A stretch of 39,560 bases of DNA. It comes from Chloroflexi bacterium OHK40 (lineage in GTDB: Bacteria > Chloroflexota > Chloroflexia > Chloroflexales > Chloroflexaceae). The DNA is taken from the NCBI GenBank assembly GCA_004367505.1, contig SFCB01000141.1:1-39560 (forward strand), read 5' to 3'. A model generated the notes under the pieces. That model saw nothing but the letters and a program-made list of their open reading frames with translations, had not been told where the DNA came from and ran no database searches. The position numbers were made by a program, and so were the translations under genes. Shown here in pieces: positions 1-39,560 of the stretch (the first letter of the stretch is position 1; each line of letters begins with the position of its first letter).

Positions 1-2
1 CC

Positions 3-1457
3 CCGACCCTGCTCACCTGGGCCATGAGCGGCGACCCGGTCTCGGTAGAGCCGTACGGCATCAATACCACCGGCCAGTACAACTACGAGGCCCGCGAGCT
101 GGTCTACGACTCGCTGCTCTACTGGGATCAGGATCTCAAGATCCAGCCCGGCCTGGCCGAGTCGTACGAGACGCCCGACGACACGACCTACGTATTCAAG
201 CTGCGCCCCGGCGTGACGTTCCACAACGGCGCCGAGCTGACGGCCGAGGATGTGAAGTTTTCGCTCGAGACGATCATGACCCCGCCGGCCGACGGCAAGA
301 ACCCTGGCGCAAGCTTCTTCGCCAACTTTGCCTCCGTGGATGTGATCGACCCATTGACGGTGCAGATCAAGACCTCCAAAGTTGATCCGACCATCCCCGG
401 CCTCTTCGCGTGGTCGCGCTATACCTCGATCTTCCCCCGGGACCTGCTGACGGCGGTCAACCCGGCGGTTGAGGCCATTGGCACGGGGCCATTCCGCCTG
501 GTTAGCTACACCCCCAACTCCGAACTGGTCTACGAGCGCTACCCCGAGCACTGGAGCCCCGGCCAGCCAAAGGTTGACCAGTTGATCTACCGGGTGATCC
601 CCGAGGAGGACGCCCGGATCGCGGCCCTGCGCTCCGGCGATATCGACGGCGCCGATATCACACCCCTCGGCGCGCGGCGCCTCGAGGGCGAGCCGGATAT
701 TACCGTGACGAAAGGGCTCTTCTCACAGCCCAAGGTGATCCAGTTCACCCTCAAGGGCGGCAAGCCCTGGGACGTCAAGGAGGTTCGCCAGGCGATCAGC
801 CTCGTGATCGACCGCCAGGAGCTGATCGACAAGGTGATGGAAGGCGAGGCGGTGCTCACCGGTCCGGTCGTCCCCGGGTATGGTGACTTTCCGCTCCCCG
901 AAAGCGAGCTCCAGGAACGCTACACGGTCAACGTTGAGCGGGCCAGGGAGCTCATGGCCGCCGCCGGCTTCGCCGACGGCTTCCAGGTGACCGCGATGAC
1001 CTTCCCGGGCTACGCGAACGACAACGCCGTGGTGGTGCAGGAGCAGCTCAAGCAGCTGAACATCGATATGCAGATCGAGCAGATCGAGTTCGGCACCTTC
1101 GCCCAGCGCGTCACGAACGGTGAGTACGACTGGTGCTTCACCGCTCGCGGCATGCGCGCCGACGTCAGCGGCTACCTGAACGACTTCCGCCGCCTCGGCA
1201 TCGCCGAGACGAACTGGTTCCCCGCGTGGCGCAACGAGGAGCTGGAAGCCGCCTACGACGAGGCGATGGCGACCCTGGATCAGGCCAGGCGCGTTGAGTT
1301 GATGCAGACGGTGCAGCGGATCGTCCTCGACGAGTCGCCCCATATCTTCCTCTACCAGGACTATCGCTTCTCGGCGGTGCGCAATCGGGTGCAGGGCTAC
1401 TACGTTGCCTTCACCACTTTCCGCCCGTCCCTGCGCGAGGTCTCGGTGACGGCATAG
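3..1457 (+). CDS. ABC transporter substrate-binding protein, family 5 (5' end cut off)
   Basis: Extracytoplasmic solute-binding protein of the peptide/nickel (DppA/OppA, SBP_bac_5) family, which captures a ligand and delivers it to the two permeases that follow. The frame is open to the left edge and reads PTLLTWAMSGDPVSVEPYG, the usual start of the mature domain, so the ATG at 24 is internal and the signal peptide lies outside the window. Family features seen: LVYDSLLYWD, the GLAESYE segment, VFKLRPGVTFHNG and the GTGPFRL motif. The C-terminus is complete. The ligand cannot be read from sequence; the next genes (permeases, deacylase, dehydrogenase) suggest an acylated amino compound or small peptide-like substrate, which is inference. 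Confidence 0.93.
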   Translation, partial: PTLLTWAMSGDPVSVEPYGINTTGQYNYEARELVYDSLLYWDQDLKIQPGLAESYETPDDTTYVFKLRPGVTFHNGAELTAEDVKFSLETIMTPPADGKNPGASFFANFASVDVIDPLTVQIKTSKVDPTIPGLFAWSRYTSIFPRDLLTAVNPAVEAIGTGPFRLVSYTPNSELVYERYPEHWSPGQPKVDQLIYRVIPEEDARIAALRSGDIDGADITPLGARRLEGEPDITVTKGLFSQPKVIQFTLKGGKPWDVKEVRQAISLVIDRQELIDKVMEGEAVLTGPVVPGYGDFPLPESELQERYTVNVERARELMAAAGFADGFQVTAMTFPGYANDNAVVVQEQLKQLNIDMQIEQIEFGTFAQRVTNGEYDWCFTARGMRADVSGYLNDFRRLGIAETNWFPAWRNEELEAAYDEAMATLDQARRVELMQTVQRIVLDESPHIFLYQDYRFSAVRNRVQGYYVAFTTFRPSLREVSVTA

Positions 1458-1476
1458 CTCGCGGCAACAGCGGGGC

Positions 1477-1503
1477 CTCAGGGCGGGCACACCCCTCCCT
1501 GAG
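1477..1503 (+). other. Intergenic stem-loop between binding protein and permease genes
   Basis: CTCAGGG (1477-1483) and CCCTGAG (1497-1503) form a 7-bp stem with a 13-base loop in the 61-base gap between the solute-binding protein and the first permease. There is no T-tract. Such hairpins in importer operons often protect the upstream message and lower permease expression; that role is inferred here. Confidence 0.4.
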
Positions 1504-1518
1504 CCCGCTTCTCACCCT

Positions 1519-2469
1519 ATGAGCAGATACGTCCTGCAACGTCTGGCACTGGTGATTCCGACCCTCGTCGGCACCTCGCTGATCGTCTTCGTGCTGTTGC
1601 GCCTGCTGCCCGGCGACATCGTGGACATCCTCTTCGGCGGCGACCCGCAGGTGAATCAGCAGACCCTCGACCAGATCCGCGAGAGCATGGGGCTGAACAA
1701 ACCGCTGATCGTCCAGTACGGCGAGTGGGTCGGCGGCCTGCTACGCGGCGACGCGGGCGTCTCGATGCGCTCGGGCATTCCGGTGAGCGAGACGATCCTG
1801 CGCAGTATGCCGGTGACGATGCAGCTGGCGATCATGGCCATGATCTTCGCTGCCCTGCTCGCCGTCCCCATGGGCGTGCTCTCGGCGGTGCGGCGTAACG
1901 GCGCGAGCGACATGATCACCCGGCTGATCGGGCTCATCGGCCTCTCCTTCCCGGCCTTCTGGCTGGCCACGATGTTCCTGCTGATCAGTTCGACGGTCTT
2001 CCGCTGGGTGCCACCCCTCAAGTGGGTGGCCCCATGGGAAGATTTCGGCCAGAACATGCAGATTATGGTCGTGCCGGCCCTGCTCCTGGCCCTGCAACCC
2101 ATGGCGATCATCATGCGCATGACCCGGGCCTCGATGCTCGAGGTGCTACGCCAGGACTATATCCGCACTGCCTACGCCAAGGGCCTGCGCGAGCGGATGG
2201 TGCTCGCGCGCCACGCCCTGCAGAATGCCTTCATCCCGGTACTGACGGTGATGGGCGTGCAGTTCGGCGCCCTGATGGGTGGATCGGTGATCATCGAGCA
2301 GATCTTCGCGCTGCCCGGGGTCGCGTTCTTCCTCCTCAGCGGCATCTATAACCGCGACTACCCGGTGGTGCAGAGCACGGTGCTGTTCCTCTCCCTGCTC
2401 TTTATTCTGGTCAACCTGGTGGTAGACTTGCTCTACGGCTATGTGGACCCGCGAATCCGCTATGGTTAG
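1519..2469 (+). CDS. ABC transporter permease, DppB type
   Basis: Inner-membrane permease of the peptide/nickel importer family, 316 residues, the usual length for DppB. The N-terminus MSRYVLQRLALVIPTLVGTS is the classic first membrane segment of the family, followed by a periplasmic loop with LGLNKPLIVQYG-like sequence and five more hydrophobic segments. The cytoplasmic EAA loop is seen as DYIRTAYAKGLRERMVLARH near residue 213. The start ATG at 1519 fits the conserved N-terminus; no strong Shine-Dalgarno is visible. It pairs with the DppC-type permease whose gene overlaps its 3' end. Confidence 0.95.
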   Translation: MSRYVLQRLALVIPTLVGTSLIVFVLLRLLPGDIVDILFGGDPQVNQQTLDQIRESMGLNKPLIVQYGEWVGGLLRGDAGVSMRSGIPVSETILRSMPVTMQLAIMAMIFAALLAVPMGVLSAVRRNGASDMITRLIGLIGLSFPAFWLATMFLLISSTVFRWVPPLKWVAPWEDFGQNMQIMVVPALLLALQPMAIIMRMTRASMLEVLRQDYIRTAYAKGLRERMVLARHALQNAFIPVLTVMGVQFGALMGGSVIIEQIFALPGVAFFLLSGIYNRDYPVVQSTVLFLSLLFILVNLVVDLLYGYVDPRIRYG

Positions 2470-3358
2470 CTCTTCGGCAAGCTCCGAGGCCGCCGCCCGG
2501 GCGCTGTCGCCCCCGCGTCGCCGCAACTCGGCGTTCCTGCGCGCCATGCGCCGCAATCCTCTGGGCATCGTGGGGCTCGTGATCATCGTCTTCGTGGCCC
2601 TGGTGGCCCTCTGCGCCCCGCTGATCGCGCCCTACGGGCCAACCGAGCAGGTGGCCCGGCGCCTCGAGGTGCCGGGCGCCGCCTACCTCCTTGGCACCGA
2701 CGAGTTTGGCCGCGATATCCTCTCGCGGGTGATCTACGGCTCGCGCATCTCGCTCTATGTGGGCTTCGTCGCAGTCGGCCTGGCCCTGGTTGCAGGCGGC
2801 ACCTTCGGCATGGTTGCCGGCTACTTCGGCGGCCGGATCGACACGCTGCTGATGCGCGTTGTAGACATCCTCTTCGCCATCCCGAGCCTGGTGCTCGCGA
2901 TTGTGATCGCGGGCCTGCTCGGACCCAGCCTCACCAACGCCATGATCGCGATCGGGATCGTCTACGCGCCGATCTATGCCCGCCTCGTGCGTGGCGAGGT
3001 GCTCGCTGTGCGCAACCATCTCTACATCGAGTCGGCCCGCGCCACCGGCGTGAGCGATCTCGGGCTGATCGGGCGCCACATCCTGCCTAATATCACCGCG
3101 CCTCTGATCGTCCAGACGACCCTGATGCTCTCGACCGCCATCCTCGCGGAGGCCGCCCTCAGCTTCCTCGGCCTCGGCACACAACCGCCCGAGCCCTCCT
3201 GGGGCACCATGCTCGGCAGTGGCCGCCGTTACATGGAGCTGACCCCCTGGGTCGCGATTGCCCCCGGTATCGCGATCGCGATCACGGTCCTTGGCTTCAA
3301 TTTGCTCGGCGACGGTCTGCGCGATGCGCTCGATCCGCGCCTGCGGGGGAGTGAGTAG
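2462..3358 (+). CDS. ABC transporter permease, DppC type
   Basis: Second permease of the peptide/nickel-type importer, about 298 residues. It begins with the cytoplasmic segment FLRAMRRNPLGIVGLV typical of DppC/OppC, has LGTDEFGRDILSRVIYGSR after the first membrane span, and an EAA loop around YIESARATGVSDLGLIGRH. It ends LGDGLRDALDPRLRG, the family's usual tail. I chose the ATG at 2462, which overlaps the end of the DppB gene by 8 bases; an in-frame ATG at 2441 is an alternative and would add seven residues. No DppD/DppF ATPase follows, so ATP hydrolysis must be supplied by genes to the left or elsewhere. A decayed paralogue of this gene lies at 7913-8056. Confidence 0.94.
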   Translation: MVSSSASSEAAARALSPPRRRNSAFLRAMRRNPLGIVGLVIIVFVALVALCAPLIAPYGPTEQVARRLEVPGAAYLLGTDEFGRDILSRVIYGSRISLYVGFVAVGLALVAGGTFGMVAGYFGGRIDTLLMRVVDILFAIPSLVLAIVIAGLLGPSLTNAMIAIGIVYAPIYARLVRGEVLAVRNHLYIESARATGVSDLGLIGRHILPNITAPLIVQTTLMLSTAILAEAALSFLGLGTQPPEPSWGTMLGSGRRYMELTPWVAIAPGIAIAITVLGFNLLGDGLRDALDPRLRGSE

Positions 3359-3398
3359 CGGCGGGGTGGCCTCGCGGTGCGCCATCAAAGGTACTCCC

Positions 3399-4421
3399 AT
3401 GCTGTCAGTGCAGACCGTCCACTACCACGATTCGATCGACTTCAACCGGCCTGGCAAGCACCTCTACGAGCTGGCCTTCCATTATGACGGCGAGTGGGGC
3501 AACGCGCTGGTGCCCATGGCGGTGATCAACGGCCAGGCTGGCCCCGGACCCGGCCTGGTGGCCTTCGGCGGCACCCACGGCGATGAGTATGAGGGCCAGT
3601 TGGCCGTCTGGCGGCTGATGCACGAGCTCGATCCGGCCGAGCTCTGTGGGCGCGTGATCCTGATGCCGCGCCTCAACACGCCCGCCTGCGTCGCCGGCAC
3701 GCGCGAATCGCCCAGGGACGGCGCGAACATGAACCGCGCCTTCCCCGGCAACCCTCGCGGCAGCCTGACCGCGCGCATCGCCCACTTTGTCACCACCGCC
3801 GTGCTGCCACGGGTCGAGGTGGTGCTCGACATCCACGCCGCCGGTCGTGGCGGCCAGCAGTTCGCTCTCTGCTCGTCGTTTCACGAAGTGCCCAATCCCA
3901 CCCAGCGCGCCGAGATGGTTCAGGTTGCCTCGCTCTTCGACACGCCCTTCGTGCTGATCTACTCCAGTGAGATGGCCTCGGGCCTGCTCACCGACCAGGC
4001 CGAGGCCATGGGGAAGATCACGATCGGTGGCGAGTTTGGCCATTCCGGCGGCGTGCTCCGCCAGGGGCTCGCCCACGCCTACCAAGGCATCAAGAACGTA
4101 CTGCGCCACTACGGGATGCTGGCAGGGCCGATCGAGCGCGTCGACCCGCACCGTGGCCACCCCCCACGCCTCGTGGCGGCTACCAGCCTTGAGGACTATC
4201 TCCCCGCCCCGATCTCGGGCTACTTCGAACCCATCCACGAGGTGGGCGCCGCCGTGGGCAGCGGGGAGCTGGTGGGCCGGCTCTACGACTTCGCCTATAT
4301 TGGCGCTCCGCCTCTGGAGGTGCGCTCGCCACGCGACGGCTACATCTTGCTACAGCCCTTCGCGGCTCCCACCAGCAAAGGGGACACCATGCTGGTCATC
4401 GCCCGCGAGGTGGGCCCGTGA
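3399..4421 (+). CDS. Succinylglutamate desuccinylase/aspartoacylase-family deacylase, DoeB-like
   Basis: Zinc-dependent deacylase of the AstE/AspA (M14-like) family, 340 residues, cytoplasmic. Zinc ligands are visible in GGTHGDEYEG (His60, Glu63) and LDIHAAG (His146), and the substrate-binding NMNRAFPG motif is at 111-118. The arrangement IDFNRPGK then GDEYEG resembles N-acetyl-diaminobutyrate deacetylase (DoeB/EutE) of ectoine breakdown more than succinylglutamate desuccinylase; the exact substrate is not certain. The start ATG at 3399 (MLSVQTVHYHD) fits the family; the longer frame from 3258 runs into the preceding permease gene. Its stop overlaps the next gene's GTG by 4 bases, so the two are probably translated together. 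Confidence 0.88.
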   Translation: MLSVQTVHYHDSIDFNRPGKHLYELAFHYDGEWGNALVPMAVINGQAGPGPGLVAFGGTHGDEYEGQLAVWRLMHELDPAELCGRVILMPRLNTPACVAGTRESPRDGANMNRAFPGNPRGSLTARIAHFVTTAVLPRVEVVLDIHAAGRGGQQFALCSSFHEVPNPTQRAEMVQVASLFDTPFVLIYSSEMASGLLTDQAEAMGKITIGGEFGHSGGVLRQGLAHAYQGIKNVLRHYGMLAGPIERVDPHRGHPPRLVAATSLEDYLPAPISGYFEPIHEVGAAVGSGELVGRLYDFAYIGAPPLEVRSPRDGYILLQPFAAPTSKGDTMLVIAREVGP

Positions 4422-5443
4422 GGGCCCTGGTCTGGGATGCGCCCCGGGTGATGACGCTCCGCGAGCAGGAGCAGCCCGCCCCGGCGCCGAAGGAGGTGCT
4501 GATCCACGTCGCCTTTGCGGGCATCTGCGGCTCGGAGCTGGGGGCCTTCCTGGGCCACAACGCCTTGCGCGTGCCGCCGCTGGTGATGGGCCACGAGTTC
4601 GCCGGCACCGTGGCCGCACTTGGCGCGGAAGCCGTCGCGTGCAACCCCGCCCTGCGCACGGGGCTACCGGTAACGGTCAACCCGCTCTCCTCCTGCGACG
4701 CATGCCCCGCCTGCCTGCGGGGCGACGGCCACCTCTGCCCGAAGCGACGGCTGATCGGCGCCCACCGCCCCGGCGCCTACGCCGAGTATGTCTGCGTCCC
4801 CGCTGAGTCGGTCTTGCCGCTGCCACCCGGCCTCACCCCACGCGAAGGCGCGCTGGCCGAACCTGTGGCGGTAGCCGTTCGCATCGGCGCCCTCGCGGGG
4901 CCCCTCGCCGGCGAACCTGCCTTCATCGCTGGCGCCGGTCCAATCGGCCTGCTCGCCCTGCAGGTGCTCCGCCTCCTCGGTGCCGGGCCGATCTTTGTGT
5001 CGGACCTGGAGCCAACCCGGCTCGCGATGGCCGAGGAGCTAGGCGGCCACCCCATCGACGCGCGCCACAACGATCCCGCGCAGGTGGTACGGGACGCCAC
5101 GGGCGGGCTGGGTGCTACGGCCTCGGTGGACGCCGTGGGCGCCGCGCCAACCCGCGCCGCCTGCATCGCCGCCACCCGGTCGGCTGGCACCCTCATCCTT
5201 AGCGGCCTGCACGAGGAGGTTGGGCCCATCCCCGCCGCCGAGGTGATCCGCCGCGAGCTGGTGCTGCGAGGGAGCTTCGCCTACAGCCCCGCCGACTTTC
5301 GCCATGCCGTTGCGCTGCTCGCCAGGAGCGCCGTCCGGCTCGACCCCTGGGTTGTCGAGGCTGCCCTCGCTGAAGGCGGCCCGTGGTTTGAACGGCTCGC
5401 GCACGCGCCCGGAGGGGTGGCCAAGGTGCTCCTCGTACCGTAG
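4418..5443 (+). CDS. Zinc-dependent medium-chain alcohol/polyol dehydrogenase
   Basis: NAD(P)-dependent oxidoreductase of the MDR family, 341 residues. Catalytic zinc ligands are Cys37 (AGICGSE), His59-Glu60 (MGHEFAG) and probably Glu148 (LAEPVA). Four structural-zinc cysteines sit at 93, 96, 99 and 107 (CDACPACL and HLCPKR). The Rossmann motif AGAGPIG is at 171-177 and the coenzyme acidic residue follows as VSDLE. It resembles sorbitol/threonine/butanediol-type dehydrogenases; the substrate is unknown. The start is the GTG at 4418, whose GTGA overlaps the stop of the DoeB-like gene, so the pair is translationally coupled. It is the last gene of the first plus-strand operon and converges with the aminotransferase gene. 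Confidence 0.92.
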   Translation: MRALVWDAPRVMTLREQEQPAPAPKEVLIHVAFAGICGSELGAFLGHNALRVPPLVMGHEFAGTVAALGAEAVACNPALRTGLPVTVNPLSSCDACPACLRGDGHLCPKRRLIGAHRPGAYAEYVCVPAESVLPLPPGLTPREGALAEPVAVAVRIGALAGPLAGEPAFIAGAGPIGLLALQVLRLLGAGPIFVSDLEPTRLAMAEELGGHPIDARHNDPAQVVRDATGGLGATASVDAVGAAPTRAACIAATRSAGTLILSGLHEEVGPIPAAEVIRRELVLRGSFAYSPADFRHAVALLARSAVRLDPWVVEAALAEGGPWFERLAHAPGGVAKVLLVP

Positions 5444-5504
5444 GGCCGGGTCCGATGGGCGCTGCCGGCAGGAGCACCGTTTCGGGATCGCCTGGCACCC
5501 CGGC

Positions 5505-5563
5505 GGCTCCCGCGACGACGGCATCGCCGGACCATGCTCCACGCCCCGGCGCCATCGGGAGCC
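5505..5563. terminator. Possible bidirectional terminator structure between convergent genes
   Basis: The 183-base gap between the convergent dehydrogenase and aminotransferase genes holds an 8-bp inverted repeat, GGCTCCCG (5505-5512) and CGGGAGCC (5556-5563), enclosing a GC-rich segment that could fold further. There is no T-tract. Termination is suggested only by position; nothing else is recognised in the gap. Confidence 0.25.
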
Positions 5564-5626
5564 ACCACGATCGACGAGCGGCAGGCCACACGATGGGCCT
5601 CCCACTCCTGGATTGCGGGGCGAGCG

Positions 5627-6925
5627 CTACATCCCGGCTGGCATCCCCTTGAGCACCTGGCGTGCGATCTCGAGGGTGCGGTCGATATCGGCCCGGGTGT
5701 GGGCAGCGCTGACATGGTTGCGCTTCATGGCAGTGGGGATCATAAAGATCCCGTGCTCGCACATCGTCTTGCGGAACCAGACGTCGCGGGCGGTGTTGTT
5801 ACGGAACAGGTCGGTATAGCTCTCGATCGGCCCCGGCTCCATGAAATAGGGCACAAAGACCGAGCCGAAGAGCGCCACGTGCATCGGGATGCCGAGCTCC
5901 TGGGCGATCCCGGTCAGGCCGGCGCTGGCGTCTCGGGCGAGCGCAAAGCAGTGCTCGTGAACGGCGCCGCCCTCCAGTTCGCCGATTGTAGCGAGGGCAG
6001 CCGAGACACCGACGGCATGGCCGTTGTAGGTGCCCGCGAAGAGCACCCCGGCGCCAGGAGCAAAGCGGTCCATCAGCTCGGCGCGGCCGGCGAGGGCAGC
6101 GATCGGGTAGCCATTCGCCATAGCCTTGGCGAACGTCGCCAGGTCGGGCGTGACACCAACGATCGACTGGTAGCCGCCGATGGCGTGGCGAAAGCCAGTG
6201 ATCACCTCATCGAAAATCAGCACCACCCCGAGCTGGCTGGTCAGATCGCGGAGGGCCTGGAGGAAGGCCGGGCGCGGCATGACGCAGCCGATATTGTGCG
6301 GGATCACCTCAACGATCACGGCGGCGATCTCATCGGCTCCATGCTGGAGCGCCTCGGAGGCGGCCTCAAGATCGTTGAAGGGCAGGATCAGCGTCTTCGC
6401 GACCACATCCGGGTCCATCCCCTGGGAGAGCAGATCATACTGGCCGATCTTCTCGGGCGGGCTGATCACATTCATCAGCACGGCATCGTGCCAGCCGTGG
6501 TAGGTGCCCTGAAACTTGATCAGCTTGCTGCGACCGGTGACGGCGCGGGCGAGGCGGATGGCGGCGTAGGTGGCCTCGGAGCCGGAGTTGGTGAGCAGAA
6601 CGCGCTCGGCGCAGGGGATGTGGCGGTTGAGCAGCTCGGCCAGCTCGACCTCGACATCCGTGATACCCGTGCCGATAATGTCGAGGCGGCCCATCGCCTC
6701 GGCGACGGCGGCGTTCACGCGGGGGTGGTTGTGGCCGAGGATCAGCGGGCCGAAGGCGGCGTGATAGTCCAGGTACTGTTTACCATCGGCGTCGGTGAGG
6801 TAGGCGCCCTCGGCGCGGACGAAGGCCATCGGCCAGGGCAGGGCTCGGTTGCCAGAGTTTACTCCGCCAGGGATCACACGCCGGGCCCGCTCCACCAGCT
6901 CTGCGTTGCCGACCGTCGTCGTCAT
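5627..6925 (-). CDS. Class III PLP-dependent aminotransferase (glutamate-1-semialdehyde aminomutase-like)
   Basis: Pyridoxal-phosphate enzyme of aminotransferase class III, 432 residues. The cofactor-binding NSGSEA motif is at 113-118, FDEVITGFR at 238-246 contains the PLP-binding Asp239, and the Schiff-base lysine is Lys267 in FAKAMANGYPIAA. Overall it resembles HemL (RARRVIPGGVNSG near residue 20), but the lysine motif differs from the FGKIIGGG/GGGLP pattern of true HemL. Its pairing with a GntR regulator also argues for a catabolic amine or amino-acid transaminase rather than haem synthesis. A strong Shine-Dalgarno (AGAAGGAG) precedes the ATG at 6925. It lies 12 bases after the gntR gene and is presumably co-transcribed with it. 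Confidence 0.9.
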   Translation of the reverse strand: MTTTVGNAELVERARRVIPGGVNSGNRALPWPMAFVRAEGAYLTDADGKQYLDYHAAFGPLILGHNHPRVNAAVAEAMGRLDIIGTGITDVEVELAELLNRHIPCAERVLLTNSGSEATYAAIRLARAVTGRSKLIKFQGTYHGWHDAVLMNVISPPEKIGQYDLLSQGMDPDVVAKTLILPFNDLEAASEALQHGADEIAAVIVEVIPHNIGCVMPRPAFLQALRDLTSQLGVVLIFDEVITGFRHAIGGYQSIVGVTPDLATFAKAMANGYPIAALAGRAELMDRFAPGAGVLFAGTYNGHAVGVSAALATIGELEGGAVHEHCFALARDASAGLTGIAQELGIPMHVALFGSVFVPYFMEPGPIESYTDLFRNNTARDVWFRKTMCEHGIFMIPTAMKRNHVSAAHTRADIDRTLEIARQVLKGMPAGM

Positions 6926-6937
6926 ACCGTACTCCTT

Positions 6938-7645
6938 CTACGTCAGGCTCTCACTCTCGTCGCCGCCGTCGGTGGCGAGGGCCGCAAAGCGCTCGCGGGT
7001 GGACTGGGCGTGGTAGATGGCCAGCCGGGCCGCCGCGTCCGGGTCGCGATCGGCGATGGCGCGATAGATTGCGCGGTGTTCACGGTTCGAGGCGCGCATC
7101 ATCTCGGCGTCCACGGCTTTGCCATAGCTCATCAGGAAGAGATCGACGCGCTCCTCGTTGCGCTCGACGAAGCGGGCGAGGGTGGGGTTGCCGGCAGCGT
7201 GGCCCATCCCGGCGTGGAAGACCCGGCCAGAGCGCAGGAATCCAGCAATATCGAGGCGCTCCACGCAGGCCTCGCCATCGTTGATCGCCGCGTCGAGGGC
7301 GGCCAGTTGCTCGGGGGTGGCGTAGAAGGCGGCGCGGCGGGCCAGGAAGGGCTCGACGGCCTCATTGGCGGTGAACAGCTCAACCACCTGCGCGCGGCTG
7401 AGCTTGCATACGAAGAGCCCGCGCCGATAAATCGGGGCGATCAGCCCCTCGTGCTCAAGGATGGCGAGGGCCTCGCGCACAGGTGTCCGGCTGATCTGCA
7501 ACATCGCGGCGAGGCGCTCCTCGACGAGCGACTGGCCGGGCTCGAGTTGCCCGGATAGAATGCCCTGCTTAATCGCCTGGTAGGCCGCCTCACGGAAGGT
7601 AAGCGCCTTCTCGAAGAGCTGCGTGTCGATGGGGGGCAACATCAC
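6938..7645 (-). CDS. GntR-family transcriptional regulator, FadR subfamily (FCD domain)
   Basis: DNA-binding regulator, 235 residues. The winged HTH spans roughly residues 17-80 with SGQLEPGQSLVEERLAAMLQ and SRTPVREALAILEHEGL, the GntR signature. An all-helical FCD ligand domain follows (about 85-220), with the metal/ligand residues expected in the FHAGMGHAAGN and NREHRAIYRAI stretches. The start is GTG at 7645 or the adjacent ATG at 7642, with GAAGG just upstream. It is first in the minus-strand operon with the aminotransferase. Its promoter carries the palindrome TGTATACA just after the -10 box, so autorepression is likely; the divergent promoter carries a related site. Confidence 0.94.
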   Translation of the reverse strand: MMLPPIDTQLFEKALTFREAAYQAIKQGILSGQLEPGQSLVEERLAAMLQISRTPVREALAILEHEGLIAPIYRRGLFVCKLSRAQVVELFTANEAVEPFLARRAAFYATPEQLAALDAAINDGEACVERLDIAGFLRSGRVFHAGMGHAAGNPTLARFVERNEERVDLFLMSYGKAVDAEMMRASNREHRAIYRAIADRDPDAAARLAIYHAQSTRERFAALATDGGDESESLT

Positions 7646-7702
7646 GTGCCTTCAGGTGCGCTGACAGTGGGCCAGCTACATGGCCGCTCCAGCCTCGGGG
7701 AG

Positions 7703-7710
7703 TGTATACA
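7703..7710. promoter_or_regulatory. GTATAC-centred palindrome, candidate GntR operator (gntR side)
   Basis: TGTATACA is a perfect 8-base palindrome directly downstream of the -10 box of the gntR promoter, covering the expected transcription start. GTATAC cores are typical of operators of FadR-subfamily regulators such as ExuR/UxuR. It shares this core with the site at 7879-7888. Confidence 0.55.
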
Positions 7711-7738
7711 ATCATAGCGCGAATCGGGCCGCCGTCAA
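7711..7738 (-). promoter_or_regulatory. Sigma70-type promoter for gntR-aminotransferase operon
   Basis: On the minus strand, TTGACG (7733-7738) and TATGAT (7711-7716) are separated by 16 bases, a good match to the -35/-10 consensus in otherwise GC-rich DNA. The predicted start falls in the adjacent palindrome at 7703-7710, about 60 bases upstream of gntR. Confidence 0.6.
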
Positions 7739-7831
7739 GCCCTCGGGGCCTCGCCCAGCGCAGCAGAGTGACAGGCATCGCGCGGCATTGTCCACGATTT
7801 GTCCCGTTCTAAAGAGCTGCAAGCGCGTCTC

Positions 7832-7860
7832 TTGACAGTGCCTCAGCCATATCGTATAGT
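7832..7860 (+). promoter_or_regulatory. Strong sigma70-type promoter facing the enolase gene train
   Basis: TTGACA (7832-7837), a 17-base spacer and TATAGT (7855-7860) form a near-consensus promoter on the plus strand. The predicted start is near 7867, just upstream of the palindrome TCGTATACGA. It reads first through the decayed permease fragment (7913-8056) and then into the enolase at 8082. Confidence 0.7.
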
Positions 7861-7878
7861 GCGAGCTACCCTGTATGG

Positions 7879-7888
7879 TCGTATACGA
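7879..7888. promoter_or_regulatory. GTATAC-centred palindrome, candidate GntR operator (enolase side)
   Basis: TCGTATACGA is a perfect 10-base palindrome about 12 bases after the predicted start of the plus-strand promoter, a classic repressor position. It shares the GTATAC core with the site in the gntR promoter, so one regulator (the adjacent GntR) may control both directions. Confidence 0.55.
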
Positions 7889-7912
7889 ACATCTCGGGCT
7901 CACGGGCTCGCT

Positions 7913-8056
7913 GGCGTCGCCTGGGTGCCGTACGACGCGCCCATGGTGCGCGGCGTGGTGCTGGGGCTGCGCGAGCACCTGTTCGTGGAAGCGGCGCGCG
8001 TGGTAGGTCTCGGCGATGGCTTGCGCGATTGGCTCGATCCGCGCATGCAGGTGTAG
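7913..8056 (+). pseudogene. Internally deleted remnant of a DppC-type ABC permease
   Basis: The in-frame sequence (YDAPMVRGVVLGLREHLF, then VEAARVVG) aligns without gaps over 32 residues to the EAA-loop region of the window's own DppC permease (YAPIYARLVRGEVLAVRNHL, then YIESARATG). It then jumps straight to LGDGLRDWLDPRMQV, the C-terminal tail of that family. About 90 residues between these two blocks are missing, and nothing of the N-terminal two-thirds is seen upstream. No Shine-Dalgarno or plausible start precedes it. It is read as the scar of a deletion that removed a former importer between the promoter at 7832 and the enolase gene. The DNA differs clearly from the intact dppC, so it is not a recent copy of it. 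Confidence 0.75.
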
Positions 8057-8081
8057 GTGTCCACCCTAGTGCGAGAACCTA

Positions 8082-9248
8082 ATGAAAATCGCCCGTGTCT
8101 CCACCCTGGTCGTCAATGCCAGAATGCGCAACTGGATCTTCGTAAAGGTCGAGACGGACCAGCCGGGGCTCTACGGCTGGGGCGAGGCTACGCTCGAGTG
8201 GAAGACGAAGGGTGTCGTGGGTGCCGTGGACGATGTGAGCCGCCTGCTGCTCGGCGAGGACCCGCGCCGGATCGAGCACCTCTACCAGCTGATGTATCGC
8301 CAGTACTTCTGGAAGGTCGGTATCGAGGGTATGTCGGCCATCAGCGGGATCGAGCAGGCCCTCTGGGACATCAAGGGTAAGTGGCTCGGGGTGCCCGTCT
8401 ACGAGCTCCTCGGCGGCCGTGTCCGCGATCGGGTGCGGGTCTACGATCACCTCGGCGGCGGTGAGATGGAGAGTATGTATGAGAGCACCGACCCGGGCCA
8501 GTTCGCCGAGCGGGCCCTGATGGTCAAGGAGGCGGGCTATACCGCGATGAAGTTCATGGCCGTGCCGCGCACCGAGCCGATCGAGGGGCCGCGCCCCGTA
8601 CACTATGCCGAGCGGATGGTGCGCGCCGTGCGTGAGGCCGTGGGCGATGAGATGGACCTGATGGTGGACCTCCACGCCCGCTGCGCCTCGCCCGCCATGG
8701 CGCTTCAGTACTGCCGCGCGCTGGAGCCCTACGGCCTCCTGTTCTTCGAGGAGCCATGCCCGACGGAGGACCTGGAGGCTACGGCCCAGGTGACGCGGGC
8801 GGCCCGTATTCCTATCGCGACCGGCGAGCGGCTGGTGGGCCGCCACCAGTTCCGCGAGGTCTTCGAGCGGCGGGCCTGCCATATCATCCAGCCCGATCTC
8901 TCCCACTGCGGCGGGCTCTGGGAGGCGCGGAAGATCGCCGCCGCCGCCGAGGCCTGCTCGATCGCGGTGGCGCCCCACAACCCCAATGGCCCCATCGCCA
9001 CGGCCGCCGCGATCCACTTTGCCCTCGCTACGCCCAACTGGGTGATCCAGGAGGCGATCAGCCGTGATGTGCCCTGGCGCCACGAGGTGGTCCGCTCGGT
9101 GCACCGGGTCCAGGCCGGGTACTACGCTGTGCCCACGGCCCCCGGCCTTGGCATCGAGGTCGATGAGCAGGCCGCAGCCCGGCACCCCTGGCAGCCGGAG
9201 CTCGTCCAGCGCTACTTCCACCCGGATGGGTCGGTGGCCGATTGGTAG
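8082..9248 (+). CDS. Enolase-superfamily dehydratase, galactonate dehydratase-like
   Basis: Mandelate racemase/enolase-superfamily enzyme of the D-galactonate/mannonate dehydratase type, 388 residues. Such enzymes use Mg2+ to dehydrate sugar acids to 2-keto-3-deoxy acids. Metal-ligand regions are MVDLHAR (Asp196, with His198 as likely catalytic residue), FFEEPCPTED (Glu223/Glu224) and ATGERL (Glu249). The second catalytic His is in APHNPNGP (His299). These match the DgoD arrangement, though the sugar-acid substrate cannot be fixed by eye. The ATG at 8082 matches the family start MKIARV. It is the first intact gene behind the promoter at 7832 and the GTATAC operator. Confidence 0.9.
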   Translation: MKIARVSTLVVNARMRNWIFVKVETDQPGLYGWGEATLEWKTKGVVGAVDDVSRLLLGEDPRRIEHLYQLMYRQYFWKVGIEGMSAISGIEQALWDIKGKWLGVPVYELLGGRVRDRVRVYDHLGGGEMESMYESTDPGQFAERALMVKEAGYTAMKFMAVPRTEPIEGPRPVHYAERMVRAVREAVGDEMDLMVDLHARCASPAMALQYCRALEPYGLLFFEEPCPTEDLEATAQVTRAARIPIATGERLVGRHQFREVFERRACHIIQPDLSHCGGLWEARKIAAAAEACSIAVAPHNPNGPIATAAAIHFALATPNWVIQEAISRDVPWRHEVVRSVHRVQAGYYAVPTAPGLGIEVDEQAAARHPWQPELVQRYFHPDGSVADW

Positions 9249-9261
9249 AGGAGCATGTACG

Positions 9262-10524
9262 ATGTACGATCTCTATGCCGGCTATCGGCTCATCGGGGCC
9301 TTCGATGTGGCCCGGACGGCGCGCCTCGTGGCGCGCTACCATTACGTTGAGGCTCAGTTAATGCGTGTGGCCGCCGGGAAGCTGGCCGAGCTACCGGAGT
9401 GGGAGCTCAAGTGCCTCGCTGGCCGCCACCTCTGGCAGGATTCGCTCCACGCCGACGCCTGGCTCACCCGCCTGATCGATCTGCGCTGGCCCCGCCGCGC
9501 GCCCCTCAGCCCCGGCGAGCCGACACGCCGCCTGATGGCCCTGCTCGACGATGCGCCCGGCAGCGCGGCCTTCCTCGCCGCCGTCTACCGCCAGGTCAAG
9601 CCGCGCCTGATCGCCGCCTACACCGCCCACCGTGCCGCCTGTGCCCCCCTCGCCGATGAGCCTACCTGGGAGCTCCTCGGCCGCGCTATCGTGGACGAGG
9701 AGGAGCAGGTGCGCCAGGGCCTGGCCCTGCTGGAGTCGCTCCCCGCGACGGAACGGACGGCAGCCCGCCCCTACGAGGCCCTTGTGGCGGATGCCTGTGA
9801 GGCTGTGGGCAGCCTGGCCGATCCGGCTACAGCCGCTGAACGCGAGGCCGATGGCTCGTTCGAGGGCCAGGCTGTGCGGCCCGCCCCACCCGTGGCTGCT
9901 CGCGATGCGCGCTTCCGCCTCGGGGAACGCGCCGCCGACAGGCCGCCCGCCGACGCCCGCGAGCTGGCGATGCTTATGGCCCACCGCGACGCCGACAACG
10001 AGATGCACGCCGCCGAGTTGCTCGGCCGCAGCCTCTACGAGCACCCCGAGATGCCCTGGGAGTACCACGTCGATATGGCCCGGCAGCTCTGGGACGAGGT
10101 ACGCCACGCGGTGCTCTACCAGCGCTACCTTGAGCAACTCGGCGCCAGGCTTGGCGACTTCCCGGTGATCCCCGGCAACTACGCCTATCGCATTGGTCTT
10201 GACTTCCCCCACAGGCTCTACGACCTGCACCTGCGCGGCGAAAAGCTCGGTATGCCCGACCTGATCCGCTATCGCGAGGAGGCCCGCGCCCGTGGCGATG
10301 CCCACTACGCCCTGCTCAACGACTTCGTCCACGCCGATGAGGTGCCCCACGTCAAGAATGGTCGCTGGCTGCGCTGGCTGCTCAAGGACGATGAGGAGGC
10401 CTTCCGCCGTGTCGAGCGCGAGACAATGCAGATCCGCGCTGCGTACGAGCGCGCGCACGCCAACGATCCGATCGTCACCGCCTACACTGGCCTTGTGCCG
10501 TCTCTGTTGGACGATGCGGGCTAG
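9262..10524 (+). CDS. Ferritin-like superfamily protein of unknown function
   Basis: A 420-residue helical protein with two ferritin-like halves. The N-terminal half has YHYVEAQLMR (Glu30) and HLWQDSLHAD (Asp60, His63). The C-terminal half has carboxylate/His patterns expected for a di-metal site: NEMHAAE (Glu247, His249, Glu252), WDEVRHA (Glu279, His282) and HADEVPH (Glu360, His363). Tryptophan- and arginine-rich segments lie between the halves. I recognise the style of uncharacterised DUF455/COG2833-like proteins, not a named enzyme. The start at 9262 is supported by GAGGAG eight bases upstream; the longer frame from 9064 overlaps the enolase gene. It sits 13 bases after the enolase. An oxidase or hydroxylase role is possible but unproven. 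Confidence 0.82.
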   Translation: MYDLYAGYRLIGAFDVARTARLVARYHYVEAQLMRVAAGKLAELPEWELKCLAGRHLWQDSLHADAWLTRLIDLRWPRRAPLSPGEPTRRLMALLDDAPGSAAFLAAVYRQVKPRLIAAYTAHRAACAPLADEPTWELLGRAIVDEEEQVRQGLALLESLPATERTAARPYEALVADACEAVGSLADPATAAEREADGSFEGQAVRPAPPVAARDARFRLGERAADRPPADARELAMLMAHRDADNEMHAAELLGRSLYEHPEMPWEYHVDMARQLWDEVRHAVLYQRYLEQLGARLGDFPVIPGNYAYRIGLDFPHRLYDLHLRGEKLGMPDLIRYREEARARGDAHYALLNDFVHADEVPHVKNGRWLRWLLKDDEEAFRRVERETMQIRAAYERAHANDPIVTAYTGLVPSLLDDAG

Positions 10525-10551
10525 GATCCCAACGGGCGTTCCGAGCCGGAT

Positions 10552-10576
10552 GGCTCCGTAGCGCCCCGGCGGAGCC
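10552..10576 (+). terminator. Stem-loop between ferritin-like and ceramidase-like genes
   Basis: GGCTCCG (10552-10558) and CGGAGCC (10570-10576) form a 7-bp stem with an 11-base loop in the 110-base gap. No T-tract follows, so it could equally be a processing or attenuation hairpin inside a longer transcript. Confidence 0.35.
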
Positions 10577-10634
10577 GGCGCTGTGCCTGTGCCATTCGCG
10601 TCGCTGTGACCGCAGTCTCTCGAAGAGGAACTCC

Positions 10635-12053
10635 ATGGCCCGCCAGCTCCTCGCGGGCGTCGCCCGCGCCGACATCACCCCACCCCACGGGATCGCCCAC
10701 GCCGGCTGGGGCGCCCAGACCCACCAGCGCGCCGCCGGGGTGGACCTCCCCCTCTGGGCGACCGCCCTCGCGCTATCCGATGGCGTCGAGACCGTCGTGA
10801 TCGTCGATCTTGATCTGATCTACCTCTGGGACACCGAGGCGCCCGGTGTGCTGCGCGCCGTCGAGCGCGCCACCGGCCTCCCGGCCTCCCACATCCGCCT
10901 CGCCTACACCCACACCCACTCGGGGCCGGTCAACGGCGCCACCTGGAGCACCTGGGTCAAGGATGGCGCCGAGATGGTGCCAGCCTACGACGCGATCCTG
11001 GAACAGCACATCGCCGGCGTCGCCCGCCAGGCGATCCGGCAGCTACGACCTGCCCGCTTTGCCACGGGCTCTGGCGAGGCGCGCATTAACGTCAACCGCC
11101 GTTTTCAGCGCCCCGAAGACGGCGCGGTGATCTGCGGGCGCAACTGGGAAGGCCCCGTGGATCGCCAGGTGCAAGTGCTGCGGATCGACGGCGCTGATGG
11201 CGCGCCCCTGGCTGTCCTCGTCAACTACGCCTGCCATCCCATCACCGTCGGCCCCGACTGCGACCTGGTGACGCCCGACTACCCCGGCGTGATGAAGCGT
11301 GTGGTGGAGCAGGCCACCGGCGCCACCTGCCTCTTCCTGCAGGGCGCCACCGGAGACCTTGGACCGATCCAGGGCTGTGCCCGGGGCGGGCTGGCGGAGT
11401 ACCGGCGCCTCGGTAGCATCCTCGGCCACGAGGCCAGCCGGATCTGGTGGGAGCTGGAACCACGGCAACGCCGCGAGCGCTACGCCGGCACCCTCGAGTC
11501 TGGCTCGCCCCTGGCGCTCTACGCGGATGAGGCGCTGCCCGATCTCGACGCCACCCTGCGCGTGGGCACCCGCGAGCTCCGCCTGCCCCTGAAGCCCTTC
11601 GCTCCGTCGGCGGAGCTGAGCGCAGCCACGGCGACACACGTCGCGCGCCTCGACCAGCTACGGGCCGCTGGCGCCGACCCCGAGGCCATCCGCGCCGAGA
11701 CGATGCTCGCCAAGCGCGCCGCCATGCGCGCCGACCTCGCCCGGCGCAACGAGGGCCACACCCACCGCGCCGTCACCCTCCAGACCTTCACCATCGGCGA
11801 TCAGGTCGCGTTGCCCGCCGTTCCCGGCGAACCGTTCTGCCAGATCGGCCTGCAGGTGAAGGCCGGCTCGCCCTTCCCTCACACGCTCTTCGCTGGCTAC
11901 GCGAACGTCGGCTGGGCCTACATCCCCACCGCCGACGCCTATCCCTTCGGCGGCTACGAGGTGGAGATCACGCCCTTCGCCCCCGAGGCCGCGACGATGG
12001 TGGTCGAGGGGAGCCTGGCCCTCCTGCGCGCCCTGGCGGCGGGAGGCCACTGA
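10635..12053 (+). CDS. Neutral/alkaline ceramidase-like hydrolase (N-terminal-domain family)
   Basis: A 472-residue member of the neutral/alkaline non-lysosomal ceramidase superfamily, carrying only the catalytic N-terminal domain. Seen: the family start GVARADITPPHG, the zinc-ligand segment YTHTHSGP (His93/His95) and NYACHPITVG with a further His, then DYPG and LFLQGATGDLGP. Shorter bacterial relatives of this kind often occur in carbohydrate catabolic clusters and have no proven ceramidase activity, so an amide or ester substrate other than ceramide is likely. No signal peptide is seen, so it should act in the cytoplasm. The start ATG at 10635 follows AGAGGAA. It ends with a TGATG junction to a tiny frame. 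Confidence 0.85.
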   Translation: MARQLLAGVARADITPPHGIAHAGWGAQTHQRAAGVDLPLWATALALSDGVETVVIVDLDLIYLWDTEAPGVLRAVERATGLPASHIRLAYTHTHSGPVNGATWSTWVKDGAEMVPAYDAILEQHIAGVARQAIRQLRPARFATGSGEARINVNRRFQRPEDGAVICGRNWEGPVDRQVQVLRIDGADGAPLAVLVNYACHPITVGPDCDLVTPDYPGVMKRVVEQATGATCLFLQGATGDLGPIQGCARGGLAEYRRLGSILGHEASRIWWELEPRQRRERYAGTLESGSPLALYADEALPDLDATLRVGTRELRLPLKPFAPSAELSAATATHVARLDQLRAAGADPEAIRAETMLAKRAAMRADLARRNEGHTHRAVTLQTFTIGDQVALPAVPGEPFCQIGLQVKAGSPFPHTLFAGYANVGWAYIPTADAYPFGGYEVEITPFAPEAATMVVEGSLALLRALAAGGH

Positions 12054-12136
12054 TGGCCGCCCACGAGATCACGCCCGGCGTGGTAGCGGTGGACAGCGGG
12101 CTGCGAGCGTTGCGCGTCGAGAGGGCGCGGAGATAG
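12053..12136 (+). CDS. Tiny 27-residue frame coupled to the ceramidase-like gene (doubtful)
   Basis: An ATG overlapping the preceding stop (TGATG) opens a 27-residue frame, MAAHEITPGVVAVDSG and 11 more residues, ending at TAG 12134-12136. The ITPGVVAVDSG stretch loosely recalls the N-terminus of metallo-beta-lactamase-fold proteins, so it may be the remnant of a lost gene. It may also be a chance frame. No function is proposed. Confidence 0.25.
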   Translation: MAAHEITPGVVAVDSGLRALRVERARR

Positions 12137-12170
12137 GCCGCAGAGAGGCGCCTGGATTGGAGCAAGACTG

Positions 12171-12953
12171 ATGCGACTGAGCGGCAAGGTTGCCCTGATT
12201 ACGGGCGGCGCCACAGGGATCGGGGCCGCCTGTGCCCGGCGCTTTGCCGAGGAAGGGGCGCGCGTGGCGATCGCCGACATCAACCGGGAGGGCGGCCTGC
12301 GCACCGCCATCGCCGCCGGCGGCCACTTCATTGCCTGCGATACCAGCCGCGCCGATCAGTGCCGTGCGGCGGTTGCCGAAACCGTGGCACGCTACGGGCG
12401 CCTCGACATCCTCGTCAATGCCGCCGCCCACCTCGGTGGCTACCACGATGCCGCAGCTATGAGTGAGGAAGAGTGGCGCGCGGTTCTGGCCGTGACCCTC
12501 GATGGTGTCTTCTACTGCTCGAAGTATGCGGCCCAGGAGATGTTCAAGACCGGCGGCGGAGCGATCGTCAGTATCGCGTCGGTGGAGGGAGTGCTGGGCG
12601 CGGCGAGCCACGTGGCCTACGTCACCGGCAAGAGCGCGATCTTCGGCCTGACGCGCTCGATGGCGATCGACTTTGGCGCCCGAGGCATCAGGGTTAACGC
12701 GGTGAGCCCCGGGATCATCGATGCGGGCCGCCCCGATATCGAGCGCCTGAAGGCCGACCCCGCCGTGATGCGGTTCTGGCGCGATATGACCGTGCTCGAC
12801 CGTATGGGCCAACCGGAGGAGGTGGCTGGCGCTGTGCTGTTCCTGGCCTCCGACGATGCCTCCTACGTTACCGGCCAGAATCTGTGTGTGGACGGGGGCT
12901 GGACGATCGGCCACCCGCCGCTGCGCGGCCATTATCAGGACGGCGAGCCATGA
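12171..12953 (+). CDS. Short-chain dehydrogenase/reductase (SDR)
   Basis: Classical NAD(P)-dependent SDR, 260 residues, the usual length. The nucleotide-binding TGGATGIG motif is at 11-18, with Asp36 in IADIN suggesting a preference for NAD(H). Also visible are NAAA at 83-86 and the catalytic Ser137 (SIASVEG), Tyr150 and Lys154 (YVTGK). VNAVSPGIID follows, and the C-terminus keeps VTGQNLCVDGGW. It probably oxidises a sugar or sugar-acid hydroxyl in the same route as the neighbouring enolases. The start ATG at 12171 matches the family N-terminus. The stop overlaps the next gene's ATG by four bases (ATGA). Confidence 0.94.
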   Translation: MRLSGKVALITGGATGIGAACARRFAEEGARVAIADINREGGLRTAIAAGGHFIACDTSRADQCRAAVAETVARYGRLDILVNAAAHLGGYHDAAAMSEEEWRAVLAVTLDGVFYCSKYAAQEMFKTGGGAIVSIASVEGVLGAASHVAYVTGKSAIFGLTRSMAIDFGARGIRVNAVSPGIIDAGRPDIERLKADPAVMRFWRDMTVLDRMGQPEEVAGAVLFLASDDASYVTGQNLCVDGGWTIGHPPLRGHYQDGEP

Positions 12954-13735
12954 GCCTGCGCTTCGCTCAGATCACTGATCACCACCTGGCGGAGGGCGAC
13001 CTGCTCTGGGGCTACTCCACCTGGCACGCCCTGCGCTCGGTGCTACGGCATATCGCCGATCACGCTGGTCCGCTGGACTTTCTGGTGAGCACGGGCGACC
13101 TGACGGAGCACGGCGCCGAGGCCGAGTACCGGATCTTTCTCGATCTGGTTGGCGCAGAGCCCGCCGGCCACTACCCGGGCCCGCTGATCGCCCGTGTCCA
13201 GGGGTTGCCCGGGGTGCCGCTCTACGCCCTGCCGGGCAACCACGACCCGCGCCCCGCCATGTTGCGTAGCCTCTTCCCGGCCAGCGCGCCTGCCGAGCGG
13301 CTCTACGCCCACTTCGAGCTCGGCGGGGTGCGCTTCGTCTGTGTGGACTGGGGGCCTGCCAACAAGGCAGAGGCCACACCCGACCTGCCGGGCTTTCTGG
13401 AGGCGGCCCTCGACGGAACCCCCGCCGTGATCCTGATGCACCACCACATCGTCCCGGTGGGCCACGCCCGCCTCGATGCCCTGACCCCCGCCGATGTGGC
13501 GGCCTTTGCCGAGCGGATCGCCGACCGTAACGTGCTCGCCATCCTCTCCGGGCATACCCACGCCACCTTCGAGCGCGAACTCGCCGGGGTGCCCGTGCTC
13601 GGCCTGTGCTCGACCTGCTTCCAGTTCGCGCCGCTTGCGGGCCCGCTGCTGCGCTGCCTGCAGCCGCCCCACTACCGGATCGTCACGATTGCCGACGGGA
13701 CCTTGCGCTCGGAGATCGTCGAAGTGCCGCTGTAA
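12950..13735 (+). CDS. Calcineurin-like metallophosphoesterase
   Basis: Two-metal phosphoesterase, 261 residues. The five family motifs are present: ITDHH (Asp10, His12), STGDLTEHG (Asp50), GNHDPR (Asn97, His98), LMHHHI (His164-166) and SGHTHA (His202, His204). The length and motif spacing fit the CpdA/3',5'-cyclic nucleotide phosphodiesterase group. In catabolic clusters such proteins may instead dephosphorylate a sugar or lipid intermediate. The ATG at 12950 overlaps the SDR stop, so the two are translationally coupled; the longer frame from 12884 is inside the SDR gene. No signal peptide. Confidence 0.93.
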   Translation: MSLRFAQITDHHLAEGDLLWGYSTWHALRSVLRHIADHAGPLDFLVSTGDLTEHGAEAEYRIFLDLVGAEPAGHYPGPLIARVQGLPGVPLYALPGNHDPRPAMLRSLFPASAPAERLYAHFELGGVRFVCVDWGPANKAEATPDLPGFLEAALDGTPAVILMHHHIVPVGHARLDALTPADVAAFAERIADRNVLAILSGHTHATFERELAGVPVLGLCSTCFQFAPLAGPLLRCLQPPHYRIVTIADGTLRSEIVEVPL

Positions 13736-13800
13736 CCAGCGCGCGTGAGGCACCCGGACTACGGAGCAGGAGCCAGTGCTGAGAGCCTGGAGGAAGTAGC

Positions 13801-15426
13801 GTGCTGATCGGGTATGTCAGCGACGAGCGTTACGTCGCCCTCTGCGATGTGGCGGTAGAGTTCGAGCGCAACGGTCGCAGCGTCGCCGTGGCGCGCTCGA
13901 CCCCACGCGGCGGGATCTACGCCGAACTGGCCCCGGGCCACTACCGCGTGACGCTGGTGAAGCCAGGCTACGGCGCAAAAGTGGTCAACCTGGAAGTCGG
14001 GACGGGCGAGCCGCACCAACTACGTTTGCTCTCGGATCGGCTGCTCGGCTACATGTGGCCGCGCTGGGTGCGCTCAGGCGAGCGCTCAGAGTTCCGGGTC
14101 CACTCCGTGGCGCCCTACCGCCTGAGTCTCTGGCGCTACGGCCAGACCCGGGAGTTCGTACGCACTCTGGGCTGGTTCGACGAGCACGGCCCGCGCGCTA
14201 CCATGCAGGTCACGCCGGACGGCGACTACACCCGGGTCGGGGTTCAATGGAACCGGCGCGGCTACAGCAGCAGCCCGCACCACACGCAGTTTGCCGAGGG
14301 GCCCGCCCGCTCGGGGCTCTACTACCTGCACGCCGAGAACGAACGCGGCGAGTTCTTCTCGTTCCCGTGGGTCGTTGCGCCGGCGGGGCCCTCCGCTCAA
14401 GTCGCCGTGCTCGCCTCAACCAACACCTGGAACGCCTACAACAACTTCGGCGGCCGCAGCAACTACGTCAACGCGGCGGGCCTGCCACCGACGCCCGTCG
14501 TCAATGCGCGGCTGGAGCTGCCGCGCTACACCGATGGCGCCTTCAGCGAGTGGGGCGCAGCCCTGGACGACGCCTTCCCGCCGCTCTCGTTTGAGCGCCC
14601 CGAGCCCGACAACTGCGTCCCAGCCGGGGCACGCCCCACTGACCCGATCGCCGGCCGCCTCGCCAGCAGTCTCGCCCCCGCCGAGTGGCGCCTCCTCGCC
14701 TGGCTCGAACGCGAGGGCCATCGCTACGACTACTACGCCGAGGCCCAGCTCCACGACGGCACCCTCGATCTCGACGCGTACCGGGTGCTGATCCTCTCGG
14801 TGCACCCCGAGTACTGGACGCGGCGCATGTTCGAGCGTGTTCGCGACTGGGCCGATCGCGGGGGCCGCCTGATGTACCTCGGCGGCAACGGGATCAACTG
14901 CGAAGTCGAGTTACCCACGCCCGACACGATGCGCTGCAAGACCCACCTGCGCGCCGAGGGCGGCAGCCTTGGGATGCGTGACCCCGCCGATCCCACGCGC
15001 TTCTACGAGAGCCGCTTTCACCGCACTGTGGCGCCAGAGGCGAGCCTGCTCGGCGTGGTCACCACCGAGACCGGGATCATGACGGCGGCGCCCTACCACG
15101 CCCTGCGCGCCGACCACTGGGTCTTCGCGGGCACCGGGCTGCAAAACGGCGCGATCTTCGGCGCGGCGAGTCTGCACGAGCGCTGTAGCGGCGGCGCCTC
15201 GGGCCACGAGACCGATAAGCTCAGTGAGCACGCCCCGCCAGGCGCCGTAGTGCTGGCCAAAGGCCTCAATCCCGACAATGGCGGCGCCGAGATCGTCTAC
15301 CACGAGCGGCCCGGCGGCGGCGCGGTCTTTGCTGCCGGCTCGATCACCTACGTCTCGTCACTGCTGGTCGATGCGGCGATCTCCCGCATTACGCTGAACG
15401 TGCTCAACCGCTTTCTGGAGGCGTGA
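13801..15426 (+). CDS. N,N-dimethylformamidase large-subunit-like protein
   Basis: A 541-residue protein resembling the beta (large) subunit of N,N-dimethylformamidase, an iron-dependent amidohydrolase. The N-terminal 80 residues look like a small beta domain (LAPGHYRVTLVKPGY, PEGA/carboxypeptidase-regulatory style). The C-terminal domain shows the family's ASTNTWNAYNNFGGRSNY, EREGHRYDYYAEAQLH, LSVHPEYW and GGRLMYLGGNG segments and the terminal INVLNRFL-like end. No gene for the small alpha subunit is recognised nearby. The start is GTG at 13801 with GGAGGAAG just upstream. It ends six bases before the creatininase-family gene, so the two probably act together on an amide; the true substrate is unknown. 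Confidence 0.85.
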   Translation: MLIGYVSDERYVALCDVAVEFERNGRSVAVARSTPRGGIYAELAPGHYRVTLVKPGYGAKVVNLEVGTGEPHQLRLLSDRLLGYMWPRWVRSGERSEFRVHSVAPYRLSLWRYGQTREFVRTLGWFDEHGPRATMQVTPDGDYTRVGVQWNRRGYSSSPHHTQFAEGPARSGLYYLHAENERGEFFSFPWVVAPAGPSAQVAVLASTNTWNAYNNFGGRSNYVNAAGLPPTPVVNARLELPRYTDGAFSEWGAALDDAFPPLSFERPEPDNCVPAGARPTDPIAGRLASSLAPAEWRLLAWLEREGHRYDYYAEAQLHDGTLDLDAYRVLILSVHPEYWTRRMFERVRDWADRGGRLMYLGGNGINCEVELPTPDTMRCKTHLRAEGGSLGMRDPADPTRFYESRFHRTVAPEASLLGVVTTETGIMTAAPYHALRADHWVFAGTGLQNGAIFGAASLHERCSGGASGHETDKLSEHAPPGAVVLAKGLNPDNGGAEIVYHERPGGGAVFAAGSITYVSSLLVDAAISRITLNVLNRFLEA

Positions 15427-15432
15427 AACGCC

Positions 15433-16221
15433 ATGGAACCGCCTCTCTTGCTGAGCGAGCTCACCCGCGCCCAGGCGCGCGAACTGGCGGCACGCGCCCT
15501 GGTGGTGCTGCCCACGGGCGCCACCGAGCAGCACGGCCCCCACCTTCCGGTCGGTACGGACAGCATGGCCGTGGAGGCGGTGGCCCGTGGTGCCGCAGCC
15601 CTGGTGCGGCCTGCGGTGCCAGCGCTGCTAGCCCCGACCCTCCCCTTCGGCTCGTCGCCCCATCACCTGCCGTTCGGCGGCACCATGTCGGTCACCACGG
15701 AGACCTACTACCGGCTGCTCTGCGACCTGATCGCGTCACTTGCCCAGGGTGGGTTCCGGCGGATCTTCATCGTCAATGGCCACGGAGGCAACAGCGAACT
15801 GGTGCAACTGGCGGCCCGCGACATGGCCCTGCGCCACGATGTGGCCATCGGCGCGGGGAGCTACTGGACAATCGCCTGGGCACACCTGACGGCCGCCGGT
15901 GCCGGCCAGGTTGGGCACCTCCCCGGGCACGCCGGCGCCTTCGAGACCTCGCTCGTCGCGGCGCTGCGGCCCGAGTTGGTGCGCGAGCCACGGCCAGAGC
16001 GCGAGCTCGGCCCGCACACGAACCCGCCGATGCCAGCCGACCCCTACCGGACCGAGATCCACGGCTTCTGGCAGCGCATCGACGGCTACTCGGATAGCCC
16101 GGCCCGGGGCAGCCGCCACGACGGAGAGCGCTTCCTGGCGGCCGCGATCGAGGGCGTGGCCGAGGCGCTCAACTCCTTCTACACCCGCGCCACCGCAGCC
16201 CAGGGCGAGGAGCAGCCATGA
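15433..16221 (+). CDS. Creatininase-family amidohydrolase
   Basis: Metal-dependent C-N hydrolase of the creatininase family, 262 residues. Signature motifs are LPTGATEQHGPHLPVGTD (metal ligands Glu32, His34, Asp43) and IVNGHGGNSE, with GHAGAFETS carrying a further acidic ligand. The family includes creatininase, amide hydrolases such as the FAPy deformylase ArfB, and MftE, so the fold alone does not set the substrate. Placement directly between a dimethylformamidase-like gene and a cycloisomerase-type enolase suggests a lactam or amide intermediate; this is inference. The ATG at 15433 is six bases past the previous stop, and its own stop overlaps the next ATG by four bases. Confidence 0.92.
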   Translation: MEPPLLLSELTRAQARELAARALVVLPTGATEQHGPHLPVGTDSMAVEAVARGAAALVRPAVPALLAPTLPFGSSPHHLPFGGTMSVTTETYYRLLCDLIASLAQGGFRRIFIVNGHGGNSELVQLAARDMALRHDVAIGAGSYWTIAWAHLTAAGAGQVGHLPGHAGAFETSLVAALRPELVREPRPERELGPHTNPPMPADPYRTEIHGFWQRIDGYSDSPARGSRHDGERFLAAAIEGVAEALNSFYTRATAAQGEEQP

Positions 16222-17333
16222 AGATCACCCACGTCGAGACGATCCCGGTGCAGGTTCCGATCAACCAGGAGCGGGCGGTGCGCGGCGGGCGCGGCGCCCA
16301 TACCATCTCCCCCTTCCTGCTCGTGCGCCTCCACACCGACGAAGGCCTCGTCGGGCTCGGCGAGGTCTCGTGTACGCCGCTCTGGAGCGGCGAGGATCAG
16401 GTAACGGCGGCCCATTGTATCGCGACATACCTCGCCCCGCTGCTCATCGGAGCCGACCCCACCGGCGTGGAACGGCTCTGTGCCGGCATGCATCGCGTGC
16501 TGGCGGGCAACATCTTTACGAAGGCGGGGGTAGAGATGGCGCTCTGGGATCTGCTGGGCAAGGCGGTGGGGCTGCCGCTCTACCGCATCCTGGGCGGGGC
16601 CGTCCGCGATTATGTCCCGACCAAGTTCTCGGTGTCCGGGCAGGAGCCGGCCAGGGCGGCCGCGATCGCCGCGTGGGCCGTGGAGCAGGGCTTCCGCACC
16701 ATGAAGGTCAAGGTCGGGATCGAGCCAGAGCAGGATATCGCCCGCGTGCGGGCCGTCCGTGAGGCGATCGGCCCCGATGTGCGGCTCGGGGTGGATGCCA
16801 ACGGCGGCTGGGCGCCACGGGTGGCCGTGCAGACGATCCGCCGGCTCTGCGAATTCGGCATCTTCTTCGTGGAGCAGCCCGTCGCGCCGCTCGATGTGGC
16901 CTGGATGGCCGATGTGCGCCGGCAGGTGCCAGTGCCGGTCATGGCCGACGAGAGCCTCTTCACGCTCCAGGACGCGATGGCCCTGGCTCGCGCGAGTGCC
17001 GCCGACGTGCTCTCGATCTATGTGGGCAAGGGTGGGGGGATCGGGGCGGGCCGCAAGGTGGCGGCCCTGGCCGAGGCGGCGGGCCTCACCTGCACCGTCG
17101 GCAGCAACCTGGAGCTCGGCGTGGCGAGCGCCGCGATGATCCACCTCGCGATGGCCACCCCCGGGATCGGAGCGGAAGAGTTCCCCTGCGATATCCTCGG
17201 ACCGTTCTTCTACGAAGGCGACGTGCTCGCCGAGCCCCTGCCGATCAGCGCGGGCTCCGCCCGGCCCCTGGAACGCCCTGGCCTGGGTGTTGAGCTCGAC
17301 GAGGCCCTCGTGGCACGCTACCGGGTCGATTAG
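16218..17333 (+). CDS. Enolase-superfamily enzyme, muconate lactonizing (MLE) subgroup
   Basis: Muconate cycloisomerase-type enolase, 371 residues. The subgroup's KxK catalytic motif is seen as MKVKVG (Lys163, Lys165). Metal ligands are in VDANGGW (Asp193), FVEQPV (Glu219) and MADES (Asp244), and the opposite-face lysine is in YVGKGGG (Lys271). The subgroup covers cycloisomerases, dipeptide and N-acylamino-acid racemases, hydroxyproline-related enzymes and dehydratases, so the reaction is open. It is the last gene of the plus-strand train and is coupled to the creatininase gene (ATGA). It converges with the third enolase; the 60-base gap shows no clear terminator. Confidence 0.92.
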   Translation: MKITHVETIPVQVPINQERAVRGGRGAHTISPFLLVRLHTDEGLVGLGEVSCTPLWSGEDQVTAAHCIATYLAPLLIGADPTGVERLCAGMHRVLAGNIFTKAGVEMALWDLLGKAVGLPLYRILGGAVRDYVPTKFSVSGQEPARAAAIAAWAVEQGFRTMKVKVGIEPEQDIARVRAVREAIGPDVRLGVDANGGWAPRVAVQTIRRLCEFGIFFVEQPVAPLDVAWMADVRRQVPVPVMADESLFTLQDAMALARASAADVLSIYVGKGGGIGAGRKVAALAEAAGLTCTVGSNLELGVASAAMIHLAMATPGIGAEEFPCDILGPFFYEGDVLAEPLPISAGSARPLERPGLGVELDEALVARYRVD

Positions 17334-17393
17334 CGGATGGCGCTCTGAGACGCTTCAGCCCTCCGCTGGCTCAACCGTTCCGAGAACCGCGCC

Positions 17394-18542
17394 TTACGCA
17401 TCGCGCAGCAGCGCTGCGGCATCGTCGCCGCCAGTGTGGCGGCGCAGAGCCTCGGGGTCGAGCGTGATACCAAGGCCAGGCTTAGCGGGAATGGCAAGCA
17501 TGCCATCGGCATCGAGCGACCAGCCGCCCGCCGGGAGATCGTCCACATACGGCGAACCACCGATGTACTCTACCAGATCGGTGTCGGCGAAGGCTGAGGC
17601 GAGCTGCAAGTCGGCGGCGAGACCAACGGCGGTGTTCCAGCCGTGGGGGATGAAACGCGCCCCATACTCCTCCGCCATGTAGGCAACCCGCCGCTCCTCG
17701 CTGATCCCGCCGACCTTGGTCACATCGGGCTGCACGATATCGAAGGCCCCGGCGCGCAGCCAGGGCAAGAAGGCCTGGCGGCGAGTGAGCACCTCACCGC
17801 CCGCGATCGGCAGCGGCGCCGAGCGGCGCAACAGCACATACTCATCGAGGGCGTCGGGGTGGAGCGGCTCCTCGAACCACGCGACGCCGTAGCTCGCGAG
17901 CATCTCGGCGGTTCGCAGCGCCCACTTGTAGCGGTTGCCCCAGTGAGCGTCGCTGCCGCCGGCGTCCACCATCAGCGCGCAGTCATCACCTACGGCGTCA
18001 CGGGCGGCACGGACGATCGCCTCGTCCAGGGCATCGCTGACGCGGCCAAACGGCCCCCAGCCCATCTTGAAGGCGCGGAAGCCGCGCGCTTTGAGGCCCA
18101 GCAGTTCCTCGACGAGCTCGGGGGGCTCACGCATCAGCACCGAGGCGTAAGGCCGCACCCGCTCGCGGTAACGCCCACCGAGAAGCCTGCCCACGGGCTG
18201 GCCCGTCGCCTTGCCCAGAATGTCCCACAGCGCGATATCGATCCCGCTGATGGCGTGGGTGAGCGTGCCGCCGCGACCCTGCCAGAAGGTATGCTGGTGC
18301 AGCTTCTCGCAGACCCGCTCCGGCTCCAGCGCGTTCTCGCCACGGTAGAGCGGCTCTAGCGTCCGCAGGGCGGCGTGCACCAGGTGATCGCTCGTGAAGA
18401 CGCTGCCCACTCCCGCCAGGCCGGCGTCGGTGCGGACGATCACCAGGGTGTGGACACAATCGTCCGGACGCAGTTCGTTGCTCCAGCCACCCTCGGGGGT
18501 GGCGCCGCGCAGACCGAAGGCGCGGATCTGCTGAATCTTCAT
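17394..18542 (-). CDS. Enolase-superfamily enzyme, mandelate racemase subgroup
   Basis: Third enolase-superfamily gene, 382 residues, mandelate-racemase type. Landmarks are FKMGWGPFG (Lys159), MVDAGGSDAHWG (Asp193), WFEEPLHPD (Glu224/225) and AGGEVLTRR (Glu250). The catalytic His-Asp dyad is formed by IPHGWNTAVG (His300) and QPDVTKVGG (Asp273). These features point to a sugar-acid dehydratase or racemase of unknown substrate, distinct from the DgoD-like enzyme at 8082. The start at 18542 (MKIQQIRAFG) is supported by GGAG eight bases upstream; the longer frame to 18821 overlaps the gntR gene. It lies 118 bases downstream of a GntR gene in the same direction and is likely controlled by it. Confidence 0.9.
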   Translation of the reverse strand: MKIQQIRAFGLRGATPEGGWSNELRPDDCVHTLVIVRTDAGLAGVGSVFTSDHLVHAALRTLEPLYRGENALEPERVCEKLHQHTFWQGRGGTLTHAISGIDIALWDILGKATGQPVGRLLGGRYRERVRPYASVLMREPPELVEELLGLKARGFRAFKMGWGPFGRVSDALDEAIVRAARDAVGDDCALMVDAGGSDAHWGNRYKWALRTAEMLASYGVAWFEEPLHPDALDEYVLLRRSAPLPIAGGEVLTRRQAFLPWLRAGAFDIVQPDVTKVGGISEERRVAYMAEEYGARFIPHGWNTAVGLAADLQLASAFADTDLVEYIGGSPYVDDLPAGGWSLDADGMLAIPAKPGLGITLDPEALRRHTGGDDAAALLRDA

Positions 18543-18660
18543 CGAGGTGCTCCAGTACGGCAGGCAGCCGTGCACGACCGCAACGCAGATGGCGCGCGCA
18601 TCCGCCCACAATGATGAGTGCTGATCGTGTCGCAGGCGCGCGGGATGGTGCCAGCCCCAC

Positions 18661-19338
18661 CTATCCTTCTGAGCTCTTTGCGAGCGCACCGAGCAACGCA
18701 TCCACCAGGATGTGCGGCTCCAGCACCGCGAGCGTATGCTCAACGTCGCCGGTGCGCATGGCGGCGAGAAGCTCGCGGTGCTCGTCGGCGATCTCGGCCA
18801 GCGAGGCGTGGCGAGGCCCACTGCGGTAGAAGAAGGCCCGCACGCGGGGAGAGATCGCCCGCCAGATCTGGAGGCAATGGGGTTGCTCGGAGCGTAGCAA
18901 AACCAGCTCGTGGAAGCGCACGTCGGCCTCGACGATCGGCGCCAGGTTGCCCCCTCCTGCTGCCTCGGCCATCGTCGCGATCAGCCGCTCCAGCTCAGCG
19001 ACATCCGCAGGTGTCAGGCGCGGCAGGGCATGGCGAAAGGCGAAGCGCTCCAGCGTGAGCCGGATGGGGATCAGAACCTCGCGGACCTCCTCCAGCGACA
19101 CGCCGATCACCTCGGTGGCCCGGTAGGGGAAGGAGAGCACCAGGCCCTCCTGCTCTAGCTGGCGCAGCGCCTCGCGCACTGGCCCACGGCTCACCCCCAG
19201 TTGCTGGCAGAGCTCCTCTTCGACCAACCGATCGCCGGGGCGAAAGCGCCCGCAAATGATCGCGTCGCGCAGCGTGGTGAGCACACGCTGGCGCAGCAAT
19301 GCCGGGCCGAGCTGAGGAAGTGGTGGTCCGTTGGTCAT
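18661..19338 (-). CDS. GntR-family transcriptional regulator, FadR subfamily (FCD domain)
   Basis: Regulator of about 225 residues. The winged HTH has ICGRFRPGDRLVEEELCQQL and SRGPVREALRQLEQEGLV, followed by an FCD-type helical effector domain (VRFHELVLLRSEQPHC, DEHRELLAAM). I chose the ATG at 19338 (MTNGPPLPQLG); an in-frame ATG at 19401 would add 21 residues but would place coding sequence over the palindrome at 19389-19404 and the -35 of the divergent promoter. It stands between the third enolase (same strand) and two S15 hydrolases (opposite strand), which are its probable targets. Confidence 0.92.
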   Translation of the reverse strand: MTNGPPLPQLGPALLRQRVLTTLRDAIICGRFRPGDRLVEEELCQQLGVSRGPVREALRQLEQEGLVLSFPYRATEVIGVSLEEVREVLIPIRLTLERFAFRHALPRLTPADVAELERLIATMAEAAGGGNLAPIVEADVRFHELVLLRSEQPHCLQIWRAISPRVRAFFYRSGPRHASLAEIADEHRELLAAMRTGDVEHTLAVLEPHILVDALLGALAKSSEG

Positions 19339-19381
19339 GGTGCTGCGTACGGTAGCATAGCTTTCTAGCTTTGTCAATTGA

Positions 19382-19404
19382 AGATTGTAGATTGTTGACA
19401 ATCT
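19382..19404. promoter_or_regulatory. Perfect 16-base palindrome plus half site, candidate GntR operator
   Basis: AGATTGTTGACAATCT (19389-19404) is a 7-2-7 perfect inverted repeat, preceded head-to-tail by another AGATTGT (19382-19388). The TTGTNNACAA core fits FadR-subfamily operators. It overlaps the -35 box of the hydrolase promoter and lies upstream of gntR, so binding would block the hydrolase genes and could also control gntR. Confidence 0.65.
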
Positions 19405-19423
19405 TGTGGCATAGCCCTATACT
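19395..19423 (+). promoter_or_regulatory. Near-consensus sigma70 promoter for the S15 hydrolase genes
   Basis: TTGACA (19395-19400), a 17-base spacer and TATACT (19418-19423). The -35 box lies inside the palindrome AGATTGTTGACAATCT, implying repression by the neighbouring GntR protein. The predicted start is near 19430, about 50 bases upstream of the first hydrolase gene. Confidence 0.72.
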
Positions 19424-19482
19424 GACCCCATCCCAGCGCTACCTGCAGAACCCCGTTGCGATCGCCCGCGAGGAGGCCCGTG

Positions 19483-21201
19483 ATGCTCTCTCAGCCTGTC
19501 CACGACGTACGCTTCCTCTACGACCTCAGGGCACCCATGCGCGACGGCGTGCGGCTCTCCACCGATGTCTACCTGCCTGCTGGCGGCGGGCGCTTCCCGG
19601 CAATCCTCCTGCGCACGCCTTACGAGAGCACGCGCGACCAGCACATCGACTGGGCGGTCTGGTGGGCGCGGCGCGGCTATGCCGCCGTCGTGCAGGACTG
19701 TCGTGGCAAGTTCGAGTCGGAGGGCCAGTTCTACGCCTACCGCGACGACGGGCCTGACGGCGCCGACACGCTGCGCTGGCTCGCCGAGCAGCCCTGGTGC
19801 AATGGCAACATCGGCATGAGCGGGCGCTCCTACGGCGGGATCGTGCAGTGGCAGGCGGCAGCCCAGGGCGATATCCCGCTGACCGCTATGGCACCCCAGG
19901 TGATCATGGGTGACTACTTCGGCGAGTACCACCGCATTGGCGGCGCAGTGCAGTGGGCGCTAACGGCCCTCGCCGCCGTCACCTTCGCCTCAGCGGTAGC
20001 CCTCACCCAGCGAGGCTGCGCCCAGATCTTCGGCAACCAGCGCTTCTACCGCCACCTCCCCCTGATCACCGCCGACGAAGCCCTGATCGGCCGGCCCATT
20101 CCCTACTTCCGCGACTGGCTCCAGCACAGCCTCTACGACGACTACTGGGCCGCGCTCGATACGCACCGCGCCATCGCCAGGATCGGCGTGCCCGTCTGCC
20201 AGCAAGGCGCCTGGTACGACCCCTACACCGAGGCGATGTTCCGCCTCTACAACGGCGTCCGCGAGCAGGGCGCCACCGACCTCGCGCGCGCCGCCCAGAA
20301 GATCGTTATCGTGCCGTGGACCCACCACATCCCTGAGGGTTCGCGACTCGGCGATCTGGACTTCGGCCCCTCTGCCTGCGTGGACCTGAACCACGAGGAC
20401 CTGCGCTGGTTCGACCACTGGCTCAAGGGCGTTGATACGGGACTGATGGAGGAGCCGCCGATCAAGATCTTCGTGATGGGCGCCAACAGGTGGCGCTACG
20501 AGCACGAATGGCCCCTCGCCCGCACGGCCTTCACCCCCTACTACCTTCACAGCGGCGGCCGCGCCAATACGCTCTACGGCGATGGCATGCTCAGCCCCGA
20601 GCCTCCCGGTGCCGAACCCGCCGACCGCTTCAGCTACGACCCGGCAGACCCCGTGCCGACCCTCGGCGGCAACCACTCCCTCTGGAGCCTGATCAAGTTT
20701 GCCGCTGAGCCCGTCTACCCTGGCCCCATCGACCAGCGCCCGATCGAGCGCCGCGACGATGTGCTCTGCTACACCTCGGCACCCCTCGAACAGGACCTGG
20801 AGGTGACTGGCCCTGTCGAGCTGATCCTGTATGCGGCCACCTCCGCCCGCGACACCGACTTCACCGCCAAGCTGGTGGATGTCCACCCCAATGGCTACGC
20901 CATCCATATCGCCGAGGGGATCATCAGGGCGCGCCACCGCTCAGGCCTCGACCGTCTCGACGTTCCGGAGCCCGGCGAAGTCGCACACTACCGGATCGAG
21001 CTTGCCTCCACCAGCAACCTGTTCCGACGCGGCCACCGCCTCCGGCTGGAGGTCTCTTCCTCAAACTTCCCCCGCTTCGACCGCAACTTGAATACCGGCG
21101 AACATATCGCGACCGGTACACGCATGGAGGTGGCCCGCCAGACGGTGCTCCACTCCACCGACTACCCATCGCACCTGCTGTTGCCGCTCATCCCGGCGTG
21201 A
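19483..21201 (+). CDS. S15 family (CocE/NonD) alpha/beta hydrolase, first copy
   Basis: Serine hydrolase of the X-Pro dipeptidyl-peptidase/cocaine-esterase family, 572 residues. The N-terminal alpha/beta-hydrolase domain begins with MRDGVRLSTDVYLP and has LLRTPYES with the oxyanion tyrosine. The nucleophile elbow is GRSYGG with Ser116, the acidic residue lies in GAWYDPYTE and the catalytic His in VPWTHH. The C-terminal jelly-roll domain has DTDFTAKLVDVHPNGYA and LEVSSSNFPRFDRN. Members cleave esters or amides; no signal peptide is seen. The ATG at 19483 has AGGAGG six bases upstream; a GTG at 19480 is possible. It is followed by a paralogue and lies behind a GntR-type operator. Confidence 0.93.
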   Translation: MLSQPVHDVRFLYDLRAPMRDGVRLSTDVYLPAGGGRFPAILLRTPYESTRDQHIDWAVWWARRGYAAVVQDCRGKFESEGQFYAYRDDGPDGADTLRWLAEQPWCNGNIGMSGRSYGGIVQWQAAAQGDIPLTAMAPQVIMGDYFGEYHRIGGAVQWALTALAAVTFASAVALTQRGCAQIFGNQRFYRHLPLITADEALIGRPIPYFRDWLQHSLYDDYWAALDTHRAIARIGVPVCQQGAWYDPYTEAMFRLYNGVREQGATDLARAAQKIVIVPWTHHIPEGSRLGDLDFGPSACVDLNHEDLRWFDHWLKGVDTGLMEEPPIKIFVMGANRWRYEHEWPLARTAFTPYYLHSGGRANTLYGDGMLSPEPPGAEPADRFSYDPADPVPTLGGNHSLWSLIKFAAEPVYPGPIDQRPIERRDDVLCYTSAPLEQDLEVTGPVELILYAATSARDTDFTAKLVDVHPNGYAIHIAEGIIRARHRSGLDRLDVPEPGEVAHYRIELASTSNLFRRGHRLRLEVSSSNFPRFDRNLNTGEHIATGTRMEVARQTVLHSTDYPSHLLLPLIPA

Positions 21202-21258
21202 GGCACGATACGCTACCACCTCGTTGCCGCCATCCGCGCCGGCGCGGAAGAGAAACCG

Positions 21259-21324
21259 ATGAACACCACCGCCGGTTCCCGCGATGGACCGGATCCGCAC
21301 TGCCAGGAAGAGGTCTCTGCATGA
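21259..21324 (+). CDS. Possible 21-residue leader peptide coupled to second S15 gene
   Basis: A short frame, MNTTAGSRDGPDPHCQEEVS plus Ala, starts at an ATG with GGAAGAG upstream, and its TGA overlaps the next gene's ATG (ATGA). This could couple translation of the second hydrolase, or be chance. No regulatory codon run is seen. Confidence 0.25.
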   Translation: MNTTAGSRDGPDPHCQEEVSA

Positions 21325-23273
21325 ACGGAGCGGCCCCCTTCGGCATCGTCGTCGCCCGTGACGTGATGGTCCCCATGCGCGATGGGACGCGGCTCGCAAC
21401 CGACATCTACCGCCCCGCCCGCGACGGCGAGCCGCTGCCCGGCCCCTTCCCGACCATCCTGCTGCGGACTTCGTACGACAAGCGGGCCCAGCGCTACGTC
21501 GGGACGATCGCCGAGTTCTTCACACCACGCGGCTTCGTCACCGTACAGCAGGATCTGCGCGGCCGCTACGCCTCGGAGGGTCGCGGCGGGTACCGCCACA
21601 CAGCCAACCCCAACGAGGGCCCAGACGGCTACGACACGATCGAGTGGATCGCCGCCCAGCCCTGGTCGAACGGGCGCGTCGGCATGGTCGGCAGCTCGCA
21701 CCCCGGGCTGGTACAGACCCACGCCGCCCTCTACCGGCCGCCACACCTGGCGGCGATCTGGCCCGACGTGGCGCCTATCAACAGCTATGCCCACCAGGTG
21801 CGCTGGGGCGGCGCCATGCAGCTGCACATGTTCGGGGCGCTCTTCCTGCACGCCCAGGACTCCCAGGAGGCCCTGGGCGACCCGACGCTGCGCGCGGGGC
21901 TTCTCGCGGCCATGGGCCGCATGCGCGAACTGGTCTACGCCACGCCGTTCAAGCCGGGGCACACCCCGCTGGCGGCCGTGCCCTCGCTCGAAGCGACCCT
22001 GCTCGATTACTACACGCGCGGCGCCTACGACGAGTTCTGGTCCGCTGAATGCAACGACCTCGCCGCCCATTTCGCGCGCCACGCCGACGTGCCCGCTACC
22101 TTCAGCGGGGGCTGGTTCGACCCATACGCCATCGCCACTACGGCCCACTACACGGCCATGTCGTCCCGGAACCGCGCCCCGCAGCGGCTGATCATGGGGC
22201 CGTGGACCCACCAGGGGATGCGTACCGACGGCGCGAGCTACGTCGCCAATGATGTCGAGTTCGGACCCGAGGCCCAGTGGGGCTTCGCACGCTTCAACGC
22301 GGAGCAGCTGCGCTTCTTTGCCCGCTGGCTGCGCGACGAGCCGACCGGTGTCGAGGCGGACCCGCCGGTCCAGATCTTTGTGATGGGTGGCGGGAGCGGG
22401 CGCCGCACTACCCAGGGCCGGCTAGACCACGGGGGGCGCTGGCGGGTCGAGCGCGAGTGGCCTCTGGCCCGGGCCGTGCCGACGCCACTCTACCTGCAAT
22501 CCGACGGCGGGCTTGACCCCACGCCACCCCGGGCGCCCGCTGCGCCGCTGCGTTTCCGCTACGACCCCGGCCATCCGGTACCGACGATCGGTGGGCCAGT
22601 GACGGGCTTCTTCGAGTTTGTTGCCCCTGAAGGCGGCCTCGATCCATTCTGGGTGCGCTACCTTCCCCCCTGGACGTTGATGCGCAGCATCGTGCCTGAC
22701 GGCCCCGCCCACCAGCAGGAGCGCCCCGGCCTGGTAGGCTGCCGCCCGCCCTTCCTGCCGCTGAGCATGCGCCCCGATGTGCTGGTCTTTCAGACCAGAC
22801 GACTGCCGGAGCCAGTGGAGGTGACGGGGCCAATCACCGTGACGCTGTACGTGGCCTCATCGGCGCCCGACACGGACTTCACTGCCAAACTGATCGACGT
22901 CTACCCACCCAGCGCCGATTACCCCGAGGGCTACCATCTGTATCTGGCCGACGGGATCATTCGCTGTCGTTACCGCGAGGGCTTTGAGCACGAGGTGCTC
23001 ATGGAGCCCGGGCAGGTCTACAAGGTAATAATCACGCTCCCGCCGACCAGCAACCTGTTCGCGGCTGGCCACCGGATCCGGGTAGACGTTTCCAGCAGCA
23101 ACTTCCCGCGCTTCGACCTGAATCCCAACACCGGCGAGCCAGTTGGCCGTCACACCTTCCAGCAGGTCGCCGACAATGCTATCTTCTGCGACCCGGCACG
23201 ACCCTCACACATTGTGCTGCCGCTCGTCCCCGTCGCTGGGGATGCCGTGGCCAGCATTGTACGCTCGGCTTGA
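21321..23273 (+). CDS. S15 family (CocE/NonD) alpha/beta hydrolase, second copy
   Basis: Second, longer S15 hydrolase, 650 residues, paralogous to the preceding gene. It has MRDGTRLATDIYRP, LLRTSYDK, the acid-loop motif GGWFDPYA, the catalytic-His motif MGPWTHQG and the same C-terminal jelly-roll (DTDFTAKLIDVYPP, VDVSSSNFPRFDLN). The nucleophile elbow reads GSSHPG (Ser126): the last glycine of the usual GxSxG is proline, with a glycine one step on, so the elbow is altered. About 80 extra residues lie mainly between the two domains. The start ATG at 21321 follows AGGAAGAGG; the frame from 21198 extends upstream without support. Cytoplasmic; substrate unknown. Confidence 0.92.
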   Translation: MNGAAPFGIVVARDVMVPMRDGTRLATDIYRPARDGEPLPGPFPTILLRTSYDKRAQRYVGTIAEFFTPRGFVTVQQDLRGRYASEGRGGYRHTANPNEGPDGYDTIEWIAAQPWSNGRVGMVGSSHPGLVQTHAALYRPPHLAAIWPDVAPINSYAHQVRWGGAMQLHMFGALFLHAQDSQEALGDPTLRAGLLAAMGRMRELVYATPFKPGHTPLAAVPSLEATLLDYYTRGAYDEFWSAECNDLAAHFARHADVPATFSGGWFDPYAIATTAHYTAMSSRNRAPQRLIMGPWTHQGMRTDGASYVANDVEFGPEAQWGFARFNAEQLRFFARWLRDEPTGVEADPPVQIFVMGGGSGRRTTQGRLDHGGRWRVEREWPLARAVPTPLYLQSDGGLDPTPPRAPAAPLRFRYDPGHPVPTIGGPVTGFFEFVAPEGGLDPFWVRYLPPWTLMRSIVPDGPAHQQERPGLVGCRPPFLPLSMRPDVLVFQTRRLPEPVEVTGPITVTLYVASSAPDTDFTAKLIDVYPPSADYPEGYHLYLADGIIRCRYREGFEHEVLMEPGQVYKVIITLPPTSNLFAAGHRIRVDVSSSNFPRFDLNPNTGEPVGRHTFQQVADNAIFCDPARPSHIVLPLVPVAGDAVASIVRSA

Positions 23274-23322
23274 TCCTGTGCATCAACGGAGCCGCGCGGA
23301 GCGGGAGCGCGCGGCACTGCAA

Positions 23323-23359
23323 GGCGCTCAAGGGAGAGCACCGCTTGCCCCTGAGCGCC
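23323..23359. terminator. Bidirectional terminator hairpin between convergent genes
   Basis: GGCGCTCAAGGG (23323-23334) pairs with CCCCTGAGCGCC (23348-23359), giving a 12-bp stem with one A-C mismatch and a 13-base loop. It sits in the 119-base gap between the converging second S15 gene and the beta-glucosidase gene. There is no T-tract; termination is inferred from stem strength and position. Confidence 0.5.
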
Positions 23360-23392
23360 CGCAGGATGGTTACGTGCCCAGCCTGGCACGCA

Positions 23393-25909
23393 CTACGACA
23401 CAGGCAGCGCGACGTTACTCCCAGCGCTCGCCGGTTGCGTCCACTCCGCTGTCAGGCGCACCCGCAGCGTCCAGGGCAGATCAACACTGCTGGTACCGAT
23501 CAGGAGATCGAACTCGCCCGCATCGGCCACCCAGGCCCGGCGCGCCTCGTCGTAGTAGGCAAAGGCGCGCATGTCCAGCCGCAGATCGACCTCGCTCATC
23601 TCACCAGGTTGCAGCGTCACTTTGCCGAAGGCCCTGAGCTCTTTCTCGGGACGCTCAACCGCCGCCTCGATGTCGCGCACATAGAGCTGCACAACCGTCT
23701 GCCCAACCCGCGCCCCGGTATTCGTTACTGGCACGCTCACCACGAGTGTCTCACCGGGCTGGAGCGTCACCGCGCTCGCGCGAGGCTCGCCCAGGGCAAA
23801 ACGGCTGTACGAGAGCCCGAATCCGAAGGGGAAGAGCGGCGTGAGGCCGGCACGGTCAACGTGGCGATAGCCGATGTACAGGCCCTCACGGTACTCGACG
23901 TGTCCATCTTCGCCGGGATACTGGCGATCCGGCGTCTCGGGATGCACCGGATCGTCCTCCAGGCGCGCCGGGAAGGTCTGCGGTAGCCGACCACCCGGGT
24001 CGGCCTGGCCGGTCAGCACATCGGCGATCGCGTACCCAGCCTCCTGCCCGGGGAACCAGGCCTGCACCACAGCCGGCACCTCGTTGAGCCAGGGCATCAG
24101 CACCGGGCCACCAGTCTGCAGGAGCACCACCGTATGCGGATTTGCGGCTGCGACTGCCCGCACCAGTTCGTCCTGACGGCCCGGCAGCGTAAGCCCCCAG
24201 CGGTCTATGCCTTCGGTTTCCCAGTCGCCGTTGGTGCCCACGCAAACCACGGCGTAATCGGCTGTCGCCGCGATCCGCGCCGCCTCCGCCACACTGTCCG
24301 CTGGCAACGGCTTGCGGGCGCCGAAGCGCAGGGCGCTGATCGTAGCGATTCCCACCTCCACACGGTGGGGCGTAAAATCGATCACCAGTTCGTGCGTGCC
24401 GGGAGCCAGCTCCTGGCGAGTGCGCAGTTCGCCACTGCCGAAGCCGAAGTAGGTATCGCCAGGCTTGAACTGCTCCCAGTTGTCGATTATCTGCGCACCA
24501 TCGAGGCTCAAGCGGCTCAGGCCGGCACTGGCCAGGCTGAACTCGTAGGGTCCAGCCTCGTCCTCACTGACCGTGAGGGTAGTGGTCAGGCGGGCGTGAA
24601 ACTCCCCCGGGAGACCTTCGGGCGGCTGTAACCACATCACTTCACCGAAGGGTCGCTCCTCGCGCAGCAGCACCGCGCCATCTGCGGTGGCACGATACGC
24701 AACCTGAAGCGGGAAGGGGTAGACCGGCAGCAGCCGGTCGTTCTCACAGCCCTGCGCGTAGCGGACCCGTTCGGCGCCGAGCGCCTCACGCAGCCCCTCC
24801 AGCGGTGAGACCCGGCGGTGGGCGTTGATCTGGGCACTGCCGCCACCCATCACCTGGGCGGTGGCGGCATTCGGCCCAACGACCGCAACCGTGGCGCCTG
24901 CGGGGAGTGGCAGGAGATCTCCGGCATTCTTCAGCAGCACCATCCCCTCAGCGCCGGCACGGCGGATCAGGGCGCGCGTATCGGCGTACTCTTCGTCACG
25001 CTCGGCCTCCAGGCTCACATCGCGCGGGTGATCGAGGGTACCGGTGCGCTCAAGCAGCCGCAGCACATTCCTGGCCGCACGGCGCACAGCCGCGCGAACG
25101 GCCTCATCAGCCTCGGCCTCGGCAAGCAAGCTGGCGCGTGCCCGGGCCGGCCCGGGCATCTCCAGGTCAAGGCCGGCGCGCACACTCTTCCCCGCCGAAT
25201 GGGTGCCGCCCCAGTCGCTCATCACCAGCCCATCGAAGCCCCACTCGCCGCGCAGCAGATCGCACAGCAGCCAGGGGTGCTCGCTGGCGTAGGTGCCATC
25301 GATGCGGTTGTACGCGCTCATCACGGCCCAGCTCCCGCCCTCGGTGACGGCCAACTCGAAGGGCCGCAGGTAGAGCTCGCGGAAGACGCGGGGGGGAATG
25401 TCGCTGCTGATCGTGCCGCGCTGATACTCCGACTCGTTGCCCGCGAAGTGCTTGACCGTCGCGGCAACGCCGGCGCCCTGGAGCCCCTGGATGTAGGCCG
25501 CGGCAAGCTTCCCGGCCAGAATGGGGTCCTCGGCATAACCCTCAAAGTTACGGCCGTTGAGCGAACTGCGGAACAGGTTCACGGTGGGCGCCAGCAACAC
25601 CCCGGCGCCCTTGTCCCGAGCTTCACGCGCGAGCAGGCGGCCAACCTCGCGCAGCAGCTCGACATTCCAGCTCGCCCCAAGACTGATCCCGACCGGGAAG
25701 GCGGCGGTGTGCTTGCCCCCAACCAGTGCCCCACCGCCACGGGCGCCGGCCGGGCCATCGGTCACCTTGAGGGCCGGAATGTTCAGCCGTGGAATAGGCA
25801 CCGTGGTCCAGAAGTCGGCGCCCGCGAGCAGCGCCACCTGTTCGGCAAGGCTCAGCTGCTCCAGCAAGGCATCGACACGGCTGGTTTCAGACGTTGTTGG
25901 CTCGCTCAC
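23393..25909 (-). CDS. Glycoside hydrolase family 3 beta-glucosidase with PA14 domain
   Basis: Beta-glucosidase-type enzyme of GH3, 838 residues. The N-terminal barrel has KVTDGPAG, the KH substrate motif TVKHFAGNE (Lys153, His154) and the nucleophile Asp232 in GLVMSDWGG. The C-terminal sandwich domain carries GDWETEGIDR with the likely acid/base Glu. A PA14-like insertion spans about residues 395-545 (QPPEGLPGEFHARL, then GPYEFSLASAG), and a fibronectin-III-like tail follows. No signal peptide is found, so it should split imported glycosides in the cytoplasm. It starts at GTG 25909, overlapping the VOC gene's stop by four bases (GTGA), and is the last gene of the LacI-controlled operon. Confidence 0.95.
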   Translation of the reverse strand: MSEPTTSETSRVDALLEQLSLAEQVALLAGADFWTTVPIPRLNIPALKVTDGPAGARGGGALVGGKHTAAFPVGISLGASWNVELLREVGRLLAREARDKGAGVLLAPTVNLFRSSLNGRNFEGYAEDPILAGKLAAAYIQGLQGAGVAATVKHFAGNESEYQRGTISSDIPPRVFRELYLRPFELAVTEGGSWAVMSAYNRIDGTYASEHPWLLCDLLRGEWGFDGLVMSDWGGTHSAGKSVRAGLDLEMPGPARARASLLAEAEADEAVRAAVRRAARNVLRLLERTGTLDHPRDVSLEAERDEEYADTRALIRRAGAEGMVLLKNAGDLLPLPAGATVAVVGPNAATAQVMGGGSAQINAHRRVSPLEGLREALGAERVRYAQGCENDRLLPVYPFPLQVAYRATADGAVLLREERPFGEVMWLQPPEGLPGEFHARLTTTLTVSEDEAGPYEFSLASAGLSRLSLDGAQIIDNWEQFKPGDTYFGFGSGELRTRQELAPGTHELVIDFTPHRVEVGIATISALRFGARKPLPADSVAEAARIAATADYAVVCVGTNGDWETEGIDRWGLTLPGRQDELVRAVAAANPHTVVLLQTGGPVLMPWLNEVPAVVQAWFPGQEAGYAIADVLTGQADPGGRLPQTFPARLEDDPVHPETPDRQYPGEDGHVEYREGLYIGYRHVDRAGLTPLFPFGFGLSYSRFALGEPRASAVTLQPGETLVVSVPVTNTGARVGQTVVQLYVRDIEAAVERPEKELRAFGKVTLQPGEMSEVDLRLDMRAFAYYDEARRAWVADAGEFDLLIGTSSVDLPWTLRVRLTAEWTQPASAGSNVALPVS

Positions 25910-26385
25910 GCGGTGTGCTCCTCTCCAGTCACAGCATCGTTTTCGAGCAACTCGATGATCGCCCCCAGCTGCGCGACCCCGTCGAAGTAGGCGTAGCGAC
26001 CGCCGGGATACTCCCCACGCTGGATCAGCGGGAGCCCTGCGGCATTCAGGTAGGCGCGCTTCTCCTCCATGCCCTTGATCACAAAGGCGATATGATGCAG
26101 GCTATCGCCGTGGGCAGTCAGCTGATCGTTCCAGGTGCTGGGCTCACCCAGCGGCTCGATCAGCTCCAGATCCACCTGTCCGAGGTGAAAGAAGGCGAGC
26201 CTGGCCCGTGCATCCGAGCGCTGGCCCTGATACTCGGTCTGCGCACGCTCGTAGGTGTCGGTGATCATGATCTCAGGCATGGGCAGGCCCAGGATCTGCG
26301 ACCAGGCCCGTGCTCTGGCCTCGATGTCGCGCACGATCAGGCCCACCTGCATGACCGTTGTTGTCCCTAATGCGGTCTCCGTCAT
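25906..26385 (-). CDS. VOC (glyoxalase/epimerase) family protein
   Basis: Small vicinal-oxygen-chelate protein, 159 residues, with the paired beta-alpha-beta-beta-beta units: QVGLIVRDIEARARAW, then LELIEPLG, then SLHHIAFVIKGME and GAIIELLE. It resembles methylmalonyl-CoA epimerase-like members. The probable metal positions are Gln/His at the first strand, Glu in LELIE, His in HHIAF and Glu in IIELL. Function within a glucoside operon is not clear; a role with a keto-sugar intermediate made by the neighbouring Gfo/Idh oxidoreductase is conceivable. Its stop overlaps the beta-glucosidase start. Confidence 0.9.
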   Translation of the reverse strand: MTETALGTTTVMQVGLIVRDIEARARAWSQILGLPMPEIMITDTYERAQTEYQGQRSDARARLAFFHLGQVDLELIEPLGEPSTWNDQLTAHGDSLHHIAFVIKGMEEKRAYLNAAGLPLIQRGEYPGGRYAYFDGVAQLGAIIELLENDAVTGEEHTA

Positions 26386-26426
26386 GGGTTGTCTTCCTCT
26401 TCACTGCACGCCGCGCTCCTGGCACA

Positions 26427-27506
26427 TCAGCGCATGAACGCGAGCATGTCGCGGAACAGCTCCAGATCGTGGCGGAAATCGGCGGGGCTCGTTTTGGGCT
26501 GGCGCCCCTCCACCACATTGGTGTAGAAGGCCTGCCACTCGGCGACAAAGGGATCACCCCAGGCCGGGTGCTCACACCGCTCGACCACACCACCCCGGTC
26601 ATTGGCCTCGACGATGCTCAGGCGGATGGGCAGATTGCGCACGTAGGGCGTATCATACTGCACCCGCACGATCCGCTGCTCCCCATAGACCTCAAGGTGG
26701 GCATCGAAGCGTGGAATCGCATTGATGCCCGTCTCGAACTGGCAGACGAAGTCGCCATAGTCGAACGTCGCCGTCAGATAGAGGCCGCCACGCTGGGTGG
26801 CAGAGAGCACCCGCTTCGGCATGCCCAGAAGCTCACGCATGGCCGAGAGGTCGTGGGTGCTGAGGCCAAGGAGCAAGCCATAGACGCCCCGCAGCCCCTC
26901 GTGGGCCTCACCGAGCGCCTCACCGATTGCCTCGTCGAGGAGCCGTTCACGCCTGGCCTGGCCTTCGGCGCGCAGATCGGGCGGTACGTCATCGCCACGA
27001 ACAACGGACGAGGTGGGTTTGATAAATAGGGCATTCCAGCCCAGCACATCGTGTACGCGGGCCAGACGAACAGGGCCGAGCTCAGGTATGAGGCGGCATG
27101 CCTCCACGAAGGCCGGTGCATAGCGGCGCATATAACCCACCTGCACCACCACCCCCGCACGCTCCTGTGCCGCGCGGAGCGCGTCGGCCTCACGCAGGGT
27201 CATGCACATCGGCTTCTCGATGAGCACGTGCTTGCCGGCCGCGATCGCCGCAAGCGCGCTTTCGGCATGGTAGGCGTCGGGGTTGGCAACCAGCACCGCG
27301 TCGAGATCGTCCAGCGCCAGGAGCTCGCGCTCGTCGCGGAAGCGCCGGGCGACCTGCCACTGCTCACCGACCGTCTGAACGACGTGCTCGCTCACATCAC
27401 ACAGCGCCGTGACGGCGAACTGGCCAGCCAGCTGCCGCAGGCTCGGCAGGTGCGCGATCTGGGTCACCTCGCCACAGCCGATGATGCCGACGCGAAGCTG
27501 TTTCAT
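26427..27506 (-). CDS. Gfo/Idh/MocA-family oxidoreductase
   Basis: NAD(P)-dependent sugar or cyclitol dehydrogenase, 359 residues. The Rossmann motif GIIGCGEVTQIAHLPSL is at the N-terminus, the EKPMCMT motif carries the catalytic lysine, and STHDLSAMRELLG carries the conserved Asp/His of the active site. The start at 27506 (MKQLRVGIIG) has GGAGAA upstream; the frame to 27611 runs into the isomerase gene. With the TIM-barrel isomerase and GH3 enzyme in the same operon it may oxidise the released sugar at C3, as in 3-keto-glycoside routes; this is inference. Confidence 0.93.
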   Translation of the reverse strand: MKQLRVGIIGCGEVTQIAHLPSLRQLAGQFAVTALCDVSEHVVQTVGEQWQVARRFRDERELLALDDLDAVLVANPDAYHAESALAAIAAGKHVLIEKPMCMTLREADALRAAQERAGVVVQVGYMRRYAPAFVEACRLIPELGPVRLARVHDVLGWNALFIKPTSSVVRGDDVPPDLRAEGQARRERLLDEAIGEALGEAHEGLRGVYGLLLGLSTHDLSAMRELLGMPKRVLSATQRGGLYLTATFDYGDFVCQFETGINAIPRFDAHLEVYGEQRIVRVQYDTPYVRNLPIRLSIVEANDRGGVVERCEHPAWGDPFVAEWQAFYTNVVEGRQPKTSPADFRHDLELFRDMLAFMR

Positions 27507-27537
27507 AGACGTTTCTCCTCTGGACAACGGGGCGAGT

Positions 27538-28323
27538 TCAAGACAAGCCCCGTAGGTACTGGAGGCTGTGCGAGATACTGACGATGGGATCGCGAGGGTT
27601 GTCGTGCTCAACGATGAACCACTCGGCGCCAGCGGCCCGGGCTGCGGGGATCAGGGTTGGCCAATCCAGGATGCCCGCACCGACATCGGCCATCACGATA
27701 CCGTCGAAGAGGGCGTCCTCGGGCCGCTCACCCGGCGCAGCCAGGTCTTTGATGTGGACGCGCGGGCAACGCCCAGCGTAGTGGCGCAGTAGCGTAGTCG
27801 GGTCGAGGCCGCCTGCGGCGCTCCAGGCCAGGTCGGGCTCCAGGCCCAACTCGGGGCCAGCGGCCGCGAAGAGCAGGTCAAGGGCAAGCTGACCGTCAAA
27901 GCGCTGCAGCTCCCAGCTATGGTTGTGGTAGAGCAGGACCATCCCGGCATCACGGCAGCGTCGGGCCAACTCACCGAGGATCTGGCCGTAGGCGCGGTAT
28001 GGTCCGGCGTCGGTGGCCGCGCGCAGCTCAGGGATGTAGGGCACCACCAGAGTCGTGTTGCCAATGGCCCGGTTAAAGGCGATGATCGCGTCAGTCCGCT
28101 CGCGTAGTGCGTCGAGCTGGAGATGGGTGGAGATCACCCGCAGCCCGTGCCTCGCGAGCAGGGCACCCATCTCCTCGGCTGTGCACCCATGATCGCCCAC
28201 GGTCTCCACGGCGGTATACCCTGCGGCCGCGACCTGGCCGAGCAACTCGTCGAAACGTCCGGGCAGGGTGCGCAGGGTATAGAGCTGCACGGCAATGGGC
28301 AAGACGGCTTCTTGCTGCGACAT
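27538..28323 (-). CDS. Sugar phosphate isomerase/epimerase (TIM barrel, AP endonuclease 2 fold)
   Basis: Xylose-isomerase-like TIM barrel protein, 261 residues. Visible strand-end motifs are IAVQLYTLR, AVETVGDHG, STHLQLDAL, LYHNHSWEL, GLEPDLAW, VHIKDLAAP and FIVEHDNP, the last acidic and histidine residues being metal ligands. Such proteins isomerise or epimerise keto-sugars, or act on 3-keto-glycosides in clusters like this one. The start at 28323 (MSQQEAVLPIAVQ) has a strong AGGAGG seven bases upstream; the longer frame lies over the permease gene. It is 11 bases downstream of the permease stop. Confidence 0.92.
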   Translation of the reverse strand: MSQQEAVLPIAVQLYTLRTLPGRFDELLGQVAAAGYTAVETVGDHGCTAEEMGALLARHGLRVISTHLQLDALRERTDAIIAFNRAIGNTTLVVPYIPELRAATDAGPYRAYGQILGELARRCRDAGMVLLYHNHSWELQRFDGQLALDLLFAAAGPELGLEPDLAWSAAGGLDPTTLLRHYAGRCPRVHIKDLAAPGERPEDALFDGIVMADVGAGILDWPTLIPAARAAGAEWFIVEHDNPRDPIVSISHSLQYLRGLS

Positions 28324-28334
28324 ACGCTGTCCTC

Positions 28335-29171
28335 CTATCCCTTGACCCCACTGCCAATCGCGCCATACATCATGTACTTCTGGATGAAGAGGAAGAGGAT
28401 GAACGTCGGGAGCATCGCCAGCACCGCAGCAGCCATCAGGCTTCCCCAGTCGGTCGAGAACTGCTGGATGAACTGTTGGATGCCGATCGGCACGGTGAAC
28501 AGCTCCTCGCGTCGCAGGAAGACCGAGGCGATCAGGTATTCGTTGTACGAGAACAGGAAAGCGAAGATCGCCACCGCCGCAATCGCTGGCCCGGCCAGTG
28601 GCAGAACTACCAGGGTGAACGCCTGGAAGCGATTCGCGCCGTCGATCTTTGCTGCCTCCTCCAGGTCCACCGGGATGCCATCGAAGAAGGCGCGGAACAT
28701 CGAGGTGGCGAAGGGCAGTTGGGCCACCGTATAGAGGATGATCACCGAGTAGTAGGTGTTCACCAGCCCCAGGGTGCGGAAGAAGATGAACAGCGGGATC
28801 AGTGCGAGCAGAATGGGGAACATCTGCACCATAAATAGCCCGGTGCCGTAGGCCGTCACAAAGCGCGTGCGGAAGCGCGAGAGTACGTAGCCCGCCAGCG
28901 TCGCGGCCATGATGCTCAGGGCCATGCCACCGCCGGCCATGATCAGGCTGTTGAGCAGCCACTGGCCAAACGAGGTACGCTGCGTGACGAAAGCGTAGTT
29001 CTCCAGCGTGGGCGCCTCGGGTAGGAACGAGCGCGAACTGAGGATCTCCGAGGTGCTGCGGAACGAGTTGAGGATGAGCGAGATGATCGGCAGGTTGACG
29101 ACGGTCACCAGCACGAGCATCAGAACGAACAGGCTCCAGCGCATCACGAGCCGGCGTTGATGGCGTGTCAT
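28335..29171 (-). CDS. Carbohydrate ABC transporter permease, MalG type
   Basis: Inner-membrane permease of the carbohydrate uptake CUT1 family, 278 residues, with six predicted membrane segments beginning WSLFVLMLVLVTVVNLPIIS. The cytoplasmic EAA loop that contacts the ATPase reads LEEAAKIDGANRFQAFTLVV. The C-terminus MMYGAIGSGVKG is typical of MalG-like proteins. Its start lies two bases after the stop of its partner permease. No MalK-type ATPase gene is in the operon; CUT1 systems often share one encoded elsewhere. Confidence 0.95.
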   Translation of the reverse strand: MTRHQRRLVMRWSLFVLMLVLVTVVNLPIISLILNSFRSTSEILSSRSFLPEAPTLENYAFVTQRTSFGQWLLNSLIMAGGGMALSIMAATLAGYVLSRFRTRFVTAYGTGLFMVQMFPILLALIPLFIFFRTLGLVNTYYSVIILYTVAQLPFATSMFRAFFDGIPVDLEEAAKIDGANRFQAFTLVVLPLAGPAIAAVAIFAFLFSYNEYLIASVFLRREELFTVPIGIQQFIQQFSTDWGSLMAAAVLAMLPTFILFLFIQKYMMYGAIGSGVKG

Positions 29172-29173
29172 CG

Positions 29174-30085
29174 TCAGGGCTCCCTCTGCTGGCGGCGCAG
29201 CAGGATTAGCGCAAAGATCATCAGGATCAGCATCGTGAAGAAGGCCACCGCCGCGCCAAGGCCCACGTTGTTCAAGAGGAAGGTGTAGCGGTAGGAGAGC
29301 ACGCTCAGATTTTCAGTGGCGTTGGAGGGCCCGCCCTGGGTTAGCAGCCAGGGCGTTTCGAAGTCGTTCACGCTCCAGATCGTCATCAGGATCCACAGCA
29401 CCACCGAGATCGGTAGTAGCTGGGGCAGGGTGATGTAGCGGAAGGATTGCCAGGGCGAGGCACCATCGATACTGGCCGCCTCATAGATCTCCAGGCTGAT
29501 CGTCTGGAGCGCGGCCAGCAGCGAGAGCATCATGAAGGGGAAGCTGCGCCAGATCTTGACGATGATGATCGAGAAGGTTGCCCACTCGCCGGTGGAGAGG
29601 AAGTAGATCGGTCGGATGCCGAAGAAGCCGAGCACGACGTTGACCAGGCCAGTCTGGTCGCCGATCATCCAGCGCCAACTGACGATCGAGACGATCGAGG
29701 GCAAGATCCACGGCAACAGCAGGGCCACGCGGAAGAACCCGCGCCCGGGGATGTCGCGGTTCAATAGCAGAGCCAGGCCCAGCCCCACCGCCCAGCTCCC
29801 GAAAACGCCGAAGAGCGCAAAGATGGCACTGAAGCGCAGGGCGTTGTGAAACTCGGGCCGCGTCATCAGGTCAAGGTAGTTTTGCAGCCCCACAAAGGCG
29901 CCAGTCTGGAGCAGAGTGCCGTCCTGGAGGCTGTAGTAGAATCCGGCGGCGAAAGGATAGAGGTTGATCAGCGTGATCAGCACCAGCGAGGGGATGAGCA
30001 GGTAGATCGGGAAGAGGTCCAAGCGCCGGCGGCGCAGCACGACGCGCAGCTCGCTGGAGGATGAAGAAGCCGTCTTGATGCTCAC
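29174..30085 (-). CDS. Carbohydrate ABC transporter permease, MalF type
   Basis: Partner permease of the CUT1 importer, about 303 residues, with six membrane segments starting at FPIYLLIPSLVLITLINLYP and an EAA loop IYEAASIDGASPWQSFRYIT. I chose the GTG at 30085 (VSIKTASSSSS), which has GGAGAG at the right distance; an in-frame ATG at 30139 would add 18 residues with no ribosome site. The N-terminal serine and arginine runs form a cytoplasmic tail. It is co-transcribed with the solute-binding protein gene 65 bases upstream. Confidence 0.94.
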   Translation of the reverse strand: MSIKTASSSSSELRVVLRRRRLDLFPIYLLIPSLVLITLINLYPFAAGFYYSLQDGTLLQTGAFVGLQNYLDLMTRPEFHNALRFSAIFALFGVFGSWAVGLGLALLLNRDIPGRGFFRVALLLPWILPSIVSIVSWRWMIGDQTGLVNVVLGFFGIRPIYFLSTGEWATFSIIIVKIWRSFPFMMLSLLAALQTISLEIYEAASIDGASPWQSFRYITLPQLLPISVVLWILMTIWSVNDFETPWLLTQGGPSNATENLSVLSYRYTFLLNNVGLGAAVAFFTMLILMIFALILLRRQQREP

Positions 30086-30150
30086 ACGTCTCTCCTTCGC
30101 AGGAACGTGGGGCGAGCCATGCGCCCACCCCACGCCCATGCCCGTAGCAC

Positions 30151-31491
30151 TCAGGCCTGGAGCGATTTCAGGCCCTTGAGGGTCGTTTCGAGCTTCTGGA
30201 GAGTCTCGGTGACGTCCCGCCCCTGGAGCAGATCGGTTGCCAGCGTGTTGAGCATGCCCCCTGCGTCAATATCGGCCAGCGCCGGGAAGGTGCCCGTGGA
30301 ATGATTGCCGGTGAGCCTGCCAACCGGAACCCACTCGTCGATAATCGGCTTGATGAAGGGGTTCTCCTGGAAGTATGGGTCGGCGGCGATCGACCTGCGG
30401 GCGGGCAGATTGCCAGCGTGGCCCTCGGTCCAGATCGGCAGGGAGTTCTCTGACCACCACTTCAGGAAGGCCTTGGTAGCGTCGGGGTTCCGCGTCTGCT
30501 TGTAGATCATCAGGTTGTTGGCGAACATCAACGTCGCCTTGTCGCCGTGGGGCCCGGTCATCGGCGAGAGAATGCCGACCTGATCTTTGATCTCGGGCAC
30601 CCGCTCCTCGGCGGAGGGCGAGAAGAACATCACTGCAGCGCTGCCCGTGCCGAATGCCCTGGAGAGATCGGCGTCCTGGAAGCCGGCGCTGCCAGGATGG
30701 ACCACCCCGTCCTTGATCAGGTCGGCGACGAAGGTCAGCCCCTCGATGTTGCGATCGTTCATTACGTCAAGCTGGTTGTCGGCGGTGAAGAAGCCGCCGC
30801 CGAACATGTACATCAGCGAGACGATGCTCTGCCAGCCGAGCGGGCTCGCCCCCGCGAAGGCGATGCCGTACTGCTCGCCCCGGGTGAGCGCCTTGAGCGC
30901 GGCGCGCAACTCCTCCAGCGTAGTGGGCGGCGCGACCCCGGCCTGCTCAAAGAGATCCTTGCGGTAGAAGGGGATGCGGATGTCGATTCCCCAGGGGAGG
31001 GCGATATAGTGGCCGTTGTAGTACATGCCGTCGATCTGGCCCGGCAGGAAGGCATCGACGCCGATCTCGGCAACCAGATCGTCGATCTCGAGGATGGCGT
31101 CCTGGGGGTAGAACTGGATGGCCTGGTAGCCGCCGCCAGTGCTGACATCGGGTGCCGTGCCCGAGCCGACCGCCGTGGTGAAGACCTGTGGCCACGAGCT
31201 CCAGGGGTTGGATTGGTAGCTGACGGTGATGCCGGGGTTGGCCGCGGTGAAGTCCTGCTCAGCCACGCGCTTGGCGGTGTCGATGTACTCAGGTGGGCCC
31301 CAGACCATGTCCCAGAACTGCACTTCGCCGCTCGCTGCGGAGGCCGCGCTGCCAGCTGTGGGGGCCGTGCTGGCGCCCCCCGAGGCGCCCGGCTGGGCGC
31401 CGCAGGCCGCGAGCACCAGCGCTCCCGCGCCTACCCCCAGCCCCGTGAGAAACTGCCGCCGACTGATCGTCCGTCGCTGCTGCTCGTCCAT
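30151..31491 (-). CDS. Sugar ABC transporter substrate-binding lipoprotein
   Basis: Extracytoplasmic sugar-binding protein of family 1, 446 residues. The N-terminus has a twin-arginine motif, SRRQFLTGLG, a hydrophobic stretch, and the lipobox VLAAC with Cys30, then a Gly/Ala/Ser linker. This suggests Tat export and lipid anchoring. Binding-protein landmarks are VQFWDMVWGPPEY, AVGSGTAPDVSTGG and YFQENPFIKPI. The ATG at 31491 (MDEQQRRTISRRQ) has GGAGG upstream; the longer frame to 31515 is not needed. It is the first transport gene after lacI and likely binds a glucoside or oligosaccharide. Confidence 0.95.
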   Translation of the reverse strand: MDEQQRRTISRRQFLTGLGVGAGALVLAACGAQPGASGGASTAPTAGSAASAASGEVQFWDMVWGPPEYIDTAKRVAEQDFTAANPGITVSYQSNPWSSWPQVFTTAVGSGTAPDVSTGGGYQAIQFYPQDAILEIDDLVAEIGVDAFLPGQIDGMYYNGHYIALPWGIDIRIPFYRKDLFEQAGVAPPTTLEELRAALKALTRGEQYGIAFAGASPLGWQSIVSLMYMFGGGFFTADNQLDVMNDRNIEGLTFVADLIKDGVVHPGSAGFQDADLSRAFGTGSAAVMFFSPSAEERVPEIKDQVGILSPMTGPHGDKATLMFANNLMIYKQTRNPDATKAFLKWWSENSLPIWTEGHAGNLPARRSIAADPYFQENPFIKPIIDEWVPVGRLTGNHSTGTFPALADIDAGGMLNTLATDLLQGRDVTETLQKLETTLKGLKSLQA

Positions 31492-31608
31492 CGTGTGCCT
31501 CCATTGCGATTCCAAGACTGTCTGTGTCCACGGGTTGATGGGGCGCCAGCACCATGCAGGCGCCCTCGGAAGAGCAGGGGTGTGGCCGGCGAAGCCGGGG
31601 CCAGATGG

Positions 31609-31641
31609 GAGACGCCCGGGTGCTCGTCGCTGCGGCGTCTC
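31609..31641 (-). terminator. Hairpin after lacI, possible partial terminator
   Basis: GAGACGCC (31609-31616) and GGCGTCTC (31634-31641) form an 8-bp stem with a 17-base loop, 20 bases past the lacI stop on the minus strand, in the 169-base gap before the binding-protein gene. No T-tract. It may separate lacI from the transport genes. Confidence 0.35.
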
Positions 31642-31660
31642 ACGCTTAGCCGCGCCCAGT

Positions 31661-32662
31661 TCAGGCGAGCCTGCGACAGGTTTCGCGCACGATCAGCGTG
31701 GGTTCCAGCTTGCGTACCTCGGGGGGGCTGCCGGGTTCGCTGATCTGCCGGAGCAACAGCTCAACGGCCTGGCGGCCGAGCTCGACCATGGGCTGGCCGA
31801 CAGTCGTGAGTGCCGGGACGTGCAAGGCAGCGTAGCTGATATTGTCGAAGCCGATCACCGAAATATCGTCGGGAACGCGGCGCCCGAGCCGCCGCAGGGC
31901 TCCGAGCGCGCCGATGGCCATCTGATCGTTGACCGCGAAGATCGCGGTGAGGGTGGGATCGTACGCCAGGAGCGTGTGGGCCGCCGCCGCGCCGCTGGCG
32001 TACTCGAAGTCGCCGTCCGCGAAGGCCCCGGCGGGAAGGAGTGTGCCCGCATCACGGAAGGCCTGGCGGAAGCCGGTAACCCGCAGGCCGGCGCTCTCGA
32101 TCCCCGTAGGCGGTGTGATACAGCCCACACGCCGGTGACCAAGTGAGTGCAGGTGCTTCCCGGCGAGGTAGCCGCCCTGGAAGTCGTCCACCATGACCGC
32201 GCTCATCCCCGCGTGCTGCGGCTGCTGGCCGACAATCACCGTTGCTACGCCCGCCGCCTGCAGGTCGCCGGCCGCATTCATGCCCGTAGTCGAGGGGACC
32301 AGCACGATCCCGTCGATCTGGCGGGCGAGCAGGGTGTGTACGTAGGCCCGCTCCTGCTCGACCGACCAGTTCGTGTTGCAGAGGAGCACGGTGTAGCCCG
32401 CCGCGCGCCCTGCCCGCTCCACTTCGCTCCCCAGTTCCGCCCAGAAGGGGTTGGCGATGTTCGGCGTGATCAGCCCGATCGTCAGCGTCTCGTGCCGGCG
32501 CAAGCTGCGCGCGAGCAGATTCGGGCGATAGTGCAGTTCGGCGATCGCCCGTTCCACCCGCGCCCGCGTCTCCGGCTCTACAAAGCGCGTCCCGTTGAGC
32601 ACATGCGAGACCGTCGCGGTCGAGACCCCGGCATGATTGGCGACATCACGCATCGTGGCCAT
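31661..32662 (-). CDS. LacI-family transcriptional regulator
   Basis: Repressor of 333 residues. The N-terminal HTH and hinge helix are clear: TMRDVANHAGVSTATVSHVL, then RVERAIAELHYRPN. The periplasmic-binding-like sensor domain follows (TIGLITPNIANPFWAELG, DGIVLVPS, then FAVNDQMAIGALGAL and VIGFDNISYA). The start at 32662 (MATMRDVANHAG) fits the family; the longer frame to 32812 adds unrelated sequence. It is the first gene of the glucoside operon on the minus strand and most likely represses it until a sugar binds. Tandem AACCGATTG elements lie 19 bases upstream of its start codon. Confidence 0.95.
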   Translation of the reverse strand: MATMRDVANHAGVSTATVSHVLNGTRFVEPETRARVERAIAELHYRPNLLARSLRRHETLTIGLITPNIANPFWAELGSEVERAGRAAGYTVLLCNTNWSVEQERAYVHTLLARQIDGIVLVPSTTGMNAAGDLQAAGVATVIVGQQPQHAGMSAVMVDDFQGGYLAGKHLHSLGHRRVGCITPPTGIESAGLRVTGFRQAFRDAGTLLPAGAFADGDFEYASGAAAAHTLLAYDPTLTAIFAVNDQMAIGALGALRRLGRRVPDDISVIGFDNISYAALHVPALTTVGQPMVELGRQAVELLLRQISEPGSPPEVRKLEPTLIVRETCRRLA

Positions 32663-32680
32663 AGGGTGCCTGCACTGCGG

Positions 32681-32701
32681 AACCGATTGCGTAACCGATT
32701 G
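32681..32701 (-). promoter_or_regulatory. Tandem AACCGATTG elements, candidate LacI operators
   Basis: AACCGATTG occurs at 32681-32689 and again at 32693-32701, a 12-base period. Each contains AACCGATT, a near-palindrome with the central CG typical of LacI-family operators. They lie 19-39 bases upstream of lacI and just downstream of a possible -10 (TACACT on the minus strand, 32711-32716), so LacI autocontrol is suggested. Confidence 0.45.
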
Positions 32702-32799
32702 AATGTCCGTAGTGTAGGCAGCATCAGCGCGCGGGGTTATCGGGAAAAAGTTGGTGATCCGGGGGGCAGCGCGCGGTGGCGTTTGTGCGGTGGAAGCAC

Positions 32800-32813
32800 A
32801 AATGTTAGACACG
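32800..32813 (+). repeat. 14-base motif AAATGTTAGACACG, left copy
   Basis: An exact 14-base match, in inverted orientation, to 36557-36570; together they flank the LuxR-type gene. This copy is 84 bases past the regulator's stop and 138 bases upstream of lacI. The core TGTTAGACA has TGT-N3-ACA symmetry. Confidence 0.6.
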
Positions 32814-32896
32814 AAGCGAATGAACGGACATGGGCGAGCACAGCGCAGGCACGCGCTGCATCGCCGTTCTTCGCTTCCTGGTGCTCGGTTCGTGCC

Positions 32897-35800
32897 CTAC
32901 AGCTGCCGATCGATGGCATAGCGCATCGCCGCCGTACGGGAGTGAACGCCGAGCTTGTCATAGATCGTGCTGAGGTAGGTCTTGACCGTGGCAACGCTGA
33001 TCACCAGCCGTTCGGCGATCTGGCTATTGGTCAGGCCCGCACTGATCAGGCGGAGCACCTCGAGTTCACGGCGCGTGAGCATAGCCGGACGGTCGGCTGG
33101 CATACGTCCAGCCGGGATGGCGCCAGACTCTGGAGCGGAGGGAAGCTGGAGGGCCGCCTCAGGGGAGAGCCGCGCACCTTCATGCCAGATTGTCAGAGCG
33201 TGCTGGGCGCCGAGGGCAGCGCGAGCGGCGGCCTGGAGCCGCGCGCGATCCGGCGAGGGCACGGGAATGCACGGCAACCGGGCCGCTTCGACCTGCGCTT
33301 CGGCGGCGCTCCAGAGCCGCATCGCCCGGACAAACGCCTGCCGGCGTGCCGCGCTGTCGGCCAGGCCCGCGAGGCAGTCGGCGATCAACCCTTCCTCACC
33401 GAGCGCCCGGGCCAACTGGAAACACCGCTGCGCCAGATCCATGAGCGCCTGCTCATCGCCGCGCGCCAACGCCAGCTGGGCCTGCATCGCATAGACCCGC
33501 GCAATCCGGTAGTGATCGCTCAGATCGCCGAAGTGCTGCAATGCCTCGCTGAGCAGGCCCCGGGCGCGCTGGTACTCACCCTCGATCACGGCGATCTCAC
33601 TCAGATTGACCAGTGCGCCCCCGATAATATTGACTTCACCGGCCATACGCGCCATCGCCAGGCCCTCTTCGACCCGGGCCCGCGCAGTCGCGAGATTGCC
33701 CTGACGCAGCGCGATTACGCCGAGTTGCAGCAGCGCGCTGGAAACTCCGTGATAGTTCTTGAGCGAGCGCTCGATCTCCAGGCGCTCACCCTCATAGGCC
33801 TGCGCCGCATCGTAATCGCCCGCAGCGGCAGCAACGATCGACAGACTCACCAGCGACCAGCCAACTTCATACAGATTGCCGGCCTTCCGCCGCAGCGCCA
33901 GGCTTTCCAGGTGCATCGCCCGCGCACCATCGAGGCTGCTCGGTTGGCGTGCAACCTGGTTCAGCCCGCTGAAGGGTACCAGGCTCCCTTTCCGCGCGCC
34001 AAGCGCGCGCTGGAACTCGATCCAGCCCAGGGTCTGGAGCGCCCAGGCCAGGCCGGAGGCGTCCTGCAGGGCGCGGTAGCACGCCAATCCTTCATGCGCC
34101 TTCAGCGCCGCATTCTGAAGCTCGCCGCCGAGCATGGTCATCGTCCAGCCGATACTGGTGAGTGCCGCCGCATACGCCACCGGATCACCCAGGGAGTGTA
34201 CGATGGCCAAATGCTCTTCCTGATAGGCCAGGGCGCCCTCGCGATCGTAGAGCGCCCGGGCAAGGTGCCCGGCAGCCCGCAGGGCGCGCGCCCGCGTGGC
34301 CAGGCTCATCGACTCACCCCTGGCGAGGGCGTCGGCCAGCCATGCACGCCCCTCACGACGATGGGGGCGCACATCCCAGAAGACCTGCAGCGCGGCAGCC
34401 AGCCGCGCCGCGTCGTCGGGGCCACCCTCGGCCAGCAGCCAGCGCAGCGCAAGGCGCATGTTCGGCAGCTCAGAGTCGAGCCGGTCGAGGGCAGCATGGG
34501 GCGCCCCGCTCTGGAGCACTGGCTCCAGCGACTCCGCCAGGCGCAGGAAGTAGGCCGCATGGCGCGCGCGAACGGCACCCTCCTGACCACTCGCCTGGAG
34601 GCGATCGAGCGCATACTCGTTAATCAGTTCCAGCATCACGAAGCGCAACTCGCCGGCCTCGTCGCCGCCAGAGCCGAGCAGACTCTGGTCGATCAGCGCG
34701 TCCAGGGCATCGATCAGCGCCTCCTCCGGCATACCACAGACGGCCTGCGCGGCCGCGAGGGTGAAACCACCGGCAAAGACCGCCAGTTGATTGAAGACGC
34801 CCTGGAGCGCCGGCGTTAAGAGTTGGTAGCTCCAGTCCAGCGTATCGCGAATGGTCTGCTGGCGAGCGGGGAGGTCGCGCGCACCTCCGGTGAGCAGCGT
34901 GAGCCGCCGCGCCAGCCGGCTCAAGAGGACATCCGGCGGAAAATGGCGGCTGCGGGCCGCCGCGAGTTCAATAGCCAGCGGCAGCCCATCGAGCCGCCGG
35001 CAAATCTCCGCCACGAGCGCCAGCGTCTCGGAGGTAGGCTGCAACCCCGGGCGTACCGCCTGCGCTCGCTGGAGAAAGAGAGCGACCGCGCCACAGGCCG
35101 TGAGCTGTTCATCAGATAAGGCAGCGCCGGCCTCGGGGAGCTCCAGCGGAGCGAGCGCATACTCGTGCTCGCCGGTGAGCCGCAGCGCCGCCCTGCTCGT
35201 GACGAGGAGCGCGAGCCGGGGCGCGCTGGCCAGGAGCCCGGCGAGAGCGGCGGCGGCCGGTAGCACCTGCTCGAAGTTGTCGAGAACCAGGAGCATGTGC
35301 TTCGGAGCCAGGTAGGCCTTCAGGCCGTCCTCGAGCGCTGGCTGTCGATTCTCAACCACCCCGAGGGTTCTGGCAATGGTCGGGAGAACCAGGCCAGGAT
35401 CGCGGATGGCGCTCAACTCAACTAGAAAGACGCCATCGGCAAAGGTGGCACACAGCTCACTCGCAACGGCGAGGGCAAGGCGGGTCTTCCCGACACCGCC
35501 AGGCCCGGTGAGCGTGAGGAGCCGTGTGGCATCGGAGCTGAGCGCAGCACACATGGCGGCGAGATCGTGCTCACGCCCGATCAGCGGCATCGTCGGGGCG
35601 GGCAGATTATGCGGGCGACGGGCGGGCAGCCGGAGCGGCAGATCTGGAGCGGGGAGATCCGCCGCCACCAGCTGATAGAGGTACTCGGGTTGAGATAGCG
35701 CGCCGACACAGTAGGCGCCGAGCGCCCGCAGGCTGAGCCCACCCGGCAGATGGATGGCGATCAGCGCCCGGGTGATCTGGGAGAGGACGATCTGCCCCGG

Positions 35801-36505
35801 ATGGACACTCGCCAGCAGCTGGAGCCCCCACTGCACGGGCTGGCTGGCATGGATATCGACGTGCTCGGTGAGCACACCGGTATGGATGACCACGCACGGA
35901 AGCGGTGGCCCGCCATGGCCGGGCGCGGCGGCGCACAACAAGCGCAGCATCGTCAACGCCGCGCCAACCGCATCAAGCGCGTTGCCGAAGACCCCGCCGA
36001 TGATCGGCGAGGCGCTCGCGAATGGTTGGCCTCCGGCAGCCGCCAGCGACTCGGCGAGGATCCGCGCGCGACGTTCGGAGTCGGCGGCGCACGGCGCGGT
36101 TGGGCCAGCCGGCGCTTCGCGATCGCACACGAGGAGGAACGTCAAGGTTCCCGAAGCGCCGCGCTGGGCGCCTGGTAGCCCGGCCACGGGCCGCTGGGAA
36201 TCGCCCGGCAAGACACCGAGGGCCACCGCGACCTGTTGCAGGCGTTCGAGCGAGAGCTCGGCGCTCCGGCCGAGGTAGACACTCACCAGCTTCTGCCCAC
36301 GCCTGCGATAGGCGCGCCAGTAGCCATCGGCACGCCCCCGCCGCTCCTTGCGCGCCGTATAGCGCCCGCCTGCACCGGCAACCGCAAACGACGTGGCTTC
36401 CGTAAGCCACGCATACCACAACGGGGTACCGACGATCATTGGCTGTCCGTTTCGCTCACAGCCAACGAGCCGATCCCCCTCCACCACTGGAGTTGTTCGC
36501 GCCAT
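32897..36505 (-). CDS. LuxR-family STAND regulator with degenerate cyclase-like domain
   Basis: Large signal-integrating transcription regulator, 1202 residues. In order: an N-terminal domain (about 25-95) with YTARKERRGRADGYW and VYLGR, seen in many Chloroflexota LuxR proteins; a class III nucleotidyl-cyclase-like domain (about 118-285; LTFLLVCDRE, VVIHTG, LRALGAY and PEYLYQL); an STAND/NB-ARC ATPase with Walker A GPGGVGKT (334-341), Walker B MLLVLDNFEQ and LLVTSRAAL; TPR-like helices (about 690-1080); and a C-terminal LuxR HTH (LTRRELEVLRLISAGLTNSQ, then VATVKTYLSTIYDKLGVHSR). The cyclase domain lacks the metal-binding aspartates, so it should sense rather than catalyse. A TTGAAA-17-TACAGT promoter lies upstream. 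Target genes are unknown; lacI and the putative nuclease gene are neighbours. Confidence 0.93.
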   Translation of the reverse strand: MARTTPVVEGDRLVGCERNGQPMIVGTPLWYAWLTEATSFAVAGAGGRYTARKERRGRADGYWRAYRRRGQKLVSVYLGRSAELSLERLQQVAVALGVLPGDSQRPVAGLPGAQRGASGTLTFLLVCDREAPAGPTAPCAADSERRARILAESLAAAGGQPFASASPIIGGVFGNALDAVGAALTMLRLLCAAAPGHGGPPLPCVVIHTGVLTEHVDIHASQPVQWGLQLLASVHPGQIVLSQITRALIAIHLPGGLSLRALGAYCVGALSQPEYLYQLVAADLPAPDLPLRLPARRPHNLPAPTMPLIGREHDLAAMCAALSSDATRLLTLTGPGGVGKTRLALAVASELCATFADGVFLVELSAIRDPGLVLPTIARTLGVVENRQPALEDGLKAYLAPKHMLLVLDNFEQVLPAAAALAGLLASAPRLALLVTSRAALRLTGEHEYALAPLELPEAGAALSDEQLTACGAVALFLQRAQAVRPGLQPTSETLALVAEICRRLDGLPLAIELAAARSRHFPPDVLLSRLARRLTLLTGGARDLPARQQTIRDTLDWSYQLLTPALQGVFNQLAVFAGGFTLAAAQAVCGMPEEALIDALDALIDQSLLGSGGDEAGELRFVMLELINEYALDRLQASGQEGAVRARHAAYFLRLAESLEPVLQSGAPHAALDRLDSELPNMRLALRWLLAEGGPDDAARLAAALQVFWDVRPHRREGRAWLADALARGESMSLATRARALRAAGHLARALYDREGALAYQEEHLAIVHSLGDPVAYAAALTSIGWTMTMLGGELQNAALKAHEGLACYRALQDASGLAWALQTLGWIEFQRALGARKGSLVPFSGLNQVARQPSSLDGARAMHLESLALRRKAGNLYEVGWSLVSLSIVAAAAGDYDAAQAYEGERLEIERSLKNYHGVSSALLQLGVIALRQGNLATARARVEEGLAMARMAGEVNIIGGALVNLSEIAVIEGEYQRARGLLSEALQHFGDLSDHYRIARVYAMQAQLALARGDEQALMDLAQRCFQLARALGEEGLIADCLAGLADSAARRQAFVRAMRLWSAAEAQVEAARLPCIPVPSPDRARLQAAARAALGAQHALTIWHEGARLSPEAALQLPSAPESGAIPAGRMPADRPAMLTRRELEVLRLISAGLTNSQIAERLVISVATVKTYLSTIYDKLGVHSRTAAMRYAIDRQL

Positions 36506-36544
36506 TGCACGCTACCCGGTCGAGCCGGCAGATCCTTCCCCCCT

Positions 36545-36573
36545 ACTGTATCGCAGCGTGTCTAACATTTCAA
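36545..36573 (-). promoter_or_regulatory. Sigma70-type promoter for the LuxR/STAND gene
   Basis: On the minus strand TTGAAA (36568-36573), a 17-base spacer and TACAGT (36545-36550). The 14-base motif at 36557-36570 fills most of the spacer and reaches into the -35 box, placing it where a regulator would act. The predicted start is about 33 bases upstream of the ATG. Confidence 0.55.
36557..36570 (-). repeat. 14-base motif AAATGTTAGACACG, right copy in LuxR promoter
   Basis: Exact reverse complement of the copy at 32800-32813. It lies between the -35 and -10 boxes of the LuxR-gene promoter, so an operator function, perhaps autoregulation, is more likely than a transposon end; no transposase is nearby. 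Confidence 0.6.
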
Positions 36574-36650
36574 GAGCAATCGTGGGCTGGAGCGGCCCGC
36601 ACCACTCTGGATGAGCCCCTCGGTGGCGCAGCCGGCATCACCCCGCGCCG

Positions 36651-36667
36651 TGGCGCCAGTGGCGCCA
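36651..36667 (-). terminator. Hairpin after the nuclease-like gene
   Basis: TGGCGCC (36651-36657) and GGCGCCA (36661-36667) form a 7-bp, all but one G-C, stem with a 3-base loop, 23 bases past the stop of the nuclease-like gene on the minus strand. A T-tract is absent, so termination is only probable. Confidence 0.45.
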
Positions 36668-36689
36668 GGGGGCGGTTCACCCGTGCGCG

Positions 36690-39083
36690 CTACGACACGG
36701 GCCAGGCGAGCAGGAGCGCGTTTAAGACACCAACGCGGAGCGGCCCGGCATTGCACACGTGGCGGAAGATGTAGCGGTACTGATCGCGCGGCACAGGCGT
36801 GGTGTGGGCGGCTCTGTTCCGCACCTTCACCACCGGGTCAAGCTGCTCGACAAAGTGGTCAAGGTCCACGGTGAACGCCGGGTCCTCGGGGTCAACCGCG
36901 CCATTCCAGACGCTCAGCACATGGTTCCGGATCGTCGCCCAGAGCGCGGGGTTCTTACTGCGCACACCAGCCAGTGAGCCCAGCGTGGGCTTGCCGAACG
37001 GGAAGTCGCTTGCGCTCACGCCGGGGATCGCCAGGATGCGCCGCTGGAGCTCGCGCTCAAGGGCCCGCGCGACGTGGATGATCGGCGCGGAGTAGTCCGG
37101 CGCGTTCACCGCATCGAGCTGGTCGCGCAGGTAGATCGCCAGGGCGAGCGACTCGCGCTCGGCTACGCCGAGGATCGTCAGCGTCCGGTCAAACCCGACG
37201 TCGCCGAGCTGCTTGTCATACGCGCTGAGGTTTTTGAGCGCCCCGGTGATGCGGGCAAACTGGCGGGTCAGGGCTTCGATCTGGCGGGCGACGGCGTCGA
37301 TCGATTCCTCCTCATCCAGGCTGTCCGGGTCGCGCGGGTCGAACAGCTGCTGGAGCTCTTTGAGCAACTCGTCTACGCTGCGTGGCGGACGCATCGGTGG
37401 CGCTGCCCCCGCCTGCCCGATGATATGGCACAGGCGGCCATCGCGACAACAGTGCTCGGCGCGGCTCACCAGGTCGACGCGCCAGGGGCCGATGTGCGGT
37501 TTCGGGCAAACCAGCAGGTCGTCCGGGGCGAGGGTGTCGCCGTACCGCCCCATCAGCGCCCCGCGCTCGGCCAGACTCAAGGTGTCGAGGAATACGCCCT
37601 GGCAGCGCGGGATACGCGGCATGCGGAGCCGAGCGTGCGCGCTATCTAGCAGCCCGGTAAGCGTCACCCGTAGCCCCTGGAGGCCGGTGTCCGGGCAGAG
37701 TGGCTGCACCACGACCTGCTGGTCCGGCACGATCGTCTGGTCACGGTCGGCAGGGCCGAGCCGGTAGCTCCCATCGCCTGTTGTAGCTGCCCCGGCGCCA
37801 GCCAGGAACGCGAAGAGCAATGTCCCGTGTCCCTCACCGAGCAGGGCGAGGTCGGCAATCATGCGCTTGATCGGCGACGAGGGCGCGTTCGGGCTTTCCC
37901 GCTCGCGGTAGTACTTCGCGTCCCACACGACGCCGGGCTCGCGCCAGAACAGCTCCGTGCCGTGCTCTACCCGCGCCGGTGGCGGGTCAACTCGCCAGAG
38001 GTAGAAGTCGGGGCGCACGCCCGGCACCGCGTACTTCTTGAGCGGCTGGGCACCCCAGCGCGCTGGCGGGAACGGTACACCCTGGTCGTGGCGGAGCTCG
38101 TAGGTTCGCTCGTCGTTGCCAAGGCCCCAGCGGAAGCGCAAGGCCATCTGACCCTGCCGGGGGTTGATGTGCTCCAGACAACCCCGCTCGCGCAGCAGGT
38201 CGGCGAGCTCAAAGAAGATCCAGATCTGGTAGAGGTAGTTATCGCGCTCGGGGTCGGCCCCCAGGACATCGTCGGCGGATGCCTGGTTGCGTTGCAGGAG
38301 CCGGAGGGCGCGCAGCCTCGCTCGCCAGGCGAGGAGATCTTCGTAGGCGCTGTTGCCGCCGGGGATGAGCCGCTCCTGGACGCGGTGCTCCAGCCCCTCG
38401 GGGCCGCCCTGGGCGCCGTCGAGGATCTGCTGCGCCGCGCCCCTGATACCCGCGAACTGGGGAAAGGCCAGCTCGCGCTCACAGCGCTCGATGAGCTCAT
38501 TGAGGGGGTGGCGCAGGGCCGCGCTGCCGGCAATGAGCTGCTCGTCCCAGAGCAGCCGCTCCGCCTCTGCCCGGAACCCCAGGAGCGTCACCACGGCGAG
38601 CAGGTTCTCGGGGGTGGCGAAGTCGCGCCGGCGCTGGCGGGTGTGGAGCAGCAGCGGCGCCTCGCCGGGGCGCTCGGCCCAGGCCGCGTCGATGCTGCGG
38701 CTCCAGTCGATCCGGCCCCGCGCGGGGGGCTCCTCGACGATCACGGAGCGTGGCGACTCGAAGCTCAGCCGCCGCACGATTCGCGGCAGGATATCCTCGA
38801 ACAGCTCGTCGCGCAGCACGAAGACCGCGCCCAGGTCGCGGTAGCGCTGCAACGCGGCATCCATCCGCTCGGCGGTGTAGCTCGCCCTGGCACCGATGTG
38901 CCGTCCGAAGCCGGCCTCGTCGTAGCGCAACAGCAAGGCCACCAGTCGTGCCTGCATCGCGCCGAACGCATCGCGTTCGAGGGCGGAGGGAGGAGGGCTG
39001 AAGGCGGAACGCTCAGGGCTGAGGGCGGAACGCTCAGGGCTGAGAGCTGAGGGCTGAAGGCTGATGTTGTTCCTCCTTCTCAT
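36690..39083 (-). CDS. PD-(D/E)XK nuclease-like protein with C-terminal RNxxxH (HEPN-like) region
   Basis: Large protein, 797 residues from the ATG at 39083, resembling DUF2357/McrC-type restriction proteins. Positions here are from the alternative GTG at 39089. GRIDWSRSI (125-133) and the RRRDFATPENLLAVVTLL block are typical of that group. The nuclease core shows RPDFYLW (Asp361) and VVWDAKYYRE (Asp390-Ala-Lys392), the PD...DxK pattern. A Cys/His-rich stretch (CPKPH, HCCRDGRLCH; 528-555) may bind zinc. The C-terminal helical region ends with KVRNRAAHTTPV, an Rx4H motif as in HEPN ribonucleases. The first 44 residues are encoded by minisatellite DNA (LSPERSALSPERSA), so the ancestral start may be the ATG at 38957. 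A defence role is inferred. It could be a single-component restriction or abortive-infection enzyme; no McrB-like GTPase is seen. Confidence 0.75.
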   Translation of the reverse strand: MRRRNNISLQPSALSPERSALSPERSAFSPPPSALERDAFGAMQARLVALLLRYDEAGFGRHIGARASYTAERMDAALQRYRDLGAVFVLRDELFEDILPRIVRRLSFESPRSVIVEEPPARGRIDWSRSIDAAWAERPGEAPLLLHTRQRRRDFATPENLLAVVTLLGFRAEAERLLWDEQLIAGSAALRHPLNELIERCERELAFPQFAGIRGAAQQILDGAQGGPEGLEHRVQERLIPGGNSAYEDLLAWRARLRALRLLQRNQASADDVLGADPERDNYLYQIWIFFELADLLRERGCLEHINPRQGQMALRFRWGLGNDERTYELRHDQGVPFPPARWGAQPLKKYAVPGVRPDFYLWRVDPPPARVEHGTELFWREPGVVWDAKYYRERESPNAPSSPIKRMIADLALLGEGHGTLLFAFLAGAGAATTGDGSYRLGPADRDQTIVPDQQVVVQPLCPDTGLQGLRVTLTGLLDSAHARLRMPRIPRCQGVFLDTLSLAERGALMGRYGDTLAPDDLLVCPKPHIGPWRVDLVSRAEHCCRDGRLCHIIGQAGAAPPMRPPRSVDELLKELQQLFDPRDPDSLDEEESIDAVARQIEALTRQFARITGALKNLSAYDKQLGDVGFDRTLTILGVAERESLALAIYLRDQLDAVNAPDYSAPIIHVARALERELQRRILAIPGVSASDFPFGKPTLGSLAGVRSKNPALWATIRNHVLSVWNGAVDPEDPAFTVDLDHFVEQLDPVVKVRNRAAHTTPVPRDQYRYIFRHVCNAGPLRVGVLNALLLAWPVS
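38980..39060. repeat. Minisatellite block 1, inside the 5' end of the nuclease-like gene
   Basis: Degenerate tandem repeats built from GGGCTGAGGGCGGA and ACGCTC, with a 21-base period for at least two units, then shorter CTGAGAGCTGAGGGCTGAAG-type units. Read on the minus strand it encodes the repetitive N-terminus of the nuclease-like protein. The same repeat family recurs at 39122-39162. Confidence 0.8.
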
Positions 39084-39121
39084 CACCACTACTCAATGCC
39101 TTTGCGCCGGAGCTTCCGAAC
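39059..39121 (-). repeat. 63-base duplication of the S23 gene's 3' end (copy A)
   Basis: Matches 39163-39225 (copy B) at 60 of 63 positions, 104 bases away in the same orientation. It holds the last codons and stop of a four-helix-bundle gene plus the region beyond, including AGAAGGAGG. Copy B is the real end of the intact gene; copy A is a fragment bounded by minisatellite on both sides. Confidence 0.85.
39089..39121 (-). pseudogene. Truncated 3' tail of a four-helix-bundle (S23/IVP) gene
   Basis: On the minus strand these bases read VRKLRRKGIE then TAG, against VRKLRRKGLA then TAG at the end of the intact gene. Upstream of the valine codon the sequence turns into minisatellite, so only the last ten codons survive. 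The stop lies just before the first possible start of the nuclease-like gene. Confidence 0.7.
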
Positions 39122-39162
39122 GCTGAGGGCGGAACGCTGAGGGCTGAGGGCGGAGGGCGGAG
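39122..39162. repeat. Minisatellite block 2, between duplicated S23 tails
   Basis: About 41 bases of the same repeat family as 38980-39060 (GCTGAGGGCGGAACGCTGAG, then GGCTGAGGGCGGAGGGCGG). It lies between the two 63-base duplicated segments. The direct-repeat units have no unique spacers, so it is not CRISPR. Confidence 0.75.
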
Positions 39163-39225
39163 GGCTGATGTTGTTCCTCCTTCTCATCGCCACTACGCAA
39201 GGCCTTTGCGCCGGAGCTTCCGAAC
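39163..39225 (-). repeat. 63-base duplicated segment (copy B), end of intact S23 gene
   Basis: Contains the last codons and TAG of the four-helix-bundle gene and about 30 bases beyond, with a strong Shine-Dalgarno-like AGAAGGAGG after the stop. Same as 39059-39121 except for three substitutions. Confidence 0.85.
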
Positions 39226-39555
39226 AGCCGAGGTGAACATCGCAATCAACTGGTTGGTTTCATCCAGGAGTGGGGCGAGGAGCGATTCGGCGACCAGACT
39301 GGCCTCGATCAAGAGCTCCAGCCAGTACGCGGTTTCGTCCAACTCTTGAATGCAAACATCAAACTTGGCAGCCATCTCGGCATTGCTTCGTCCACGGCTA
39401 CCTTCGCCGTAGTTGGCCCCGACTGAGGTGCCAGAGCGCAAGAGTTGCTGCCCGATGACCTGCGACTCCGGCTTCTTCGGTAGAGCGCCATAAAGCTTGA
39501 TGATCCGCAAGGCGTATGTCTTCGTCCGCTGCCTAAGAGGCGACTCTTGCTCCAT
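39193..39555 (-). CDS. Four-helix-bundle protein (S23 / rRNA intervening-sequence family)
   Basis: Small helical protein, 120 residues, complete, starting five bases from the window edge. Family motifs are RTKTYALRIIKLYGALPK, VIGQQLLRSGTSVGANYGEG, SNAEMAAKFDVCIQELDE and TAYWLELL. Members are encoded in rRNA intervening sequences, free-standing in many genomes, and in a relative (Avd) beside diversity-generating reverse transcriptases; no reverse transcriptase is in this window. The pentameric bundle binds nucleic acid in studied relatives. The C-terminus is basic (VRKLRRKGLA). Its end is duplicated at 39059-39121 and followed by minisatellite repeats. No Shine-Dalgarno can be judged because the window ends. 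Confidence 0.92.
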   Translation of the reverse strand: MEQESPLRQRTKTYALRIIKLYGALPKKPESQVIGQQLLRSGTSVGANYGEGSRGRSNAEMAAKFDVCIQELDETAYWLELLIEASLVAESLLAPLLDETNQLIAMFTSAVRKLRRKGLA

Positions 39556-39560
39556 AATCC

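Follow-up and report, generated by a model that had tools for sequence, protein, structure and literature searches.

A gene on the minus strand of the 39,560-nucleotide stretch of Chloroflexi bacterium OHK40 DNA analysed here (the window) encodes a protein that is probably one of the two halves of a restriction system which can attack both DNA and RNA. The reading we favour, with moderate confidence, is of a Type IV-like McrBC module in which this protein is the McrC-like subunit, and which would target modified or foreign DNA and use a HEPN RNase as a second effector. The gene is present in the window and its motifs are conserved, its relatives have a McrB partner, and DISARM-type genes are found as their neighbours. 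The features to which we refer are listed below, with residue numbers counted from the ATG at 38957 (755 aa).

36690..39083, minus strand, ORF of the McrC-like, PD-(D/E)XK, Cys/His and HEPN-like protein (797 aa from the ATG at 39083)
38292..38690, minus strand, region that aligns to DUF2357 proteins in their C-terminal half (residues 90–222 of 755)
37803..38240, minus strand, predicted PD-(D/E)XK nuclease domain (residues 240–385)
38007..38015, minus strand, RPD motif (residues 315–317)
37914..37922, minus strand, DAK motif (residues 346–348)
37428..37604, minus strand, Cys/His cluster C452...C484-x-K-x-H488...C503...C510, invariant in relatives
36693..37202, minus strand, C-terminal HEPN-like helical domain (residues 586–755)
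37056..37058, minus strand, E634, the invariant Glu of the HEPN-like domain, identified by conservation
36804..36821, minus strand, RNRAAH motif (R713, N714 and H718), identified by conservation
39193..39555, minus strand, 23S rRNA IVP / four-helix-bundle gene (PF05635, E 1.4e-18)

The ORF claimed in an earlier, sequence-only reading of this DNA does exist on the minus strand, with its stop side at 36690 and a start at either 39089 (GTG, 799 aa) or 39083 (ATG, 797 aa), and the D390/K392 and R757/H762 residues named there are correct in the 799-aa numbering, which is reached by adding 44 to the numbers used here. The first c. 35 residues lie inside a local repeat, which makes the start codon uncertain: positions 39050–39223 of the window hold a duplication, with copies c. 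103 bp apart, of the IVP gene's 3' end and of the GGAGG/CCCTCAGC-rich stretch that follows it, and this duplication accounts for the repetitive Ser-Ala-Leu-Ser-Pro N-terminus of the ORF. The retention in relatives of ‘..ERxAFGAMQAR’, the residues just before 38957, favours the ATG at 39083 over that at 38957. All regions of the gene are under purifying selection, with dN/dS values of about 0.07–0.18 when the window is compared with one close relative, Candidatus Chloroploca sp. Khr17 (L004).

Our search found family matches in 30 of 400 Chloroflexota genomes, and profile searches were positive for 41/158 genomes across the class of the window and for 10/47 genomes in the class of G340, which carries a relative and belongs to a distant Chloroflexota family. 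We read 52 family members, consisting of 36 which were aligned (21–75% identity) and 16 further relatives. Beyond the Chloroflexota, the reach of the family was assessed only by scanning genome contigs for close relatives; a tblastn search of plasmids gave no match to the window protein, and the family profile found no relative in viral contigs. Single-sequence searches of Pfam, PADLOC, NCBIfam and the PDB with the window protein returned nothing, with no Pfam curated cut-off reached; consensus sequences compared with Pfam gave HEPN and PDDEXK_7 matches that were only weak, and neither a HEPN nor a nuclease chain turned up when profiles A1 and A5 were run against the PDB. We note that a broken remnant of the family C-terminal domain occurs elsewhere in the same genome (G000:C129:41241–41680; L035 about 11240–11680), sharing 56% identity and with its frame broken.

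The PD-(D/E)XK core of McrC/PDDEXK_7 type that had been read from the sequence is supported by profile comparison and by the conserved RPD and DAK motifs. Residues 1–540 gave hhalign values of 96.4% against PDDEXK_7 proteins and 97.2% against DUF2357–PDDEXK_7 proteins (score 94, shuffles reaching 21 at most), the RPD and DAK motifs aligning onto the PD and DAK of the DUF2357–PDDEXK_7 families, and the nuclease domain alone gave 95.8% against the same DUF2357–PDDEXK_7 proteins. Taken by itself, the N-terminal DUF2357 part matches weakly (19%, score 33.5 versus a shuffle maximum of 17.8), and in Pfam, PF04411 (PDDEXK_7) is weakly matched by 8/36 members (best E 0.0089) and PF09823 (DUF2357) by one (E 0.033). 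Both RPD and DAK are retained in 31 of the 36 aligned and 12 of the 16 further relatives, and since they are conserved in this way they are not a matter of chance. The Cys/His-rich stretch reported earlier also turned out to be a conserved cluster, with C452, C484, H488, C503 and C510 invariant in 36/36 aligned and 16/16 further relatives, and retained even in members which have lost the nuclease motif; this is probably a metal site, predicted to hold Zn or Fe-S.

Residues 586–755 probably form a HEPN domain, the evidence from sequence and modelled structure being weak but consistent. The RNRAAH motif proved to be conserved, with RNxxxH kept in 33/33 aligned and 15/15 further domain-bearing members, and it fits the HEPN R-x(4–6)-H motif. 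On this point the sequence-only reading thus passes the check that it had set for itself. E634 and RNxxxH are found together in all 48 domain-bearing copies, including all nine with the nuclease motif lost, and E634, R713, N714 and H718 (E49, R128, N129 and H133 in domain numbering) are invariant in the 33 aligned copies. Family members match the Pfam families HEPN_Swt1 (6 members), HEPN_RiboL-PSP (5 members, best E 7.4e-4), DUF4145 and Abi_2, with single-member matches to Cthe2314, MAE_28990, Apea and Csx1_HEPN, though these individual HEPN matches are weak and fall below curated cut-offs. Alignment to HEPN_Swt1 by hhalign scored 35 versus about 15, at most 15.5, for the best of 30–40 shuffles and 7–17 for unrelated profiles, and HEPN families gave values of 67–75%, a signal that vanishes once the RNxxAH helix is masked. 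AlphaFold models made from the window, L004 and L005 sequences (a full-length model was left out) were of low confidence, with pLDDT values of 53 (C-terminal domain) and 38. When the pLDDT 53 model was compared with the PDB using Foldseek, the first seven matches were all HEPN proteins, with E about 1, and the top eleven rows produced by VIA-align were HEPN toxins, HEPN-domain proteins or a known HEPN entry, led by 7ae9 (Z 7.4, rmsd 3.4, 121 residues) and followed by a hemerythrin at 5.6 (1wwp was counted as HEPN on the authority of PMC3710099). The HEPN claim of the sequence-only reading therefore gains from the motif, the Pfam families and the structural ranks, and is held back by the pLDDT of the model and the Foldseek E-values.

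The protein had also been described as being without a partner GTPase, a claim that is incorrect where the family is concerned. Of the 49 loci with readable 5' DNA, 47 have a McrB-family AAA+ gene immediately upstream, a count which includes near-identical loci and so not all independent ones. In the first set, where at least 1 kb of upstream DNA was available, the McrB-like gene is directly 5' in 33/33 loci and often shows a start–stop overlap, with intervening genes in L005 and L055 (the IVP gene) and in L066 (a 393-aa ORF). The second set has a McrB-like gene in 14/16 loci, and L175 and L179 are without a partner despite there being room for one. The top five matches of the partner profile to the PDB were all McrB (best E 2.2e-16), and Walker A, Walker B and the NxxD motif (NSFD) are nearly invariant in 30 partners. 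Five partners (L047, L061, L176, L178 and L184) have EVE and/or HARE-HTH domains at the N-terminus, domain types known to confer specificity in modification-dependent restriction (PMC7641849), and from these we infer that the module may cleave modified DNA in a GTP-dependent manner. No McrB-like gene is seen in the window, whose contig stops before such a gene could appear, 471 bp 5' of the ORF and just past the IVP gene; in L005 and L055 an IVP-type gene separates the McrB-like gene from the McrC-like one and has the same place 5' of the latter as in the window.

The survey of neighbours in other genomes that the sequence-only reading had suggested showed DISARM-type genes often beside the McrB/McrC-like pair. 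A Ktedonobacteria locus has DrmA (E 0) and DrmB (8e-79) upstream, with the same clusters recurring in six loci, and other relatives have a DrmMI-like N6-methyltransferase (2e-62) and HKD-SNF2/DrmD-like helicases (6e-58 and 3e-39) upstream. The window, up to the contig end, shows no Drm gene. The same survey removed the STAND-type regulator from the proposed architecture, as no neighbour cluster holds it; the STAND–LuxR gene of the window is not shared among the neighbours of relatives and is therefore incidental, and a STAND-linked defence unit was rejected because this gene is without a counterpart beside relatives.

The family is modular. The nuclease motif is lost in 9/52 members (L028, L039, L045, L046, L050, L179, L180, L183 and L187), all of which keep RNxxxH, and the HEPN-like domain is absent from 4/52 (L025, L027, L029 and L173), all of which keep RPD and DAK. 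No member is without both centres, but as only about 0.7 double losses would be expected and chance gives such a pattern around half the time, we rejected the reciprocal loss of the two catalytic centres as a statistical case as not significant. In the nuclease-dead pair L028/L045, dN/dS is about 0.23 for the nuclease region versus about 0.06 for the C-terminal domain. The C-terminal domain of the family also ends four large DrmMI-like methyltransferases or frame-broken copies (L169–L172), and E634 and RNxxxH are kept here too. These are DrmMI/Type IIG-like N6-methyltransferases of 1754–1873 aa (L169:7652–13270, L170:5636–10897, L171:6237–7460 and L172:5869–7242), and in L169 a HKD-SNF2 helicase gene follows the fusion. 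In one case, at L173:5541–9378, a CHAT plus ATPase gene comes immediately after a HEPN-less McrC-like gene, and this CHAT gene possibly encodes a protease effector that replaces HEPN.

We considered three other explanations of these observations. The gene in the genome of the window might be a solitary remnant or stand-alone effector whose McrB partner has been lost, which we regard as unlikely but worth keeping in mind: searches of the remaining assembly (G000) turned up no McrB-like or DrmMI-like gene, solitary copies do occur (L175, and L179 in which the nuclease motif is also lost), and the same genome holds the broken C-terminal fragment described above. However, the contig end lies just 471 bp upstream and an assembly of 301 contigs may miss the stretch in question, the closest relatives (L005 and L055) are ordered McrB–IVP–McrC with the IVP gene in the same place, and every motif in the window is intact.

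The two remaining explanations concern the C-terminal domain. Were it a HEPN-like domain used for dimerisation, for RNA or nucleotide binding or for regulation, and not as an RNase, the protein would simply be a McrBC-type DNA nuclease; non-catalytic HEPN domains are common according to PMC3710099, and the domain is dispensable in the four members that lack it. We nonetheless think this rather improbable, as the presence of E634 and RNxxxH in 48/48 domain-bearing copies and the methyltransferase fusions are hard to square with a mere scaffold. An alternative in which the helical domain has no relation to HEPN and bears its RNxxAH by coincidence would be in keeping with the low confidence of the AlphaFold models, with a sequence likeness that is confined to the motif helix and with a VIA-align Z of 7.4 that is within the range reachable by unrelated helical bundles, but several independent Pfam HEPN families match members, HEPN structures are top-ranked in both structural comparisons, and far lower scores come from shuffled or unrelated profiles, making such a coincidence very unlikely.

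Under our preferred reading of a McrC-like subunit with a HEPN RNase, a McrB-family AAA+ NTPase with variable DNA-sensing domains would assemble on DNA that is modified or otherwise foreign, and the DUF2357-like region of the McrC-like protein would dock onto this motor, after which the PD-(D/E)XK domain would cut the DNA. The Cys/His cluster may contact nucleic acid or hold the domains together, and the HEPN domain would cut RNA, from either phage or host, once the complex is switched on and so act as a back-up or abortive arm. Such a system would form a complex, use GTP, bind metal, cleave DNA and RNA, and defend against phage.

The module resembles the McrBC Type IV systems (PMC11090510) in that relatives have an adjacent NxxD McrB-family AAA+ gene, a McrC-like DUF2357/PD-(D/E)XK protein, EVE-type specificity domains and DISARM-like or methyltransferase neighbours, but differs in that the McrC of the family adds a Cys/His cluster and a C-terminal HEPN-like domain and has a Pfam McrC-type likeness which is visible by profile comparison only. 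CoCoNuT Types II and III-A similarly combine a McrBC core with a HEPN RNase, and in CoCoNuT systems with a dead or missing McrC nuclease, HEPN or other nucleases are always present (PMC11090510). However, CoCoNuT systems carry their HEPN on a distinct protein (CnuE) with a helicase, and a NxD McrB motif and coiled coils are characteristic, whereas this family has the NxxD motif and a HEPN-like domain fused to McrC; CoCoNuT membership was rejected because the 30 partners have the nearly invariant NSFD (NxxD) and not NxD. The DrmA–DrmB or DrmMI/DrmD-like genes upstream in many relatives recall DISARM (DrmA, DrmB, DrmC, DrmD and DrmMI), although the McrB–McrC–HEPN pair is not a DISARM component. 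HEPN-REase and HEPN-ATPase fusions of R-M systems, including the DUF499 systems, also place HEPN and DNA restriction parts in one chain or operon, but with other nuclease or ATPase partners, and no McrC–HEPN fusion is noted in the consulted parts of these sources (PMC3710099; PMC12839542). Nor did we find such a fusion described in the literature searched outside subscription journals and supplements. The earlier suggestion of an undescribed system has thus fared unevenly: McrBC modules whose NxxD McrB branches go together with DISARM-like or methyltransferase genes have been reported (PMC11090510) and HEPN-REase fusions are known in general (PMC3710099), while the McrC–HEPN fusion itself was not found described. 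We tentatively suggest that the family may be an undescribed McrBC-type class in which McrC has its own HEPN RNase, one motor serves two effectors that can be lost independently, and HEPN is swapped between McrC and the DrmMI-like methyltransferase.

If our reading is correct, one McrB motor would set off the cutting of DNA and of RNA alike by way of a single McrC subunit, so that restriction would be directly and physically coupled to an abortive or translation-blocking response. HEPN in R-M systems has been proposed to be a suicidal back-up RNase (PMC3710099), and the authors of the CoCoNuT work inferred two-pronged action from separate genes (PMC11090510); the fusion would make this testable via point mutations in one protein, and the family supplies natural nuclease-dead and HEPN-less versions. 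The occurrence of one HEPN module on either McrC or a DISARM-type methyltransferase would also run against the 2013 generalisation that HEPN domains in R-M systems are not fused to methylases, to which the table in the same paper already has occasional exceptions (PMC3710099).

Two further loci are of note. At L179:6788–10365, the nuclease-dead copy without a McrB partner adjoins a gene with a NAD glycohydrolase translocation-type domain, and in G340:C6 two systems (L044 and L045) are found c. 16 kb apart in one genome, one of them HEPN-less with an intact nuclease motif and adjoining DrmA–DrmB, and the other nuclease-dead with HEPN kept and adjoining a GmrSD gene.
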